Source: an uncultured Eubacteriales bacterium
GTDB lineage: Bacteria; Bacillota; Clostridia; Peptostreptococcales; Anaerovoracaceae
Length of the DNA: 64,000 nt
NCBI GenBank assembly: GCA_902763505.1
Contig: CACWSO010000011.1
Coordinates: 1 to 64,000, forward strand
Reading direction: 5' to 3'
Position numbers and translations under genes: made by a program
Shown: in pieces, positions 1 to 64,000 of the stretch
Numbering within the stretch: position 1 is the first letter of the stretch
Layout: each line of letters starts with the position of its first letter
Notes under the pieces: generated by a model
What the model was told of the DNA's origin: nothing
Databases searched by the model: none
The model's input: only the letters and a program-made list of their open reading frames with translations

Positions 1-20
1 CCTGCAGCCGCGCTACAATA

Positions 21-59
21 CAAAAGCCCCATTCAGTTCAAACATGAACGGGGCTTTTG
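21..59. terminator. Bidirectional intrinsic terminator at the window start
   Basis: CAAAAGCCCC (21-30) pairs with GGGGCTTTTG (50-59), and GTTC/GAAC inside the loop extends the stem. A-rich and T-rich flanks allow it to work in both directions. It probably ends a gene lying to the left of the window. Confidence 0.75.
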
Positions 60-101
60 ATGTTTCTTTTTGCTGTCTACTTTTAGTTGACAGGTTCACT
101 A

Positions 102-1106
102 ATGTATATCAGCGTCATGTTTTTATCATATATGGCGGCGGCATTTATCGCACTCCTTGGCGTAGGAATACTGCTGTTGCTGCTTACAAAAGGCGAGAAC
201 CGAAGCTCAGGACAGTATCGCACTGTCATGGGCTTCGCTCTTATCGTGCTGGCGGAATGCATCCTGTATTTCTATTTCTATTACGCTGATATGATGATGC
301 ATCAGTACCGTGTTAATGTCGTGCTGCGGATGGTGGATTACCTGTTGTACGGTGCGGTTCTGTGCTGGTGGATCCGTGTGATGGCTATTATTGATGTTGT
401 AGAAATGCGCAAAAGCGGTCTCTGGTCCTGGATTATCGGAGGCTTGTTCTCCGGAACGGGGGTTCTGGCTTCCGCATTCCTGATGGATGACTACTACTGT
501 TTCCGGACAGATGCCGCAGGAAGGGCCTTCACCTATATGGAAATCGGCATGGTCCTGCTGACTGTGGTCGTTGTGGGATTCTACACAGTTGAATTCCTCA
601 GGAACTCTGTCAGCAGATCTAAGAGGATTTACGTTGCAGTCGTATCGCTGGTGATGATGATATGGATCATACAGCAGATTTCCGTCGACAGCTGTCTGTA
701 TCTGGGTATCTACCAGTCAGCCTGGGCAGAGGGTATCATCGATACGACGGGAATCACCATGTTCATCATAGGGCTTGCCACATTCATTGTGCTGTTCCGG
801 GAAGATTTCAGCCCACTGTACTATCGTGACCAGACGTATGCAGGAAAGAACGCAATGGAAGATGGGGGAGAACTGCTGGAGAATGAGACCGCTGTACTGG
901 AAATGACGGCGCAGCAACATCATCTCACAGTCAGAGAACTTGATGTACTGAAACTTGTTTACAAGGGCAAAAACAACGCGGAGATCGCAGAGGAACTCTT
1001 CATATCGATCAATACCGTAAAAAAACACATGAAGAACATCTATGAAAAACTAGGCACCTCAAGCAGGATGGAACTGGTCTACATTATCAACCAGAAAAAG
1101 AAATAA
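102..1106 (+). CDS. Membrane-anchored LuxR-family transcriptional regulator
   Basis: The first two thirds hold about seven hydrophobic segments (roughly residues 5-30, 45-65, 85-105, 110-130, 150-170, 180-200 and 215-235), as in 7TM-type sensors. The last 65 residues are a LuxR-type helix-turn-helix, recognisable from LTVRELDVLKL, NAEIAEELFIS and TVKKHMKNIYEKLG. A membrane sensor fused directly to a DNA-binding domain suggests response to an extracellular or membrane signal without a kinase. The amino-acid permease downstream is the obvious candidate target, by inference only. The start is uncertain: TTG at 87 or ATG at 102 are both possible and neither has a good ribosome site. I chose the ATG. 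A hairpin terminator follows. Confidence 0.8.
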   Translation: MYISVMFLSYMAAAFIALLGVGILLLLLTKGENRSSGQYRTVMGFALIVLAECILYFYFYYADMMMHQYRVNVVLRMVDYLLYGAVLCWWIRVMAIIDVVEMRKSGLWSWIIGGLFSGTGVLASAFLMDDYYCFRTDAAGRAFTYMEIGMVLLTVVVVGFYTVEFLRNSVSRSKRIYVAVVSLVMMIWIIQQISVDSCLYLGIYQSAWAEGIIDTTGITMFIIGLATFIVLFREDFSPLYYRDQTYAGKNAMEDGGELLENETAVLEMTAQQHHLTVRELDVLKLVYKGKNNAEIAEELFISINTVKKHMKNIYEKLGTSSRMELVYIINQKKK

Positions 1107-1132
1107 AAGACCTGAAATATACCAAGATAAAG

Positions 1133-1160
1133 GATAGTACCCGTTCGGGTACTATCTTTT
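1133..1160 (+). terminator. Intrinsic terminator after the LuxR-type gene
   Basis: Perfect 11-bp stem GATAGTACCCG/CGGGTACTATC with a TT loop, followed by TTTTATT. It separates the regulator from the permease gene. Confidence 0.85.
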
Positions 1161-1224
1161 ATTATGATTTTGCAGTAAATTTAGTATGTACTATTGGATA
1201 TTTGCTTGAAGAAAGGAGTTTCTG

Positions 1225-2904
1225 ATGGAAGATAAGAAACTTAGCATGGGCACCTACGGCGGTGTGGCGAACATGGAAAAGGTAGCGATGAAACCGATCC
1301 AGGTTGCATTTATGCTCTACTGCCTCGTCGCGGCCGGTGCCTTCGGAATTGAGGATATGATCCCGCTCAGCGGGCCGGGACTGACGATCATCATGCTGAT
1401 CGTATTCGCACTGATCTGGGCGCATCCGATTTCCCGTGTTTGTTCAGAGCTGAGCGCCCTGATACCTGGTGAGGGCGGCATCTACGCTTGGGGTAAAGAA
1501 ACCCTTGGTGAATTCTGGGGTTTCTCTCTCAGCTGGTGGGGCACCTGCTCTATTTATTTGGGAATCTCAGCCTATGTCGTGCTGATCACAGACTATGCAT
1601 CCACATTTATTCCGGCTCTGACAGATCCGACGATCTGCTTTACTGTCAGGTTAGCGATCATTGCAGTTTTTATGATCATCAACCTGATCGGTTTGAGAGA
1701 AGTAAGCTGGGTCAATACCGTTCTCTCAATTGCGATCCTTGTAGCCTTTGCATTTGTAACCGTCGTAGGCTTCATGAACTGGGAGTACAGCCCGGTTACG
1801 CCGGTCGTACCGGAAGGACAGTCCATCGTCGACAGTCTCGGTGGCAGCATCATGATTGTCATTTGGATGTACTGCGGATATGAGTGCGTATCCAACATGG
1901 CCGGAGAATTAAAGAATCCGGAAGTCATTCCGAAGGGATTCAAGATCGTTATGCCGGTCATCGCATTATCGTATATTCTTCCAACCATTGCCGGACTTGT
2001 ATCCGTCGGACACTGGGAAGAGTGGGGTACAGACGGACTCGGCTACGGCGATGTTCTCGGACAGTGCCTGGGATACGGCTGGGGCGTCGGATTCCTCGTC
2101 ATCGCGATTCTTTCACAGGCAGCGATATACAACGCTTATGTAGCAGAAGGTTCCAGAGGTTTCTTCGCCATGGCGGATGACCATCTGGCTCCGAAATTCC
2201 TTGTTAAGACAAATAAGAAGGGACTGCCGGTTCTGTCGATACTGCTTCTGTCAGTCGTTACAGCGATTCTCTGTCAGTTCGATTTCACAACGATACTGAT
2301 CATGCTTGGACCTCTGGCGCTGATGGTTTATGTCATCATTGGTATCTGTCTCCTCAAGGCAAGAAAGGAATATCCTGTTGAAGAGAGAAACTGCTGGTAT
2401 ATTAAGAGCCCGGTACTTGCCACATTATACGCGGTTGTACCGATGTTCATCGCAGTCATCGGACTGCTTGTAAATGGTACAGAATACTTCCTGCTCGGAT
2501 TCGTTTCTATCGGATCTGCAGTCGTCGCTTACATCATCATCAAATGGATCTACGGGGGACTCTACAGAGTCGATGCGGAGAAATTCCCGCTCAATCCGAA
2601 GACGAAACTGGCGCAGGGAGACCTGCAGAGGTTCGGTGCGTTCTTCATCGCGTTCGGACTCTACGCCATCGTAGGTACACTGTTCCTCCAGTGGTATGAA
2701 GGATCCTGGGGACCTGAGTACTATCTTGATACATATGGAAGCGGCCTGATCAGCAACTTCTGGCTTATGCTCAAAGTAGGACGCATCGGCGGCGCCATCG
2801 GAACCATTCTCGGTATCGTGCTGCTGGCCATCGGCAAAAAGACAGATCCTACCACATGGCATGGTACAGGTGAATGGGGTATATGGGCTTCAGATAAAAA
2901 GTGA
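1225..2904 (+). CDS. APC-superfamily amino acid permease
   Basis: A polytopic membrane protein of 559 residues with 12 or more hydrophobic helices. It has the APC signature region near the N-terminus (GAFGIEDMIPLSGPG, then ELSALIPGEGGIYAW), resembling glutamate/GABA-type and YgjI-type transporters. It probably exchanges or imports an amino acid, and the substrate cannot be read from sequence. The start at 1225 has a strong ribosome site (GAAAGGAG) eight bases upstream. The length is somewhat above the 450-500 usual for the family because of an extended C-terminus. Nearby amino-acid genes (sstT, a saccharopine-dehydrogenase-like enzyme, thrH-like) fit a nutrient-uptake neighbourhood. Confidence 0.88.
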   Translation: MEDKKLSMGTYGGVANMEKVAMKPIQVAFMLYCLVAAGAFGIEDMIPLSGPGLTIIMLIVFALIWAHPISRVCSELSALIPGEGGIYAWGKETLGEFWGFSLSWWGTCSIYLGISAYVVLITDYASTFIPALTDPTICFTVRLAIIAVFMIINLIGLREVSWVNTVLSIAILVAFAFVTVVGFMNWEYSPVTPVVPEGQSIVDSLGGSIMIVIWMYCGYECVSNMAGELKNPEVIPKGFKIVMPVIALSYILPTIAGLVSVGHWEEWGTDGLGYGDVLGQCLGYGWGVGFLVIAILSQAAIYNAYVAEGSRGFFAMADDHLAPKFLVKTNKKGLPVLSILLLSVVTAILCQFDFTTILIMLGPLALMVYVIIGICLLKARKEYPVEERNCWYIKSPVLATLYAVVPMFIAVIGLLVNGTEYFLLGFVSIGSAVVAYIIIKWIYGGLYRVDAEKFPLNPKTKLAQGDLQRFGAFFIAFGLYAIVGTLFLQWYEGSWGPEYYLDTYGSGLISNFWLMLKVGRIGGAIGTILGIVLLAIGKKTDPTTWHGTGEWGIWASDKK

Positions 2905-2930
2905 CTAAACTGGAACTTTTGTGGTATGAT
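2902..2930 (+). promoter_or_regulatory. Likely sigma-A promoter for the PHP gene
   Basis: TGACTA (2902-2907), a 17-bp spacer and TATGAT (2925-2930). The -10 box overlaps an in-frame ATG at 2926. That ATG therefore cannot be the translation start if this promoter is used, which supports starting the PHP protein at 2965. Confidence 0.45.
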
Positions 2931-2964
2931 GTTTTCATCACAAAGGAAACGGACTATTCATCAC

Positions 2965-3822
2965 ATGAAATTTGATTTACATTGCCATACGAAGGAAGGG
3001 TCCCTTGACTCTAAGGTATCCATCCTCAAATACATAAGTGAATACAGAAAACTCGGTTATGACGGTTTCATGATTTGTGATCATAACAGCTATCGGGGCT
3101 GCATTGCCTGGGATAAGCTCAGAAGTCTGCCGGAGCTGGAAGAAGATCTTGAGAACTTTACCGTAATCCGCGGAGTGGAATACGATACGAAGGACGCAGG
3201 ACATGTTCTTGTTGTCTTGCCTGATGGCGTGTATCCCAGATTGCTGCACATCAGAGGTATGCGTCTGCGTAAATTGATCTACGTTGTACATTCCTGTGGT
3301 GGAGTACTGGGGCTTGCCCATCCATTCGGGGCGGCATCTTCTTCGGCCATGGGTTTCAATAATATGGACTCCGATCTTATTGAGGAATTGGATTTCATTG
3401 AGACGTTCAATACCTGTGAAAGTGAGCTATCTAACTATCTGGCGAAAGAATTGGCCGCAAAGTATGATCTTCCGGGTACAGGGGGAACCGATGCGCACAG
3501 GGAAGAATACCTGGGCATGGCATGTACGGAAATCGATGCGGAGATACGATGCAACAACGACTTTATTCAAGCCGTGACAGAAGGCGCCGCGTTCTGTGCC
3601 ACAGGAACAGAGCGTGAAGTGCCAAGGAGCGGTAAGGCGAAGGAGCATTGGACTGGGATCCTGGGCTATAAGGCATATAATCGCGGCATCGGTAAGGTCA
3701 GATCGGCACACCGGAAACTCGGGCATTACAGATTGACTCACACAAGCGAACTTGCCGAAAAGTTTGAGAAGAAGTGGAAAGACGTCAAAAGAGAGGCTAA
3801 AGAAAAAGCCGGGCAAAAATAA
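2965..3822 (+). CDS. PHP-domain metal-dependent phosphoesterase
   Basis: The protein opens with the PHP metal-binding motif (KFDLHCHTKEGS) and contains the other expected ligands: ICDHNSYRG, GVEYDT, LAHPFG near residue 120 and GTDAH near residue 175. PHP enzymes hydrolyse phosphoester bonds using a multinuclear metal site; this is a stand-alone PHP protein of the YciV/TrpH type and the substrate is unknown. The start at 2965 places the HxH motif at the very N-terminus, as usual for the family. The basic C-terminal 60 residues (lysine and arginine rich) lie outside the PHP fold. A terminator overlapping the end of the convergent sstT gene follows. Confidence 0.82.
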   Translation: MKFDLHCHTKEGSLDSKVSILKYISEYRKLGYDGFMICDHNSYRGCIAWDKLRSLPELEEDLENFTVIRGVEYDTKDAGHVLVVLPDGVYPRLLHIRGMRLRKLIYVVHSCGGVLGLAHPFGAASSSAMGFNNMDSDLIEELDFIETFNTCESELSNYLAKELAAKYDLPGTGGTDAHREEYLGMACTEIDAEIRCNNDFIQAVTEGAAFCATGTEREVPRSGKAKEHWTGILGYKAYNRGIGKVRSAHRKLGHYRLTHTSELAEKFEKKWKDVKREAKEKAGQK

Positions 3823-3856
3823 GGATTATCAATTCACTGAATAATCATAGTTTTGA

Positions 3857-5083
3857 TCAAAGAGGGAGTTTTCTTCCCTCTTTTTTCCATTCCCTGAATT
3901 CTGCAGTCGCAGTGAATATCGCATCACCGGATGAGTTCAGAGCAGTTTCCATGGAATCCTGAATCACGCTGATGATGAAACCGACGCCGACAATCGCCAT
4001 GGCAACATCCGGAGCAACGCCGAAGAGGGAGCACCCAAGTGGAACCAGCAGAAGCGATCCACCTGCAACGCCGGAAGCGCCGCATGCGGAGAATGCTGCT
4101 ACGAAACTGAGGGCGATTGCCATGAGCAGGGTAACGTGGACATCCATCGTATAGGCTGCTGCAAGTGAGAATGTGGTAATGGTAACAGCGGCACCATTCA
4201 TATTGATGGTAGCGCCTAGAGGGATCGATACGGAATACATATCCTCATCCAACCCGAGCTCCTCGCACAATTCCATGTTGACTGGGATATTCGCTGCAGA
4301 ACTTCTCGTAAAGAATGCTGTGATACCGCTTGTGCGGATGCACTTCCAAATCAGAGGATATGGGTTGTGCCGGAGCAGAAGCCCTACAATCAGAGGATTT
4401 ACTACAAAGGCAATAAACAACATTGTGCAGACGAGAACAGCTACGAGATGGCCATAGGTCTTAAAGATGTCAATGCCGCTTGTTGAAACAGAATTGAACA
4501 CAAGGCCGAGGATACCGAATGGAGCGCAGCTGATAATGCCGCGTACGATTTTTGAAATGGCATCAGCCAAGTCATCCAGGAATCTCTTGGTGCTGTCAGA
4601 GGAACGCTTGAGTGCAAGCCCAAGTATGACTGCCCAGAAAAGAATGCCGATGTAATTGGCGTTGAGCAGTGCGTCAATCGGATTTGCAACGACGTTTGTC
4701 AGAAGGTTTACGATGACTTCGGACATTCCGCTTGGTGCAACGTATTCTTCAGATGCAGTGACCCCTTCCAGCGGGATGAACGTTGGAAACATGAAGTTGG
4801 CAATGACGGCAATGACCGCAGCCAGCATCGTGCTGAACAAATAGAGAATGATAACAGTACGGAATTTTTTGGCGTGTCCGCCCTTTGCATTTGCGAGGGA
4901 GGAGGCAACCAGTACCAGTACCAGGATCGGCGCAACCGCCTTCAAAGCACCGACAAACAGCTGTCCAAGAACGGAGATGCCGGTTGCATTTGGTATCAGA
5001 AGGCCAAGTATGACGCCGACAGCAAGTCCGCATAGTATTCTGATGATAAGGCTGATTGAATTCCATTTACGAATGATTGTCAT
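3857..5083 (-). CDS. sstT: Serine/threonine:sodium symporter SstT
   Basis: A dicarboxylate/amino acid:cation symporter (DAACS) protein of 408 residues with many hydrophobic helices and the family's conserved core: FFTRSSAANIPVNM, a serine-rich stretch before the helix, then GATINMNGAAV and GASGVAGGSLLLVPL. These features match SstT rather than the glutamate or dicarboxylate branch. It imports serine and threonine with sodium. A ribosome site (AGGGAGA) precedes the start. It lies 25 bp downstream of an AraC-type regulator on the same strand and is probably cotranscribed with it. The final codons double as the terminator of the convergent PHP gene. Confidence 0.9.
   Translation of the reverse strand: MTIIRKWNSISLIIRILCGLAVGVILGLLIPNATGISVLGQLFVGALKAVAPILVLVLVASSLANAKGGHAKKFRTVIILYLFSTMLAAVIAVIANFMFPTFIPLEGVTASEEYVAPSGMSEVIVNLLTNVVANPIDALLNANYIGILFWAVILGLALKRSSDSTKRFLDDLADAISKIVRGIISCAPFGILGLVFNSVSTSGIDIFKTYGHLVAVLVCTMLFIAFVVNPLIVGLLLRHNPYPLIWKCIRTSGITAFFTRSSAANIPVNMELCEELGLDEDMYSVSIPLGATINMNGAAVTITTFSLAAAYTMDVHVTLLMAIALSFVAAFSACGASGVAGGSLLLVPLGCSLFGVAPDVAMAIVGVGFIISVIQDSMETALNSSGDAIFTATAEFREWKKEGRKLPL
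3859..3886 (+). terminator. Terminator of the PHP gene, built into the end of sstT
   Basis: AAGAGGGA/TCCCTCTT stem followed by TTTTTT on the plus strand. The same bases are the last codons of the convergent sstT gene, so the terminator and the C-terminal coding sequence share DNA. Confidence 0.75.
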
Positions 5084-5108
5084 GTCTGTTCTCCCTAAAT
5101 GCTGTAAA

Positions 5109-6062
5109 TTATAAATGTCGAATTGTTTTTTCTATATGCCAATATGTTATGTAGTCTTTGATGAAGGAGGATGCTTCATGCAGCGAGTAGTGAACGGATG
5201 AAGTATCGTGCTGTGCTTCTTCATATTGCGCCCTGTAACGCTCGCGGTCCATGGTCGGCGTCAGGTGCCAGAGTTCCTTAAAAGCGGAGTAAAAGTACTT
5301 CGGATCGCTGAATCCGCATTCGAATGAAATATCTGCAATTGACATGTCGGTCGTCAAAAGCAGAGATTCCGCCTGATAGCAGCGTATATACTTTACCATA
5401 TTGCTGAAACTGGAGAAAACCGTTTTGCTGATAAACTGGGAAAAATAGTTTTTGTTGATGTGTTCCATGGATGCGAGCTGTGAAACAGTGATTTTTTCTT
5501 TGTAATTGTCGATGATATAAACAAGCACACGTGTGAAACGGTCATACAGTTCTATGTTCATGTACTCATCATGGTTTTCATAGTTAAACCAGTTGAAATA
5601 GGTAATCAAAGTATCGATGAAAGAATCCAGTGCAGCGGCACAGTCGGCCTCCGAAAGGTCGCTCTCGGAGAAATAAACATACGAAAGAGAAAGAATCATA
5701 TCCTTGACCTTCTGCATGGCTTCCTCCTGATAGGGATAGCAATGATTGCTTTCGCACGAGAAAAAAACATATTTCATGTTTTCCCAATCCGGTAGTTTGG
5801 AAAGGTCAATGTGGAAAAGCAATACCAGGTTATCTTCTTCTGCGTTCAGATAATGAATGTCGTTAAAGTCAATGGAGTGAACCTGTCCTGCGCTGATCAG
5901 GAAGTCCTGTTCCGACGCAATCAAATGAATACTGCCTTCAAGGCAGTACACCAGTTCCAGTTCGGAAGGATGACGATGGGGAAGCTGTCTGCCGATGCGA
6001 CAGAGCTGGGCTTCGAATGGCCACCCATTCTTATATTGTAAAGTCGGTGTTTCAATTCTCAT
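5109..6062 (-). CDS. AraC-family transcriptional regulator
   Basis: Residues 1-100 form a cupin-like sensor domain (LPHRHPSELELVY, then GQVHSIDFNDIHYL). The C-terminal ~100 residues form the double helix-turn-helix of AraC proteins (TVSQLASMEHINKNYFSQF, then MSIADISFECGFSDPKYF). It sits directly upstream of sstT in the same orientation, so it probably responds to an amino acid and controls the symporter. A consensus promoter lies so close that its predicted transcription start falls on the A of this ATG, suggesting a leaderless message. A GTG two codons upstream (6068) would lie outside the transcript. Confidence 0.87.
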   Translation of the reverse strand: MRIETPTLQYKNGWPFEAQLCRIGRQLPHRHPSELELVYCLEGSIHLIASEQDFLISAGQVHSIDFNDIHYLNAEEDNLVLLFHIDLSKLPDWENMKYVFFSCESNHCYPYQEEAMQKVKDMILSLSYVYFSESDLSEADCAAALDSFIDTLITYFNWFNYENHDEYMNIELYDRFTRVLVYIIDNYKEKITVSQLASMEHINKNYFSQFISKTVFSSFSNMVKYIRCYQAESLLLTTDMSIADISFECGFSDPKYFYSAFKELWHLTPTMDRERYRAQYEEAQHDTSSVHYSLHEASSFIKDYITYWHIEKTIRHL

Positions 6063-6068
6063 GTTCAC

Positions 6069-6097
6069 ATTATAGTAAAGCTTACATGTATAGTCAA
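6069..6097 (-). promoter_or_regulatory. Sigma-A promoter of the araC-type/sstT operon (leaderless geometry)
   Basis: Read on the minus strand: TTGACT (6097-6092), a 17-bp spacer, TATAAT (6074-6069), six bases, then ATG at 6062. A start 7 nt after the -10 box falls on the first base of the start codon. Confidence 0.8.
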
Positions 6098-6219
6098 ATT
6101 TTAGTTAAAAACTCCTTTCGACGATAAAAAACAGCTATAGCCTTTGCGCTGGATATGAGTGATAATTTTTGTAACAAAACAATTTATCTTTTTGAAACGT
6201 AAAAAGGAGATACGATTTT

Positions 6220-7527
6220 ATGGGTAAGAAAGTATTAGTATTAGGAACAGGCGCACAGGGAACAACAGTTGCCAAGAGACTGGACCTGGAACCAAATGTA
6301 GATAAAATCATCTGCGCTGACTATGACGAGGCAGCAGCCAAGCATCTGGCCGGCGCACTGAACAAGGCAGAGGGATATTTCTGTGATGCTTCCAAGAAGG
6401 ATCAGGTTGTAAAACTTGTAGAAGGATGCGACCTCGTAGTAAACGCGCTTCCTCTGGCATTCGGAAAGAACGTCATCGACGCTTGTCTGGAAGCCAAGGT
6501 CAACTACCAGGACTTCGCTGCGCCGGAAGGATTCGAAGACACTTGGGAAAAGTGCATGTACAGACTGCTCGGTGAATACAATGAAAAGTTCAAAGAAGCA
6601 GGTATTCTCGGAATCATGGGTACCGGATCCGCTCCGGGAACCATGTGCGTCGTCGCCAGAGATACGATGAAGGATATCGATGAGTGCGATTCCATTTACA
6701 TGATGGTATATGAGGGAGTTGAAGCGAAGAGATTCCAGCCTTACTGGTGGTCCCCTGTAACAGCTCTGGCTGATATGGATGACCTGCCTGTAGCATGGAT
6801 CGACGGTAAAATGGTCAACACGAAACCGTTCTCACTTCCAATCGTTAGAAATATCGACTATGTAGGATATCCGGTGAGATTCGTAGAGCACGCTCATGAT
6901 GAGCCATTCTATGTAGGATTAAGAGCAGATGAGCTCTTCAAGGGCTGCAAGAACGCTTACTTCAAATACGGCGGAGTAGGTATTGAATTCGCTGAGCCTC
7001 TGGCAAGAGCAGGACTGCTGAAGCATGATCCAATCGAAGTAGACGGTCAGATGGTAGATCCGCATGAAGTCATTCTGAAGAAACTGCCTCATCCGCCTAG
7101 GTTTGAGAGTGAAATCAAGGAAATCATCGAAGAGGGACTCGTATCCGATACTGGTGCTTTCGTAGTAGAAGCAATGGGTAAGAAGGACGGTAAGGACGTT
7201 CGTGTGGAATCACACCTCTTCGCACCGGGATTCGTGGAATCATACGAAAAGTTCGGCGTAACAGGGGAACAGTATCTGACAGGACAGGGCGGATTCCTCT
7301 TCACAAAGCTCTTTGTCAATGACGAACTGGATCAGGCCGGATTCATCTCATCAGCAGAGCTGACAGAGGAAGCTAACGATAGATACCTCGAATACGCAAA
7401 AGAACTCGACATCACCATCGAGAGAAGGATCGTATGGGATGACCCGTACTACAAGGAGCAGGCTCCGGTGAAAGAATTTGAGCCTTGGTGGGATGGCCCG
7501 ACCATCACTCCGGTTGAGCCGCTGTAA
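6220..7527 (+). CDS. Saccharopine dehydrogenase family oxidoreductase
   Basis: The N-terminus has a Rossmann nucleotide-binding motif (VLVLGTGAQGTTVAKRL), followed by ADYDEAAAKHLAG and the conserved VVNALPLAFGKNVIDAC region. The C-terminal half is the mixed alpha/beta catalytic domain of the LYS9-like family. Members oxidise or reduce saccharopine or related carboxyl-amine compounds such as carboxynorspermidine using NAD(P)H; the exact substrate here is not evident. The length of 435 is slightly above the typical ~400. A strong ribosome site (AAAAAGGAGA) fixes the start. It is monocistronic, with a terminator 40 bp downstream. Confidence 0.85.
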   Translation: MGKKVLVLGTGAQGTTVAKRLDLEPNVDKIICADYDEAAAKHLAGALNKAEGYFCDASKKDQVVKLVEGCDLVVNALPLAFGKNVIDACLEAKVNYQDFAAPEGFEDTWEKCMYRLLGEYNEKFKEAGILGIMGTGSAPGTMCVVARDTMKDIDECDSIYMMVYEGVEAKRFQPYWWSPVTALADMDDLPVAWIDGKMVNTKPFSLPIVRNIDYVGYPVRFVEHAHDEPFYVGLRADELFKGCKNAYFKYGGVGIEFAEPLARAGLLKHDPIEVDGQMVDPHEVILKKLPHPPRFESEIKEIIEEGLVSDTGAFVVEAMGKKDGKDVRVESHLFAPGFVESYEKFGVTGEQYLTGQGGFLFTKLFVNDELDQAGFISSAELTEEANDRYLEYAKELDITIERRIVWDDPYYKEQAPVKEFEPWWDGPTITPVEPL

Positions 7528-7570
7528 TCCATTCTGATTGAAAATTTACTAGAATAAAGTGATAAAAAGC

Positions 7571-7603
7571 GCCGGAGAGACATTGTTCTCTCCGGCTTTT
7601 TTT
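7571..7603 (+). terminator. Intrinsic terminator
   Basis: Perfect 10-bp stem GCCGGAGAGA/TCTCTCCGGC with a 6-base loop, followed by seven T. It ends the saccharopine-dehydrogenase-like gene. Confidence 0.92.
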
Positions 7604-7643
7604 GTTATAATTCCATACATCAATGATCTAAGGAGAGAAGACA

Positions 7644-8258
7644 ATGAGTGAAAACAAAATGAACATCGTATGCCTTGATATGGAAGGCGTTCTCGTACCT
7701 GAAATATGGATTGCTTTTGCAAATGAGACAGGAATCCCTGAACTGAAGAAGACGACCCGTGACGAGCCGGATTACGACAAGCTCATGGAGTATAGAATCG
7801 CCATTCTGAAGGAGCACGGTCTTGGTCTGAAGGAAATTCAGGCTGTGATTGCTAAGATAGATCCGCTGCCGGGCGCGAAGGAGTTCCTGGATAAGCTGCG
7901 TGAGAAGACACAGGTGCTGATTCTGAGCGACACCTTCGAGCAGTTCGCGATGCCTCTCATGAAGAAGCTGGGTTATCCGACGCTCATGTGCAATACGCTG
8001 GAAGTTGCTGAGGATGGGGAAGTGCTGAAGCACCACATGCGTGTTGAGAAGTCAAAGCTGAGCACCGTCAAGGCGTTGCAGTCGATCGGATACAACACGA
8101 TTGCTTCCGGTGACAGTTTTAACGATCTGGCGATGATACAGGCGAGCAAGGCAGGATTCCTCTTCAGAAGCACTGAGCAGATCAAGAAGGATTATCCGCA
8201 GTATCCGGCATTCGAAGAGTTCGACGACCTGTACGAAGCGATTATCGGAGTCCTGTAA
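7644..8258 (+). CDS. thrH: ThrH-like phosphoserine phosphatase / homoserine phosphotransferase
   Basis: A HAD-superfamily enzyme of 204 residues, the usual ThrH length. It has the ThrH form of motif I (CLDMEGVLVPEIW), motif II in ILSDTF, and the acidic motif near the C-terminus (ASGDSFNDLAMI). ThrH dephosphorylates phosphoserine and can pass the phosphate to homoserine, so it can serve in serine synthesis or a bypass into threonine synthesis. The ribosome site AAGGAGAG lies 7 bp before the ATG. The gene sits between two terminators and is transcribed alone, with TATAAT near 7609 as a likely -10 box. Confidence 0.85.
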   Translation: MSENKMNIVCLDMEGVLVPEIWIAFANETGIPELKKTTRDEPDYDKLMEYRIAILKEHGLGLKEIQAVIAKIDPLPGAKEFLDKLREKTQVLILSDTFEQFAMPLMKKLGYPTLMCNTLEVAEDGEVLKHHMRVEKSKLSTVKALQSIGYNTIASGDSFNDLAMIQASKAGFLFRSTEQIKKDYPQYPAFEEFDDLYEAIIGVL

Positions 8259-8288
8259 AACATCACTGTCACACATCGCAGACAAGAG

Positions 8289-8317
8289 CCCGCAGCGTTT
8301 GATTCCTGCGGGTTTTT
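8289..8317 (+). terminator. Intrinsic terminator after thrH
   Basis: CCCGCAG/CTGCGGG stem with a 10-base loop followed by TTTTT. It ends immediately before the promoter of the Y-family polymerase. Confidence 0.88.
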
Positions 8318-8324
8318 ATTATGC

Positions 8325-8353
8325 TTGACGGAGGGAACAAATGTTCGTATAAT
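8325..8353 (+). promoter_or_regulatory. SOS promoter with LexA box
   Basis: TTGACG (8325-8330), a 17-bp spacer and TATAAT (8348-8353). The spacer holds GAAC-AAAT-GTTC (8335-8346), a perfect match to the Gram-positive LexA (DinR) core GAAC-N4-GTTC. LexA bound there would block RNA polymerase between -35 and -10. The start codon comes six bases after the -10 box, so the message is predicted to be leaderless. Confidence 0.88.
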
Positions 8354-8359
8354 GTAAAC

Positions 8360-9745
8360 ATGGACGGAGAAAACAGATACATCTGCATAGACCTGAAGTC
8401 ATTCTACGCCTCAGTAGAGTGTGTGGAGAGGGGGCTCGACCCGATGACGACCAATCTGGTGGTTGCTGATCCGGAACGCAGTGATAAGACCATCTGTCTT
8501 GCTGTTTCACCGTCTATGAAAAAGCTTGGTGTAAAGAACAGATGCAGGGTCTTTGAGATATCGGATGGCATTGATTACATCATGGCGCAGCCGAGAATGC
8601 AGAAGTATATCGATTATGCTGCGGAGATTTACGGTATCTATCTAAAGTGGTTTTCCAAGGATGATATTCATGTGTATTCCATCGATGAGGCATTCATCGA
8701 TGTGACGCACTATCTCCATGTTTACGGCTGTACGCCGAGAGAGCTGGCTGTCAAAATCATGAATGAGATCAGCAGTAAGATCGGTGTGCGGGCTACCTGT
8801 GGAATCGGGACCAATCTATATCTGACCAAGATTGCTCTGGACATTACAGCCAAGCATGCAGAAGACTTCATCGGTGAGCTGGACGAAGAGAAATACAGAG
8901 AAACACTGTGGAATCACAGGCCGCTTACCGACTTTTGGAGAATCGGAGAAGGAACGGCACGCAGGCTGGAGAAAATCGGTGTTCATACGATGGGCGAGCT
9001 GGCAGCAACGGCGGAGAGAGATGAAAATCTGCTCTATAAGATGTTCGGCGTCGACGCAGAGCTGCTCATCGATCACGCATGGGGCAGAGAACCGGTGACG
9101 ATGGCCGATATCAAGGCGTATAAGCCGAAAGACCACAGTCTGACAAGCGGTCAGGTGCTGATGCGAGATTACACCTTTGAAGAGGGAAGAACCATTGTCC
9201 GAGAGATGATGGATCTCATGTGCCTCGATCTGGTCAAAAAAGGAGTTACGGCCGAATCCGTCACGATATCAGTAGGATATGCGAAATCAACAGAGCCAGG
9301 TTCAGGAGCTGACGCGGGAGGAGGCAGATTCGGCAGATATGGGCACCGGGACGGAGGAACCGTCCGTTTCGAGGGCGGAAGCTGTGAAGAATCAGTTATG
9401 GTTCCGGAAGTCGTAGCACTGTACGATAGGGTGATGGACCACAGCCGCATGATCAGAAGAGTCAACATTTCCTGCAACAACATCCGTGAGGACAGAGGAA
9501 ACAGGCAGTTGAATCTGTTCGATATGATGAAAGACGAGACCAAAAGCAGGTCGCAGGAAGAAGTTCTGGAAAAAGACAAGAAACTACAGGAAGCCGAGCT
9601 GGCGATCAAGGACAAATTCGGTAAGAACGCCATACTCAAAGGGACCAACTTCAAGGCGGAAGCAACCACCCGAGAGAGAAACATGCAGATTGGCGGCCAC
9701 AAGAGTGGAGAATCAGGAGGGCATAAGAATGGACAGAAAAGATAG
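8360..9745 (+). CDS. Y-family DNA polymerase (UmuC/DinB-like), SOS-regulated
   Basis: A translesion polymerase with the palm-domain motifs ICIDLKSFYASVECV near residue 10 (first catalytic aspartate) and the catalytic acidic pair YSIDEAFIDVT near residue 110, then the helix-hairpin-helix region (DFWRIGEGTARRLEKIG). Its length of 461 and following yolD-like gene resemble the UvrX/UmuC-type polymerases of Bacillota rather than short DinB. The C-terminal 100 residues are charged and contain a low-complexity glycine stretch near 330. A LexA box in the promoter indicates DNA-damage induction. I use ATG 8360; upstream in-frame codons lie inside the promoter. It is followed by a yolD-like gene and uvrBA. 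Confidence 0.88.
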   Translation: MDGENRYICIDLKSFYASVECVERGLDPMTTNLVVADPERSDKTICLAVSPSMKKLGVKNRCRVFEISDGIDYIMAQPRMQKYIDYAAEIYGIYLKWFSKDDIHVYSIDEAFIDVTHYLHVYGCTPRELAVKIMNEISSKIGVRATCGIGTNLYLTKIALDITAKHAEDFIGELDEEKYRETLWNHRPLTDFWRIGEGTARRLEKIGVHTMGELAATAERDENLLYKMFGVDAELLIDHAWGREPVTMADIKAYKPKDHSLTSGQVLMRDYTFEEGRTIVREMMDLMCLDLVKKGVTAESVTISVGYAKSTEPGSGADAGGGRFGRYGHRDGGTVRFEGGSCEESVMVPEVVALYDRVMDHSRMIRRVNISCNNIREDRGNRQLNLFDMMKDETKSRSQEEVLEKDKKLQEAELAIKDKFGKNAILKGTNFKAEATTRERNMQIGGHKSGESGGHKNGQKR

Positions 9746-9899
9746 AGCCAAGCAGTTTATGCCTTTTGCGGCAGTCACAGGACTGGAAGAAGCCCTTCGT
9801 GAAAAAGAAAAAGAACTAGAGTCCGATTATGGTATAATCAATCAGAATGTGCGGTATGAACCGTTCCATGAAGACGAAAGCGGAGAAGGAGAGGACTAG
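9729..9899 (+). CDS. YolD-like small protein
   Basis: A 56-residue protein beginning [18 protein letters not shown], the hallmark of small proteins encoded next to Y-family polymerases in Bacillota (YolD-like). It overlaps the polymerase gene by 17 bp and has a good ribosome site (GGAGG) inside that gene, so the pair is probably translationally coupled. It may modulate the polymerase; the biochemical role is not known to me. TATAAT at 9833-9838 inside the gene could be an extra promoter for uvrB but lacks a clear -35 box. Confidence 0.75.
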
Positions 9900-9904
9900 C
9901 GGAT

Positions 9905-11890
9905 ATGCCTGATTTCAAGGTTTATTCAGATTTTGAACCAATGGGAGATCAGCCCCAGGCCATCGATACGATTGCCAGGGGAATTCTCGCGGGCAAAAAA
10001 TCACAGACCCTGATGGGTGTCACAGGAAGCGGCAAGACATTTACTATGGCGAAGATTATAGAGAAGGTCCAGAAGCCGACACTTGTCATATCCCATAACA
10101 AGACTCTGGCAGCACAGCTGCACGGTGAATTCAGGGAATTCTTCCCGGAAAACGCCGTTGAATACTTCGTATCCTACTATGACTACTATCAGCCGGAAGC
10201 TTATGTTGCTTCTACGGACACCTATATTGAGAAAGATTCCGATATCAATGCAGAGATAGAGAAACTGCGCCATTCAGCGACAGCAGCCCTCAGTGAGAGG
10301 CGGGATGTCATTATCGTGGCATCTGTTTCGTGCATTTACGGTCTCGGAAGCCCGATCGATTACGAAAACCAGGTTATATCCATCCGACCCGGCATGGAAA
10401 AGGACAGACAGGAACTTCTGCGCAAGCTCGTTGATATCCAGTACACCAGAAACGATATGGCTTTCGAACGGGGAACATTCAGAGTACGCGGCGATATCAT
10501 CGACATTTATCCAGCAGGGGCAGAAAACGCCGTTAGGATTGAGCTGTTTGGGGACGAAGTGGAGTCTATTAAAGAAATCAACCCTGTAACAGGAGAGATT
10601 CTGGGACTCAGACAGCATGTTGCAGTGTATCCGGCGTCCCATTATGTCACTAGCCCTGAGAAGATAGAGAGGGCGACCCAGACGATCAATGAGGAACTGC
10701 AGGAGAGGATTACCTGGTTCAAGGACAGAGGTAAACTCATCGAAGCGCAGCGTATTGAACAGAGAACGAGATACGATGTGGAAATGCTTAGGGAAATCGG
10801 CACATGCAAAGGCATCGAGAACTATTCCCGTCATCTCGTGGGCCTGCCTCCGGGGAGCAGACCGTATACGCTCATCGACTACATTCCGGATGATTTTCTG
10901 ATTATGATTGACGAATCACACGTGATGCTGCCACAGCTTAGAGCCATGTACAACGGAGACCGGTCCAGAAAGCAGTCTCTTGTTGATTTTGGTTTCCGTC
11001 TGCCATCTGCACTGGATAACAGACCGTTGAAATTCGAAGAATTCAACAGTCTGGTGGACCAGATCGTCTATGTGAGCGCAACACCGGCAGAATATGAGAG
11101 AGAACAGTCCGGCGGTATCAGCGCAGAGCAGATCATCCGGCCGACAGGGTTGTTGGATCCTGTTATCGAGACACATCCGACCGAAGGTCAAATAGACCAT
11201 CTGATTGGCGAAATCAATAAAGTCACAGAAAGAGGAGAACGTGTACTCGTCACGACCCTCACCAAGAAAATGGCGGAGAGTCTGACGGATTATCTGCGAG
11301 GAAATGGCGTCAAGGTCAGATATCTGCACTCAGACATCGATACCCTGGAGAGAATGGAAATCATCAGAGATCTGAGGATGGGTGTGTTTGATGTACTTGT
11401 CGGCATCAACCTGCTTCGTGAAGGCCTTGATATCCCTGAAGTTTCGCTGGTTGCCATACTGGATGCAGATAAAGAAGGCTTCCTGAGAACAGAAACATCA
11501 CTGATACAGACCATTGGAAGAGCAGCCAGAAATGTTGACAGTAAAGTCATTATGTATTGCGATGGAATCAGCAGCGCAATGGCCGCTGCCATCAAGGAAA
11601 CAGACAGAAGACGCAAAATTCAGGACAATTACAATAGGGAAAACGGCATCACACCGACCAGTGTTCAGAAAGGAATCCGCAAAGTCATTGAAGCTACCGT
11701 CAAAGCGGAAGATGCAGAAGGATATGATTCGTTCCTGGCTGGCCGCAAGCCGGATGAGCTCACGAAGAAAGAGCTTCGTGATTATGTGAATAAGCTTGAG
11801 AAGGAAATGAAACAGGCAGCAGCAGATCTTCAGTTCGAGAGAGCGGCAGAACTGCGAGACCTGGTATTTGAATACAGAGCCAGAATGTAA
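9905..11890 (+). CDS. uvrB: Excinuclease ABC subunit B
   Basis: UvrB, 661 residues, full length. It shows Walker A (GVTGSGKT, residue ~40), the beta-hairpin that inserts between DNA strands ([11 protein letters not shown]), the DEAD-like motif in [11 protein letters not shown] and the C-terminal UVR domain that binds UvrA/UvrC (final 35 residues, [12 protein letters not shown]). It verifies damage and loads UvrC in nucleotide excision repair. The gene starts 5 bp after the yolD-like gene, with ribosome site GGAGAG, and precedes uvrA by 34 bp, so the damage-response genes form one cluster. Confidence 0.97.
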
Positions 11891-11924
11891 TATGGCGGAA
11901 TAAAGAGGGGCAAACAGATAAGAA

Positions 11925-14768
11925 ATGGCAGAAATGAATAAAGACATCATAATAAAAGGAGCCAGAGAGAACAATCTCAAGAGCATGGATGTGACGATTC
12001 CAAGGAATAAGATGGTCGTCTTCACGGGATTATCCGGAAGCGGCAAGTCATCTCTTGCTTTTGATACCATCTATGCGGAAGGACAGAGAAAATACATGGA
12101 ATCCCTGTCCTCATACGCCCGCCAGTTTCTCGGTCAGATGGAGAAACCAGATGTGGAGTCTATTGAAGGACTCAGCCCGGCTATCAGCATCGACCAGAAG
12201 TCCACAAACCACAATCCGAGGTCAACGGTTGGAACGGTTACGGAGATCTATGACTATCTCAGACTCATGTACGCCCGCATCGGCATCCCTCACTGCCCGA
12301 TTTGCGGCAGGGAAATCTCCAGCCAGTCTGTGGATCAGATTGTGGAGACACTGATGCTGGAGGAGGAAGGAACCAGACTCACGGTACTTGCGCCGGCAGT
12401 GCGTCAGCGCAAAGGCCGCCACGACAAGATCCTGGACCGTATCAGGAGAGAAGGTTTCACCAGGGTGCGCGTCGATGGGGAAATCATGCATGTGGATGAA
12501 GATGAAATCAGTCTGGATAAGAACTTCAAACACACCATTGAAATCGTCGTTGACAGAATCAAAGTGAGAGACGGCGTTCAGAGTCGTCTGTCAGAAGCCT
12601 GCGAACTGGCAATCACCCATGGGGAAGGGCTTGTGCAGGTAATCGTTGCAGCGCCCGATAAGGAACCGACAGAAAAGACCTTCAGCACCTCCCTAGCGTG
12701 TCCAGAGCATGGTGTCAGTATCGATGAGCTGGAGCCGAGGATGTTTTCCTTCAACAATCCACTCGGAGCATGTCCTGAGTGCAAGGGTCTGGGTTATCTG
12801 CAGAAGGTGGACCCGGATTTACTGATACCGGATCAGAGTCTCAGTATTATTGACAAGGCTCTGGTCAATGCTTTTGCGACGATGGAATATACGAGTTATT
12901 ATTGGCAGGTAATCAAAGCATTGGCGGACAAGTACAACGCGGATGTGACAAAGCCTTTCAATAAACTGCCTAAGAAGTTCAGAGAAGTGCTTCTCTATGG
13001 TACCGGAGATGAGAAGCTTACCTATGACTACACGAACAGAAGCGGATTTGTGCAGCACAGGAGCCATACCTTCGAAGGAATCATCCCGAATCTGGAACGG
13101 AGGTATCAGGAGACCAGTTCCGATTGGATCAAAGGCAAAATCGAGCAGTACATGGATATTGCGGAATGCCCGGTCTGCCATGGAAGAAAGCTCAGGGAAG
13201 AGCTTCATGCAGTGACAGTCGGAGGCAAGAACATCATGGAATTCTGCGACCTTTCCGTTGTAGAAGAGCTGGAATTTCTGGACAATCTGGAACTGAGTCC
13301 TGCTCATGAGAAAATCTCAGCGGAAATCATCAAGGAAATCCGCGGAAGACTGCAGTTCCTCGCTGATGTAGGACTGGACTATCTGACGTTGAGCCGTTCT
13401 GCCATGACACTATCAGGCGGTGAATCCCAGAGAATCAGATTGGCGACGCAGATCGGTTCCGGTCTCGTCGGTGTTTCCTATATATTGGACGAACCAAGCA
13501 TCGGACTGCATCAAAAGGACAACCAGAAGCTTTTGAAGTCTTTGCGTGAACTGACGGATATCGGAAACACCCTGATTGTGGTGGAACACGACGAAGATAC
13601 GATGTATGCAGCGGATCAGATCGTGGATATCGGGCCGGGCGCCGGTTTGAACGGCGGCGAGCTGGTTGCGCAGGGTACTGTGGAAGATATCAAGGCCTGC
13701 GAACGGTCTATCACAGGGCAGTTCCTCAGCGGAAAGCGCAGCATCAAGATTCCTTCCGAGCGCCGCAAAGGCAATGGGAAATACATTACCGTCAAAGGCG
13801 CAGCTCAGAACAATCTGAAGAACATCGATGTGAAGTTCCCATTGGGCAAATTCATCTGTGTGACGGGGGTTTCAGGCTCAGGAAAGAGTAGCCTTGTTGG
13901 CGAAATTCTCTACAAAGCCGTCGCTGCAGAAATGAACGGATCCAGACAGAAAGCCGGCCTTCATAAGAGCATCACGGGAATTCGTAATATCGACAAGATC
14001 ATCAATATCGACCAGAAACCAATCGGTAAGACGCCGCGGTCCAATCCGGCGACGTATACCGGGGTGTTCACGAACATCAGAGATCTCTTCGCGCAGCTCC
14101 CGGAGGCCAAGCTCAGAGGCTATGGCAAAGGAAGATTCAGTTTCAACGTCAAAGGCGGTCGGTGCGAGGCATGCAATGGCGACGGAATCATCAAAATAGA
14201 GATGCTGTTTTTGCCGGATGTCTACGTACCGTGTGAAGTTTGCAAAGGCAGACGCTACAACAGAGAGACGCTGGAGGTCAAATACAAAGGCAAGAGCATC
14301 TATGACGTTCTGGACATGAATGTCAGCGAAGCGCTGGAGTTCTTTAAGAATCATCCTTCAATCAAGCGGCATCTGCAGACCTTAGAAGACGTGGGTTTGG
14401 GATACATTAAACTCGGTCAGCCGAGCACCCAGTTATCGGGCGGCGAAGCACAGAGAATCAAACTTGCGTCAGAACTCTCCAAAAAGAGCACGGGAAAGAC
14501 GCTGTACATACTTGACGAACCGACTACAGGACTGCATTTCGCAGATGTAGAGAAACTGCTGGACATTCTGGCGCGTCTGACGGATCAGGGCAATACGGTC
14601 GTCGTCATAGAACATAATCTGGACGTCATCAAATGCGCAGATCATATCATCGATCTGGGACCTGACGGAGGATACCGCGGAGGGCAGATTGTTGCTCAGG
14701 GAACGCCGGAAGAGGTGGCGGAAACAGAAGGGTCCTATACTGGACAGTTCCTGCGCAAATTGTTATAA
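11925..14768 (+). CDS. uvrA: Excinuclease ABC subunit A
   Basis: UvrA, 947 residues, the normal length. It contains two ABC ATPase modules: Walker [10 protein letters not shown] near residue 37 and GVSGSGKSS near 650, with ABC signatures LSGGESQR and LSGGEAQR. Zinc-binding cysteine clusters are visible (CPICGRE near 125, CPECKG near 285, CEACNGDG with CEVCKG near 750). It recognises distorted DNA and delivers UvrB. The stop codon TAA is part of the -10 box of the next gene's promoter. Confidence 0.97.
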
Positions 14769-14769
14769 T
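14741..14769 (+). promoter_or_regulatory. Promoter of pncB overlapping the uvrA stop
   Basis: TGGACA (14741-14746), a 17-bp spacer and TATAAT (14764-14769). The uvrA stop codon lies within the -10 box. It gives pncB a promoter independent of the repair cluster. Confidence 0.75.
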
Positions 14770-14846
14770 ATAAGGCAGTCTGGCCGATGCAGTAGCAGGC
14801 AATTACGCTGAACTAAAATGTGCAGAACGGCCGAGAGGAGAAAAAA

Positions 14847-16274
14847 ATGATAGAAAAAATCAATCTGACGATGCTGACGGACTTTTATGAAATAACAATG
14901 GCAAATGGTTATTTCGAAGCTGACATGCAGGATGACATCGCGTACTTCGATATGTTCTTCAGAAAGATTCCTGATGACGGCGGCTATGCTATCATGGCTG
15001 GTCTGGAGCAGGTCATTGAGTACATGGACAATCTGGAGTTTACCGATAAGGATATCGAATATCTGAGAGGAAAGGGCATCTTCAGTGAGAAATTCCTGGA
15101 ATATCTGAAGGATTTCAAATTCACCTGTGATGTATGGGCAGTTCCGGAAGGAACTCCGATATTCCCATATGAACCGCTGATCACGGTAAGGGGACCTGTC
15201 ATGCAGGCACAGTTTGTGGAAACAATGATCCTGCTGCTTGTCAACCACCAGAGTCTGATCGCCACAAAGGCCAGCAGAATCGTCAGAGCAGCCAAAGGCA
15301 GACCTATTATGGAGTTTGGAACGAGAAGGTCCCACAGCACAACGGCTGCAATTTACGGCGCAAGAGCATCCTTTATCGGAGGCTGCGCTGGAACAGCATG
15401 TACGATTGCGGACGAAGAATTCGGCACACCGGCATTGGGAACCATGGCCCACAGCTGGGTTCAGATGTTCGACAACGAGTATGAAGCATTCAAGACATAT
15501 ACGCAGATTTATCCTACGAACGCGACACTTCTGGTCGACACATACAATGTCCTGAAGTCAGGTGTTCCAGCTGCGATCAAAGTGTTCAAAGAACTGGATC
15601 CGCCGAACAAGGGAATCAGAATCGACAGCGGTGACATCTCATTCCTGACCAAGAAGGCGCGTAAAATGCTGGATGAAGCAGGATTTGAAGATTGTAAGAT
15701 CGTCATCTCCAACTCACTGGATGAATACATCATCAGAGACGTTCTTGAAGAGGGTGCGTGCATTGATTCCTTCGGCGTCGGCGAGAGACTGATCACTTCC
15801 AAGTCAGAGCCAGTATTCGGCGGCGTATATAAACTGGCTGCACTTGAAACAGATGGGAAAATGATTCCTAAGATCAAAATCAGCGAGAATGTTGAGAAGA
15901 TCACAAATCCTGGTTTCAAGACGATCTGGAGACTCTTTGATAAGGATACCAACAGAATGCTCGGTGATCTCATCGCCCTTGATGAGGAAGAACCACCAAC
16001 AGGCGAATCTATTGAAATCTTTGATCCGAACGCAATCTGGAAGAAGAAGACAATCACCAACTTCTACGCTAAGAACCTGCGTGAGCGCATCTTTGAGGGC
16101 GGCAAGAAAGTATATGAGAGCCCTGACATCAAAGAAATCAAGAAGTACTGCGCAGAGCAGATGGATCTCATGTGGGACGAGATGAAGCGTTTTGAGAATC
16201 CACAGACCTATTATGTTGACCTGTCAGACAAGCTTTGGAATCTGAAGAACGATATGATCAACGCAGCGAAGTAA
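14847..16274 (+). CDS. pncB: Nicotinate phosphoribosyltransferase
   Basis: A 475-residue NAPRTase-family enzyme. Diagnostic regions are LTMLTDFYEITMANGYF at the N-terminus, the phosphoribosyl-binding stretch around FGTRRSHSTTAA, and GTMAHSWVQMF with the catalytic-region histidine. It makes nicotinate mononucleotide from nicotinate and PRPP in NAD salvage, with ATP stimulation. The start at 14847 is supported by GAGGAG 7 bp upstream. It is monocistronic: its own promoter overlaps the uvrA end and a bidirectional terminator follows. Confidence 0.92.
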   Translation: MIEKINLTMLTDFYEITMANGYFEADMQDDIAYFDMFFRKIPDDGGYAIMAGLEQVIEYMDNLEFTDKDIEYLRGKGIFSEKFLEYLKDFKFTCDVWAVPEGTPIFPYEPLITVRGPVMQAQFVETMILLLVNHQSLIATKASRIVRAAKGRPIMEFGTRRSHSTTAAIYGARASFIGGCAGTACTIADEEFGTPALGTMAHSWVQMFDNEYEAFKTYTQIYPTNATLLVDTYNVLKSGVPAAIKVFKELDPPNKGIRIDSGDISFLTKKARKMLDEAGFEDCKIVISNSLDEYIIRDVLEEGACIDSFGVGERLITSKSEPVFGGVYKLAALETDGKMIPKIKISENVEKITNPGFKTIWRLFDKDTNRMLGDLIALDEEEPPTGESIEIFDPNAIWKKKTITNFYAKNLRERIFEGGKKVYESPDIKEIKKYCAEQMDLMWDEMKRFENPQTYYVDLSDKLWNLKNDMINAAK

Positions 16275-16300
16275 CGAATCGCGAACGGAATTGCTGAAAA

Positions 16301-16326
16301 AAACCCGGAGGCAACCTCCGGGTTTT
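16301..16326. terminator. Shared bidirectional terminator between pncB and fba
   Basis: AAACCCGGAGG (16301-16311) pairs with CCTCCGGGTTT (16315-16325) around a 3-base loop. A-rich on the left and T-rich on the right, it serves both convergent genes. Confidence 0.9.
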
Positions 16327-16339
16327 ACTATTCTCTTGA

Positions 16340-17308
16340 TTATGCTTTGCCGGCAGAACCGAGTACGTTCTGGATTTTGTGGGCCACCATATCTTTGACT
16401 GCCTGACGGGCAGGTTTCAGATACTGACGCGGATCGAAGTGATCAGGATGTTCGGCCATGTACTTACGAATCGTAGCTGTCATTGCGAGTCTGATATCTG
16501 AATCGATGTTGATTTTGCAAACGGCCAGTTCAGCGGCATGGCGAAGTTCTGCTTCAGGAATGCCGATTGCATCAGGCATGTTGCCTCCGTACTGGTTTAC
16601 GATTTTTACAAATTCCTGTGGAACGGATGAGGAACCGTGAAGTACGATAGGGAAGCCCGGGATTCTCTTGATGCATTCTTCGAGAACATCAAAACGAAGT
16701 GGAGGCGGTACCAGAATACCTTCCTCATTGCGGGTGCACTGTGAAGCCTTGAACTTATATGCACCGTGTGATGTTCCGATTGCAATTGCCAGAGAGTCGC
16801 AGCCTGTTCTTGTGACGAACTCTTCGACCTCATCAGGGTGTGTATAGCTCTCGCTGCCTGCCTCGACGCTTACTTCATCTTCGACGCCTGCCAGAGTACC
16901 AAGTTCAGCCTCCACGACAACGCCATGGTCGTGTGCGTACTCGACAACCTGCTTGGTAATCCGGACATTATCTTCAAAAGGCATTGAGGAACAGTCGATC
17001 ATGACGGAAGTGAAACCTCCGTCTATGCAGGATTTGCATACTTCAAAACTGTCACCGTGGTCCAGATGGAGTGCCATAGGGATGTCAGGGTTTTCCTTTA
17101 CTGCCGCCTCAACCAGCTTCACAAGATAAGTGTGGTTCGCATAGCTGCGGGCGCCCTTTGAAACCTGCAGGATAACCGGACTGTTGAGCTCACCGGCTGC
17201 TTCTGTGATGCCCTGTACAATTTCCATGTTGTTCACATTGAATGCACCAACGGCATATCCACCGTCATAAGCTCTTTTGAACATTTCAGTAGTCGTAACT
17301 AATGCCAT
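16340..17308 (-). CDS. fba: Class II fructose-bisphosphate aldolase
   Basis: A 322-residue class II (zinc-dependent) aldolase. It shows the zinc-binding and catalytic motif ALHLDHGDSFE near residue 80, VVEAELGTLAG near 130, the HGAYKF histidine near 180 and HGSSSVP near 210. It cleaves fructose 1,6-bisphosphate into dihydroxyacetone phosphate and glyceraldehyde 3-phosphate, or condenses a related ketose/aldehyde pair. The start at 17308 has a textbook ribosome site (AAGGAGG). It lies 19 bp downstream of a small membrane-protein gene on the same strand and probably shares its promoter. Confidence 0.93.
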   Translation of the reverse strand: MALVTTTEMFKRAYDGGYAVGAFNVNNMEIVQGITEAAGELNSPVILQVSKGARSYANHTYLVKLVEAAVKENPDIPMALHLDHGDSFEVCKSCIDGGFTSVMIDCSSMPFEDNVRITKQVVEYAHDHGVVVEAELGTLAGVEDEVSVEAGSESYTHPDEVEEFVTRTGCDSLAIAIGTSHGAYKFKASQCTRNEEGILVPPPLRFDVLEECIKRIPGFPIVLHGSSSVPQEFVKIVNQYGGNMPDAIGIPEAELRHAAELAVCKINIDSDIRLAMTATIRKYMAEHPDHFDPRQYLKPARQAVKDMVAHKIQNVLGSAGKA

Positions 17309-17327
17309 TTTAAGCCTCCTTGTTCTA

Positions 17328-17597
17328 TTATTCATTTGATCCGGAATCGCCGGCCGCTTCTGTTGCCGTTGTCGCTTCCGTAGATTCAGTTGCTTGTGTC
17401 GAATCAGTTGCTTCGGTTGCTTCTGCAGCCTCGGATTCTTCTATCTGCTGCTCCGCCTGTGCCTTGGCCTGCTGCTCTGCAAGCTTGGCAGGGTAGTCTA
17501 TAATGACACCGATGCGGTTGTAGATAAGAAAACCAGCAGCGATCAGGATGATCAGAACGATTATAATATCATTCTTTCTGTAAAAAAAGTCTCTCAT
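17328..17597 (-). CDS. Small single-pass membrane protein with threonine/alanine-rich tail
   Basis: An 89-residue protein: a basic N-terminus, one membrane helix (residues ~9-28, IIIVLIILIAAGFLIYN), a short glutamine/alanine helix and a low-complexity tail built from TEAT/TEST-like repeats. I do not recognise the family. It is the first gene of a two-gene operon with fba. The repeat tail looks like an extracytoplasmic linker. The start at ATG 17597 is chosen because a GGAGG lies upstream (spacing somewhat long) and the promoter is just beyond. Confidence 0.6.
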   Translation of the reverse strand: MRDFFYRKNDIIIVLIILIAAGFLIYNRIGVIIDYPAKLAEQQAKAQAEQQIEESEAAEATEATDSTQATESTEATTATEAAGDSGSNE

Positions 17598-17622
17598 TGT
17601 GGTCGTAATTTCCTCCACATAA

Positions 17623-17651
17623 ACAATACCACAAAATATAGTGTTATTCAA
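17623..17651 (-). promoter_or_regulatory. Sigma-A promoter of the small membrane protein/fba operon
   Basis: Minus strand: TTGAAT (17651-17646), a 17-bp spacer, TATTGT (17628-17623). Confidence 0.65.
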
Positions 17652-17665
17652 CTTGTAATGGCTTC

Positions 17666-17695
17666 TTGTAAAGGATTGCGGTTTTATTGTATAAT
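17666..17695 (+). promoter_or_regulatory. Sigma-A promoter for the RluA-type gene
   Basis: TTGTAA (17666-17671), an 18-bp spacer, TATAAT (17690-17695). It is divergent from the fba operon promoter, whose -35 box lies only ~15 bp away. Confidence 0.65.
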
Positions 17696-17725
17696 GATGC
17701 GGCAGGAGGGGTAGGTAAACGGATA

Positions 17726-18706
17726 ATGGTCAACGTCGAAATAGGATCTAATGACGCAGGACAGAGGCTGGACAGGTTTCTCCGAAAATATCTGAAGAAA
17801 GCGCCGCTGTCAGCTGTGTACAAGATAATACGCAAAGACCTTAAAGTAAATGGCAAACGGGCTAAGGAGGACACTGTCCTTGAAGAGGGCGACGTGCTCA
17901 CTTTTTATGTTGCGGAAGACAGACTCAAGGAACTGACCAGAGAACCTGCGAAACACAGGGCGAAACGTCAATTTGCCATTGCCTATGAGGATGAGAATAT
18001 CCTGATTGTTAATAAACCAAAAGGTCTTCTGACGCATGGAGATGCAAATGAGAAGAAGAACACATTGATGAATCAGGTCTGCGGTTATCTGCAGGACAAG
18101 GGCGAATTTGACCCGTCCGGGGAAAAGACATTTACGCCTTCGCCTGTGAACCGCTTGGACAGGAACACCACAGGGCTCGTTATCTTTGGTAAGAATGCGG
18201 AAGCCTTGCGGCAGCTCACAAAACTGATCAGACTGAGAGATTATGTCGCAAAGTATTATATGACCATCGCAGCAGGAACTCTTACGGAAGATCTGTTCAT
18301 TGATGACAGACTGACGAAGGATGCAGTCAAGAACAAAGTCCATATATCTGATGCAGGTCAGAACGCCGTATCTATCGTGCGTCCCATCGCACATAGTACC
18401 GATGGGAAGTTTTCCCTTGTGGAAGTGGAACTTGTCACAGGACGGACTCATCAGATCAGGGCGCATATGGCGGGGAGAGGGTTCCCACTGGCAGGGGATT
18501 CCAAGTACGGGACGTCCGCTACAGGCCGCCGGGCGAATGATATTGTAAAGAAATACGGAGTGACGACGCAGCTGCTCCATGCATACCGGCTGAGTTTCGG
18601 AGATATTCCGGAAGAATACACGGAGCTTGCAGGTATCAGAAATCTTGAAATCAAAGCAGATATTCCGAAGGACTTCCAAGGAGTCTGGGATAAACTGAAA
18701 GGATAA
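17726..18706 (+). CDS. RluA-family ribosomal large subunit pseudouridine synthase
   Basis: 326 residues. An S4 RNA-binding domain (residues ~1-65, QRLDRFLRKYLKKAPLS and GKRAKEDTVLEEGDVLTFYV) precedes the pseudouridine synthase domain, whose catalytic aspartate lies in VNRLDRNTTGLVIFGK near residue 150. It closes with the TGRTHQIRAH motif. S4 plus RluA architecture is that of RluC/RluD, so it likely isomerises uridines in 23S rRNA. I place the start at 17726 after AGGAGGGG. Signal peptidase I follows 17 bp later. Confidence 0.9.
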   Translation: MVNVEIGSNDAGQRLDRFLRKYLKKAPLSAVYKIIRKDLKVNGKRAKEDTVLEEGDVLTFYVAEDRLKELTREPAKHRAKRQFAIAYEDENILIVNKPKGLLTHGDANEKKNTLMNQVCGYLQDKGEFDPSGEKTFTPSPVNRLDRNTTGLVIFGKNAEALRQLTKLIRLRDYVAKYYMTIAAGTLTEDLFIDDRLTKDAVKNKVHISDAGQNAVSIVRPIAHSTDGKFSLVEVELVTGRTHQIRAHMAGRGFPLAGDSKYGTSATGRRANDIVKKYGVTTQLLHAYRLSFGDIPEEYTELAGIRNLEIKADIPKDFQGVWDKLKG

Positions 18707-18723
18707 GCAAAAGCAACAAGCAA

Positions 18724-19332
18724 ATGAATGAACAAAACGAGTTAAACAACGCAGAAGAATTCAATAACACGGAAAAACCAAAGCCAGTGAAAAAAGGCAG
18801 CTTCCTGAAAGATCTGATCAAGGACATCATCATAGCAATTGTGATCGTGCTTGCAATCACAGCGGTTATTAAACCGACGATCGTCAAAGAAGATTCCATG
18901 CTGGATACGTTGCAGTCAAACAACTATCTCTTTGTTAACAAGATGGCGTATCAGTTCAAAGATCATCCTAAGAGAGGGGATATTATCGTATTTCGCTCTG
19001 AGCTGATCAATGATCAAGATGGAAGCAAGAAGTTGCTGATCAAGCGAGTGATCGGCGTGGAAGGCGATACCATATCATTTGAGGGCGACTGTGTCTACAG
19101 AAACGGAAAGCTTCTGAAGGAAGACTATATCTATGATGAGGAGCCTTCGTTCAGAAACTATCCGAACGGCAAGGAGTTCGTCGTTGGCGAAGATGAGATC
19201 TTCGCCATGGGTGACCACCGATCGGTAAGCTGGGACAGCAGATCTGAGGACGTCGGAATGGTTTCTGAGGATGACGTGATAGGGAAAGCATTTATCAGAT
19301 TGTTCCCATTCAATGAAATGGGATTACTGTAG
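18724..19332 (+). CDS. lepB: Signal peptidase I
   Basis: A type I signal peptidase of 202 residues. It has one N-terminal membrane anchor (residues ~33-50), the catalytic serine in KEDSMLDTL (Ser58), the catalytic lysine in LLIKRVIG (Lys107) and the conserved MGDHRSVSWDSR box. It cleaves signal peptides on the outer face of the membrane. The usual SMxPT motif reads SMLDT here, a minor variant. The ribosome site is weak. The gene is probably cotranscribed with the RluA-type gene upstream. Confidence 0.92.
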   Translation: MNEQNELNNAEEFNNTEKPKPVKKGSFLKDLIKDIIIAIVIVLAITAVIKPTIVKEDSMLDTLQSNNYLFVNKMAYQFKDHPKRGDIIVFRSELINDQDGSKKLLIKRVIGVEGDTISFEGDCVYRNGKLLKEDYIYDEEPSFRNYPNGKEFVVGEDEIFAMGDHRSVSWDSRSEDVGMVSEDDVIGKAFIRLFPFNEMGLL

Positions 19333-19363
19333 AGGGATTGCGTAGAGAATTTTTACAGATAGG

Positions 19364-19807
19364 ATGAAACTTGTAGCAAATAACAAAAAAGCAAGGCATG
19401 ACTACTTTATTGATGAAACCTATGAAGCAGGCATTGAGCTTACCGGTACGGAAATCAAATCTGTGCGGCAGGGTAAGGTCAGCATCAAAGAGAGCTATGC
19501 CAGAATAAGAAACGGTGAAGTGTTCATATTGGGCATGAATATCAGCCCTTACGAACAGGGAAACCGTTTCAATGTGGATCCGCTGCGGCCGCGGAGGCTT
19601 TTGCTCCATAAGAGAGAAATCCGAAAGTTGATCGGGTATACGACACAGGATGGCTTGACTTTGGTGCCTTTGCGGATGTATATTAACGACCGGGGTAAAG
19701 CCAAAGTGGAACTGGCAGTTGCCAGAGGTAAGAAGAACTACGACAAACGCCGTAATATCGCCAAACGCGATGCGGACAGAAGGATGCTTCAGGCGAGGAG
19801 AAAATAA
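19364..19807 (+). CDS. smpB: SsrA-binding protein SmpB
   Basis: SmpB, 147 residues, complete, with [21 protein letters not shown] at the N-terminus, the conserved [20 protein letters not shown] and the basic C-terminal tail ([17 protein letters not shown]) that enters the ribosomal mRNA channel. It carries tmRNA to stalled ribosomes. ssrA lies ~350 bp downstream on the same strand, the common arrangement. Its stop codon overlaps the start of the next small gene. Confidence 0.97.
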
Positions 19808-20133
19808 TGCAGAGTTTATTTGACAAACTGGGTAAAGCTGCGACATCAGCGGCAACAAATGCAGCCAGTAAGGCTGAGGAAATGAGAGAAATCAACAAGC
19901 TGAAAAGTGAGAGAAACGAGCTCAAAAGTGAGTATACTGTCACGAAGAAAAAGCTTGCTGAATATGTCTTCAAACAGTATCAGGACGGGGAGCTGACTGA
20001 CAGCGCTCTGGTTGAGTTCTGCGATAAGATGCAGGAACTCAGAGACGAGATCGATGAACTGGGTCACGAAATTGACGCCGTCAGAGCGGAGTACGAGGAA
20101 AAAGCTTCCGACAGAGCTGAAGAGAGACTCTAG
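19807..20133 (+). CDS. Coiled-coil protein between smpB and ssrA
   Basis: A 108-residue, highly charged protein. A short alanine-rich N-terminus (SLFDKLGKAATSAATNAASK) is followed by two long amphipathic helices (residues ~24-60 and 70-105) with heptad-like leucine spacing. No enzymatic motif is visible and I do not know the family. Its ATG overlaps the smpB stop (ATAATG), so the two are translationally coupled. A link to trans-translation is suggested only by position. Confidence 0.7.
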   Translation: MQSLFDKLGKAATSAATNAASKAEEMREINKLKSERNELKSEYTVTKKKLAEYVFKQYQDGELTDSALVEFCDKMQELRDEIDELGHEIDAVRAEYEEKASDRAEERL

Positions 20134-20159
20134 AAGGTGCTCGGGACACCTTAAAACAA

Positions 20160-20515
20160 GGGGATGCACTGGTTTCGACGGGGGTGTGGAAACTGGATAA
20201 GCGAGCCGAAGTCGCCCAGTCTTCGTAAAAAGGGGCCGTTAAAGATAAACGCAAAAACTAATAATAATTTCGCACTGGCAGCTTAGTTCTGCCCCGCGCG
20301 CACGCCTGAGCTCACCTGCAGGCCCAGTGCCGTGCGTCAAACATGCAGGAAAACCTTATGCGTTCTCCCGGCCGCATAAGGGACTAACGGGATAGTCCTC
20401 CCGGCAGTTCGTTTCCGGACGGTCAGAAGGGCGAATCTCAAATCGGAAACTGCGCTCGGAGAAATTCCGGTGAAAATGCTTTCGGACATGGGTTCAATTC
20501 CCATCATCTCCACCA
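20160..20515 (+). ncRNA. ssrA: Transfer-messenger RNA
   Basis: tmRNA of 356 nt. The 5' acceptor strand GGGGATG (20160-20166) pairs with CATCTCC before the terminal A and CCA (20513-20515). The conserved 5' GGTTTCGACGGGGGTG and the T-arm GGGTTCAATTCCC (20490-20502) are present. The tag reading frame at 20251-20286 encodes AKTNNNFALAA followed by TAG. It rescues stalled ribosomes with SmpB. Its last six bases are the phage crossover core and also encode the final tryptophans of the integrase on the other strand. A short hairpin (AAGGTG/CACCTT, 20135-20153) lies just upstream and may help 5' processing. Confidence 0.97.
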
Positions 20516-20534
20516 ATTAGAGTTCTGGTCGAAC
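20487..20534. other. attL: attL (ssrA end joined to the phage P' arm)
   Basis: Left junction. The core CCACCA at 20510-20515 follows the tmRNA acceptor stem. The phage arm to its right (20512-20534) ends in GGTCGAAC, the inverted match of GTTCGACC at 51696-51703 beyond the other end. Confidence 0.8.
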
Positions 20535-21961
20535 TCGACGAGATCCTCAAGCTCAAGCGGCTCAACGCCGGAAAGATTGAGCTCAATGAGGATCTTTTTT
20601 TGTTTTTTGACGACCTTGCGGACAAAGGCGTCGATGATCCTCTGATTGTGTTTGACTTCATCATCAAAAGAAAATCCGGACAGGAAAGCAAGGATTCCAT
20701 CCTTCAGTGCTTCCGGATCCTGCAACGGATCAGGACGGCGGTCTCCGGAACTGATAGCGATCTCGGCACGCAGCTCCTCACGTTCAGCCTCCAGCTCGTC
20801 CAGTTTATTCAGCAGGGCGTCAGATCCGGGACGCTGCGACAGATTGTAGACCAGAGCGTCCAGCTGTTTTTCAATTCGTGCGAGCTTCTTCTCGGGCTCC
20901 ATGGCTGCCGGGGGCGCATCTTTCTTTTGATATTCGCAGAGCTTCTGGGCAATCTGGTCCAGAGCCTCCGGATCTATAAGAGCATCTGCGACCTCAGAGG
21001 CAATAAATGACTCAAAATCTCTCGCCGGGAGATTCGGTGCAGTGCATCCTTTTCCGGTGCATTTGTAATAGTAATGCTTCTGGCCAGTGTGACTGGTGCC
21101 AGAGATTCCTTTGTAATTGGATCCGCACTCGCCGCAGAACAATTTACCTGAAAGATAGTATTCAGCACTTGGCGGGCGTCTCTTTTGATTCTTTTCCATC
21201 TTTTTTTGTACCATGTAGAACAAATCCTCCGGAACGATGGCGGGCATGCCATCTTCGATAGTAACGTCTGACCATTTATACTCACCAATGTACCGTTTGC
21301 TTGTCAGAAGCCGTCTAATGGCCTGTCCGTTATGTAAATTGCCTCTGCCGGTACGAATATCATGTTCACCGAAATAACGCGAGATATCGGCGAATGTGGC
21401 GCCCTCAAGATACATCTCAAAAGCATGGACCACATGCGGAGCGACATCCGGATCGATCTCGTACTGCCGGTTCTCGCCGATGCGGTACCCGATAGGGACA
21501 GTCGAACCAGTCGATTTCCTTTTGAGAGCGGTATCATGCATACCGCGCAGGATCTTTCGTGACAGCTCCTCGGAATAGTACTGAGCCCATCCCTCCATCA
21601 GAGCTTCCAGAAGTATCCCTTCCGGTCCTTCCGGGATGTTCTCTGCAGCATACCTGATCTGCACACCGCAGTCCTTCAGCTTGCGCTTGTAGATAGCACT
21701 GTCATATTTGTCGCGGCTGAAGCGGTCTGTGGTATAGACGACGAGCACATCAAAAGCGCCGGCTTCCGCATCAGTGATCATCTTCTGGAACTCAGGACGG
21801 CGATCAGTACGGCCGGTGATGTGCCGGTCAGCATAGATGCCGACCAGCTGCAGCTTATTCTTTTTTATGTACGCCTTGCACTCGCGGACCTGTCCTTCGA
21901 TAGACTGATCTGTCTGGCCGGATCCTGCAGAATAGCGGGCGTAGATAACAGTTCGATTCAT
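20504..21961 (-). CDS. int: Large serine recombinase (phage integrase)
   Basis: 485 residues. The resolvase domain carries the nucleophile in YARYSAGSG (Ser10) and the arginine motif TTDRFSRDKYDS near residue 70. A recombinase domain follows (IGYRIGENRQYEIDPDVAPHV), then a zinc ribbon (CGECGSN...CTGKGC, near 275-310) and a coiled-coil (340-390), as in phage large serine integrases. The last codons NWW lie on the att core and the final Arg plus stop are ssrA sequence, so this is the attL form of the protein. The start at 21961 overlaps the upstream lipoprotein stop (TAATG). It is the last gene of the repressor operon. Confidence 0.95.
   Translation of the reverse strand: MNRTVIYARYSAGSGQTDQSIEGQVRECKAYIKKNKLQLVGIYADRHITGRTDRRPEFQKMITDAEAGAFDVLVVYTTDRFSRDKYDSAIYKRKLKDCGVQIRYAAENIPEGPEGILLEALMEGWAQYYSEELSRKILRGMHDTALKRKSTGSTVPIGYRIGENRQYEIDPDVAPHVVHAFEMYLEGATFADISRYFGEHDIRTGRGNLHNGQAIRRLLTSKRYIGEYKWSDVTIEDGMPAIVPEDLFYMVQKKMEKNQKRRPPSAEYYLSGKLFCGECGSNYKGISGTSHTGQKHYYYKCTGKGCTAPNLPARDFESFIASEVADALIDPEALDQIAQKLCEYQKKDAPPAAMEPEKKLARIEKQLDALVYNLSQRPGSDALLNKLDELEAEREELRAEIAISSGDRRPDPLQDPEALKDGILAFLSGFSFDDEVKHNQRIIDAFVRKVVKKQKKILIELNLSGVEPLELEDLVEFDQNSNWWR
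20541..20608 (+). terminator. Phage-supplied terminator for ssrA, antisense inside the integrase gene
   Basis: AGATCCTC (20541-20548) pairs with GAGGATCT (20587-20594), with inner GCTCAA/TTGAGC pairing, then a T-rich run (20594-20608). It points in the ssrA direction while the DNA encodes the integrase C-terminus on the other strand. It would replace the ssrA terminator that integration moved to 51726. Confidence 0.8.
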
Positions 21962-22872
21962 TATTCCATTGTACTTTCCATCTTGCCGGTATCCGGATAG
22001 AGGTTCCATGAGCCGAGAACCATTCCGCCGCCGAGAGTGCTGGCATCATGTTCCTCACCGTCTACATATTCCGTTGTCGTAACAGCGACAAGACCGCCAA
22101 GATCAGAGATGCAGGTGGTAGTATTCGTCGAGACATTCACGACATAGTGGACGGTATCACCGGACTCAAAACACGTCTTGTAGTAATTGTACGCGTAATC
22201 TTCAGCAGTGATCCCGGACTGAGCGATCATACAATACTTCCAGCTGCCGGTGGTATCGTTGCGGACGGACTGCGGATGGACAGAATCCTTTATACCCTTG
22301 ACTGAATAGTCCCCACCACCGAGATCTTCGCCATATTTTGAAACCGGGGCTGCAGTCGTCGTAGTTTCTTCTTCAGCAGGTGCCGGATCATCGACAACAA
22401 TAGAATCAATAACCGCCTGATAATCACCAGTATAGTCAGCATCAGAATCAATGTTTGTTCCCATCCAGATACCAACAGAACCCTCTTCTGTATCGAAAGC
22501 AACAACGTCAACATTCTGCGTTTGGTCCTCAAGGGGAACAGTAGCGGTGAAACGGTAGCCATCATGGTCATCGATTGTGATGGCATCAGGGTCAGAGACA
22601 AGTTCACCTCCGCCTTCAAGGAGTCCATCAACGAAAGCGTCAATATCATCATTGATTGGATCCAAGCCCGTCATTATGAGAAGCGTCCCGTTAGGAGGGT
22701 AAAATCGCGCTGTACCTGATGAGGCTTCTGACAGGTCAGCATCCCAGGAAGAGGGGACACGAAACGATATATTGCCAACGGATTCAAAGTTCACGTCATC
22801 TGATTCACTGCTTCCGCAGCCGGAAATGACAAACAGCGCAATGAACATGACAAGGATAACAACTCTTTTCAT
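21961..22872 (-). CDS. Prophage lipoprotein in the lysogeny operon
   Basis: 303 residues with a lipoprotein signal peptide: MKRVV, a hydrophobic core and lipobox VISGC (Cys19). Residues ~25-165 resemble a PsbP/Mog1-like surface fold (FRVPSSWDADLSEASSG, DHDGYRFTATVPLEDQT). A threonine-rich linker (EEETTTTAAP) follows, then a second domain (~185-303) with two cysteines. It lies between the repressor and the integrase, has ribosome site GGAGGCG, and is expressed with them from the lysogenic promoter. Lipoproteins at this position in other temperate phages (for example Ltp of Streptococcus phage TP-J34) block superinfecting DNA; that role here is inference from location and topology, not sequence similarity. 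Confidence 0.8.
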   Translation of the reverse strand: MKRVVILVMFIALFVISGCGSSESDDVNFESVGNISFRVPSSWDADLSEASSGTARFYPPNGTLLIMTGLDPINDDIDAFVDGLLEGGGELVSDPDAITIDDHDGYRFTATVPLEDQTQNVDVVAFDTEEGSVGIWMGTNIDSDADYTGDYQAVIDSIVVDDPAPAEEETTTTAAPVSKYGEDLGGGDYSVKGIKDSVHPQSVRNDTTGSWKYCMIAQSGITAEDYAYNYYKTCFESGDTVHYVVNVSTNTTTCISDLGGLVAVTTTEYVDGEEHDASTLGGGMVLGSWNLYPDTGKMESTME

Positions 22873-22886
22873 TTCACGCCTCCGAT

Positions 22887-23249
22887 TTAAGCGGATTCAA
22901 TCACACTATCCTGAATTTCAGTTTTTATATAATGACTTTCTGAAAGTATTCCTTTGATTGCGCTGATTGCTGCCAATTGGCCCTCATCGTTAAGCTCGCG
23001 GAACAAAGAAATAAGCTCCGTCTCCGTTGCGTTCAAAGATTCGGCACCATAATAATCAAGCAAATAAGAACAGGATACACCGAGAGCTTGGCACAAACTG
23101 ACAATCTTGTCAGCGTCCGGCTTGCTCTTATCTTTTTCCCAATTACTAATAACACCTGATGATTTGACGTTTATCAGGGTGGCAAGGTCTGACTGCAACA
23201 GGCCAGCTTCTTCACGCGCCGCTTTTATTCTCTGTCCTAATGATTTCAT
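22887..23249 (-). CDS. XRE-family phage repressor (CI-like)
   Basis: 120 residues: an N-terminal helix-turn-helix (LGQRIKAAREEAGLLQSDLATL, SGVISNWEKDKSKPD) and a short helical C-terminus for oligomerisation. It has no peptidase domain of the LexA/CI type, so induction cannot follow classical RecA-driven self-cleavage. The start at 23249 follows GGAGGTG. It is divergent from the Cro-like gene across a 138-bp control region with three operators. It leads the repressor-lipoprotein-integrase operon. Confidence 0.9.
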   Translation of the reverse strand: MKSLGQRIKAAREEAGLLQSDLATLINVKSSGVISNWEKDKSKPDADKIVSLCQALGVSCSYLLDYYGAESLNATETELISLFRELNDEGQLAAISAIKGILSESHYIKTEIQDSVIESA

Positions 23250-23272
23250 AATAAGCACCTCCGTGTAGTTGT

Positions 23273-23376
23273 ATTTTATGTATCTTTATTAAGGAAATCA
23301 AGAAATTATTGAAAATAATCTTGACATTCAATAATACTTTGAATATGATTAAGAAAATCAAAGAATTATTGAATTG
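23273..23376. promoter_or_regulatory. Phage genetic switch: divergent promoters and three operators
   Basis: Minus-strand promoter: TTGATT (23301-23296), 17 bp, TAAAAT (23278-23273), driving the repressor. Plus-strand promoter: TTGACA (23321-23326), 17 bp, TATGAT (23344-23349), driving the Cro-like gene. Three copies of a TYCAA-N7-TTGAA dyad lie at about 23297-23313, 23327-23343 and 23357-23373. The outer two are direct repeats exactly 60 bp apart with 20 of 23 bases identical; the middle one is inverted and fills the spacer of the lytic promoter. Confidence 0.82.
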
Positions 23377-23387
23377 GAGGAACGAAA

Positions 23388-23609
23388 ATGCTGATTAATG
23401 AAACAGTGAAGCGGCTTCTGAAAGAAGAAGGAAGAACGCAGACGTGGGTTGCTCAGGAGATGAATAGAATCGATCCGTCCATAGATATGACCAACGTAAA
23501 GCTCAGTGCTATTGCTACAGGGCAGAGAAAAATGACCGGAGATGAGATGATCGCATTCTGTAAGGCGATGAGACGCAACCCGGATGAGTTCATGCGGGAG
23601 GGGATATAA
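23388..23609 (+). CDS. Cro-like helix-turn-helix protein
   Basis: 73 residues with an XRE-type fold (TVKRLLKEEGRTQTWVAQEM, NVKLSAIATGQRKMTGDE). It is the first gene of the lytic transcript, with ribosome site GGAGG just before the ATG. As the gene facing the repressor across shared operators it is the natural Cro counterpart. Confidence 0.82.
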   Translation: MLINETVKRLLKEEGRTQTWVAQEMNRIDPSIDMTNVKLSAIATGQRKMTGDEMIAFCKAMRRNPDEFMREGI

Positions 23610-23610
23610 C

Positions 23611-23754
23611 ATGGCAAAGCTGATTTTCAATCCGGACAAAGAAGTCACGATCGAAGACGAACTGATCGAGAGAAAAGCGCTGGGGGTGCTCCTGGGGTAC
23701 GTCAAGGAAGCCATGGAAGCAAAAGCGCAGCAGGAAGAGAGGAAAGAGTCATGA
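23611..23754 (+). CDS. Small early phage protein
   Basis: A 47-residue charged protein (MAKLIFNPDKEVTIEDELIE...) with one long predicted helix at the C-terminus. The family is not recognised. It starts 1 bp after the Cro-like stop and its stop overlaps the next ATG (ATGA), consistent with coupled translation. Confidence 0.6.
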   Translation: MAKLIFNPDKEVTIEDELIERKALGVLLGYVKEAMEAKAQQEERKES

Positions 23755-23867
23755 AAAAGTACAGAGTGAGAGAAGGATCAATTGCGGACTGGCTCAGGAT
23801 GATCATGGTCAGTGCTGCATTCTGGGCAGTGATCGGAATCGCAACTATATCGGCATATCCGATGTAA
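23751..23867 (+). CDS. Tiny single-pass membrane protein
   Basis: 38 residues: a basic N-terminus (MKKYRVREGSIADWLR) and one hydrophobic segment (MVSAAFWAVIGIATISAY). It overlaps the preceding gene by 4 bp. Function unknown. Confidence 0.5.
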   Translation: MKKYRVREGSIADWLRMIMVSAAFWAVIGIATISAYPM

Positions 23868-23874
23868 AGGATCG

Positions 23875-24147
23875 ATGAGACTGAAGGGAGTGCCATTTTG
23901 GATGGCAGACCGGGAACACGACCTGCAGACAGAGAATGCCAGACGGATAGAGAAGCAACTCAGGGGCAGGATGTGTCCGGCACTCACGGGCGTGATCAGA
24001 AAAATGAGAAAGGACTATGCGAGATATGGAAAACAAAGAAGCAATACTCAGATACCTGCTATGGGCTTTGCAGCAGACAAGACACCTGAACGAACTGCTG
24101 GATCTGAAGTACGATCCGAAGAACGAGATCGTGGAGGCATCGATTAG
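23875..24147 (+). CDS. Possible small basic early protein
   Basis: 90 codons beginning MRLKGVPFWMADREHD, with AAAGGA 4 bp before the ATG. The first ~55 residues look protein-like, but the last third overlaps the more convincing gene at 24026 by 120 bp. Either the overlap is genuine or the end is spurious. Unknown function. Confidence 0.35.
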   Translation: MRLKGVPFWMADREHDLQTENARRIEKQLRGRMCPALTGVIRKMRKDYARYGKQRSNTQIPAMGFAADKTPERTAGSEVRSEERDRGGID

Positions 24148-24238
24148 AACACACAGCGGAATCTTCAGGAAGAAGATCAACGTGGCATGTGACAGCGGCA
24201 TCGCGATGATTAAAGACGTCGTCAAGGCGCTGGAGTAA
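24026..24238 (+). CDS. Small early phage protein
   Basis: A 70-residue mostly helical protein (MENKEAILRYLLWALQQT...). An alternative ATG at 24017 adds three residues. It ends 2 bp before the HNH-like gene. Family not recognised. Confidence 0.55.
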   Translation: MENKEAILRYLLWALQQTRHLNELLDLKYDPKNEIVEASIRTHSGIFRKKINVACDSGIAMIKDVVKALE

Positions 24239-24240
24239 CG

Positions 24241-24609
24241 ATGGACGACTATTACTATACCTGCCCGTTCCCGAAGCCGGGGAAATCGAAAAAGAAGCGG
24301 CCACAGAATGGATACAAAGACAAACCGAGCAGAAGGTGCTGGTATTGCGGCAGAGACTATGCGGAACGTCACGAGGTATACGGAGGACCGTTCCGGGAGA
24401 TCTCGATAGAGATGGGGTTTCAGGTCGATGTTTGTCCGGAACATCATAGGATGCTGCACTCGAATGGAGACGCATGGGCTCAGGTCGAGAACCAGAAGTG
24501 GCGGATGTACTACCAGAACAAATGGGAGAACGAGCAGATTGCCAGCGGAATGGATCCGGAAGAGGCGCGAGACCGATGGATCCTGATGATGGGAAGGAAC
24601 TACCTCTGA
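24241..24609 (+). CDS. HNH-like zinc-binding phage protein
   Basis: 122 residues with a CWYCGRDYAERHEVYGG motif (residues ~33-50) and VDVCPEHHRMLHS (~63-75). This is a treble-clef arrangement of two Cys pairs and histidines as in HNH-type nucleases and phage zinc-finger proteins near replication genes. Whether it cleaves DNA cannot be judged. The stop overlaps the next start (TGATG). Confidence 0.65.
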   Translation: MDDYYYTCPFPKPGKSKKKRPQNGYKDKPSRRCWYCGRDYAERHEVYGGPFREISIEMGFQVDVCPEHHRMLHSNGDAWAQVENQKWRMYYQNKWENEQIASGMDPEEARDRWILMMGRNYL

Positions 24610-25010
24610 TGTACAGATACGAAACCGAAAGACAACAGCATATCGAAGAGTACGGATCCTTCCTGTACTGCCCGAAGCACGGCAATCTGTGCTGCTACAT
24701 GGAGAACGTCTGGGAGACAGGAAAAAACTGCGGTCGCATGCCGTGTATCGTAGAAGATCCGGAGCACAAGAAGCTGCAGGAGCGGATCCGGAGGAACGTG
24801 GCCAGACGCCAGGGGAAAACGAAAGAGGAAAAGCAGGACAACATCCGCAGGCAGACAAAGACATGGGAGGAGCGCCAGCTTGAGAAGATCCACAGACTGG
24901 AGGCAGAGTCCCGGAAAGCATACAGACGTAACCGGCCAAAGGTCGGAGAAGATAAACTGCATCAAGCAATATTGTTGCGCGCAGAGCTGCGCAGAAAGAA
25001 GGAGGAGTAA
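24609..25010 (+). CDS. Cysteine-containing, lysine/arginine-rich early protein
   Basis: 133 residues. The N-terminal 50 carry a possible zinc site (YCPKHGNLCCYMEN, CGRMPC). The remaining ~80 form a long, very basic helical region that could bind nucleic acid. It is translationally coupled to the HNH-like gene. Not recognised further. Confidence 0.6.
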   Translation: MYRYETERQQHIEEYGSFLYCPKHGNLCCYMENVWETGKNCGRMPCIVEDPEHKKLQERIRRNVARRQGKTKEEKQDNIRRQTKTWEERQLEKIHRLEAESRKAYRRNRPKVGEDKLHQAILLRAELRRKKEE

Positions 25011-25349
25011 ATGAGCAAAGTGAAAAAGATCTATCTGTCCGGGCCGATATCCGGACGCCGCGACAGAGACGTCGCGAAACATTTCAACAGAGTCAAGTGG
25101 CTGCTGGAATACGAGGCGGAGGCAGCGCAGGCGAACGTCCAGATCATATCGCCGGCGACGCTGAGCATCATGGGACTTGAATGGGAGTCATACATGAAGA
25201 TCGCCAGAGCCATCATCGAAGATCCATCCATCGACGCGATCTGTCTGATGAAGGGATGGGAAAAATCTGACGGATGCAAGAGAGAAGCCATGTGGGCAGC
25301 TGCAGCAGGGAAGAAGTTCATACGTGAGCCCGGAGCAAAGGAAACATAA
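25011..25349 (+). CDS. DUF4406-like (nucleoside deoxyribosyltransferase-type) protein
   Basis: 112 residues opening with KIYLSGPISGRRDRD, the nucleotide-binding loop of DUF4406 and related nucleoside 2-deoxyribosyltransferase folds, and ending with CLMKGWEKSDGCKREAMWA. Such small proteins are frequent in phage early regions and may act on nucleotides. The start directly follows the previous stop, with GGAGGAG upstream. Confidence 0.75.
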   Translation: MSKVKKIYLSGPISGRRDRDVAKHFNRVKWLLEYEAEAAQANVQIISPATLSIMGLEWESYMKIARAIIEDPSIDAICLMKGWEKSDGCKREAMWAAAAGKKFIREPGAKET

Positions 25350-25364
25350 AGGAGGAGTAAGTAA

Positions 25365-26669
25365 ATGATAGCGATCGAGATAGAAAACATCAAACCGCAT
25401 CCAAGAAATCCAAGGAAAGAATTAGGAGATCTGACGGAGCTGACTGACAGCATCCGGACATTTGGCGTGCTGCAAAACCTGACGGTCGTACCTGATGAAG
25501 GAGAGGGGTACATATGCCTTTGCGGACACAGAAGACTGGCAGCTGCGAAGGAAGCAGGACTCGAAACGGTGCCATGCATCATTGCGGAAGACATGGACGA
25601 AAAGACGCAGGTGTCCATCATGCTGCTGGAGAATATGCAGAGAAGCGATCTGACCGTGCAGGAAGAAGCACAGGGTCTGCAGATGATGCTGGATCTTGGG
25701 AGCAGCATCGCTGAGATCGTAAAGGAAACAGGACTGTCGGAGACAAAGGTGCGTCACAGAGTGAAGATGAATGAACTGGATCAGGAACTGCTCGGCAAGA
25801 AACTGGCAGCGCAGGTATCCATCAATGACCTGATCAAGCTGGAGACGATCAACGATATCGATAAGAGAAATGAACTGCTCGGCATGCTGGGGACAAACAA
25901 CTTCGATTGGAAATACCGCGAGGCGGTAAGTGATCAGGAGAAGCAGAAGACGATCAAGCTGATCAAACAGTATATGCCGGACGCAGAGTTCAAGGAAGGA
26001 TACTACTGGCAGTATGCGATATTCGGAGATTTAAGGTTCGGAGCAAAACAGGCAGAAGTCGTGGACTTTTTGACAGAGCTTAAACAGAAGTCTGAAGAAC
26101 TGGACCGCCCGGTTTTCATCTTGGAAAGAGGAAAGTCATTCGTATGCGCGTTCGAAAGTGAGAGAACAGAGACGCCGGAAGATCCGGAGCAGGAAAGGCG
26201 CAGAGATGAGCGGGAAAAGAGAAACGATCAGCTGCGTGAGATGCGCGACAAGGTAAAAGAGTCATGGGATGACTTCATGAAAGAGTGCTGCAGACATAGC
26301 GAGTCATGGTTTGCCAGCAAGATGAATATCATTTTGGACACGCTGATCGAGAACGTATGTGACGATACGGCAACCTATGCCGATATCGATCCGGACAAAG
26401 TGCTGGAGATCATGAATATGGAAGAATACATCGGTCAGGCACTGATCAATAGGCGCTGGGCGACCATGGCGGCGATAGCATACACTTCCGGAGCACCGGA
26501 AAGATATGAGAGCACATGGAACTATTCAAATCAGACGTATAACGAAAGAGGCGCAGAAAGATACGTTAGGACCGCAGAATACATTGAACTGCTCGGATAC
26601 GAAATGTCAGATGACGAGATCGCATTCGTCGGTGGAACCAGCGAACTGTACAGGAGGAACGAGGAATGA
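25365..26669 (+). CDS. ParB-like phage protein
   Basis: 434 residues. The N-terminus is a ParB/Srx nuclease-like fold: PHPRNPRKEL, LCGHRRLAAAKEAG (the CTP-binding arginine patch of ParB) and LLENMQRSDLTVQEEA, followed by the helix-turn-helix (SIAEIVKETGLSETKVRH, residues ~110-130). The remaining ~250 residues, with a charged stretch near 265-295, do not resemble chromosomal ParB dimerisation domains. No ParA gene or parS-like repeat is apparent. It may load on phage DNA as a regulator or replication clamp. Its stop overlaps the next start. Confidence 0.82.
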   Translation: MIAIEIENIKPHPRNPRKELGDLTELTDSIRTFGVLQNLTVVPDEGEGYICLCGHRRLAAAKEAGLETVPCIIAEDMDEKTQVSIMLLENMQRSDLTVQEEAQGLQMMLDLGSSIAEIVKETGLSETKVRHRVKMNELDQELLGKKLAAQVSINDLIKLETINDIDKRNELLGMLGTNNFDWKYREAVSDQEKQKTIKLIKQYMPDAEFKEGYYWQYAIFGDLRFGAKQAEVVDFLTELKQKSEELDRPVFILERGKSFVCAFESERTETPEDPEQERRRDEREKRNDQLREMRDKVKESWDDFMKECCRHSESWFASKMNIILDTLIENVCDDTATYADIDPDKVLEIMNMEEYIGQALINRRWATMAAIAYTSGAPERYESTWNYSNQTYNERGAERYVRTAEYIELLGYEMSDDEIAFVGGTSELYRRNEE

Positions 26670-27088
26670 TAGGAGCATGGATCGGAATCATACTGACACT
26701 GTGCTGCGGAGCCGGTACTGCTATTGCCATCGGATGTATGGCAGAGACAAAGAAAGGAAGGACCGGAGGGATCATAGCATGCATAGTTTTTTCGTTAGCG
26801 CTCGCTGGTCTGATCTTCTGGTGGCTATACGCGACGGAAGGCGGGGCAAGAGCACAGAAGACATTCAAATCTGAAACGACAGGTGGACTGTACAGAGTTG
26901 TGACGGTATACGACATGGAAGGTGAGCAGCTCGCAGTATACAAAGGAAAGTTCGATATCGAAGAGAAGCAGGAGGAAGGCGTCGTCAAAGTCAAGTTCGA
27001 TATGGATGGGAAGCGACACATCATTTACTGCTCGACAGGAACTGTGACGATAGACGAAGTCGGCAAGGAGGAGAAGAACGATGAGTAA
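26666..27088 (+). CDS. Two-helix membrane protein
   Basis: 140 residues: two transmembrane segments (residues ~2-22 and 32-53) then a soluble beta-rich domain (VTVYDMEGEQLAVYKGKFDI). The domain is reminiscent of small beta-sandwich phage membrane proteins. Function unknown. It overlaps the ParB-like gene by 4 bp. Confidence 0.6.
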   Translation: MIGAWIGIILTLCCGAGTAIAIGCMAETKKGRTGGIIACIVFSLALAGLIFWWLYATEGGARAQKTFKSETTGGLYRVVTVYDMEGEQLAVYKGKFDIEEKQEEGVVKVKFDMDGKRHIIYCSTGTVTIDEVGKEEKNDE

Positions 27089-27347
27089 GTGGATAAAAAC
27101 AGATACGCTGCTCCCGGTCATGAGTGCTGTGGATTACAGCTGGGAAACAGGAGAAGTGACCTGCAAGGAATCAGATGCGGTGCTCGTCCATCATCATGAC
27201 GGATCATATCCGGTGCCGTACTGTATTGCACAGCTGACGGAAATTGACGGTGATGTCCCGAAGTGGAATGAGATAGAGACCGGAGACGTGATCAACGACG
27301 TGATCGCATGGATGCCGATACCGAGATATGAGGAGGATAGCAAATGA
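27081..27347 (+). CDS. DUF551-like phage protein
   Basis: 88 residues with the typical layout of DUF551 proteins: WIKTDTLLPV near the N-terminus, a central beta region and the closing VIAWMPIPRY. Common in phage early regions with no established function. It overlaps both neighbours by a few bases. Confidence 0.72.
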   Translation: MSKWIKTDTLLPVMSAVDYSWETGEVTCKESDAVLVHHHDGSYPVPYCIAQLTEIDGDVPKWNEIETGDVINDVIAWMPIPRYEEDSK

Positions 27348-27595
27348 TACACCTGCATACGTTCGACAACATGAGGATCACAAGGCAAGCGTTTGATTCG
27401 TTTGTTGCATCACATACTGATCAGCTTGAAAGAGTAAAAACAGCGTTCACACCAATAGTGATACTGAAGAACGATGAAGAGCATCATTTTATACCTATTC
27501 ACGCATATGGGACCTGGTGTAGGGGAAGAACGTATATGTACAGCGGGATACTGTTTCATTCAGGGATACCAGCAGATGAGGGGGATGAGAAATGA
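27344..27595 (+). CDS. Unknown early phage protein
   Basis: 83 residues (MIHLHTFDNMRITRQAFD...). No motif recognised. It overlaps the preceding and following genes by 4 bp each, which supports it being a translated member of the operon. Confidence 0.55.
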   Translation: MIHLHTFDNMRITRQAFDSFVASHTDQLERVKTAFTPIVILKNDEEHHFIPIHAYGTWCRGRTYMYSGILFHSGIPADEGDEK

Positions 27596-28128
27596 TTCGA
27601 TCGATTAATGTAGACGCTCTGCTTGAGTGGATGAACAGGCATGAGTTGACTGAGGATGGCGGCATAGATTTCAACGAACTCGAGGAACATATTAACAAAA
27701 TGGCAGTTGTTCGCGATATAGAACCGGAAGACACAATCGCGAGACAAGACGCGATAATGGCAATTTGCAGAACTTGCACGGATGATGGGAAGTACTATCG
27801 CGATTGCAAGATGTACCAGATCGGGATCTGTGCAGATGCCTATGCTCTTGAAACGGTACCTGAATCTGAAGCACCGGCAAGGTGTATTGCAACTATAAAA
27901 GTTGACAAAGATGAGTTAGTTGAGACGTGCATAAATCGGCTCAAAAAGGAATACGGCATAGAAGAAAAAGCGCAGCGCCATCCGGGAAAATGGAGGCACG
28001 TCGCGACTATCCGTAGCAACGAGTGCGGAGAGATGAAGACATACCACATGTTCAAATGCAGCGAGTGCGACTACGAAGGGAACCCGGACTGGTCGTACTG
28101 TCCACATTGTGGATCGCCGATGGCGTAG
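27592..28128 (+). CDS. Zinc-ribbon phage protein
   Basis: 178 residues. The C-terminus is a zinc ribbon (FKCSECDYEGNPDWSYCPHCGSPM). Residues ~60-80 contain another cysteine group (CRTCTDDGKYYRDCKMYQIGIC). Such proteins are common in clostridial phage early operons. Role unknown; nucleic-acid or protein binding is plausible. Confidence 0.65.
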   Translation: MIRSINVDALLEWMNRHELTEDGGIDFNELEEHINKMAVVRDIEPEDTIARQDAIMAICRTCTDDGKYYRDCKMYQIGICADAYALETVPESEAPARCIATIKVDKDELVETCINRLKKEYGIEEKAQRHPGKWRHVATIRSNECGEMKTYHMFKCSECDYEGNPDWSYCPHCGSPMA

Positions 28129-28191
28129 TGAGCAACCCTCATATCGTTCATAGCGACAATTATCCAGAGCATTGTTTAGTAGGAGGAGAAC

Positions 28192-28482
28192 ATGAGCGGA
28201 GGAAGTTACGGATATCATTACTGCACGATCGATAATGAGTACGTGGGTGCGATGTATGATGCAGAACTCGATGAGATGATGAAAGATCTTGTTGTTGTTC
28301 TACACGATGTTGAGTGGTGGCAGTCGGCAGACATAGGTGAGGAAGACTATAGGAGGACAGTAAAACTATTCAAAGACAAGTGGTTCAATGGAAATCGGAG
28401 CGAACGACTCGAACCGATAATAGACAGAAAGATTGAACAGCTTCGAGCAGAGCTGATGTACTTGATTGGAGAACAGGAATGA
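28192..28482 (+). CDS. Early phage protein of the MSGGSYGY type
   Basis: 96 residues beginning MSGGSYGYHYC, a recurring N-terminus in small proteins of Bacillota phages, with an acidic helical body. It has ribosome site AGGAGGAG. Its stop overlaps the next start. Function unknown. Confidence 0.62.
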   Translation: MSGGSYGYHYCTIDNEYVGAMYDAELDEMMKDLVVVLHDVEWWQSADIGEEDYRRTVKLFKDKWFNGNRSERLEPIIDRKIEQLRAELMYLIGEQE

Positions 28483-28805
28483 AAGCATACAGCGCGTGGA
28501 ATGAATACACCGGATTTGCGACAGTGGTATTTGCCGAGACAGCTGGGAAAGCAAAAGCGATACTGATAAGCACGGACTGTTTTGATGGGTTTGAGTTCAC
28601 AGAGATAAGACCATATAGAGTGCCGGAACTCGACAAGGAATACCGTGGACACAGCGAAATGGATTGGTGCGATGATCAGGACAGGATAGCGCTTGTAAAA
28701 CAGGGCTGGCATTGCGGAGATGATGCTTTTCGGCCAGACGAATGCGTGGCATGCCCAGCAGGCAAATGGTGTGAAAGGAGGAGCGAAGCAGATGCTGAGA
28801 ATTAA
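28479..28805 (+). CDS. Cysteine-rich early phage protein
   Basis: 108 residues. The last 40 contain CGDDAFRPDECVACPAGKWC, a possible metal site. The N-terminal part (ATVVFAETAGKAKAIL) is a beta-alpha unit. It overlaps genes on both sides. No family assigned. Confidence 0.58.
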   Translation: MKAYSAWNEYTGFATVVFAETAGKAKAILISTDCFDGFEFTEIRPYRVPELDKEYRGHSEMDWCDDQDRIALVKQGWHCGDDAFRPDECVACPAGKWCERRSEADAEN

Positions 28806-29121
28806 GACAGAACTGGACAAGCTCGAAGAGTACCTGATCAATCACAGGATCACGTATGACCGGATAGACGAGGATGCAGCACATGATGAAACAGGAAGAT
28901 ATCTGCTCCATCACGCCAGGCATCAGATCTGCGTACCGTGTATGCCGGAAGACGGTGAGTGTAGATGGGATGCCATATGCCAGCCGGGTTCATATGGATA
29001 CGAACAAGGGCTGCTGGAGATCTACGGAGAGCTGGTAAAAGAGGAAGACGGAGACAGCATAGCCGGATGGCTGACAGCTGAAGACGTAATAAAGAGACTG
29101 GAGGAGAAGAATGGAAAGTGA
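28792..29121 (+). CDS. Early phage protein with central cysteines
   Basis: 109 residues. The start at 28792 follows GGAGGAG inside the previous gene. The N-terminal helix (LRIKTELDKLEEYLINHRITYDR) precedes a HQICVPCMPEDGECRWDAIC segment. Function unknown. Confidence 0.58.
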   Translation: MLRIKTELDKLEEYLINHRITYDRIDEDAAHDETGRYLLHHARHQICVPCMPEDGECRWDAICQPGSYGYEQGLLEIYGELVKEEDGDSIAGWLTAEDVIKRLEEKNGK

Positions 29122-29281
29122 AACATATTGTGTACTTTACGGAGAGATAGTGCTGGCCAAAGAAATGTCGCTGGCCATGGCGCTGCTTCTGATTGAAGCG
29201 CTCATGATGAAATACCATGAGGAAAGAGAACTCGCGTATACGATTAAGAGAGAAGCCTACGAGACACAGGTGGGGGGGTAG
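29111..29281 (+). CDS. Small early protein ending in a G7 tract
   Basis: A 56-residue, mainly helical protein (MESETYCVLYGEIVLAK...). It overlaps the preceding gene and has a GGAGGAG site. Its last codons are GTG GGG GGG TAG, formed by a run of seven G (29272-29278). One base more, or a -1 slip, would bypass the stop and fuse it in frame to the helix-turn-helix segment downstream, giving about 130 residues. Confidence 0.6.
   Translation: MESETYCVLYGEIVLAKEMSLAMALLLIEALMMKYHEERELAYTIKREAYETQVGG
29272..29278 (+). repeat. Poly-G tract (G7) at the end of an early gene
   Basis: Seven consecutive G directly before TAG. It stands out because homopolymers of this length are rare in the rest of the window. 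It is discussed with the two longer tracts in the tail region. Confidence 0.9.
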
Positions 29282-29394
29282 AGCTTCAACTTGAAAAGGC
29301 ACAGCCCGAAATCAAAGAGACCAGGCCCGCTGCCGATAAGCAGCAGAGCGCTGCCAAAAGGCAGCAGAAGAGAAAGCCGTTCGATACCGGCAAA

Positions 29395-29505
29395 ATGATA
29401 GCACTGCTGAGAGCCGGGTGGAACGTGCCGAAGATCGCGGATGAGATGGGAGTATCTGAACCGACCATCTACAACCATATGAAGAAGGAAGGGATCACAA
29501 AGTAA
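29395..29505 (+). CDS. Helix-turn-helix segment, short ORF or frameshifted extension
   Basis: The reading frame is open from 29248 with no start codon until ATG 29395. The translated region from the G7 tract onward reads as a glutamine/lysine-rich linker followed by a clear resolvase-like HTH (KIADEMGVSEPTIYNHMKK). From ATG 29395 it would be only 36 residues and would lose the linker. The more sensible protein is either a -1 frameshift fusion with the 29111 gene or initiation at a non-standard codon. Its stop overlaps the next ATG (TAATG). Confidence 0.45.
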   Translation: MIALLRAGWNVPKIADEMGVSEPTIYNHMKKEGITK

Positions 29506-29807
29506 TGAACGAAGACAACGGGATGCAGGTAGTAACACTGGACGGAGTGACTGAGATCCATGAAGTGAAAGCAGAGATCTCGACGTCAGACGAAGAACCA
29601 TACCTGGAGATCCGCGGGGGCGAAGGATTCTCCGGAAGCATCGAACTGAAGCTGACGAGAAAAGACAAGAAGCTCTGGGGGAAAGTGTTCATGATGCCGA
29701 AGTACAGGGTGACTGAGTGGGCAAACCCGCGCAAGAAAAAACGCGGGGCAATGCGCAGAGCAAGAAGGAGGAGACGGAATGCACAAGCCACAGCCAATCA
29801 GATCTAA
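29505..29807 (+). CDS. Basic early phage protein
   Basis: 100 residues: a beta-rich first part (EIRGGEGFSGSIELKLTRKDK) and an arginine/lysine-rich C-terminus (KKKRGAMRRARRRRRN), probably nucleic-acid binding. Start coupled to the previous stop. Unknown family. Confidence 0.55.
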   Translation: MNEDNGMQVVTLDGVTEIHEVKAEISTSDEEPYLEIRGGEGFSGSIELKLTRKDKKLWGKVFMMPKYRVTEWANPRKKKRGAMRRARRRRRNAQATANQI

Positions 29808-29940
29808 CAGATTAGGCAAAGCGATTCTGATGCTGATCGAGAAGTACGACGAAGCAATGAAGCTGGATTGGATCAAGAACAAAGAAGCCTGGGCGCTGTA
29901 TCAGGCGTGGAGAATATTCGACGAGGAGAGAGACACATGA
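29779..29940 (+). CDS. Small helical early protein
   Basis: A 53-residue protein (MHKPQPIRSNRLGKAILML...). GGAGGAGACGG upstream gives a good ribosome site. It overlaps neighbours on both sides. No known function. Confidence 0.5.
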   Translation: MHKPQPIRSNRLGKAILMLIEKYDEAMKLDWIKNKEAWALYQAWRIFDEERDT

Positions 29941-30086
29941 TGAGAATATGCGCGGCGATATTAGTCGGATGGGCAGGGCTGCTCCTGCTGGGAACGATCG
30001 CCACAGTGGCCAGAGATCTGTGGAAGGAATACGAGATACGGAACGGACTCCGGCCGCCGACAAAGGAAGAGTGGAGGAGAAGGTAA
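29937..30086 (+). CDS. Tiny single-pass membrane protein
   Basis: 49 residues with one N-terminal hydrophobic helix (ICAAILVGWAGLLLLGTIA) and a charged tail rich in Arg and Glu. Overlaps adjacent genes by 1-4 bp. Function unknown. Confidence 0.5.
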   Translation: MMRICAAILVGWAGLLLLGTIATVARDLWKEYEIRNGLRPPTKEEWRRR

Positions 30087-30424
30087 TGGATTACCATTCA
30101 AAATATTTGATTCCAAAGGAAGCGCCAGAAGATGCGCAACTATACGCAAGAACAAGAATAGCCACTGAGCTTGTAGAGTCGGTGCTGGGGAAACTGATTG
30201 ACGGATTCAACTACAAGATCAGACTGACGAAGGAAGAACATGAGGATGTTAGACAAAACAGCTATGTGTTTCACGCCAGAATAGATCTTGACGAAATTGT
30301 AACGTGCAAGGAGTGCGAATACAACAACGACGGATATAACTGCGTGATGGCAAAGGCGCTGGGGAAAGATGGGCATTGCTCTAACGGAAAGAGGTGGAAT
30401 GGACAATATGAATATAGAGTATGA
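30086..30424 (+). CDS. Early phage protein with C-terminal cysteine cluster
   Basis: 112 residues. The N-terminal half is helical (LYARTRIATELVESVLGKLI) and the C-terminus has CKECEYNNDGYNCVMAK...GHCSNG, a possible zinc knuckle. The start shares a base with the previous stop (TAATG). Unknown role. Confidence 0.58.
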   Translation: MDYHSKYLIPKEAPEDAQLYARTRIATELVESVLGKLIDGFNYKIRLTKEEHEDVRQNSYVFHARIDLDEIVTCKECEYNNDGYNCVMAKALGKDGHCSNGKRWNGQYEYRV

Positions 30425-30626
30425 ACTGATAGAAACATACGGCGTATTCGATGAGACGGAGAGCGGATGGACACGGGAAGTAAACCTGATCAGCTGGAAC
30501 GGGAAGGAGCCGAAGATAGATGTCAGGACATGGAGCCCGGACCACAGCAAGAGTGCGAAGATCGGAACGCTCAGCAAAGACGCAGCCAGAAAGCTGGGAC
30601 AGATCCTCGTGAGGGTCACAGAGTAA
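30399..30626 (+). CDS. YdbC/PC4-like single-stranded DNA-binding protein
   Basis: 75 residues. The core NLISWNGKEPKIDVRTWSPD followed by LSKDAARKLGQILV matches the YdbC subgroup of the PC4 fold, a dimeric ssDNA binder found in Bacillota and their phages. Coming just before the HUH initiator, it could coat the single strand made during rolling-circle replication (inference). ATG 30408 is an alternative start. Confidence 0.75.
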   Translation: MDNMNIEYELIETYGVFDETESGWTREVNLISWNGKEPKIDVRTWSPDHSKSAKIGTLSKDAARKLGQILVRVTE

Positions 30627-30647
30627 TTATATAAGGTAGCTTTTCAC

Positions 30648-30704
30648 AAGGCGAGACAGACGAGAGGGTCTCGCCTTCAGGCTTGATAGTATTATTAACA
30701 ATAC
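30648..30704 (+). other. Hairpin and dyad upstream of the HUH gene (candidate replication origin)
   Basis: AAGGCGAGA (30648-30656) pairs with TCTCGCCTT (30669-30677); no T run follows, so it is a poor terminator. Eleven bases later comes a 16-bp near-palindrome GTATTATTAACAATAC (30689-30704). A stem-loop plus an AT-rich palindrome ahead of an HUH gene is the layout expected for a nick site. Confidence 0.4.
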
Positions 30705-30715
30705 GACAAAGGACG

Positions 30716-31546
30716 ATGTACAAGAGATTCACGACCATAGCAGGAAAGACGATCATAACGAGATACACAGACAGCAGCCGGATCCGGACGGAGAAGGGAG
30801 TAAGGAAACCGAAGACCAGACCGACACCGGAAGCAGTAGCGAAAGTGAATGCCATCAATCAGGACAGAGCATTGACTGCGATACTGAATGCGAACTTCAG
30901 ACCGGGAGATCTGTGGCTGGTCCTCTCACATCCTGCAGGGACGACGATCGAGGAAGCGATGAAGAAGCTGGAGAACTTCAAGAGGAACATACGTGGAGCC
31001 AGCAGAAGAAGCGAGAAGCCGTTCAGGTTGGTGGAATCAATAGGCATAGGCAAGAGGACAGGAAGGCCGCACCATCACATCGTACTGAATCAGGAGATCA
31101 CAAGGGACATGATCACAAGATACTGGCCGGAGGAGTATGTACACATCGAGACACTGTGGAGCTCCGGCAATTACAACAGGGTGGCCAAGTACATGCTGAA
31201 GAACGCGCTGCAGACAAAGGACGCAAGGGGAAAGCACAAGAAGGCATGGAGGACCAGCAGGTCCGTGGTCAGACCCGAGACAAGAGAAGAGAAGATGAAG
31301 CGGGTGCCGGTGTTCGATATCGAAGACCTGAAGCCGCGTAAAGGATACGGCATAGACAGAGACAGCATCAGATTGTACGAGCATGCCATCACAGGAGCAT
31401 ACTGCATCGAGTACATCGAGGTGAGCCTGGAAGAAGAACCGAAGCTGAAGCGGTACAGCAAAGGGAAGATAACATCAGAGGAACGATGGTATCCGGAAAG
31501 CTGGGATGAGCAGCTGTCTTTTGATATGGTCGGAGGAATCGTATGA
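30716..31546 (+). CDS. HUH-family rolling-circle replication initiator-like protein
   Basis: 276 residues. The motifs of HUH endonucleases are in order: motif I-like DLWLVLSHPAG (near 65), the metal-binding GRPHHHIVLNQ (near 115) and the catalytic tyrosine in RVAKYMLKNAL (near 155). There is no helicase domain. It would nick and covalently join one strand at the phage origin. As the only replication protein I can recognise, it is the best candidate initiator. The start is uncertain: ATG 30716 has AAAGG very close, and TTG 30683 would add 11 residues. The late regulator overlaps its stop. Confidence 0.8.
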   Translation: MYKRFTTIAGKTIITRYTDSSRIRTEKGVRKPKTRPTPEAVAKVNAINQDRALTAILNANFRPGDLWLVLSHPAGTTIEEAMKKLENFKRNIRGASRRSEKPFRLVESIGIGKRTGRPHHHIVLNQEITRDMITRYWPEEYVHIETLWSSGNYNRVAKYMLKNALQTKDARGKHKKAWRTSRSVVRPETREEKMKRVPVFDIEDLKPRKGYGIDRDSIRLYEHAITGAYCIEYIEVSLEEEPKLKRYSKGKITSEERWYPESWDEQLSFDMVGGIV

Positions 31547-31935
31547 CGAGAAAAGAAATCAACCAGATCTACTACTACAACAAACAGATCGAGAAGCTGA
31601 CACAGGATCTCATTGACATAGAATCAGGGACATATCGGTCGCCGCAGCTGGACGGGATGCCGAGAGGCGCAAGCGGTAAGTCAGACCCGACAGGGACGGC
31701 AGGAACATCCGCGGCTGACATCAAGACTCTGATAGAGGAATACAGATACAAGATCGAGAGAAAGCGCAGGGAAGTGTATGAATACATCTCAGAACTTGAC
31801 GATGCGCTGGTGGAGCTGATCATACTCTACCGGTGTATCAACCTGTGCACATGGGATCAGGTGGCCGCACACATCGGCGGAGGAAACACGGCAGACTCGG
31901 TGCGCATGATATTCAACAGACACTTTGAAGAATAG
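31543..31935 (+). CDS. ArpU/DUF1492-type late transcription regulator
   Basis: 130 residues. An N-terminal coiled region (INQIYYYNKQIEKLTQDL) and a proline/glycine linker (DGMPRGASGKSDP) precede a C-terminal sigma-like HTH (YRCINLCTWDQVAAHIGGGNTADSVRMIFNRHF). It is the last early gene before the packaging module, where such proteins activate the late operon. Confidence 0.82.
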   Translation: MTRKEINQIYYYNKQIEKLTQDLIDIESGTYRSPQLDGMPRGASGKSDPTGTAGTSAADIKTLIEEYRYKIERKRREVYEYISELDDALVELIILYRCINLCTWDQVAAHIGGGNTADSVRMIFNRHFEE

Positions 31936-32019
31936 ACCGTGTTCGTTTTGTTCGGTGGGAATATGTTACGGTGTATTCGTAAAAGATAGATCGAATATCA
32001 TTTACGGAAACTCCTTAGG

Positions 32020-32053
32020 AAGACAGTTGCAGGGTAGCAGCTGTCTTTTGTTT
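32020..32053 (+). terminator. Terminator between early and late regions
   Basis: AAGACAGTTGC (32020-32030) pairs with GCAGCTGTCTT (32037-32047), one G-U pair, then TTTGTTT. The late regulator may act here or at a promoter just upstream. Confidence 0.78.
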
Positions 32054-32057
32054 AGCA

Positions 32058-32360
32058 ATGGATTACGAAAGCAAGAGATGGAAGCGGAAGCGCAGATACA
32101 TACTGAGGCTGGATGGATATAAGGACAGAGTGGCCGCAAGGTTCGGGAAGACACAGGAAGCCAACACGGTGCACCACATCTATCCGGTCGATGAGTATCC
32201 GGAGTACGCATGGGAAGACTGGAACCTGATCTCAGTCGCAGACACGACACACAACAAGCTGCACAACAGGCAGACTGGTGAACTCATAGGCGAGGGGCTG
32301 CAGCTGAAGCGGAGAACGAAGCCGGGAATCGACTGGCGAAGGCATAGGGGCACGAAGTGA
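32058..32360 (+). CDS. HNH endonuclease
   Basis: 100 residues with the HNH motif TVHHIYPVDEYPEYAWEDWNL followed by HNKLHNR. Such HNH proteins next to the terminase genes assist cos cleavage by TerL in HK97-type phages. It is the first gene of the packaging module. Confidence 0.9.
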   Translation: MDYESKRWKRKRRYILRLDGYKDRVAARFGKTQEANTVHHIYPVDEYPEYAWEDWNLISVADTTHNKLHNRQTGELIGEGLQLKRRTKPGIDWRRHRGTK

Positions 32361-32523
32361 CGAAAAAAGAAAAAATATTTTTTTCGGATAATATCCCCCC
32401 TCCTTTTCGCGATAGATACCATGCTTCTATACACCGGTGGCCGCCAACTTTTCCAACTCTGCAACGATTTTTCGAGAAGGGGGATCGCGCGGGCGAAGGG
32501 TCGCGATAGATAACAGTATTGTT
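32361..32523. other. Non-coding interval between HNH and terS (candidate cos region)
   Basis: 163 bp without a gene. It contains an AT-rich hairpin CGAAAAAA/TTTTTTTCG near 32361-32386, then C- and G-rich strings (around 32394-32401 and 32480-32510, including two TCGCGATAGATA copies at 32407 and 32501). Its position between HNH and TerS is where cos is found in related phages. No cleavage site can be assigned. Confidence 0.4.
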
Positions 32524-32895
32524 ATGGCCGCAAAAGGAACATGGAAAAAACGCATAAAAAAAGCGTGTGAAGATGCCGGGACATACTCTCCGGAGTTCGA
32601 CTACGTCATTGACACGCTGGCGAGGATCATGGAGAACCGCGACAAGGCCCAGAAACAGTTCAAGGATTCCGGATCCAACCCGGTGGTGACGCACACCAAC
32701 AAAGCCGGAGCGACGAACATCGTGAAGAACCCGGCGCTGGTGGCTGTCATGGACTGCGACGCACAGGCCCTGGCATACTGGCGCGATCTGGGGCTGACCC
32801 CGGCCGGATTGAAGAAGATCCGCGGAGACGCAGCTGAAGCGGAGAGAGAATCAGCACTGACAAAAGCACTGAAGGAAATGAGCATGAATGGATAA
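32524..32895 (+). CDS. terS: Terminase small subunit (P27 family)
   Basis: 123 residues with the P27 layout: a basic N-terminus ([14 protein letters not shown]), central helices ([20 protein letters not shown]), the [21 protein letters not shown] stretch and the closing [11 protein letters not shown]. It recognises phage DNA for packaging. No clear ribosome site precedes ATG 32524. It overlaps terL by 8 bp. Confidence 0.87.
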
Positions 32896-34630
32896 AGCAA
32901 AGAACCTGCAGGAGGTCATTGAGTACGCGGAGACCATTCGAAGCGGCAAAAAGAGAGCCTGCAAGAGAATCCGGCAGGCGGTAGACAGGTACTACGACGA
33001 TCTGTACAACCCGGAATACGAACTGAAAACAGAAGACCCTGAGTTTGTGATAGGGATCATCGAGAGGACCATAAAGCATGAAAAAGGCGAAACACTGGAC
33101 GGCAGACCGCTCCGTGGGCAGCCTTTTTTGCTTCTTCCGTATCACAAGTTCATCATATACAACCTTGTGGGATTCAAACACAGGGGAACGGACATAAACA
33201 AGACGCATGAGGCCCTGATTTTTGTGCCCAGGAAAAACGTCAAGACGACGTTCGGAGCGGCGCTGGCATGGGCGCTCGGATTGCTGTATCGCCGCAGCGG
33301 TTCGGAGATCTACATAACGAGTGCAGCACTGATGCAATCGCTGCAGAGCTTCAACTTTCTGAACTACAACATTGAACTGATGGGCGAGAAGGAATCACAG
33401 GGCGGGAACTTCAAAGTCATCGACAACAACAACGAGCACTCAATAACCGGCAAGCTCGGAGACGGCAGCCTGTTTATCAGAGCGCTGGCGGCCAACCCGG
33501 ACGCACAGGACTCCCTGAACTGCAACATCGCCATATGCGATGAGATGCACGCATACAAAAAGCCAAAACAGTACAACCTCCTGAAGGAGGCGATGAAGGC
33601 ATACACGAACAAGCTGATCATAGGACTCAGCACAGCTGGAGACAACGAGCAGGGATTTCTTGGCCAGAGGCTGAAATACTGCAGAAAGGTTCTGAACGGC
33701 ACTGTGAAAGACGATCAGTATTTCATCTTCATGGCAGAACCGGATGAAGACGAACACGGAGAGTTCGATTTCACAGATCCAAAGGTGCATGAAGCGGTCA
33801 ATCCGGCATATGGAGTGACAATCCGGCCGGAGGAGATCATGAACGATGCCCTCCAGGCGCTGAACGACCCGCAGCAGAGGAAAGATTTCTTCGCGAAGTC
33901 GCTGAACAAGTACACGAACAGCATAAAGGCATATTTCAATATCGATGAGTTCAGGGCATCTGACGCGAAGTATGAATGGAACACGCTGGAAGACCTGCGA
34001 AAGCTAGGAATAAGCTGGTACGGCGGCGCGGACCTGTCAAAACTGCACGACCTGACCGCAGCGTGCCTGTTCGGGAACTACAAGGGCGTGGACATCGTGA
34101 TCACGCACGCATTTTTCCCGGTCGTGATGGCACACGAAAAGGCGGACAAGGACAACATCCCGCTGTTCGGATGGCAGGAGGACGGATGGCTGACCATGTG
34201 CAACAGCCCGACGGTCAACCACGCCGATGTGGTCAACTGGTTCGTGGAAATGCGCAAAAAAGGTTTCCGGATACGCAAAGTCAGCCATGACAGGAAGTTC
34301 TGCCGGGAATATTTCATCGGCATGAAGTCTGCGGGATTCAAGATCGTGGATCAGCCGCAGTATTTTTATAAAAAATCCGAAGGATTCAGATACCTGGAGA
34401 AGAGTGCGAAGAACGGCACTCTTTTCTATATGCACTCAGAAGCATACGAGTACTGCGTGCAGAACGTCGCAGCCGTCGAAAAGACGGACGACATGATCCA
34501 GTACGAGAAGATTCAGCCGGAGCACCGGATAGACCTGTTCGATGCGTCGGTTTTTGCAGCGGTCGGATACCTCGAAGACCTGGAAAAAACAACAAAAGCC
34601 AGTGATTGGTGGGGAGAAAAGAAAGAATGA
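32888..34630 (+). CDS. terL: Terminase large subunit
   Basis: 580 residues, full length. The ATPase half shows a Walker A-like motif ([16 protein letters not shown], near 110), Walker B with the catalytic glutamate ([12 protein letters not shown], near 220) and a C-motif region ([12 protein letters not shown]). The C-terminal nuclease has its first aspartate in [15 protein letters not shown] (near 380) and further acids around 440-550. It cuts and translocates DNA into the prohead. Ends overlap terS and portal. Confidence 0.95.
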
Positions 34631-35829
34631 GCAAAAAAAGAAAAAAAGCAAAGCAGCCGGCAGCAAAGGCGAAGAGGAGCGACAGCTCCGTCGGCATCAT
34701 AACCGGCGAGAAGCTGTTCGGATCTCTTCTGACGAACGGATATACGAGCCTCGATCAGAACCCGGAAGTGCTGACCTGCTGCAGGAAGATCGCGGACCTG
34801 ATTAGCTCTATGACGATACACCTCATGGCCAACACCCAGAACGGTGACCAGAGGATCGTCAACGAGCTATCGAAGCACGTGGACATCTACCCGAATCGGT
34901 ACATGACCAGGAAGGTGTGGATGAATGCCATCGTGATGGACCTGCTTCTGTACGGAAAAGGCAACGCAGTAGTCATTCCGCAGACAGAAGGCGGAAGGCT
35001 CGGCGATCTGGTGATACAGCCGCCGTCAACAGTATCCTTCATCGATGACGGATACGGATACAAGGTGAACGTCTCCGGAGAGATATTCGAACCGGACGAG
35101 CTGCTGCATTTTGTTCTGAACCCGGACCGGTACCGCCCATGGAAGGGCACAGGCATCAACGTCGGTGTCATGGACGTAGTGAACAACCTGAAACAGGCAA
35201 GAAGCACCGAAAAAGGCTTTCTGGAGTCCAACTGGAAGCCGGCAGTGATCATCAAGGTGGATGGTCTCACCGACGAGTTCAGCACCAAGGAAGGAAGAAA
35301 AACGCTGATAGAGGAGTACGTCCAGACGGATCCGGGAGAACCGTGGATCGTTCCGTCAGAGTTCATGGACGTGCAGTCCGTGAAGCCGCTGTCTCTATCC
35401 GATCTGGCCATCAAGGACACCGTAGAGCTCAACAAGAAGACCATAGCTGCCATCATCGGCGTGCCGGGATTCCTGCTGGGTATCGGAACGTACAACGAGA
35501 CCGAGTGGAACAGCTTCATCAATACGACGGTCAAGACCATCGCGGAGATCATCACGCAGGAGATGACAAAAAAACTCCTCATCTCCGAAAAGATGTATTT
35601 CAAGTTCAACGCGGCATCCCTCTACAGCTACGACATCCAGAAGCTGGCCGACGTGTACAGCAACCTGAGAGCCATCGGTGTGGTAACAGGAAACGAAGTG
35701 CGCGACAAGCTCGGCCTCAGTCCGCGTGAGGAAGACCACATGAACCAGCTCGTGATGCTCGAAAACTACATACCATCCGAGAAGCTGGGAGACCAGAGTA
35801 AATTGAAGGACGGTGATGGTGATGAGTAA
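34627..35829 (+). CDS. Portal protein (HK97 family)
   Basis: 400 residues. A basic N-terminal tail ([15 protein letters not shown]) precedes the portal core with [42 protein letters not shown] and [19 protein letters not shown], typical of HK97-type portals. It forms the dodecameric DNA channel at the capsid vertex. The start overlaps the terL stop (ATGA). Confidence 0.93.
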
Positions 35830-36703
35830 GTTCGCAATAGACTTCGACGGCGTCCTGTGGGACGGAGAAAAGATCCGAGAGGACATTGCAGAAAAGATCG
35901 AGCAACTCCGGGAAGACGGCCACAAGGTATATCTGTGGACCGCAAGACAGGGAGACCTGAAGCAGGAATGCATGGAAATCATTGAGGAGGCAGGGATACA
36001 GTTCGATGAACTGCCAGAAGACTATCTGAAGATCGGTGCAGACTATTACATCGACGATAGAGCAATCAGTATAGACGAGTTCATGGAAAGGGAAAGGAAA
36101 ATGGACAGAAACAGGGATGTATACCAGCGCAGGGCATTAATCAGCCCTACAAAATTCAACACGAGAGAAGACGGCGAGGCCCTCTACATAGAAGGGTACT
36201 TCGCCGTTTTTAATAGCACATACGAAATCTGGAATGATGCAACGGAGTCGATCGCTCCGGGCGCATTTACAGAGACGCTCAAAGATGCGGACGTGAGGGC
36301 TCTGATCAATCACGACACCCGTCTGGTGCTCGGCCGTACAAAGGCCGAAACACTGGAGCTCAGAGAAGACGACCACGGACTGTGGGGAAAGGTCCTGATC
36401 AATCCGAACGATCAGGATGCCATGAACCTCTATGAACGTGTGAAGCGGGGAGACGTTGATCAGTGTTCCTTCGGATTCGAGATCATCAGAGAAGAGACCG
36501 AAATCAGCGATGATGGTTCGATCCACTGGACGATCAGAGAAGTGAAGCTGTACGAAGTTTCGGTGTGCACGTTCCCGGCCTATGAGGAGACCGAAGTAAG
36601 CGCCAGACAGCGCGATGCCGAGGTGGTTCGTAAACAGCGCAGGGAGCAGGCAAACAAAGCCTGGAAACAGGAAACACTGAAAAAACTGAAAGGAGAGAAC
36701 TAA
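35822..36703 (+). CDS. HAD-like phosphatase domain fused to HK97 prohead protease
   Basis: 293 residues. The N-terminal ~90 are a small HAD-type fold: motif I AIDFDGVLWDG (Asp7, Asp9), motif II-like YLWTARQ, and acidic motif IV YYIDDRAIS (~80). From residue ~100 comes the U35/S78 prohead protease: ALYIEGYFAVFNS, the catalytic His in ALINHDTRLVLG and Ser in VDQCSFGFEII. The protease is needed for capsid maturation. Possible separate starts for the protease lie at ATG 36083 and 36101, after purine-rich GGAAAGG. ATG 35816 is an alternative first start. It overlaps the portal gene. Confidence 0.88.
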   Translation: MSKFAIDFDGVLWDGEKIREDIAEKIEQLREDGHKVYLWTARQGDLKQECMEIIEEAGIQFDELPEDYLKIGADYYIDDRAISIDEFMERERKMDRNRDVYQRRALISPTKFNTREDGEALYIEGYFAVFNSTYEIWNDATESIAPGAFTETLKDADVRALINHDTRLVLGRTKAETLELREDDHGLWGKVLINPNDQDAMNLYERVKRGDVDQCSFGFEIIREETEISDDGSIHWTIREVKLYEVSVCTFPAYEETEVSARQRDAEVVRKQRREQANKAWKQETLKKLKGEN

Positions 36704-37965
36704 TGGCACTGAAAGTATTGATGCTCAAGCGCAAGCTCGACGAGAAAAAGAAGATGCTGGAAGCTGCACAGGCAAAGGCAGAGGAACTGAACACTCGTGA
36801 AGCGGAGCTGGAAGCTGATATCGAAGCTGCCGAGACCGACGAAGAGAAGGAAGCGGTCGAGGAGGCAGTCGCAGAGTTCGAAACAGAGAAAGGCGCGAAC
36901 GAAGACGAGAGAACGGCCCTCGAAAAGGAAGTGGCCGGGCTTGAAGCGGAGCTCGCAGAGGAAGAGAGAAAGCAGAAGGAAGCTGCTGAAAAGAGAGAGG
37001 AAGAGGTACCAAGCATGGAAGGAAAAGACCTGATCAAGGCACAGAGAGACGCATTTGCGAATGCGATCCGCGGAATGGAGAAGAGAACTGATCCGACCGA
37101 CTACAACATGGCCAAGGGCAACAACGGAGACATCATCCCGAAGACCATCGCCGACGAAATCATCACAAAGATCGCGAACATTTCACCTATCTTCGAGAAG
37201 GCGCACAAGTATCCGGTGAAGGGCAACCTGTCAATCCCGTTCTATCCGGCATCAAGCGCGCATGTGATCACGGCTGCATACGCGACCGAGTTCACTGATC
37301 TGCTGGCGAACTCTGGAGATTTTGACTCCGTAGATCTGACAGGATACCTGGCGGGCGCACTGGCCAAGATCGGCAGAACCCTGATCAACAACACCGACGT
37401 CGATGTTGTCCCGTTCGTTGAGGACCAGATGGCGGAAGCCTTCAAGGCGTTCGTCGACCAGGAAGCGATCAACGGATCAGCGAATAAGGCGGACGGCATG
37501 CTCGCGGGAATCACGCAGCTGGTAACGGGCACATACAAGTCAAGCGTAACCGCTGACGACCTGGTTAAGCTGCAGTGCGCGATCCCGGATGCATACCAGG
37601 CGAACGCTGTCTGGCTCATGGCGCCGGCTACGAGAACGCAGATCAGAACACTGAAAGACAAGGAAGACAGATATCTGCTGAACAACGACGTGACCGGAGA
37701 ATACGCAGGAACACTCCTGGGAAAGCCGGTGTTCGTTGTTGATGCGATGCCTGCAATGGGCACCCAGAACAACAAGGCTGTCGTATACGGCGACCTGTCC
37801 GGACTGGCTCTGAAGTTCAGCGAAGAGCTGGAGATCCAGGTGCTCGAAGAGAAATTCGCAACGCAGCACGCAGTCGGCGTTGTCGGATGGACTGAGTTCG
37901 ACGCGGCAGTAGAGAACGCACAGAAGCTCGCAGCGATCAAGATGGGTGGCTCGGACCCGGAGTAA
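36703..37965 (+). CDS. HK97-type major capsid protein with N-terminal scaffold domain
   Basis: 420 residues. The first ~105 are a charged coiled-coil (EEKEAVEEAVAEFETEKG, LEKEVAGLEAELAEEERKQK), the delta scaffold that the protease removes. The capsid fold follows (GDIIPKTIADEIITKI, YPVKGNLSIPFYPAS, VDVVPFVEDQMAEAF, AVWLMAPATRTQIRTLKD, LLGKPVFVVDAMP, VVYGDLSGLALKFSE). The reading frame ends at 37965, but a neighbouring frame continues without its own start as a beta-sandwich domain, suggesting a -1 frameshift product. Confidence 0.95.
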   Translation: MALKVLMLKRKLDEKKKMLEAAQAKAEELNTREAELEADIEAAETDEEKEAVEEAVAEFETEKGANEDERTALEKEVAGLEAELAEEERKQKEAAEKREEEVPSMEGKDLIKAQRDAFANAIRGMEKRTDPTDYNMAKGNNGDIIPKTIADEIITKIANISPIFEKAHKYPVKGNLSIPFYPASSAHVITAAYATEFTDLLANSGDFDSVDLTGYLAGALAKIGRTLINNTDVDVVPFVEDQMAEAFKAFVDQEAINGSANKADGMLAGITQLVTGTYKSSVTADDLVKLQCAIPDAYQANAVWLMAPATRTQIRTLKDKEDRYLLNNDVTGEYAGTLLGKPVFVVDAMPAMGTQNNKAVVYGDLSGLALKFSEELEIQVLEEKFATQHAVGVVGWTEFDAAVENAQKLAAIKMGGSDPE

Positions 37966-38255
37966 CGTCCCTGTCTTCGCTGGCGATAGGGACGTTAGAA
38001 CTAACTCCAGCATTTAGCCCAACCGTGCTTGAATACGCTGCAGCAACGTCCAATGCCACGAATAAGATCACAGCAGTGGCGACAGATGCGGGCGATACTG
38101 TAACGATCATGAACGGGGAGACTGAAATACAGAGCGGACAGAGCGCTACATGGGCCGAAGGCGAGAACACAGTGACGATCACTGTAGCTGACAGAGACGA
38201 TCCGACGAAAGAAACGGAATACGAGGTAACTGTCACATACACGCCTGGTGAGTAA
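37957..38255 (+). CDS. Cadherin-like/Ig-like beta-sandwich domain, -1 frameshift extension of the capsid protein
   Basis: In the frame -1 to the capsid gene, the region after CCC GGA reads VTSLSSLAIGTLELTPAF, SPTVLEYAAATSNAT, VTIMNGETEIQSG, GENTVTITVADRDD and YEVTVTYTPG. This is the pattern of cadherin-like beta-sandwich domains (PF12733 type) used as phage surface decorations. The fold starts well before the only start-like codon (GTG 38025), so it cannot be a whole gene by itself. A slip at GAC CCG GAG just before the capsid stop (CCG to CCC) would join it to the capsid. ~90 residues would be added to a minority of subunits. Confidence 0.72.
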
Positions 38256-38276
38256 GTAGCGGGAAAGGAAAGCCGT

Positions 38277-38444
38277 ATGAAAGTAAAGGTATTAACCGAA
38301 TTTATTGACCGCTATACAGGCGAGCTGCGCAAGTACGGAGAGATCCTGGAAGTGAGCAAGGAACGCTTCAAGGAAATCCAGGACGCGGGCGCGTTCGTCG
38401 AAGAGGTCGAAGAACAGAAGAAAGCCAAAAAGGACAAAAAGTGA
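38277..38444 (+). CDS. Small head-region protein
   Basis: 55 residues (MKVKVLTEFIDRYTGELRKYG...) with a lysine-rich end. It has ribosome site GGAAAGGAAAG. Similar small proteins lie after capsid genes in Bacillota siphophages; their role is unclear. Confidence 0.68.
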   Translation: MKVKVLTEFIDRYTGELRKYGEILEVSKERFKEIQDAGAFVEEVEEQKKAKKDKK

Positions 38445-38445
38445 A

Positions 38446-38727
38446 ATGGAGAACAGCACGATTCTGACAATTTTAAAAACAGACCTGCAAATCAGCGTAG
38501 ACGCGTACGATAACCTTCTGGAGAACTACATCAAGCTCGCCAAGAAGGCCATCGAAACGGAAGGGATCATACTGACTGAGTCGGCAGAAGACGGCATGCT
38601 GGTAGAAAGCTATGCTGCATGGCTGGCCAGAAAGCGTAAGGACAACGTCCCGATGTCTCGCATGCTCAGATACATGCTCAACAACAGGCTTCTCTCTCAG
38701 AAGATGAAGGACAGAACGGAGGAGTAG
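38446..38727 (+). CDS. Head-tail connector protein (gp6-like)
   Basis: 93 residues, all-helical, with the connector pattern: ILTILKTDLQISVDAYDNLL, ENYIKLAKKAIETEG, ESYAAWLARKRKDNVPMSRML. This is the phage DNA-packaging/gp6-like family that forms the first ring below the portal. Confidence 0.78.
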   Translation: MENSTILTILKTDLQISVDAYDNLLENYIKLAKKAIETEGIILTESAEDGMLVESYAAWLARKRKDNVPMSRMLRYMLNNRLLSQKMKDRTEE

Positions 38728-38728
38728 T

Positions 38729-39043
38729 ATGAGCTGCAGCGTTGCGAAATTGATAGCAGAAACGGTATCCATGAACGAGATCGGGGTCCCGGTCCCTACT
38801 GAAACAGCTCGCCAGATTTACGTCTTTGAAAAGTCTGTAACTGGAACGGAGTGGCATGAGGCAGGACGGCACGGCATCAACCCTGCCGTCTGCCTTATAA
38901 CTCCGCGGTGCAATTATGCCGGCGAGAAGATCGCCGAGTATGAGGGCGTCAGGTATGGAATCTACAGGACGTACATAGTGAGCGACGAGATCGAGCTATA
39001 TCTGGAGAAAAAGGGAGGCGTTCATGAAGAAAGTAACAGTTGA
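38729..39043 (+). CDS. Head closure/stopper-like protein
   Basis: 104 residues, beta-rich (YVFEKSVTGTEWHEAGRHG, YGIYRTYIVSDEIELYLEKK). Its position between gp6-like and gp10-like genes matches the head-closure protein (SPP1 gp16 class). The assignment rests mainly on order. It overlaps the next gene by 20 bp. Confidence 0.65.
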   Translation: MSCSVAKLIAETVSMNEIGVPVPTETARQIYVFEKSVTGTEWHEAGRHGINPAVCLITPRCNYAGEKIAEYEGVRYGIYRTYIVSDEIELYLEKKGGVHEESNS

Positions 39044-39407
39044 TGGACTCGCTGATGCCGTCATGGACATCCTCGATGAATACGACCGTGAAGCGGGCGC
39101 AGATGTGAAGAAAGTAGTCCGGAGAGTAGCGAACAAGTGCAAGAGAGACATATCGGCCGGAGCGCCGGAAGGTCCGGGTGGATACAAAAACAGCTGGGCC
39201 ACAAAGCAGACGAAGCTGACGGATCATGCGATGGAGATCACGATCTACAGTAGAAAGCCTGGGCTTCCGCACCTGCTGGAGCACGGCCACGTCATGATTG
39301 CACACGGTAAAGTGCTGGGAACCGGAGGAGCACGTCCGCACATCGGAAGAGCAGAGCAGACCGCAAAGAAAAAATTGGAACAGGATATCAGGAGGGAACT
39401 GTCATGA
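39024..39407 (+). CDS. HK97 gp10-like tail-neck protein
   Basis: 127 residues with the gp10 layout: a helical start (VDGLADAVMDILDEYDREAG), NKCKRDISAGAPEGPGGYKNSW, LPHLLEHGHVMIAHG and GARPHIGRAEQTAKK. This family joins the head-completion complex to the tail. Confidence 0.83.
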   Translation: MKKVTVDGLADAVMDILDEYDREAGADVKKVVRRVANKCKRDISAGAPEGPGGYKNSWATKQTKLTDHAMEITIYSRKPGLPHLLEHGHVMIAHGKVLGTGGARPHIGRAEQTAKKKLEQDIRRELS

Positions 39408-39715
39408 CGGAAAGAGAACTGTATGAACAGCTGCAGACAACAGGGCTGCCGGTCGCATACAGGACATTCGATGAGTCGAACGTCCCTGAGATGCCGTTCC
39501 TGGTCTATTTCTTTGAGAGAAGCAACAACTTTTCTGCAGACGGCCTCGTGCATCAGAAGATAGACCACTATCAGGTGCAGCTGTTCACGAAGAAGAAGGA
39601 CCCGCAGACCGAAGCGCTGGTAGAAGCAGCGCTCGGCTTTACTTTTTGGCAGAAAGAAGAATTTGAGGAAGATGATGAGGCGTGCAGCCGCATCGTCTAC
39701 GAAGTGGAGGTATAA
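39404..39715 (+). CDS. Tail terminator/completion-like protein
   Basis: 103 residues, alpha/beta (LYEQLQTTGLPVAYRTFDES, FLVYFFERSNNFSADG, YQVQLFTKKKD). Length, order and the short loop-rich fold fit tail-completion proteins (gp17/gpU class). The start overlaps the previous stop by 4 bp. Confidence 0.7.
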   Translation: MTERELYEQLQTTGLPVAYRTFDESNVPEMPFLVYFFERSNNFSADGLVHQKIDHYQVQLFTKKKDPQTEALVEAALGFTFWQKEEFEEDDEACSRIVYEVEV

Positions 39716-39720
39716 AAGAA

Positions 39721-40278
39721 ATGGCAGCAAAAGTCAAGTTTAACATCAAGAACGCACACTATGCGCCAAAGACTGAGAACGGATGGGGCAGCCCGGTAGC
39801 TCTTCCGGGGGCCGTAAGTGCATCGCTTGAGCCTCAGGGAGAACTGACACCTTTCTATGCAGATGGAATCAAGTACTACATCTCTGGCGGTAACGGCGGA
39901 TATGAAGGCGATGTGGAATTTGCACTGATCCCGGATGCGTTCAGGAAAGCGATCCTGGGAGAGACAGAGGATGCAAACCATGTGCTGTGGGAAGATGCAG
40001 ATGCGACGCCGGTCGAGTTCGCGTTCGGATTCGACGTCGATACTGATGACGAAGATCCGATCAAGTTCTGGTTCTACAACTGCACAGCATCAAGACCGAA
40101 AGTTGAGGCTGAAACGAAGGAAGACACAGTAGAACCGAAGACAGACACGATCACGATCTCCTGCGCTCCTGGATCAGACGGAAAAGTCAGAGCCAAGACA
40201 ACAGAAGATACATCCGCATCTGTCAGAGCTGCGTGGTACACAGCAGTCTACACTTACGCGACAACTGCAACAGTATAA
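39721..40278 (+). CDS. Major tail protein
   Basis: 185 residues. MAAKVKFNIKNAHYAP, GAVSASLEPQGELTPFYADG, YEGDVEFALIPDAFRKAILG and FGFDVDTDDEDPIKFWFYNC match phi13-type major tail proteins, which polymerise into the tail tube. I start at ATG 39721, after the purine-rich GGAGGTATAAAAG. Confidence 0.9.
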   Translation: MAAKVKFNIKNAHYAPKTENGWGSPVALPGAVSASLEPQGELTPFYADGIKYYISGGNGGYEGDVEFALIPDAFRKAILGETEDANHVLWEDADATPVEFAFGFDVDTDDEDPIKFWFYNCTASRPKVEAETKEDTVEPKTDTITISCAPGSDGKVRAKTTEDTSASVRAAWYTAVYTYATTATV

Positions 40279-40290
40279 GGAGGCTACGGA

Positions 40291-40641
40291 ATGGAAAAGA
40301 CGGTTAAAATCGGCGAGAAAAAAATAAAACTAAAAACATCCGGGGCTCTGCCAAGGATCTACAGACTCTGGTTCAACAGGGACATCTTCAGAGACATCTC
40401 CCTGCTGGGGACCATTCAGGATCCTGACAAGCTCGAGGCAGAGTCAACGGCTGTTTTTGAGAATGTGGCGTATGCCATGGCCAAGCACGCAGATCCTGAA
40501 GGGATGCCGGACGATATCATCGAATGGCTGGGGAGCTTCGAAGATCCGAACACGATCTACAACATCATGGACGATGTGATAGAGCTCTGGAATGCGGAGA
40601 AAAAGGAAACAGCTCGGCCAAAAAAAGAATCAGAGAAATAG
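40291..40641 (+). CDS. Tail assembly chaperone G
   Basis: 116 residues (KIGEKKIKLKTSGALPRIYRLW ... ENVAYAMAKHADPEG), the gpG-like chaperone that binds the tape measure. Near its end the codons CCA AAA AAA GAA contain seven A (40620-40626), a classical -1 slippery site, giving a G-T fusion from a minority of ribosomes. Confidence 0.85.
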   Translation: MEKTVKIGEKKIKLKTSGALPRIYRLWFNRDIFRDISLLGTIQDPDKLEAESTAVFENVAYAMAKHADPEGMPDDIIEWLGSFEDPNTIYNIMDDVIELWNAEKKETARPKKESEK

Positions 40642-40814
40642 CGCGAGAGATGAATACCCCGCTGTTCATGCTGCGGTGTGTGCAGCTGGGTATTGCTATT
40701 TCTGATTTGGAACTTCTCTCAATAGGAATGATAAACGACATGTTTATCGAAAGACACAACGACGACTATGAGTATCCGATCATCGCCACAAAGGCGGACA
40801 TCGATGCTCTGTAA
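40620..40814 (+). CDS. Tail assembly chaperone T extension via -1 frameshift
   Basis: After a -1 slip on A AAA AAA the frame continues AKKRIREIAREMNTPLFMLR, CVQLGIAISDLELLSIGMIND, FIERHNDDYEYPIIATKADI. There is no start codon or ribosome site suited to separate expression of the whole segment, and the order before the tape measure gene is the standard one. GT spans 40291-40814. Confidence 0.85.
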   Translation, partial: KKRIREIAREMNTPLFMLRCVQLGIAISDLELLSIGMINDMFIERHNDDYEYPIIATKADIDAL

Positions 40815-40824
40815 AGGATAAAAC

Positions 40825-43800
40825 ATGGCAGGAAACATCAAAGGCTTGACAGTCGAGATCGGAGGCGACACTTCGAAACTGTCAAGAGCACTGACTCAAC
40901 TGAATAGGCCGATCAACCAGATGCAGGGCGAGCTCAAGAGAGTGAGCCAGCTTCTGAAGCTGAACCCGGGCAATACTGCGCTCATCAAGCAGAAGTTCAC
41001 GCTCCTCAGCTCCTCGATCGAAGAGACTGAAGGAAAGCTGAAAGAGATGCGTGCAGCACTGCAGAGAGCATCACAGTCCGGAGCAACGGAAAAGAACTCG
41101 GCCGGATTCAGAAGACTGCAAAGAGAAATAGTACAAACGGAAGCGCGCCTGAAAGAGCTTGTAGCAGAGCAGGCGCGTTTTGCTGTACAAAGCTCCAGAA
41201 TCGGAGTGGCGGCAGCACACATGGAGACGTTCGGAAACAAGGCCACAGCGGCGGGCAACTCCCTCCGGGGCCTGTCGATCGCAACGGGGCTCCTGGGCGG
41301 GCTGGCCGTCAGGACAACCGCAGAGTTCGATTCCTCCATGTCGAAGGTCTCAGCGGTATCCGGCGCGACCGGCAAAGATTTCGATGCGCTGCGGGACAAG
41401 GCCCGGGAGATGGGCTCGAAGACGAAGTTCTCCGCATCTGAAGCGGCTGAAGCCATGAACTACATGGCCATGGCCGGCTGGAAAACGAAAGATATGCTCT
41501 CCGGTATCGAGGGTATCATGAACCTCGCGGCGGCATCTGGAGAAGATCTCGCGACGACATCGGACATCGTGACAGACGCACTGACTGCGTTCGGCCTTTC
41601 TGCGAAAGACTCAGGCCATTTTGCAGATGTCCTTGCTGCGGCTTCCAGTAATGCGAACACGAATGTCTCTATGATGGGTGAGACATTTAAATACGCGGCT
41701 CCAATCGCCGGAGCATTGGGATATTCTGTCGAAGATACTGCAGAAGCAATCGGGTTGATGGCGAATGCGGGAATCAAATCATCACAGGCAGGTACATCGC
41801 TCCGGAATATCATGACGAAACTGTCGCATGATTTCACGATAAGCGGGAAAGCGATCGGGGACGTCACAATAGCGACGACTAATGCCGACGGATCAATGAG
41901 GTCGCTGAATGATATCCTCGCCGATTCACGGAAGGCATTTTCGGGCCTGACGGAATCAGAACAAGCAGCGGCAGCAGAAAGCCTTGTAGGGCGGAATGCT
42001 ATGTCTGGATTTCTCGCCCTGATGAATGCGTCGCCGAAGGATATTCAAAAATTAGAAAACGCCTTGAATAATGCGGACGGAACGGCTGAAAAGATGGCCG
42101 AGACCATGCAGGACAACCTGGGCGGACAGGTCACGATCCTGAAGTCACAGATGCAGGAGCTGGCCATCTCCGTAGGCGACACGCTCGTACCGATGGCAAA
42201 GAAGGCCGTAAAGGCAGCACAGAACCTGACGGACTGGTTCAATAACCTCTCGGCGGGCGGTAAAGATGCGGCGGTCAAGATCGGGCTGCTGGCAGGCGCT
42301 GCAGGGCCGATGCTTCTAGTAATGGGTGGCACGGCGAAAGTATTCAGCGGAAGCGTGAAAGCGATTGCATCAGCGAAAGGCGCACTGGCGGCCATGACGG
42401 TCGTCGAAGGCGAAGCCACAGCAGCGACAAGACTGTTGTCTGCAGCGCAGAAGGCAGTACCATGGGTAGCGGCAGCTGCAGGCGCGGCGCTGATCGCGAA
42501 AGCAATGGTCGACACCTACGAGGCGACGCACCAGGCGACGATAAAGGCGAAGGAACACGCCAAAGCCCGCCAGGAAGAAGTCGACTCGATCAAGACGGAA
42601 ACGAAGGAGTCGCAGTTCTACCTGCAGAAGTTGAATGAACTGGCCGGAGTCGAGGACAAGACCAACGCCCAGAAAGAACTCATGCAGGCGTATGTGGATA
42701 AACTCAACAGTTCCGTCAAGGACCTGAACCTGACCTACGACGCGGAAAAGGACAAGCTGAATCAGACGACGCAGGCCATCAAGGATAAGATCCAGGCGCA
42801 GAAAGAAGAGGCCATGGCGGCCGCGTACCAGAAGAACGCGAGCGCCGCCCTGGAACAGTACGTCAAGCAGCAGATGAAGGCGTCCGATGAGCAGAGGAAC
42901 TACAACCAGCTCAAAGAGAGATGGAACAACCTGAGTGACGCCGAGAAATCGACGAATGGCCAGTTGCAGCAGCAAATGGCCGAATCAAAGCGAAAACTCA
43001 ACGATTACAACACGGCGATGAGTATCGCACTGACAGACGCCACGAAGTGGCAGAATGAAGCGGCCAAAAACTCCGGAGCATGGAAACAGCTCACGGCAGA
43101 CGCGAAAGCCGCAGGCATCCAGATTCCGCAGTCGGTCAAAGACGGAATCAGCTCCGGCAAGTATGTGATCCCGACAACAGTCGCAGAACTGGAAGCCCTG
43201 ATCAAGTTTGACAATGCGGCCACCAGAGCCGTAGGCGACGGCAAGAAAACGGCCGACAACCTCGCGGCAGGCATGCAGGAAGGCACAATCACCGCCCAGG
43301 AGGCGGCAAAAGCGCTGACTGATGCAGTAAGTGCAGAAACGAGCAAAGCGCCGGGGCAGAACAAGACGACAGGACAGCAGACCGGCAAGAGCTTCAATCA
43401 GGGTGTATCCTCGCAGTCTGGAGGAGCGCAGGCTGCAGGCGCAGGGCTGAAATCGTCAGCCAGGAGCGGCGCGTCAGGAGGTAACCTAAGTGGACAGGGA
43501 AGCAGCGCAGGAGCATCATATGGGGCCGGTGTAGGGAGCCAGAGAGGCTCTGCATCGAATGCCGGCAAATCCCTGAAAGAAGGAGCCAAGAGCGGCGCTT
43601 CTGGGGGTTCGTTGCACAGCATCGGCGCAAAGCTGGGCGAAGGACTCGCAAGCGGCCTGAAGAGTGCTCTCGGAGCGGTAAAGGCTGCAGCAGACAAACT
43701 TGTAGCAGAGGCGAACAGAGCGGCGCAGGCGAAAGCGAAGATTCACTCGCCGTCAAGACTCTTCCGGGATGAGGTAGGCAGACCGATCGCTCTGGGTCTT

Positions 43801-44058
43801 GCGGAAGGAATGGAAAAAGGAACGCCGGCCATTGAAGCGGCATCGAAGGGAATGATTGCATCGGCGACCATGACCGGAACTGCAGCGCTGACCGGCGGAG
43901 ACATGTCCCAGATGAAGGCGAATATCAGCTCATCCTTTGATTATGCGCAGATATACAGCGCCATGGCCGCAGCCGTTGGGCAGATGCAATTCAAGATCGT
44001 GCTGAATGAACGGGAACTCGGACGCGGCATGCGCGGAATGGGGGTGAGCTTCGAATGA
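40825..44058 (+). CDS. Tape measure protein
   Basis: 1077 residues. It begins with a helical region (LSRALTQLNRPINQMQGELKR), then the TP901-type core (AEFDSSMSKVSAVSGATGKDF, KFSASEAAEAMNYMAMAGWKT, NAGIKSSQAGTSLRNIMTKLS). Hydrophobic segments lie around 490-515 and 545-560, coiled-coils around 590-740, and a glycine/serine-rich repeat zone around 860-940. It sets tail length (about 160 nm by the usual 1.5 angstrom per residue rule) and passes into the host membrane during DNA entry. The ATG overlaps neither neighbour but its stop overlaps dit. Confidence 0.95.
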   Translation: MAGNIKGLTVEIGGDTSKLSRALTQLNRPINQMQGELKRVSQLLKLNPGNTALIKQKFTLLSSSIEETEGKLKEMRAALQRASQSGATEKNSAGFRRLQREIVQTEARLKELVAEQARFAVQSSRIGVAAAHMETFGNKATAAGNSLRGLSIATGLLGGLAVRTTAEFDSSMSKVSAVSGATGKDFDALRDKAREMGSKTKFSASEAAEAMNYMAMAGWKTKDMLSGIEGIMNLAAASGEDLATTSDIVTDALTAFGLSAKDSGHFADVLAAASSNANTNVSMMGETFKYAAPIAGALGYSVEDTAEAIGLMANAGIKSSQAGTSLRNIMTKLSHDFTISGKAIGDVTIATTNADGSMRSLNDILADSRKAFSGLTESEQAAAAESLVGRNAMSGFLALMNASPKDIQKLENALNNADGTAEKMAETMQDNLGGQVTILKSQMQELAISVGDTLVPMAKKAVKAAQNLTDWFNNLSAGGKDAAVKIGLLAGAAGPMLLVMGGTAKVFSGSVKAIASAKGALAAMTVVEGEATAATRLLSAAQKAVPWVAAAAGAALIAKAMVDTYEATHQATIKAKEHAKARQEEVDSIKTETKESQFYLQKLNELAGVEDKTNAQKELMQAYVDKLNSSVKDLNLTYDAEKDKLNQTTQAIKDKIQAQKEEAMAAAYQKNASAALEQYVKQQMKASDEQRNYNQLKERWNNLSDAEKSTNGQLQQQMAESKRKLNDYNTAMSIALTDATKWQNEAAKNSGAWKQLTADAKAAGIQIPQSVKDGISSGKYVIPTTVAELEALIKFDNAATRAVGDGKKTADNLAAGMQEGTITAQEAAKALTDAVSAETSKAPGQNKTTGQQTGKSFNQGVSSQSGGAQAAGAGLKSSARSGASGGNLSGQGSSAGASYGAGVGSQRGSASNAGKSLKEGAKSGASGGSLHSIGAKLGEGLASGLKSALGAVKAAADKLVAEANRAAQAKAKIHSPSRLFRDEVGRPIALGLAEGMEKGTPAIEAASKGMIASATMTGTAALTGGDMSQMKANISSSFDYAQIYSAMAAAVGQMQFKIVLNERELGRGMRGMGVSFE

Positions 44059-44879
44059 GATTAGAATACGTCGGATCTGCAGGAACGATTGATTTCACAC
44101 AGTTCAACACGCAGATCTACAAAGGCGGATTTCATAAATACGAATGGGGCTACAAGGCAACTGAGCAGACCCTCGGCGTGACGATCGACCATTTCACAAA
44201 GGAACCGCTGACCTATGAGATGACGATCGCGGCCAGAGGGAACCAGACGACGAAAGAAAACAACCTGAACCGCATCCAGGACATCACAGAACAGGACGTC
44301 GTGAACAAAACGCCGGGGAAACTCTACTGGAAAGACTGGTATATCGACTGCTATATCATCGCGGGCGAGACATATCCGTCCGATGACTTTTTCGGAGCGG
44401 AGCGCGTGATGACGATACTTGCCCCGTATCCGTTCTGGATCAAGGAAGTGAAAAAAGAATTTCTGCCGGTCAACCGGGAACAGGGCGATGCCGGCGGTCT
44501 CAACTATCCATACAATTACGACTACGACTACGCACTGGACACACCGGGCCAGTCGAGATGGAACATCGACCACTACGCGGCAAGCGAGTTCCAGATGGTC
44601 CTGTACGGATACTGCCAGAACCCAAAGGTGATGATTGGCGATTATCCGTACCAGATATTCGACACCTGCGAGGATGGCGAATACATCATCATAGACTCCA
44701 GGGCAAAGACGGTAAAGAAATACCTGAACAACGGCGTAGTCAGCAACATATTCGACCTGCGGGCGAAAGAACACTCGGTCTTCGAAAAAATACCGGGAGG
44801 CAACCAGCTCGTCACATGGGCGGGTACGTTCGGCGTTGACATTACGTTGTTCACCGAAAGGAGCGAGCCGAAATGGTAA
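44055..44879 (+). CDS. Distal tail protein (Dit)
   Basis: 274 residues. The N-terminal Dit core is visible (TEQTLGVTIDHFTKEPLTYEM, LYWKDWYIDCYIIAGETYP), then a C-terminal galectin-like region. Its place directly after the tape measure and before Tal is diagnostic. It forms the hexameric hub at the tail end. Overlaps both neighbours. Confidence 0.87.
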   Translation: MRLEYVGSAGTIDFTQFNTQIYKGGFHKYEWGYKATEQTLGVTIDHFTKEPLTYEMTIAARGNQTTKENNLNRIQDITEQDVVNKTPGKLYWKDWYIDCYIIAGETYPSDDFFGAERVMTILAPYPFWIKEVKKEFLPVNREQGDAGGLNYPYNYDYDYALDTPGQSRWNIDHYAASEFQMVLYGYCQNPKVMIGDYPYQIFDTCEDGEYIIIDSRAKTVKKYLNNGVVSNIFDLRAKEHSVFEKIPGGNQLVTWAGTFGVDITLFTERSEPKW

Positions 44880-45904
44880 TACTCACAGATCCTCTCGGCA
44901 GGGAGATTCGGGAGATGGCGGCCTCGCGCATAGACATTGATGCCAACGATTCCATGGATTTTGAAGTCACGCTCATGCTGGCCGGATACCAGAATGACAT
45001 CGTGAAAAAAGGACGCATCTTCGTGCCAGGGACAGAGTTCGGAGGCATGATAAACGGACGGAAGACCAACACGGCGGAAGGCACCGTCACAGTGAAGGGC
45101 AGAACGTGGCGCGGGTTTTTGGAAAAGAAAATCATAAAGCCGCCGTCAGGAAGCGACTACAAGATCATATCCGGTGAGCTCAACACCGTGATAAGGTCTT
45201 TGCTCTCCGATGCGGGCCTTGTTGGTCTGTTCCAGGGCGCGACAACAAGCACCGGCGTGTCTGTGACAAACTTTCAGTTCAACAGATACACGACGCTGCG
45301 CAAAGGACTCAAGAAACTGCTGGCGGGTGTCGGCTACCGCATGGAACTGACGTACATCCAGCAGGAAGGCGGCGCACCCGGATATGTGGAAGTGCAGGCC
45401 GTGCCTGCCGTAGACTATTCCGAAACGATAGAGGTATCGCAGGACTCACAGATAGATTTCATCATCGAAGAGGCAGCATACCAGACGAACCATCTGATCT
45501 GTCTCGGATCCGGGGAACTGAAGGACCGGATGGTCGTGGATCTGTATGTGCAGGGGGACGGCAGCATCGGGACAACGCAGCACTACTTCGGGGAAGACGA
45601 GATCGTGGAGGTCTACGATTATCCGTCCGTGTCGGATACGGAAGAAGAGACCGCAGAAAGTCAGCTGACGAAGGGCGGCAAAGAGCGCCTGAGCCAGATC
45701 ATGGACTACACGCACATGGACATGGACGTGGCCAAACTCGGTATCGACGTCGGCATCGGGGACATCGTAGGCGGAAGAGATTATATCACCGGCACGACGG
45801 CCTCGAAGCCGATCAAGAACAAGATATACGTGGAAGAAGACGGTCAGACGAAGATCAATTACATTTTGGAAGGAGAAACAGAAGATGAAGATACAATTCA
45901 ATGA
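44873..45904 (+). CDS. Tail-associated baseplate hub protein (Tal, gp37-like)
   Basis: 343 residues, resembling the siphovirus ReqiPepy6 gp37-like hub (MVILTDPLGREIREMAASRIDID, FVPGTEFGGMINGRK, YTTLRKGLKKLLAGVGYRMEL, VGIGDIVGGRDYITG). It has no added lysozyme or peptidase domain, so any wall-degrading activity would sit elsewhere in the tail or be absent. Confidence 0.82.
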   Translation: MVILTDPLGREIREMAASRIDIDANDSMDFEVTLMLAGYQNDIVKKGRIFVPGTEFGGMINGRKTNTAEGTVTVKGRTWRGFLEKKIIKPPSGSDYKIISGELNTVIRSLLSDAGLVGLFQGATTSTGVSVTNFQFNRYTTLRKGLKKLLAGVGYRMELTYIQQEGGAPGYVEVQAVPAVDYSETIEVSQDSQIDFIIEEAAYQTNHLICLGSGELKDRMVVDLYVQGDGSIGTTQHYFGEDEIVEVYDYPSVSDTEEETAESQLTKGGKERLSQIMDYTHMDMDVAKLGIDVGIGDIVGGRDYITGTTASKPIKNKIYVEEDGQTKINYILEGETEDEDTIQ

Positions 45905-46559
45905 TCTCTCGGAACTGGAAGTGCAGGCAGTGGAAAGAGACGGCGACCGCCTGGAAGTGAAGACAATCAGCGCCACGCCGGCGCAGCTGCGTGAGTTCTT
46001 CGAAGATCCGGACAAGACGCGGAAAATGAAGAAGGTGGAGAACGGAACCGTATTGGAAACCTACGAAGGCTTTACGAAGTTCTACTGCACATCAGAATAC
46101 CCGGGCGTCATCTACGGAGTGGTGCAGTACAAGCCAGCGGCGACACCGGAAGCGGAAGAGGAGATCGTAAAATCCGCCGTAAAGGTGGCGAAGATCCAGG
46201 CGCAGGAGCTGACCGATGAAGAGGCCATAGACGTGCAGAACCTCTATCCGGAGTGGGACGGAGATGGCAAAGCATATGCGGTCGGTTACAAGGTCAACTA
46301 CGAGGAAGTTCTCTATAAGTGCCTGCAGGCGCATACGTCCCAGGAAAGCTGGAACCCGGAAGATGCGACAAGCCTCTGGGCGAAGGTACTCGTCGAACCG
46401 GGTACCATTCCGGAGTGGGAGCAGCCGTCCAGCACAAACGGCTACATGACAGGCGACAAGGTGACGCACAACGAAAAAGTATGGGAGTCCCTTGTTGATA
46501 ACAACGTATGGGAGCCGGGGACAACCGGAACAGAAGCGCTGTGGAAGGAGGTGTCTTAA
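45885..46559 (+). CDS. Tail protein with two chitin-binding-like (CBM5/12) modules
   Basis: 224 residues. A short beta-rich head (KIQFNDLSELEVQAVERDGD) and a linker helix are followed by two repeats with the aromatic spacing of CBM5/12: YAVGYKVNYEEVLYKCLQAH ... LWAKV (~130-165) and GDKVTHNEKVWESLVDNNVW ... LWKEV (~185-224). It could bind wall polysaccharide. The strong GGAGGTG at its 3' end is the ribosome site of the next gene. Confidence 0.78.
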   Translation: MKIQFNDLSELEVQAVERDGDRLEVKTISATPAQLREFFEDPDKTRKMKKVENGTVLETYEGFTKFYCTSEYPGVIYGVVQYKPAATPEAEEEIVKSAVKVAKIQAQELTDEEAIDVQNLYPEWDGDGKAYAVGYKVNYEEVLYKCLQAHTSQESWNPEDATSLWAKVLVEPGTIPEWEQPSSTNGYMTGDKVTHNEKVWESLVDNNVWEPGTTGTEALWKEVS

Positions 46560-47102
46560 TTGGCAAATCTGATCACATCTGCACAGGCGGAAGCACATGT
46601 AACGCCTTTGCAGGATAGCATGTGGCACAGGGCGATGGTAGGCGTCAGCTCGTGCGTGTTCTCGGAGGGCGACAAATTCGCGCTGCAGGTCATGTCAAAC
46701 ACGAAGGTGCGCATCAAGTCAGGCGTCGGAATGCTGCAGGGAAGATTCTTCTGCATCGAGCCGAACACCTACGACGAAGTAACCATCGACACCGGTGCGC
46801 AGGGCATGAACCGCATCGACCTGATCTGCGGCAAGATCACGCAGAACCAGAACGGGACGCAGAGCTTCAGCTGGGAAGTCATCAAGGGCACCAGCACAAG
46901 CAGCACACCGACCGCGCCGACATGCACCGAGGGAGATCTCGACGATGGCGACGAAGCCGGACGGATGGCTGTAGCAACAGTAACGCTGACAGGAATCAAT
47001 ATCACAGCGACGGAGATCGTGGCCGATGTGATGATCGACGACTGCAGCATGACAGAGGCAGAGTATGACGAACTGGCCACTCTGCTGGGTATAACGTCAT
47101 AG
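46560..47102 (+). CDS. Upper baseplate / receptor-binding platform protein (TTG start)
   Basis: 180 residues. Start codon TTG, overlapping the previous TAA by position (TAATTG) and preceded by AAGGAGGTG. The protein (ANLITSAQAEAHVTPLQDSM, NTKVRIKSGVGMLQGRFFCI, NRIDLICGKITQNQNGTQ) is a type often encoded before receptor-binding proteins in Bacillota siphophages. Role inferred from position and beta-rich character. Confidence 0.75.
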   Translation: MANLITSAQAEAHVTPLQDSMWHRAMVGVSSCVFSEGDKFALQVMSNTKVRIKSGVGMLQGRFFCIEPNTYDEVTIDTGAQGMNRIDLICGKITQNQNGTQSFSWEVIKGTSTSSTPTAPTCTEGDLDDGDEAGRMAVATVTLTGINITATEIVADVMIDDCSMTEAEYDELATLLGITS

Positions 47103-47116
47103 GAAGGAGATAACGG

Positions 47117-47536
47117 ATGAAGACAGTAGAAAAGATCTTGAGAAAGCTGGCACCTTTCCGGGTTAATGGCGTGAGCCTGACAAGCAACTTCAGAAATATG
47201 GGCGGAGGAGTATGGAGAATCGGCAAACTCGTCCTCGTGAACATGTACTGCTACGTCCCAAATACATTCAGCAAGAATGACTACTATACAGTAGCAACAG
47301 GTCTGCCAGAAGCAAACATCGATTCTGCGCTTTCTGTCACGACTTCAAACAGTGGCGGCAACCGTGAAGCGAATGCGATAGTGAGCACGGGTGGAAGCCT
47401 TGTCGTACAGACAGGAAATGACTTCGACCTGACGAACTACACGATATACATCACTGGCATCTATCTTGCTGGGGGGGGGTATCGTAGAGCATGCATTCTG
47501 CGCCATTTCTTCACTTGTGAGGAGGTGGTCGCATGA
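47117..47536 (+). CDS. Small tail-tip protein 1, interrupted near its end by a G9 tract
   Basis: 139 residues in the sequenced form. A short helical N-terminus (KTVEKILRKLAPF) and a beta-sandwich ending TIYITGIYLA, then GGG encoded by nine G (47471-47479), then 18 residues unlike a folded domain. With ten G it would end in GGGVS; with eight it would continue 125 more codons through the next gene out of frame. It shares its layout with the three genes that follow. Confidence 0.7.
   Translation: MKTVEKILRKLAPFRVNGVSLTSNFRNMGGGVWRIGKLVLVNMYCYVPNTFSKNDYYTVATGLPEANIDSALSVTTSNSGGNREANAIVSTGGSLVVQTGNDFDLTNYTIYITGIYLAGGGYRRACILRHFFTCEEVVA
47471..47479 (+). repeat. Poly-G tract (G9) in tail-tip gene 1
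   Basis: Nine consecutive G immediately after the codons for the last beta strand. Slipped-strand mispairing here would change the C-terminus and the coupling to the next gene. Confidence 0.92.
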
Positions 47537-47826
47537 GCAAGAAACTGATAGATCTGCTTACAACACCCGTGACAGGGAATCACATCAGATTCTGTGGTAT
47601 AGGGATTGCGTGGGGCTCATTTTCTTCGTCCGGAGCATGGGCGCACACCTTCCAGTATGGAATCACCTTTTCTGCTACGCCGATAGTGATTTGCTCAAAG
47701 GGAGAGAATGCAGCATCGCCATCGAACATCACAGCGGTGGCAAAGACCACTACACAGGCAACGGTAAACTTTTCAACTACGACAAACACAAAGAACGTAG
47801 ACTGGATTGCAATAGGCAAGATATAG
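47533..47826 (+). CDS. Small tail-tip protein 2
   Basis: 97 residues: a short helix (SKKLIDLLTTP), then a beta-sandwich (HIRFCGIGIAWGSFSSSGAW ... WIAIGKI). Ribosome site GAGGAGGTGG. It overlaps the preceding gene by 4 bp and is the only member of the four followed by no G tract except the terminal one. Likely a receptor-contacting tip domain. Confidence 0.65.
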   Translation: MSKKLIDLLTTPVTGNHIRFCGIGIAWGSFSSSGAWAHTFQYGITFSATPIVICSKGENAASPSNITAVAKTTTQATVNFSTTTNTKNVDWIAIGKI

Positions 47827-47854
47827 CGGTTGCCCTCGAAAGGGGGTGTTGTTA

Positions 47855-48262
47855 ATGTCAAAGAAGACACCAACACTCCTGGAGACGTTGGCCGGAATCT
47901 TAAAAGGGGATAACGGCTCATGGAATACACTCAACGCTTCCACGGCATACACAAAGAGAGCCGGCGTTGTATTCGTCAAAGGGGCAAGCAGCGGCTCTAT
48001 AAACCTGGCGAACAATTCGTGGAACAATATCGGCACACTTCCTTCTGGGTACAGACCGAAAACTGAAGTCAACTTTGTTGCGCAGGACAGAAATAACAAC
48101 AAACCGATGATGGGAAGGATTACGACTGCTGGTATTATCAGTTTGTATCCGGAAGGCGGGAACTCCAACTACTGGATATTTACGGGCGTATTTCCTGTAG
48201 TGGGGGGGGTAGTCAGTAGACTGCTCAACGTGCTCATTCCCGAGAGGGGGTGGGCAATGTGA
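47855..48262 (+). CDS. Small tail-tip protein 3, with a G8 tract near its end
   Basis: 135 residues: an N-terminal helix (SKKTPTLLETLAGILKGDNG), then a beta-sandwich (RAGVVFVKGASSG, IGTLPSGYRPKTEVNFVAQD, NYWIFTGVFPVV). Eight G (48202-48209) follow. As sequenced, the frame runs on for 17 residues; with seven G it stops at once (GTG GGG GGG TAG), with nine it ends after GSQ. Start chosen at 47855 after GGGGGTG. Confidence 0.7.
   Translation: MSKKTPTLLETLAGILKGDNGSWNTLNASTAYTKRAGVVFVKGASSGSINLANNSWNNIGTLPSGYRPKTEVNFVAQDRNNNKPMMGRITTAGIISLYPEGGNSNYWIFTGVFPVVGGVVSRLLNVLIPERGWAM
48202..48209 (+). repeat. Poly-G tract (G8) in tail-tip gene 3
   Basis: Eight consecutive G in the same position relative to the domain end as the G9 tract in gene 1, and in the same GTG-G(n)-TAG context as the early G7 tract. 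Confidence 0.92.
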
Positions 48263-48621
48263 AAACCATCAAAGAACTGTTGCTGGGCTTGATTGCAGAA
48301 GATATCAGCGACAAGATAACATTCGGCGGCGCATGGGCTAACCAACACAGGCGTGCATACAGAATCGGTGGCATGGTGTTCTTCACACTCGAAGGATATG
48401 CAGGAACGATCGTAGCCGGAACGGAGTACACATTGGCGACCATCGCAAATGGATACAAGCCAAAAAATGACGTAGCATTTACGGGTCATACAACTAACGT
48501 AAGTTTTCTGCCGAATGGAATCGTGAACTGTTGGGTATGGGCGTCAGGGTCGATTACTGTCCGTGTATCCAATGCAAATGGAAATTTTGTATTCGTCAGC
48601 GGTTGGTACAAAATCGCATAA
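48259..48621 (+). CDS. Small tail-tip protein 4 (GTG start)
   Basis: 120 residues: a helix (KTIKELLLGLIAEDISDK) then a beta-sandwich (RIGGMVFFTLEGYAG, TLATIANGYKPKNDVAFTGH, NFVFVSGWYKIA). It ends normally at the last strand, with no G tract, showing what the intact C-terminus of the family looks like. GTG 48259 overlaps the previous stop and follows GAGGGGGTG; GTG 48250 is an alternative. Confidence 0.65.
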   Translation: MKTIKELLLGLIAEDISDKITFGGAWANQHRRAYRIGGMVFFTLEGYAGTIVAGTEYTLATIANGYKPKNDVAFTGHTTNVSFLPNGIVNCWVWASGSITVRVSNANGNFVFVSGWYKIA

Positions 48622-48634
48622 ACAAGGAGAACAA

Positions 48635-48934
48635 ATGAATTTCGGAACAAAACTCAGAACGGTGTTGAGAATAGCGACATCGTTACAAACAGCATTGTGC
48701 ATGACCACAGCGGTTATCACAGATTTCAATAACAAATCGCTCATTCTTATATGGGCGATTTTTACTATTGTCTGTGATTTCGTTGTTGCATTTATCACGA
48801 CATATTTCAACAACGATTATTGTGAGATCGCCTGTGAAACGACCGGAGAGCTCCGGGCGAGAAAAGCAGAGAAGAAGGGCATCCAGGGCGAGTACTTCTA
48901 CAACGATGAAGAGGAGGTGCCCGGCGATGAATAA
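48635..48934 (+). CDS. Holin (phi LC3 type)
   Basis: 99 residues with two transmembrane segments (TSLQTALCMTTAVI and SLILIWAIFTIVCDFVVAFITT) and a charged tail, as in phi LC3 family holins. It would open the membrane for lysins at the end of the cycle. Ribosome site AGGAG; the stop overlaps the first lysin gene. Confidence 0.82.
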   Translation: MNFGTKLRTVLRIATSLQTALCMTTAVITDFNNKSLILIWAIFTIVCDFVVAFITTYFNNDYCEIACETTGELRARKAEKKGIQGEYFYNDEEEVPGDE

Positions 48935-49721
48935 CCCGACGATTTACAGGCAGGCCGACTCTCGATGGGGCAGTCTGCCGTATCCGACAAAGGCGTACAG
49001 CTTCGCCGGCAACGGCTGCGGATGCTGCGCGGTAACTCACTGCGCGATCGAGCTGGAGAAGTACAAGAACTTCACGCCGGCCGATGTCCGGAAGTTCATG
49101 GTGCAGTTTGCCACGAAGGGACACGGAACACTGTGGGCAGGCATCTCAAAAGGACTGGTCAACTACGGGTTTACGGTCCACTGGAGATCCGCGGACTCCA
49201 TGGCCGACATCTTCAAAGTGATCGAGGCATCGCCGATCAAGTGCGGCGTGATTCTGTTCGGCTCCACGAACGGCCCTGACGGCACGGTGTGGACCAAGGG
49301 AGGTCACTACATTTCGTTCGTAGATTATAAGGTCGAGAATGGCAAGCACTATTTCTATCTCAAGGATTCCGGAGGCCGCAAGCATGACGGCTGGAAGTGG
49401 GGCTGCTACGAGAAATCCATGAAGGGCGACGTCCGTCAGGTCTGGATCTGCACAGGCACGAAGGAAGCGCAGCCGGCACCTGTTGAGAGGAAATACACCG
49501 GCACAATCCCGAAGCCGACGCTGAAGAAAGGCAGCTCCGGTACCGGCGTAGAGAACTGGCAGAAGTTCCTGAACTGGTACGGATCATACGGCCTGAAGGT
49601 CGACGGCAAGTTCGGGCCGCTCACGAAGGAAGCAACGAGAGCCTTCCAGGCTGCGAACGGGCTGACGGATGATGGCATCGCAGGTCCAAAGACCATGGAA
49701 AAAGCGAAGACATTCAAATAG
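48927..49721 (+). CDS. Endolysin 1: C39-like cysteine peptidase with peptidoglycan-binding domain
   Basis: 264 residues. The catalytic domain shows the cysteine in AGNGCGCCAVTHCAIEL (near 30) and the histidine in GGHYISFVDYK (near 130), the C39-like layout. A type 1 peptidoglycan-binding domain fills residues ~190-264 (KKGSSGTGVENWQKFL, VDGKFGPLTKEATRAFQ, DGIAGPKTMEKA). No signal peptide, so export relies on the holin. Overlaps the holin gene. Confidence 0.82.
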   Translation: MNNPTIYRQADSRWGSLPYPTKAYSFAGNGCGCCAVTHCAIELEKYKNFTPADVRKFMVQFATKGHGTLWAGISKGLVNYGFTVHWRSADSMADIFKVIEASPIKCGVILFGSTNGPDGTVWTKGGHYISFVDYKVENGKHYFYLKDSGGRKHDGWKWGCYEKSMKGDVRQVWICTGTKEAQPAPVERKYTGTIPKPTLKKGSSGTGVENWQKFLNWYGSYGLKVDGKFGPLTKEATRAFQAANGLTDDGIAGPKTMEKAKTFK

Positions 49722-49731
49722 GAGGTGCAGC

Positions 49732-51108
49732 ATGGCAAAGTACACCGGAGCATTCCCGACGAAGACAATCAAGAAAGGGAGCAAAGGAACGAACGTCACC
49801 AGATGGCAGAACTTCTTAAAGTGGATGGGCTACTCGCTCAAGGCAGACAGTATCTTCGGCAGCATCACCAGAGAGAAGACAATCGCCTGCCAGAAGAAGC
49901 TCGGCTTCACCGGCAAGGCTGTGGACGGCATCGTGGGACCGAAGACGATCGCAAAGGCTAAGGCATACGACAAAGCCACGCCTCAGAAGACGAAGAAATG
50001 CATCGATGTCAGCTACTGGCAGGGCAAGATCAGCGAAGAGAACTGGCGCAAAGTCCTGAAGACATGCGAGTATGCGATCTGCAGAGCTTCCTATACGAAC
50101 CAGAAATCGTTCAAGCTGAACAAGGACTCGACATTTGCGGCGAACTTCGTGAACGCGAAAGCTGCAGGGCTGAAGGTCGGAGCATATCATTACTCGCAGG
50201 CGATCACGGTTGCAGAGGCGAAGGCAGAGGCGGAATATCTCTGCCAGATCCTGAAGGACTTCACGCCGACGTTCTACGTCGTGTGCGACTTCGAGTATGG
50301 CGGCCGGCTGAACAGCAAGATTGGCGAGAAGGCGTCCGACATTGCCAATGCATTCTGTGATGTCGTGAAGGCACATGGATATGAGCCGTGCATCTACGCC
50401 AACACATCCACACTGAACAGCAACCTGACGAACCCGAAGTATCCGGTGTGGGTGGCGCAGTACAATGACAAGTGCACCTACGGCGGGGCAAAGGTCATGT
50501 GGCAGTACACATCATCCGGATCAGTCGAAGGCATATCCGGAAGAGTAGATCTGTCACATGTGTATGAGGTGCCTCCCAGGCAAATGACAAAACCGGAAAA
50601 GGCAGTCGCATGGGCAAAAGAAATCGCAGAAAGCGAAGAGTACACCTATAAGAAGTGGGACAGCAAGGATGCAAAAACGAAACAGTGTCCTATCTGTCAC
50701 GTTCTGACAGGCAAGTACAAGGGCTGGAACTGCATCGGATTTGTGTCGGCTGCATACTTCCACGGCGGCGGCATTCCAGTTACATGCAGCTGTTCCGGTC
50801 TTGGAACAGACGGTTTCTTCGACAATGTGACAGAGGAGTCCTGGAAAAAACGCAACGGAGAAAACTGGAAGATGATATCCAACGGCGGGAAAAAGAATGG
50901 AACTTCCATCGACGCATCGAAGTTGCAGGAAGGCGATGCGCTCCTCTGCTATGACGATGACGGGGATTGGAAGCATATTGTGCTGTACTCCGGGGATGGC
51001 AAGTACATCGATGACACCAACGGCAAGACACCGAACATCGCAGAGCGAAGCTATTCAGATCTGATCAAGAAGAGACATGTTACAAGGGCATTCAGGTACA
51101 CAGGATGA
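49732..51108 (+). CDS. Endolysin 2: peptidoglycan-binding, GH25 lysozyme and NlpC/P60-like domains
   Basis: 458 residues in three modules. Residues ~5-75 are a peptidoglycan-binding domain similar to that ending endolysin 1. Residues ~85-280 are a GH25 muramidase (CIDVSYWQGKISEENWRK, YAICRASY, AYHYSQA, VVCDFEY, IYANTSTLNSNL, VWVAQYND, WQYTSSG). Residues ~295-458 are NlpC/P60-like with Cys in GWNCIGFVSAAYFHGGG and His in GDWKHIVLYSGDG, plus an extra CPIC. It thus pairs a glycosidase with a peptidase. ATG 49732 follows GGAGGTG. Confidence 0.88.
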   Translation: MAKYTGAFPTKTIKKGSKGTNVTRWQNFLKWMGYSLKADSIFGSITREKTIACQKKLGFTGKAVDGIVGPKTIAKAKAYDKATPQKTKKCIDVSYWQGKISEENWRKVLKTCEYAICRASYTNQKSFKLNKDSTFAANFVNAKAAGLKVGAYHYSQAITVAEAKAEAEYLCQILKDFTPTFYVVCDFEYGGRLNSKIGEKASDIANAFCDVVKAHGYEPCIYANTSTLNSNLTNPKYPVWVAQYNDKCTYGGAKVMWQYTSSGSVEGISGRVDLSHVYEVPPRQMTKPEKAVAWAKEIAESEEYTYKKWDSKDAKTKQCPICHVLTGKYKGWNCIGFVSAAYFHGGGIPVTCSCSGLGTDGFFDNVTEESWKKRNGENWKMISNGGKKNGTSIDASKLQEGDALLCYDDDGDWKHIVLYSGDGKYIDDTNGKTPNIAERSYSDLIKKRHVTRAFRYTG

Positions 51109-51209
51109 AAGCAATAATAGCATTATGGATCATTGGCGGGGTGGTGTTCAACCGGCTCGCCATAAAAGAAGTGGCATACAGAAAGGAAAACTGGAGGGGC
51201 AAACAATGA
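51105..51209 (+). CDS. Tiny membrane peptide of the lysis module
   Basis: 34 residues with one hydrophobic helix (IIALWIIGGVVF). It overlaps both the lysin 2 stop and the next ATG. Possibly a small lysis accessory protein; function unknown. Confidence 0.5.
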   Translation: MKAIIALWIIGGVVFNRLAIKEVAYRKENWRGKQ

Positions 51210-51556
51210 TTGAGAATATCTTGCTCGGGGTTCTCGGCGGAGGAAACCTGGTGCTGTTCATCAAGTTTCTGATAGAGAGACATGACCGAAAGAAAGAAAA
51301 AGCAGAAGACAAAGAGCAAGAAGGGATAAAAAACAAACTTCTCGTGCTGGAGAAGGACGGACTGCGGACGCAGCTTCTTATGCTGATCCTGATCAGGCCC
51401 GACGAACAGACGGAGATCCTCCGCATCGCAGAACACTACTTTGAAGTGCTGCATGGCAACTGGTACATGACCAGCATCTTCAACAACTGGCTCAAAGCAC
51501 ACGACGTAGCCGAGCCGGAATGGTTCGACAGCACAGATCACGGTAAAATTGCATAA
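51206..51556 (+). CDS. Membrane-anchored lysis-module protein
   Basis: 116 residues: a hydrophobic N-terminus (ENILLGVLGGGNLVLFIKFLI), a charged helix (ERHDRKKEKAEDKEQEG) and a C-terminal domain (RIAEHYFEVLHGNWYMTSIF). It is the last phage gene before the terminator. By topology it could be a holin partner, but the family is not recognised. Confidence 0.58.
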   Translation: MIENILLGVLGGGNLVLFIKFLIERHDRKKEKAEDKEQEGIKNKLLVLEKDGLRTQLLMLILIRPDEQTEILRIAEHYFEVLHGNWYMTSIFNNWLKAHDVAEPEWFDSTDHGKIA

Positions 51557-51577
51557 ATCGTAATAAATCGTACTTAA

Positions 51578-51652
51578 AGAGGGGAGACACCCAACAACAT
51601 TTAACTATTGCACCTGGTTGTTTTGGCGTTTTTGTGCACTCCCCTCTTTTTT
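51578..51652 (+). terminator. Terminator of the phage late operon
   Basis: AGAGGGGAG (51578-51586) pairs with CTCCCCTCT (51639-51647), then TTTTT. The 52-base loop is itself structured (CCAACAAC with GTTGTTTTGG). In the unintegrated phage this DNA would also encode the end of the longer integrase on the other strand. Confidence 0.82.
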
Positions 51653-51695
51653 ATTGTAGACAGAAACGAGCACGGCGGCCGGCCCGCAGATCAGG

Positions 51696-51743
51696 GTTCG
51701 ACCGGATGTTAAAATGGACCACCATGACAACAACGAGGGTCCA
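51696..51743. other. attR: attR (phage P arm joined to the original ssrA 3' flank)
   Basis: GTTCGACC (51696-51703) and the rest of the P half-site (to 51718) precede the core CCACCA (51719-51724). The sequence from 51725 onward is host DNA and starts with a terminator-like hairpin that would directly follow the tmRNA CCA in the empty chromosome. Confidence 0.78.
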
Positions 51744-51763
51744 ATGGGCCCTCGTTTGTTGTC
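51726..51763 (+). terminator. Displaced original ssrA terminator hairpin
   Basis: GACAACAACGAGGGTCC pairs with GGCCCTCGTTTGTTGTC (one bulge, one wobble). It begins two bases after the core that matches the tmRNA CCA end, so before integration it sat directly behind ssrA. T-rich only within the descending stem. Confidence 0.7.
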
Positions 51764-51811
51764 ATTATGAAGCTGGGAATTGAAGCCTAAGAGGGCCCGA
51801 GCGTGAAGCGA

Positions 51812-51845
51812 GAGCGTCCAGTGGACGCTCGTTTTGTGGTATAAT
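51812..51845 (+). promoter_or_regulatory. Terminator hairpin followed by a -10 box before the AmmeMemo gene
   Basis: GAGCGTCC (51812-51819) pairs with GGACGCTC (51823-51830), followed by GTTTT; TATAAT lies at 51840-51845. The -35 box is not obvious and would fall within the hairpin. The interval 51557-51885 holds no gene, only these terminators, the attachment site and this promoter. Confidence 0.55.
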
Positions 51846-51885
51846 GAGACAAAATGAGAGAGTGTTTTCTTTGGAGGGTAATACA

Positions 51886-53271
51886 ATGTCTGTCATAGCA
51901 GCATTTATGGTGCCTCATCCGCCTATGATCGTTCCGGATGTAGGCAGAGGAAGCGAAGCACAGATCACAGAAACCACAAGGGCATATGAGCAGGTAGCGG
52001 ATGAAATCGCCGCCCTCAATCCGGAGACAATCATAATCACGAGCCCTCATTCCATTATGTATTCAGATTACTTTCATATATCCCCGGGCAAAGGCGCAAA
52101 TGGATCTTTCGCTGGGTTTGGCGCGCCGCAGACTGCTTTTGAAGCGAAGTATGATGAAGAACTGGTGAGAGAAATCTGCCGGATTGCAGACGAGCAGGAT
52201 TTTCCGGCAGGGATCCTCGGTGAGCGGGATAAAAACCTGGATCACGGAACGATGGTGCCGCTATGGTTTATCGAGCAGAAATACAGAGACTTCAATCTGG
52301 TCCGCATCGGACTTTCAGGGCTGCCGCTGGCGGATCACTACAGGTTGGGGCAGATGATTCGCGAGGCAGTAGACAACACGGGCAGACGCGCTGTCATCGT
52401 TGCCAGCGGAGATCTTTCTCACAAACTGCAGGATTATGGCCCGTACGGATTTGCGGAAGAAGGACCGCAGTATGACGAGCGCATCATGGATGTGTGCGGC
52501 AGGGCTGCTTTTGAAGAACTCTTTGACTTCAGCGAAAGTTTCTGCGACAAGGCCGCGGAGTGCGGGCACAGATCCTTTGTCATCATGGCGGGAGCATTGG
52601 ACGGTTTGGATGTTCAGGCAACCGTGCTCAGTCATCAGGATGTGACCGGCGTAGGATACGGCATCTGTACATTCTATCCGGGCGGAAAAAATGAAGAGAG
52701 ACATTTTCTCGATCAGTATCTCATGAAAAAAGAGCAGGAAGTGAATGACAAGATCGATAGCTCTGACGAATACGTCAAGCTGGCCAGACAGTCTCTGGAA
52801 AGCTACATTCTGAAACGGCAAAAGATCAAAATACCGGATGGTCTGCCTGAGGAAATGACGCAGACACGCGCGGGTGCCTTTGTATCCATCCATAAAAACG
52901 GAGCACTCAGAGGGTGCATTGGTACGATTGGACCAACGACCAGCTGTGTCGCGCAGGAAATCATCGATAACGCCATCAGCGCGTCGACGAGAGACCCGAG
53001 ATTCCCGGCAATCAGCCCTGATGAACTGAAGTATCTTGAGATCAATGTGGATGTACTTGGAGAACCTGAGGACATCGAGTCCAAAGATCAACTGGATGTC
53101 AAAAGATACGGCGTCATCGTGAGCAGTGTCGGGAAACGCGGGCTATTGCTTCCGGACCTGGAAGGCATTGATACCGTGGATCAGCAAATCGAAATCGCCA
53201 AGCAGAAAGCAGGCATCCATCGATTTGAATCCGTAAAACTGCAGCGATTTGAAGTCATAAGGCATGTGTGA
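51886..53271 (+). CDS. AmmeMemoRadiSam protein: MEMO-like domain fused to AMMECR1 domain
   Basis: 461 residues. Residues ~1-260 are the MEMO/LigB-like fold (FMVPHPPMIVPDVGRG, TSPHSIMYSDYF, DLSHKLQDYGPYGF), related to class III extradiol dioxygenases. Residues ~285-461 are AMMECR1 (RAGAFVSIHKNGALRGCIGTI, ASTRDPRFPAI, RGLLLPDLEGI). In many anaerobes these are joined to a radical SAM partner, as here; the reaction is still poorly defined. ATG 51886 follows GGAGGG. Confidence 0.9.
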   Translation: MSVIAAFMVPHPPMIVPDVGRGSEAQITETTRAYEQVADEIAALNPETIIITSPHSIMYSDYFHISPGKGANGSFAGFGAPQTAFEAKYDEELVREICRIADEQDFPAGILGERDKNLDHGTMVPLWFIEQKYRDFNLVRIGLSGLPLADHYRLGQMIREAVDNTGRRAVIVASGDLSHKLQDYGPYGFAEEGPQYDERIMDVCGRAAFEELFDFSESFCDKAAECGHRSFVIMAGALDGLDVQATVLSHQDVTGVGYGICTFYPGGKNEERHFLDQYLMKKEQEVNDKIDSSDEYVKLARQSLESYILKRQKIKIPDGLPEEMTQTRAGAFVSIHKNGALRGCIGTIGPTTSCVAQEIIDNAISASTRDPRFPAISPDELKYLEINVDVLGEPEDIESKDQLDVKRYGVIVSSVGKRGLLLPDLEGIDTVDQQIEIAKQKAGIHRFESVKLQRFEVIRHV

Positions 53272-53276
53272 CAGTG

Positions 53277-54113
53277 ATGGCGATTTGTAACGTTTGTTTC
53301 AGACATTGTGATATACCGGAAGGCGGAATGGGCTTCTGCAGCGGCAGAATATGCAAAGACGGGACTGTTCAGTGCGGAAACTATGGGAAATTGACCTCTT
53401 TGGCGCTGGATCCCATTGAAAAGAAACCGCTGCGCAGATTTCATCCCGGCAGCTTGATCGTATCCGTTGGAAGTTACGGGTGCAACCTGCGCTGTCCATT
53501 CTGCCAGAACAATTCGATTTCCTGGTCAGATCAGGTAAAAAGAGTTGCAGACAGGGCGGAGTATGTTTCACCGCAGACACTTGCCGATACCGCATACCGC
53601 TATCGGGAGCACGGAAATATCGGCGTGGCATTCACCTACAACGAACCGCTGATCGGGTACGAGTACGTCAGAGATACGGCCAAACTGGTTCACGAACGGG
53701 GCATGAAGAACGTTATGGTGACCAACGGAACGGCATCCACCGAAGTGCTCCATGAACTGCTGCCGTACATCGACGCTATGAATATCGATCTCAAGGGATT
53801 CACGGACAGGTACTATACGGAAGTGCTGGGCGGTGACCGTAACATGGTCATGGATTTCATCAAAGAAGCTGCGAAGGGCTGTCACATCGAGCTGACAACA
53901 TTGATCGTGCCGGGTGAGAATGACAGTGCAGAAGAAATGGCAGAGCTGACAGAGTGGGTATCAGGAATCAGTCGGGAAATCCCGTTGCATATCTCAAGAT
54001 TTTTCCCACAGTTCAAGATGACGGACAGGGAAGCAACTGATGTAGGACAGATATACCAGTTGGCGCAGCTCGCAAGAGAAAAGCTGAAATACGTTTATAC
54101 AGGCAACTGCTGA
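53277..54113 (+). CDS. AmmeMemoRadiSam system radical SAM enzyme
   Basis: 278 residues. An N-terminal cysteine region (CNVCFRHCDIPEGGMGFCSGR) precedes the radical SAM cluster motif CNLRCPFC near residue 70. Conserved VAFTYNEPLIGYEYV and VMVTNGTAS stretches follow. It is homologous to pyruvate formate-lyase activating-type enzymes and follows the MEMO-AMMECR1 gene. A GTG at 53268, overlapping the upstream stop, is an alternative start. Confidence 0.9.
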   Translation: MAICNVCFRHCDIPEGGMGFCSGRICKDGTVQCGNYGKLTSLALDPIEKKPLRRFHPGSLIVSVGSYGCNLRCPFCQNNSISWSDQVKRVADRAEYVSPQTLADTAYRYREHGNIGVAFTYNEPLIGYEYVRDTAKLVHERGMKNVMVTNGTASTEVLHELLPYIDAMNIDLKGFTDRYYTEVLGGDRNMVMDFIKEAAKGCHIELTTLIVPGENDSAEEMAELTEWVSGISREIPLHISRFFPQFKMTDREATDVGQIYQLAQLAREKLKYVYTGNC

Positions 54114-54133
54114 ACAGAAAGGAACAGATAAGG

Positions 54134-54229
54134 ATGTTTGACCACATTAAGCTGATTATCATCGCATTCGCGATATTTGGATTTTTACTTTTACTGCACT
54201 ACGTAAAATCAGGAACGAAGAGGAAATAG
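54134..54229 (+). CDS. Tiny membrane peptide
   Basis: 31 residues: MFDHIKL, a hydrophobic helix (IIIAFAIFGFLLLLHYV) and a basic end. It has an AAGGA site and lies in the 120-bp gap between two operon genes. Likely real by composition but unrecognised. Confidence 0.5.
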   Translation: MFDHIKLIIIAFAIFGFLLLLHYVKSGTKRK

Positions 54230-54231
54230 AG

Positions 54232-54924
54232 ATGACCATAGAGGAAATCAGGCAGGAGCTGTTTTCCATGCAGGACAAAGGATATCGGTCATTTCAAGTC
54301 AAATTGATCCCCACCGTCAATCCTGAGACTGTGATCGGGACGAGGACGCCAGTTCTCAGAGCCTATGCGAAGAGTCTGGTGAATAGTGGGGACACAGATG
54401 CGTTCCTCACGGAACTGCCCCATACCTATTTTGATGAGAATCAGCTCCACGCGTTCATCATATCGGAGATCAAGGACGCGGAGCGCTGTTTTGATGAAGT
54501 GGAACGCTTTCTTCCATACGTGGACAACTGGGCGACCTGCGACCAGCTTTCGCCTAAAGTGTTCAAAAAGAACCGGGAGAGGTTGCTTTTGCATATTCGC
54601 AGATGGATTGCGTCTGATGAAGTCTATACCATCCGCTTTGCTATCGGAATGCTGATGCAACACTTTCTGGATGAAGATTTTGACAGGGAGTATCCTGAAA
54701 TGGTGGCGGATGTGCAGTCGGAGGAATACTATGTCAATATGATGATCGCATGGTACTTTGCCACAGCTCTGGCAAAGCAGTATGCTGCTATTATTCCGTA
54801 TCTAGAAGGGCAAAGGCTGGAAGCATGGACCCACAACAAGGCCATTCAGAAGGCTATTGAAAGCAGGAGAATCACACTAGAACAAAAAGATTATCTTAGA
54901 AGTCTGAAGGTAGCGAAAAAGTAA
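54232..54924 (+). CDS. AlkD-like DNA alkylation repair protein
   Basis: 230 residues, all-helical HEAT-repeat protein. The AlkD signature is present: GTRTPVLRAYAKSLV, the catalytic region VDNWATCDQL near residue 100 and HNKAIQKAIES at the end. It would remove cationic alkylated bases such as 7-methylguanine. It starts 2 bp after the small membrane peptide gene. Confidence 0.88.
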   Translation: MTIEEIRQELFSMQDKGYRSFQVKLIPTVNPETVIGTRTPVLRAYAKSLVNSGDTDAFLTELPHTYFDENQLHAFIISEIKDAERCFDEVERFLPYVDNWATCDQLSPKVFKKNRERLLLHIRRWIASDEVYTIRFAIGMLMQHFLDEDFDREYPEMVADVQSEEYYVNMMIAWYFATALAKQYAAIIPYLEGQRLEAWTHNKAIQKAIESRRITLEQKDYLRSLKVAKK

Positions 54925-54932
54925 AACGGGTG

Positions 54933-54938
54933 TATAAT
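54933..54938 (+). promoter_or_regulatory. -10 box six bases before the next start codon
   Basis: TATAAT at 54933-54938, ACAGAC, then ATG at 54945. The spacing again predicts a leaderless message. The -35 region (near 54910) is weak. Confidence 0.45.
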
Positions 54939-54944
54939 ACAGAC

Positions 54945-55721
54945 ATGGATAATAAGCCGCGAAAAAGAAAACTCAGCGTCGTAAGTGCACAGCATTACTT
55001 TCGCTTTTCATACCGTCTGGTCCTGTTCGGCATCCTTCTCATCGTGTATATCCGTGACAAGATGAATCACGGCGGCACGCTGATGGATCTGATGGATTCC
55101 TATCCGGTTATCATTGTTCTGATTTGGATTATTTTCACAGTTGAGATGGTGCAGCGGTTCATTCCATCCCCAACAGAGAGTCCGGGCTGTCAGAAACAGT
55201 TCGCCAGAAACTATATCAAATCCGGTAGTACGGATATTGCGATTCAGGAGAACAATGCTTCGGTGCTTGTTGCTTTGGTATGGGTACTGTTCAACGGCAT
55301 CTTCGGAGCATTTCATATGGCAGGAATTCTGGATGATGGAATCATGATTCTTCTTTGCTGCGCCTATTCTGTATGCGATGTGATCTGCATTCTGTTTTTC
55401 TGTCCGTTCCAGACATGGTTCCTGAAGAACAAGTGCTGCTGCACATGCAGAATCTACAACTGGGACTACGCCATGATGTTCACCCCGCTCTTTTTCGTGA
55501 AGAGCCCATATACATGGAGTCTGCTGGCATTGTCAGTCCTGCTTCTCATGAGGTGGGAGATTACATTTTTCCGCCATCCGGAGCGGTTTTCGGATAAGAC
55601 AAATGCATACCTCCATTGTTCGAACTGCAGTGAAAAACTCTGCAGTCATAAGAAACAGCTGGCAAGTCTCTGGAAAGATATTGCTGCGTTCACAGACAAC
55701 CGGCTGCAGAAACTCCGCTAA
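54945..55721 (+). CDS. Polytopic membrane protein of unknown family
   Basis: 258 residues with about six hydrophobic segments (near 20-40, 50-72, 105-130, 138-160, 175-190, 195-212) and a cysteine-containing cytoplasmic end (CSNCSEKLCSHKKQL), plus CCCTC near 165. No ribosome site precedes the ATG; a -10 box sits six bases upstream. Function unknown. It lies between alkD and the thiamine operon. Confidence 0.65.
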   Translation: MDNKPRKRKLSVVSAQHYFRFSYRLVLFGILLIVYIRDKMNHGGTLMDLMDSYPVIIVLIWIIFTVEMVQRFIPSPTESPGCQKQFARNYIKSGSTDIAIQENNASVLVALVWVLFNGIFGAFHMAGILDDGIMILLCCAYSVCDVICILFFCPFQTWFLKNKCCCTCRIYNWDYAMMFTPLFFVKSPYTWSLLALSVLLLMRWEITFFRHPERFSDKTNAYLHCSNCSEKLCSHKKQLASLWKDIAAFTDNRLQKLR

Positions 55722-55760
55722 GGGGATAATATAAGAATTCGGTTCATCCGAATTTGGACG

Positions 55761-55789
55761 TTGAAGTCAAAGTTAAGTAATGATATAAT
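55761..55789 (+). promoter_or_regulatory. Promoter of the thiamine operon
   Basis: TTGAAG (55761-55766), 17 bp, TATAAT (55784-55789). A small hairpin (AATTCGG/CCGAATT, 55736-55754) just upstream may end the preceding gene. Confidence 0.75.
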
Positions 55790-55802
55790 CACAACAACAA
55801 AA

Positions 55803-55885
55803 GCTAGGGGAGCGAAAGCTGAGAGCCCGGGTTCGCCCGGATACCCTCATAACCTGATCCGGATCATGCCGGCGTAGGGAAGCAG
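55803..55885 (+). ncRNA. TPP riboswitch (THI element)
   Basis: All conserved parts are present in order: GGGGAGC near 55807, CTGAGA (55819-55824), ACCCT (55842-55846), ACCTGATCCGGATCATGCC (55852-55870) and GGCGTAGGGAA (55870-55881). It is followed by a terminator hairpin, so TPP binding most likely stops transcription of the ABC transporter operon. Confidence 0.95.
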
Positions 55886-55901
55886 AATAAAAAGAATTCT
55901 G

Positions 55902-55935
55902 AACGCTCCTTTTATGTGGAGCGTTTGTTTTGTTT
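55902..55935 (+). terminator. Riboswitch-controlled terminator
   Basis: AACGCTCC (55902-55909) pairs with GGAGCGTT (55918-55925), then TGTTTTGTTT. It lies 17 bases after the TPP aptamer. Confidence 0.8.
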
Positions 55936-55989
55936 GACCGCAAAAGCAACAAAACGAAACAGCGCGAGAAAGAAAGGAGAATAGCAAAA

Positions 55990-56286
55990 ATGGAAGCAAG
56001 TGTAGCGATTCAGGTGCTGCCGACAGTGCTTGATGACGACGAAGTCTGCCGCATTGTAGACGAGGTCATCGCCTATATTGCGGAGCAGGGTTACAACTAC
56101 TATGTAGGACCTTTTGAAACCACAATAGAGGGTCCTTATGAAGAACTGATGGACATTGTGAAAGAGTGTCAGCATATCGCGATCAAGGCGGGCGCGCCAT
56201 CGGTTGCGACATATGTCAAGATCAGCTACAAACCTGAAGGAGAGGTCCTTTCCATTGAAAAGAAAATCGGCAAGTACCACGAATAA
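55990..56286 (+). CDS. Thiamine-binding protein (YkoF/MTH1187-like)
   Basis: 98 residues with the ferredoxin-like fold of the MTH1187/YkoF family (VAIQVLPTVLDDDEVCRIVDE, YYVGPFETTIEGPYEELMDIV). Small members bind thiamine or its pyrimidine. First gene under the TPP riboswitch, with ribosome site AAAGGAG. The next gene overlaps its end. Confidence 0.82.
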   Translation: MEASVAIQVLPTVLDDDEVCRIVDEVIAYIAEQGYNYYVGPFETTIEGPYEELMDIVKECQHIAIKAGAPSVATYVKISYKPEGEVLSIEKKIGKYHE

Positions 56287-57070
56287 AATCTATCCGATCA
56301 TATCGATTCTGGCCATTCTGGCTCTGTGGGAATGCCTGTCCCTTTTTGAGGTCGTGCCGAACTACATGCTGCCTTCTCCGGCGCAGACGGTGGAAGCGTT
56401 CATCCATGATTTCGGACTGCTGATGTCCCATCTGAAGGTAACGCTCCTGGAGACGCTGATCGGTACCATTATGGGAGTCAGCATTGGCTTTGCATCTGCT
56501 GTCCTCATGGATCGCTGGGATCCGGCGTATAAGGCCATGTATCCGATCATCGTACTGACGCAGACCATACCGGCAGTGGCTATCGCGCCGCTTCTGGTCC
56601 TCTGGTTCGGTTACAAGATGATGCCGAAGGTGATACTCATCATACTGATCACCTTCTTCCCGATTGTAATCGGTACCTTGGACGGGTTCCGCTCGGCAGA
56701 TAAAGACGCAATCAATCTGCTACGGTCCATGGGTGCGACAAGATGGCAGATCTTCAGGCACATCAAATTCCCGAACGCACTGCCGAACTTTTTCTCAGGG
56801 CTGAAGATCACAGTAGCTTACGCCGTAGTCGGAGCGGTTCTCGCGGAGTGGCTCGGCGGATTCGCAGGACTGGGCGTGTACATGACCAGAGTCAAGAAAT
56901 CATTTGCGTATGACAAGATGTTTGCCGTCATATTCCTGATCTCCATCATCAGCCTCATACTCATCGGTCTGGTGAACGTGCTGCAGACGAAATGCATGCC
57001 GTGGGAGAGGGTAGATGATTTTGAAGAACATGTACGCAGCAAAAAAGCAAAGGAAACAATCAATTACTAA
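56255..57070 (+). CDS. ABC transporter permease for thiamine/pyrimidine precursor (ThiX-like)
   Basis: 271 residues, about six helices, with the permease EAA loop around FRSADKDAINLLRSMGATRW. It belongs with the ThiY-like binding protein and ThiZ-like ATPase that follow. No ATG lies in the expected place; TTG 56255, inside the preceding gene and after AAGGAG, is the likely start. The alternative upstream frame has poor initiation context. Confidence 0.85.
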   Translation: MKRKSASTTNKIYPIISILAILALWECLSLFEVVPNYMLPSPAQTVEAFIHDFGLLMSHLKVTLLETLIGTIMGVSIGFASAVLMDRWDPAYKAMYPIIVLTQTIPAVAIAPLLVLWFGYKMMPKVILIILITFFPIVIGTLDGFRSADKDAINLLRSMGATRWQIFRHIKFPNALPNFFSGLKITVAYAVVGAVLAEWLGGFAGLGVYMTRVKKSFAYDKMFAVIFLISIISLILIGLVNVLQTKCMPWERVDDFEEHVRSKKAKETINY

Positions 57071-57093
57071 TCAATAATCAGGAGACACATACT

Positions 57094-58107
57094 ATGAAAA
57101 AGAAACTGACAGCATTGATGCTCGCAGCGCTGATGATGGTCTTCGGACTGGCAGCCTGCGGCGACAGCAGCACTTCTGAAGAGGAAACCGCTGAGAATAC
57201 AGCCATTACGTTTGTACTGGACTGGACCCCGAACACCAATCACACAGGAATCTATGTTGCCGATAAACTTGGATACTTCGATGAGGCCGGTATTGATGTA
57301 GAAATCGTACAGCCGCCTGATGACGGTGCAGAAGCAATGGTAGCATCCGGTAAGGCGCAGTTCGGCGTATCCTTCCAGGATTATCTTGTGCCTGCGTTCG
57401 CAGGTCCGGAAAAGACCATGCCGATTACCGCAGTCGCTGCGATTCTGCAGCACAACCTGTCCGGCATCATGTCTGACAAGGATTTGGGCATTACCAGCCC
57501 AAGCAAGATGGAAGGGCATTCCTACGCGACATGGGAACTGCCGATTGAACAGGCAATCCTCAAACAGTGTGTTGAGGCGGACGGCGGAGACTTCGATGAA
57601 GTGGAGCTGATTCCTGAATACATCGACGACGAAGTATCTGCACTGAAAGCGAAGCAGGTTGACACAATCTGGGTTTACTACGGATGGGCAGGCATCAATG
57701 CGGAGATCAAGGATTTCGCAATCAACTACTTTGCATTCAAGGACATCGATCCTGCCTTTGATTATTATTCACCGGTCATCATCGCCAACGATGATTTCCT
57801 TGCTGACAATCCGGATACTGCAAAGGCATTCATGGCAGCAGTCGAGAAAGGTTATGAATACGCCATCGAGAACCCTGACGAGGCAGCGGATATTCTGGTC
57901 GAAGCAAATCCAGAAATTGATGCAGAACTGGTAAAGGCAAGTCAGAAGTATCTGTCGGATCAGTATCAGGCAGAAGCTCCTCGATGGGGCGTCATAGATG
58001 CGGCAAGATGGAATGCGTTCTATGAGTTCATCAACAAAGAAGGACTGGCAGAGCAGGAAATTCCAATGGATGTCGGATTTACAAACGATTATCTGACGCA
58101 GAAATAA
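57094..58107 (+). CDS. ABC transporter substrate-binding lipoprotein (ThiY/NMT1-like)
   Basis: 337 residues. Lipoprotein signal with lipobox GLAAC (Cys22). The mature part has the THI5/NMT1 pattern FVLDWTPNTNHTGIYVADKLGYF and YYGWAGINAEIKDF. Such proteins bind HMP, formylaminopyrimidine or thiamine. Being TPP-regulated makes a pyrimidine-salvage substrate most likely. Confidence 0.9.
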   Translation: MKKKLTALMLAALMMVFGLAACGDSSTSEEETAENTAITFVLDWTPNTNHTGIYVADKLGYFDEAGIDVEIVQPPDDGAEAMVASGKAQFGVSFQDYLVPAFAGPEKTMPITAVAAILQHNLSGIMSDKDLGITSPSKMEGHSYATWELPIEQAILKQCVEADGGDFDEVELIPEYIDDEVSALKAKQVDTIWVYYGWAGINAEIKDFAINYFAFKDIDPAFDYYSPVIIANDDFLADNPDTAKAFMAAVEKGYEYAIENPDEAADILVEANPEIDAELVKASQKYLSDQYQAEAPRWGVIDAARWNAFYEFINKEGLAEQEIPMDVGFTNDYLTQK

Positions 58108-58127
58108 CAACGTGCGGTTGAAGAAAT

Positions 58128-58871
58128 ATGCATAAGCTGGAAACCAAAAATCTGACAATGCGTTTCGGGTCGGAAACGATTATCCGGGACATCTCCATTG
58201 CGGTTGATCAGGGAGAACTGGTCAGCCTCCTTGGCGTGTCAGGAAGCGGCAAAACTACACTCTTCAACTGCATATCCGGTATCTACAAACCTGTCAGCGG
58301 CAGCGTGATACTTGATGGTGAGGATATCACAGGGACGACGGGGCATATCAGTTACATGCTCCAGAAAGACCTGCTGCTGCCTTACAAAACCATCGAGGAC
58401 AATGTAGCGCTCCCTCTGATCATCAGAGGGGTATCCAAGTCAGAAGCAAGACGGCAGGCATCCGCCCACTTTGAGGAGTTCGGGCTGGAAGGCACACAGA
58501 AGAAGTATCCGAAACAGCTTTCCGGCGGTATGCGCCAAAGAGCGGCGCTTCTGAGGACCTATCTGTTTTCAGACAATGTAGCGCTGCTGGACGAACCGTT
58601 TTCCGCCCTTGATACCATCACCAAAGGCAAAATCCACCGCTGGTATCTTGATGTTATGGAGAAGATCAACCTTACAACGGTCTTTATCACCCATGACATC
58701 AATGAAGCAATACTGCTCTCGGACCGTATTTACATCATGACGGGAAAGCCTGGCGAGATCCAGTCTGAAATCAAAATCAATACACCGAGAAGCCAAAGGC
58801 AGGACTATGACCTGACTGACGAGTTTATGGAATACAAACGGCAGATCATGGCTTTGCTTGACCATGCATAA
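58128..58871 (+). CDS. ABC transporter ATPase (ThiZ-like)
   Basis: 247 residues: Walker A GVSGSGKTT (near 38), signature LSGGMRQR (near 130), Walker B VALLDEPFSALD (near 150) and the switch histidine in FITHDINEA. Energises the thiamine/pyrimidine importer. Last gene of the operon, followed by a strong terminator. Confidence 0.92.
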   Translation: MHKLETKNLTMRFGSETIIRDISIAVDQGELVSLLGVSGSGKTTLFNCISGIYKPVSGSVILDGEDITGTTGHISYMLQKDLLLPYKTIEDNVALPLIIRGVSKSEARRQASAHFEEFGLEGTQKKYPKQLSGGMRQRAALLRTYLFSDNVALLDEPFSALDTITKGKIHRWYLDVMEKINLTTVFITHDINEAILLSDRIYIMTGKPGEIQSEIKINTPRSQRQDYDLTDEFMEYKRQIMALLDHA

Positions 58872-58904
58872 AAGCGGGAAAACGAGCGCAATCGAATGTA
58901 CAGC

Positions 58905-58934
58905 AGGGTGACCTCAGAGCAGGTCACCCTTTTT
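58905..58934 (+). terminator. Terminator of the thiamine operon
   Basis: Perfect 10-bp stem AGGGTGACCT/AGGTCACCCT with a CAGAGC loop, then TTTT. Confidence 0.93.
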
Positions 58935-59049
58935 GCTTGATGCACAAAATCATGTAGTGCTTAATAATATTAAATACAAATTGTTGTGCTTTTGTGTTAT
59001 ACTTTATTCTGTATAAGAATGGAATCAAGACAATAGGCAGGAGAACAAC

Positions 59050-59886
59050 ATGACATACACACAAGCGGTAATACTCGGTATCATTCAGGGACTGGCGGAA
59101 TTTCTTCCGATCAGCAGCAGCGGACATCTGGCTTTGCTCCAGTATTTCTTTGGGGTGGAAGCAGACAGTGTCCTGCTGTTTACGGTTATGATGCACGTCG
59201 GTACCCTTGTTTCCGTATTCATCATATACCGCAAAGACATTGCAGCGCTGCTTGTTGAGCTCGGCCTGACAATAAAAGATATCTGCACGGGTAAGGGCCC
59301 GCGCATAAATGCAAGTCCTACACGGCGCATGGGCTTCATGATCATCGTAGCGACCATTCCGACAGCCATTATCGGGCTGCTCTTTGAGGATTTCTTCGAA
59401 AGTCTCTACGCATCGATCGTATCCATCGCGTTAGGACTGATATTCACCGGAATCATCCTCTTCGTCGCGGAGAGAATGGGCAAAAACGACAAGGGGCCGA
59501 TGGAGATGAAGTGGAGACACGCCATATTCATCGGATGCATGCAAGGTATTGCTATATGTCCAGGTGTTTCCAGATCCGGTTCCACACTCTTTGGCGGACT
59601 GATGGCAGGATTGAAGAGAGAATTCGCAGTTGAATTCGCATTCCTCATTTCCATTCCGTCGATTCTCGGTTCCGTCATACTCGAGGCACCGGATGCTTTT
59701 GCAGGGGGTGCGGACGCATCCATGATCGGTCCGATTGCAGTCGGCGTGATTCTGGCGGCCATATCCGGTATCGTCGCAATCAAGGCGATGATCAAAGTCG
59801 TTTCGAACAAGAGACTCATTGGATTCACTGTGTACGTATGGCTCGTTGCCGCAGCTGTACTGGCTTATTCACTGATCGTGGCATAA
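59050..59886 (+). CDS. uppP: Undecaprenyl-diphosphatase
   Basis: 278 residues, polytopic BacA/UppP. Both catalytic motifs are visible: GLAEFLPISSSGHL near residue 15 and PGVSRSGSTLFGG near 170. It regenerates the lipid carrier for cell-wall synthesis and contributes to bacitracin tolerance. Ribosome site AGGAG. ftsK follows after 30 bp without a terminator. Confidence 0.96.
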   Translation: MTYTQAVILGIIQGLAEFLPISSSGHLALLQYFFGVEADSVLLFTVMMHVGTLVSVFIIYRKDIAALLVELGLTIKDICTGKGPRINASPTRRMGFMIIVATIPTAIIGLLFEDFFESLYASIVSIALGLIFTGIILFVAERMGKNDKGPMEMKWRHAIFIGCMQGIAICPGVSRSGSTLFGGLMAGLKREFAVEFAFLISIPSILGSVILEAPDAFAGGADASMIGPIAVGVILAAISGIVAIKAMIKVVSNKRLIGFTVYVWLVAAAVLAYSLIVA

Positions 59887-59916
59887 TAAAAAGGGTAATG
59901 AAGATAAGAGGAAGTA

Positions 59917-62430
59917 ATGGCAGAAAAGAAAAAAACAACAGCAAAAAAGAAAACAACTGCGAAAAAGACTGACAGCAGAACGACCAGCAGCAGGAAAGCA
60001 CAATCATCTCCTGAGGTTGAAAAGGCTGTTCAGAAGCTGGAACTGAGGATGGAGTCAAAAGCGCAGATTAAGGACGAGATTCTGGGGATCATCCTCGTTG
60101 CTCTTGGCGTGTTCCTGATCGTAGCGCTGCAGACGAAAGCAGCTGGTGTGGCTGGGGAAGTCATCAGCAAGGGACTCAAGGGCATGTTCGGTTTTGTCGC
60201 GTTCTTCCTTCCGTACTACTTCATCGTGTACGGCGTACTGCTGTTCCTGAAGAAGACCATACATATCGGAATCAAATCCCTGATATACCTTGTCATCATC
60301 TATCTGGCGATCGACCTGGTGAACGCAGGCAGATTCATGGATAAAATTGCAGCCGGCGGCTCATGGGGCGGGTTCTCAAAATGCTTCCAGGACGGTATTG
60401 CACTGGATGGCGGCGGCGTATTCGGCATGGGTGTAGGAGGTCTGATCACCAGCTTTATGGGGGTCGCAGGATTGTATATCTTCGCTTTTGTCATCATATT
60501 CATTTTCCTGCTTTTGCTGATCAACACACCTGTTTCCAGATTCTTTGAGGGCTTTAAAGTCCGCAGGAAAAGACGTATTCTCGAACGGGAAGAACGGGCC
60601 AAGGAGCGCGAACGTCAGAGGGAAGAAGAGGCAAAAGCCGCTGCACTGGGCTTACATCAGCCGCAGAGCTACGGCACATCGGAAGGCCGCATGACGGATG
60701 GCCAGAGAAAGATCATGGGATACATGTCGGAAGATCCATCCGGAAAACCGGAAGAAAAGAAAAAACCGGGCAGCAGACCAAAGAGAAACTCAAGTGGAAC
60801 AGGTCTTCCTGATGGTCCTGAAATTATTGGCGCCGGAGCTGCTGATCAGATGCAGCCGGATCCAGTCTACGATACGCAGAAGAAGCTGACTAAGACAGAA
60901 GCGGCCAACAGTATGCTGGAAAACAGTGATTTCCTGCCATCAGACGATTATGCGGAATATGAGTTCCCGCCGATTGATCTGCTCAAAAAGCCATCAAAAG
61001 CCAAGGCTCTTTCCAGTGAGGGAGAACTCAGATATAAGGCGCAGCTTCTGGAAGATACGCTGGACAGTTTCGGAATCGCGACGACAGTAACAAATGTCAT
61101 TCAGGGACCTACGGTTACAAGGTATGAGGTTCATCCGAACAGCGGCGTGAAAGTTTCCAGAATCAAGAATCTGAATGATGACATTGCTTTGAATATGAAA
61201 GCAAGGAGCATCAGAATCGAGGCGCCGATACCCGGCAAGGATGCTGTGGGAATCGAAATCGAAAATGAGAAATCAAACGCCGTCACTGTGCGTGAAATCA
61301 TAGAATCAAATGAATTCAAAAATGCGAAATCCAAGGTAACTTTCGCCGTGGGAAGAGACATCGGCGGGAAAGCAATCGTTGCGGATCTGGCAGCAATGCC
61401 GCATCTGCTCATCGCAGGTGCTACCGGCTCCGGTAAATCTGTCTGCATCAACAGTATCATCGCCAGCATTCTCTACAAGGCGCGGCCGGACGAGGTCAAA
61501 ATGGTACTCATCGACCCTAAGATTGTTGAGCTTTCCCACTACAATGGAATTCCGCATCTGCTGATTCCTGTCGTGACAGATCCGGCTAAGGCAGCAGCTG
61601 CGCTGAACTGGGCTGTGACGGAAATGGACGAGAGATACAAGCGGTTTGCGGAAAACGGCGTAAGAGATTTCAATGGCTTCAACAGACTGAAAGCGAGGAA
61701 GAAGAACAGCGTCAGAAACGGCGAGGTCGACGGACCGATGCCGCAGGTCGTCATCATCATCGATGAGCTGGCTGACCTCATGATGGTGTCCTCCTCTCAG
61801 GTGGAAGAATCCATCTGCAGGATCGCCCAGAAGGCAAGGGCTGCAGGAATGCATCTTATCGTTGCGACACAGAGGCCTTCCGTGAACGTCATCACTGGTC
61901 TGATCAAGGCCAATATACCGTCGCGTATTGCCTTTGCAGTGACCTCACAGGTCGACTCAAGAACGATTCTCGATGGCGTCGGCGCTGAGAAGCTGGTCGG
62001 TAAGGGAGATATGCTCTTCTCACCGTTAGGAAGCACGAAGCCGACGAGAATACAGGGAACATTCATTTCTGATGAAGAAGTGAAGAGCCTCATTTCATTT
62101 GTACAGCAGCAGGGTGAGGTGGACGAAGCAACGGAAGCTGACGTTCTCGATACCATTGAGAAAGTCAACAAGCCTGATGTAGAGAAAGAAAACAACGACT
62201 TCGGAGATGAACTTCTACCGGACGCAATCGAACTTGTTGTGGATCAGGGCGCTGCCTCCGTATCCATGCTGCAGAGGAGATTCCGGATTGGCTACAACAG
62301 AGCTGCACGGATCATTGACATGATGGAGGATCGGCAGATCGTCGGACCGCCTGACGGCAGCAGACCGCGACAGGTCCTCATTTCAAAGGAAGACCTGGAG
62401 AACATGAAGAGCGCCACGTCGGATATGTAA
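59917..62430 (+). CDS. ftsK: DNA translocase FtsK/SpoIIIE
   Basis: 837 residues. A lysine-rich start, four transmembrane helices (~45-185), a charged linker (~200-350), then the motor: Walker A AGATGSGKSVCINS near 510, Walker B VIIIDELADLMM near 610, and the gamma winged helix at the C-terminus (LLPDAIELVVDQGAASVSML, QRRFRIGYNRAARIID). It pumps chromosomal DNA through the closing septum; in spore formers the orthologue is SpoIIIE. Confidence 0.95.
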   Translation: MAEKKKTTAKKKTTAKKTDSRTTSSRKAQSSPEVEKAVQKLELRMESKAQIKDEILGIILVALGVFLIVALQTKAAGVAGEVISKGLKGMFGFVAFFLPYYFIVYGVLLFLKKTIHIGIKSLIYLVIIYLAIDLVNAGRFMDKIAAGGSWGGFSKCFQDGIALDGGGVFGMGVGGLITSFMGVAGLYIFAFVIIFIFLLLLINTPVSRFFEGFKVRRKRRILEREERAKERERQREEEAKAAALGLHQPQSYGTSEGRMTDGQRKIMGYMSEDPSGKPEEKKKPGSRPKRNSSGTGLPDGPEIIGAGAADQMQPDPVYDTQKKLTKTEAANSMLENSDFLPSDDYAEYEFPPIDLLKKPSKAKALSSEGELRYKAQLLEDTLDSFGIATTVTNVIQGPTVTRYEVHPNSGVKVSRIKNLNDDIALNMKARSIRIEAPIPGKDAVGIEIENEKSNAVTVREIIESNEFKNAKSKVTFAVGRDIGGKAIVADLAAMPHLLIAGATGSGKSVCINSIIASILYKARPDEVKMVLIDPKIVELSHYNGIPHLLIPVVTDPAKAAAALNWAVTEMDERYKRFAENGVRDFNGFNRLKARKKNSVRNGEVDGPMPQVVIIIDELADLMMVSSSQVEESICRIAQKARAAGMHLIVATQRPSVNVITGLIKANIPSRIAFAVTSQVDSRTILDGVGAEKLVGKGDMLFSPLGSTKPTRIQGTFISDEEVKSLISFVQQQGEVDEATEADVLDTIEKVNKPDVEKENNDFGDELLPDAIELVVDQGAASVSMLQRRFRIGYNRAARIIDMMEDRQIVGPPDGSRPRQVLISKEDLENMKSATSDM

Positions 62431-62448
62431 CACGACTTCGGATAAAAG

Positions 62449-63807
62449 ATGAAATACAGGAAATTATATATAGAAACCCTCGGATGTCCGAAGAATTTCA
62501 ATGATTCAGAGGGCATCGGAGGCATATGGGAAGCGGCCGGCGGAGAAATCGCCGCAAGCCCTCAGGAGGCAGACGTCGTATTGGTAAACACCTGCGGCTT
62601 CATTAATGACGCCAAGGTGGAGTCCATTGACGCCATTTTTGATATGACGAGACTTCCGAACAAGCCGAAGATCATCGTCAGCGGATGTCTCAGCCAGCGG
62701 TACGGACAGCAGTTGGCCGATGAGATCCCTGAAATCGACTATCTGCTTGGTGTCAATGATTATGAGCGCCTTCCGGAAATCATCGGTGGAGAGCAAAGAA
62801 TCTATCGAAGCGATACGCCGACATGTTTCAATGAGTTCAGCAGCAGGAAGCTTCCCGACACCCACTACTCAGCAACACTGCGCATCGCAGAAGGATGCAA
62901 TAACTGCTGCGCTTACTGCGTGATCCCGCAGATCAGAGGTCCGTACAGAAGCCGTCCGGAAGAAAAAATCCTGGAAGAGGCTGAAGTACTTGCAAAGGCA
63001 GGAGTGCGTGAGTTGATTCTCATTGCGCAGGACCTGACAGAGTACGGACGTGACCTCTATGGAGAGCTTCGTCTTGCCAGTCTGCTCAGGAAACTATGCA
63101 GAATCGGCGGAGATAATCTGGACAAAGGATTCCGCTGGATCAGACTTATGTATTGTTATGAAGACAGGATTACAGATGAACTGATTGAGGTCATGGCCTC
63201 AGAAGAGCGCATCTGCAAGTACATAGATATACCACTCCAGCACATTTCAGATAGCGTGCTGAAGGCAATGAGAAGAAAATCCACGTCGCAATCCATCAAA
63301 GGCACCATCGGAAGGCTGCGTGAAGCTATGCCGGACATTCACATCCGAACCACATTTATCACAGGTTTTCCAGGTGAATCAGAAGAGGATTTCGAAGAAC
63401 TTGCGGATTTTGTGGAAGAGACGAGATTTGAGAGACTTGGAGTTTTTGCCTATTCCCAGGAGGAAGGCACACCCGCTGGTGAAATGAAAAATCAGGTAGA
63501 GGAAGAGGAGAAAAAAGCTAGAGCAGACAGCATCATGCGTTTGCAGCTTGATATCTCCAGGGAGCACAACGAGCAGAAAGTCGGAAAGGTTCTGGATGTA
63601 CTTGTAGAGGGAATCGATGAGATCAACGATGATTTTGTGACATATATGGGCAGGAGTGAATACGATGCGCCTGAAATAGATGGAAGCGTCATATTCAGAG
63701 TCCCTGCTGAGGGGAATAAACTTGAGCCCGGTGATTTCGTTTCTGTGCTCATAGAAGACGCGTTTGATTACGACCTTGCAGGAACTGCTGTAAGAGAGAA
63801 AGGATAA
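62449..63807 (+). CDS. rimO: Ribosomal protein S12 methylthiotransferase RimO
   Basis: 452 residues. UPF0004 domain (IETLGCPKNFNDSEGI, NTCGFINDAK, SGCLSQRYG: three cluster-binding cysteines), radical SAM motif CNNCCAYC near residue 150 and a C-terminal TRAM domain (~385-450). RimO adds a methylthio group to an aspartate of S12. It starts 18 bp after ftsK. Confidence 0.93.
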   Translation: MKYRKLYIETLGCPKNFNDSEGIGGIWEAAGGEIAASPQEADVVLVNTCGFINDAKVESIDAIFDMTRLPNKPKIIVSGCLSQRYGQQLADEIPEIDYLLGVNDYERLPEIIGGEQRIYRSDTPTCFNEFSSRKLPDTHYSATLRIAEGCNNCCAYCVIPQIRGPYRSRPEEKILEEAEVLAKAGVRELILIAQDLTEYGRDLYGELRLASLLRKLCRIGGDNLDKGFRWIRLMYCYEDRITDELIEVMASEERICKYIDIPLQHISDSVLKAMRRKSTSQSIKGTIGRLREAMPDIHIRTTFITGFPGESEEDFEELADFVEETRFERLGVFAYSQEEGTPAGEMKNQVEEEEKKARADSIMRLQLDISREHNEQKVGKVLDVLVEGIDEINDDFVTYMGRSEYDAPEIDGSVIFRVPAEGNKLEPGDFVSVLIEDAFDYDLAGTAVREKG

Positions 63808-63814
63808 TACAGAC

Positions 63815-64000
63815 ATGGATAATCAGGAAACAAAGGATTTTAGATTCAAGAATCTGCCGAACCAGCTTACCATCGGCAGAGTATTCGCCATTCCGCTATT
63901 TATCGTTCTGCTGATGATGGGATTCAGAGTTGCGGCGACAATCGTCTTCATTCTGGCAGCTTTTACAGATATGTTGGATGGCAAAATCGCACGAAAATAC
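63815..64000 (+). CDS. pgsA: Phosphatidylglycerophosphate synthase, 5' part
   Basis: The first 62 residues are in the window: FKNLPNQLTIGRVFAIPLFI then ILAAFTDMLDGKIARK, the start of the CDP-alcohol phosphotransferase motif DG(x)2AR. The product makes phosphatidylglycerophosphate from CDP-diacylglycerol. The bases around its start (63804-63823) are identical to those around the start at 54945. Confidence 0.88.
   Translation, partial: MDNQETKDFRFKNLPNQLTIGRVFAIPLFIVLLMMGFRVAATIVFILAAFTDMLDGKIARKY

Follow-up and report, generated by a model that had tools for sequence, protein, structure and literature searches.

A prophage in ssrA with its attachment site inside the integrase gene: a C-terminal tail that may serve only the free phage

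When a phage carries its attachment site inside its own integrase gene, does the enzyme that performs integration differ from the one left in the lysogen, and does the difference matter? The window analyzed here, a stretch of 64,000 nucleotides from an uncultured Eubacteriales bacterium, raises this question. The region between its two CCACCA cores resembles a tailed phage: six of ten scanned proteins matched PHROG families (repressor-like regulator, ParB-like protein, terminase, portal, tape measure and endolysin), and the other four had no match. The minus-strand integrase frame that starts from the ATG at 21961 has 485 residues and ends in NWWR, its R codon and TGA stop being antisense ssrA; with an alternative start at 22009 the protein would be 16 residues longer (501). 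Joining the prophage ends in silico yields an integrase of 521 residues, in which WW is followed by 37 more, SILTSGRTLICGPAAVLVSVYNKKEGSAQKRQNNQVQ, up to a TAG at 51605-51607. The preliminary description had contrasted a 485-residue prophage form with a 521-residue form in the circle, and the joined junctions bear this out. Because the insertion point lies inside the integrase gene, the extra tail is encoded in the free phage and lost from the inserted one, and it follows from the junctions that the free genome can make the long integrase only, and the lysogen the short one only. Three Pfam domains, PF00239 (Resolvase), PF07508 (Recombinase) and PF13408 (Zn_ribbon_recom), score above cut-off in the integrase; all lie 5' of the junction and are retained in the lysogen form. 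The openness of the extra frame is unremarkable by itself, as 37 open codons have a probability of about 17% by (61/64)^37. A gene of 303 residues (21961-22872, minus strand) adjoins the integrase start and matches no PHROG family. The features of the locus are collected in Table 1.

Table 1. Features of the integrase-ssrA locus, in window coordinates
Feature	Position	Strand	Basis
ssrA (tmRNA), target gene, called intact	20160..20515	+	tmRNA call
Large serine integrase, lysogen form, 485 aa, end NWWR-stop	20504..21961	-	Pfam Resolvase, Recombinase, Zn_ribbon_recom
attL core CCACCA at the end of ssrA; CC at 20510-20511 inferred as crossover dinucleotide	20510..20515	.	sequence, attP symmetry
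attP half-site P', ends GGTCGAAC; encodes last integrase residues before the junction	20512..20534	.	sequence, layout as in relatives
Terminator-like hairpin and T-run facing ssrA, within the integrase 3' coding end	20541..20602	+	fold, conservation
Integrase frame continuation, phage side, 37 codons and TAG	51605..51718	-	joined prophage ends, relatives
Tail codons 9-19 (LICGPAAVLVS), outside the attP palindrome, coding-type substitutions	51662..51694	-	five-tail comparison
attP half-site P, starts GTTCGACC; encodes tail residues 1-8	51696..51718	.	sequence, layout as in relatives
Core CCACCA at attR	51719..51724	.	sequence
Terminator-like site beside the other half of attB, probably the terminator that ssrA had originally	51732..51756	+	scan; directly follows ssrA in the empty site

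Joined in silico, the half-sites of the window give the attP GTTCGACC-15-CCACCA-11-GGTCGAAC. This 48-bp palindromic site, with exact 8-base arms, is also present in two viral contigs carrying close relatives of the integrase (L007 and L015), and in Dulem virus 37 and locus L102 of a sister clade. A further sister locus, L103, has the same layout with seven of eight arm bases and so falls outside a scan for exact 8-base arms. The palindrome is centered on CC, which in the close clade falls within the second W codon. A predicted unoccupied site was found in one genome of the same genus (G328:C1:3186-3388; bases 1-203 of the 222-base joined query match at 99%), where ssrA is immediately followed by TGACAACAACG; the ssrA-flank pattern matched two of 28 loci and is uninformative for the remaining ones. 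For serine integrases, the available passages of one study place the zinc-domain motif 5 bp nearer the center in attB than in attP (PMC3783163). Measured by eye from the start of GTTC to the central CC, the distance is 23 bases in attP; at the ssrA half-site, as at the site occupied in genome G333, it is 18. The 5-bp displacement is thus seen at the ssrA half-site, and is not clear in the other attB half. The target may be broader than ssrA. In G333, the integrase frame of L006 ends NWWSIGGSNP inside a tRNA-like 3' end, a site at which ARAGORN called no tRNA and where a T-arm followed by CTCCACCA was recognized by eye only. This integrase (L006:7700-7760; G333:C4 near 6891) is 90% identical, and the ssrA match of that genome lies elsewhere. 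An insertion there despite the ssrA match suggests that any T-arm plus CTCCACCA may be a target.

Is the long form a property of this one prophage? It is seen directly, beyond what the junctions imply, in two circular-looking contigs: in L007 (32,287 bases, 141-base terminal repeat) the long frame runs without interruption as NWW-SSLTSGRTIVCGPAVVLVSSYTKKREAAQ, and in L015 (35,663 bases, 127-base terminal repeat) as NWW-TSLTSGRTLICGPAAVLVLQLAS. Two lysogens complete the close clade. In G277, inserted in ssrA, the integrase ends NWWR on a contig shared with L008, and the distal junction gives the phage side SSSSFGRTLVCGPAAVIVSNYPN; in G333 the distal junction gives SSLTSGRIIVCGPAVVLVSAYDKKQKKALDMPGP, although the two prophage ends lie on different contigs, so that their belonging together is inferred. 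The tail is therefore absent from all three close-clade lysogen ends (window, G277 and G333) and present in both free-phage contigs. Past the core, the phage side stays open for 37 codons in the window, 34 in G333, 29 in L007, and 23 in each of L015 and G277, and none of the four readable relatives has the early stop that would have spoken against the proposal. The five tails share the motif GR(T/I)(L/I)(I/V)CGPA(A/V)V(L/I)V, and their C-terminal ends vary (QVQ, AAQ, LAS, YPN and PGP); of the 37-residue extension, about 19 residues after WW are kept and the remainder is not. By eye, none of the five ends carries an ssrA-like AA or degradation tag. Searches further afield added little: viral scans with the tail alignment and with L107 and L111 as queries returned only contigs already found, the last 85 residues of L007 had no match in the phage collection, and five weak tail matches (G100, G338, G083, G298 and G257; E 0.02-0.05) were dropped as chance after reading.

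Conservation of the first eight tail codons proves nothing about the protein, since these codons are attP DNA; their variable sites (2, 4 and 4 of 8 at codon positions 1, 2 and 3) bear no codon signature. Codons 9-19 lie outside the palindrome, and there the five tails vary at 3, 2 and 11 of 11 sites at the three positions, that is, at 11 of 11 third positions against 5 of 22 others (hypergeometric P 2.3e-5, a value that is indicative, as are all P values from only five related sequences). Such a pattern favors selection acting at the protein level; by codons 20-22, conservation is already poor. Mean BLOSUM62 similarity is 4.24 in the integrase frame, a value reached by one of 5000 column shuffles, against 0.91 and 1.63 in the other same-strand frames; the three opposite-strand frames score 1.59, 3.77 and 1.68. 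One opposite-strand frame thus scores nearly as well, the two frames having their third positions in common; we think that it is not a gene, because in the window a TAG closely precedes it and no start codon occurs ahead of the palindrome. From these comparisons, the phage-only tail of the close clade looks selected as protein, and its retention in close relatives suggests a job in the free state only.

Structure prediction gave no fold for the tail. The AlphaFold model of the 513-residue L007 long form (17-row alignment, mean pLDDT 74, pTM 0.35) contains, in its C-terminal part, helices at 355-376 and 381-404, which would be consistent with the coiled-coil helices of a large serine integrase, and a last strand at 456-461, and its pLDDT is below 50 over 464-513; in the L102 model, pLDDT is below 50 over 490-524. 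In the models, the tail is thus beyond the predicted folded part of the integrase; as few alignment rows carry the tail, it may yet have a small fold. A beta-hairpin docked on the enzyme, suggested by patterns like FVFPYGIVLAFEM, was considered and is not claimed, because both models leave the tail unresolved and some look-alike tails are possibly translated terminators.

The sister clade, with integrases about 40% identical, was read from Dulem virus 37 (a circular record, 41% identical, with the palindrome in frame) and from seven retrieved loci, L102 to L108, the last of which (26%) was left out of the reading. The core falls on W-W codons, the arrangement proposed as a check in relatives, in the close clade only: the sister clade reads (A)STK from the other strand. 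Of the three loci with the palindrome, two carry a hydrophobic tail: after GRT, Dulem virus 37 continues QGSTIFVFPYGLVLAFELKASRS and L102 PGSTVFVFPYGIVLAFEMKTDRS. Over 23 codons these two differ at 6, 2 and 10 sites by codon position, with eight synonymous and six non-synonymous codons; the L102 record has no terminal repeat, and one of its downstream proteins matches Dulem. In the third, L103 (5458-5512), the near-palindromic attP is followed two codons past its second arm by a TAA and then by in-frame RFAFIGVCV, so that the expected lack of an early stop fails in one of three. The arm is lacking in L104 (2/8) and L105 (3/8), which have a stop soon after the core, one codon after it in L105; the L106 frame is interrupted before the junction; and L107, with no arm (3/8), nevertheless has an open tail of similar look. 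Proteins downstream of the integrase in L103, L104, L105 and L107 did not match Dulem or L102, and a 39-residue sister tail had no match in 393 genomes of the order and retrieved only Dulem itself from the phage collection. By sequence comparison, a selected phage-side tail is therefore supported in the close clade, and less firmly in the sister clade.

Tails supplied by the host are found more widely. Integrase frames overlap tRNA or tmRNA genes called by ARAGORN at L008, L026, L040, L042 and L095, and L016 reads into an apparent antisense tmRNA (by eye); a host-encoded integrase tail is thus recurrent. The serine integrase frames running into tRNA-Met (L026 and L040), tRNA-Ala (L042) and tmRNA (L095) speak against the older view, in which tRNA genes are not among the targets of serine integrases. 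In two Faecalibacterium phages, Lelie and FP_Toutatis, the printed integrase residues are nearly the same up to the junction and diverge after it. The FP_Toutatis end reads by eye as an antisense tRNA; Lelie is tentatively taken as the phage form.

An attachment site within the integrase gene has precedents, and the enzyme described here is, judged from its gene, of the kind known from phage Mx8 and the rumA integrative and conjugative elements (ICEs): its own att lies in the gene and its C terminus changes on integration. In streptococcal rumA ICEs the att site is likewise in a serine integrase gene, integration alters the length and sequence of the C terminus, and the authors suggest a functional difference between the forms (PMC4701971); those elements are ICEs targeting a protein gene, whereas the present element is a phage in ssrA or a tRNA-like 3' end, and the available passages do not describe the tail on the element side as conserved, as it is here in the close clade. 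In Mx8 of Myxococcus xanthus, attP is also within int and the lysogen integrase has another C terminus, with altered specificity or lower activity according to the accessible parts of two reviews (PMC6070905, PMC4701971), but the enzyme is a tyrosine integrase, of which 112 residues are replaced by 13. Mycobacteriophage BPs, in the portion of the report at hand (PMC4557955), has attP inside another regulatory gene, the repressor rather than the integrase; as here, the viral form is longer than the prophage form (by about 33 residues), and it is degraded, with an ssrA-like tag at its C terminus that the present tails lack. Archaeal SSV-type integrases also contain their att site, yet in the passages available integration splits their gene and cuts off its catalytic part (PMC8371274), while here only the tail is lost. 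What appears to be added in this clade is a selected phage-side tail of a serine integrase; our literature search, whose coverage left out most subscription papers, found no paper on such a tail.

How might the tail act? We lean slightly towards an integrase that carries attP in its 3' end, alternates between long and short forms by integration and excision, and uses its tail only in the free phage. This reading builds on the junctions, the empty site, the long frame in circular-looking relatives and the selection-like conservation of the close-clade tail. Crossover within the second W codon would swap the last codons of the gene, so that integration would turn the long integrase into the short one and excision the short into the long. 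We infer that each form is produced and can recombine, and that the tail would be a flexible hydrophobic appendage which, in the free-phage state, either lowers the stability or amount of the integrase or biases it towards attP x attB; its loss would leave the lysogen an enzyme for maintenance and for later excision assisted by the recombination directionality factor (RDF). The Mx8 and BPs precedents indicate that both kinds of effect, on activity or specificity and on degradation, exist, and we only slightly prefer stability or amount. Direction in serine integrases is usually ascribed to the RDF; a tail that exists only until the phage integrates would add a second directional input, one that erases itself. 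The naturally occurring long and short integrases are ready-made constructs for comparing the forms, and relatives show the arrangement again.

The same junctions would be expected if the tail were a mildly useful part of the complete protein, both forms recombined alike and the exchange were a by-product of attP lying beside the integrase. Unrelated tails encoded by the host are common in relatives, which implies that short or foreign tails are tolerated; the early stop of L103 and the predicted position of the tail outside the folded domains point the same way. Such an absence of any switch is nevertheless, in our view, unlikely, though a serious contender, given the codon-level conservation in the close clade and the comparable hydrophobic tails of Dulem virus 37 and L102. 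Alternatively the stretch might be conserved as DNA (an extended attP, a site bound by some factor, or an RNA element), as would suit the first eight codons and a weak minus-strand terminator-like site listed at 51688-51671, but variation concentrated at third positions outside the palindrome makes this improbable. Least probable, and very much so, is a suicidal-type integrase, disabled by integration and leaving prophage exit to the help of another element: archaeal SSV-type enzymes act so, and excision by an exogenous integrase is described in the accessible text (PMC8371274), but here the three Pfam domains and the last confident strand of the L007 model lie 5' of the junction, and no internal stop interrupts the short frames of the window, G277 and G333. 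We therefore continue to favor a state-dependent tail that would limit or direct the integrase before integration.

The same gene end may have a further role on the other strand. Integration displaces ssrA's own terminator-like site by 31 kb, which makes a phage-supplied replacement likely, and the hairpin opposite the integrase 3' end is probably that replacement. With its T-run, 20541-20595 folds to -25.3 kcal/mol (z -4.39, with none of 200 shuffles as stable); cut four bases short, the same hairpin has a z of only -1.56, and a simple terminator scan with a loop limit of 3-8 listed nothing at 20541-20602. Taken together, a gut-Clostridia phage clade may remove a selected hydrophobic tail from its integrase by its own integration, separating an integration enzyme from a lysogen or excision enzyme, while the same gene end carries a replacement ssrA terminator on the other strand; we offer this composite account tentatively, as possible but short of an even chance. 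The hairpin is kept in L006, L007, L008 and L015; an alignment of four sequences has a compensatory change at one of 20 pairs and a single broken cell among 80. That change belongs to L015 and falls together with a change of E to Q in the integrase.
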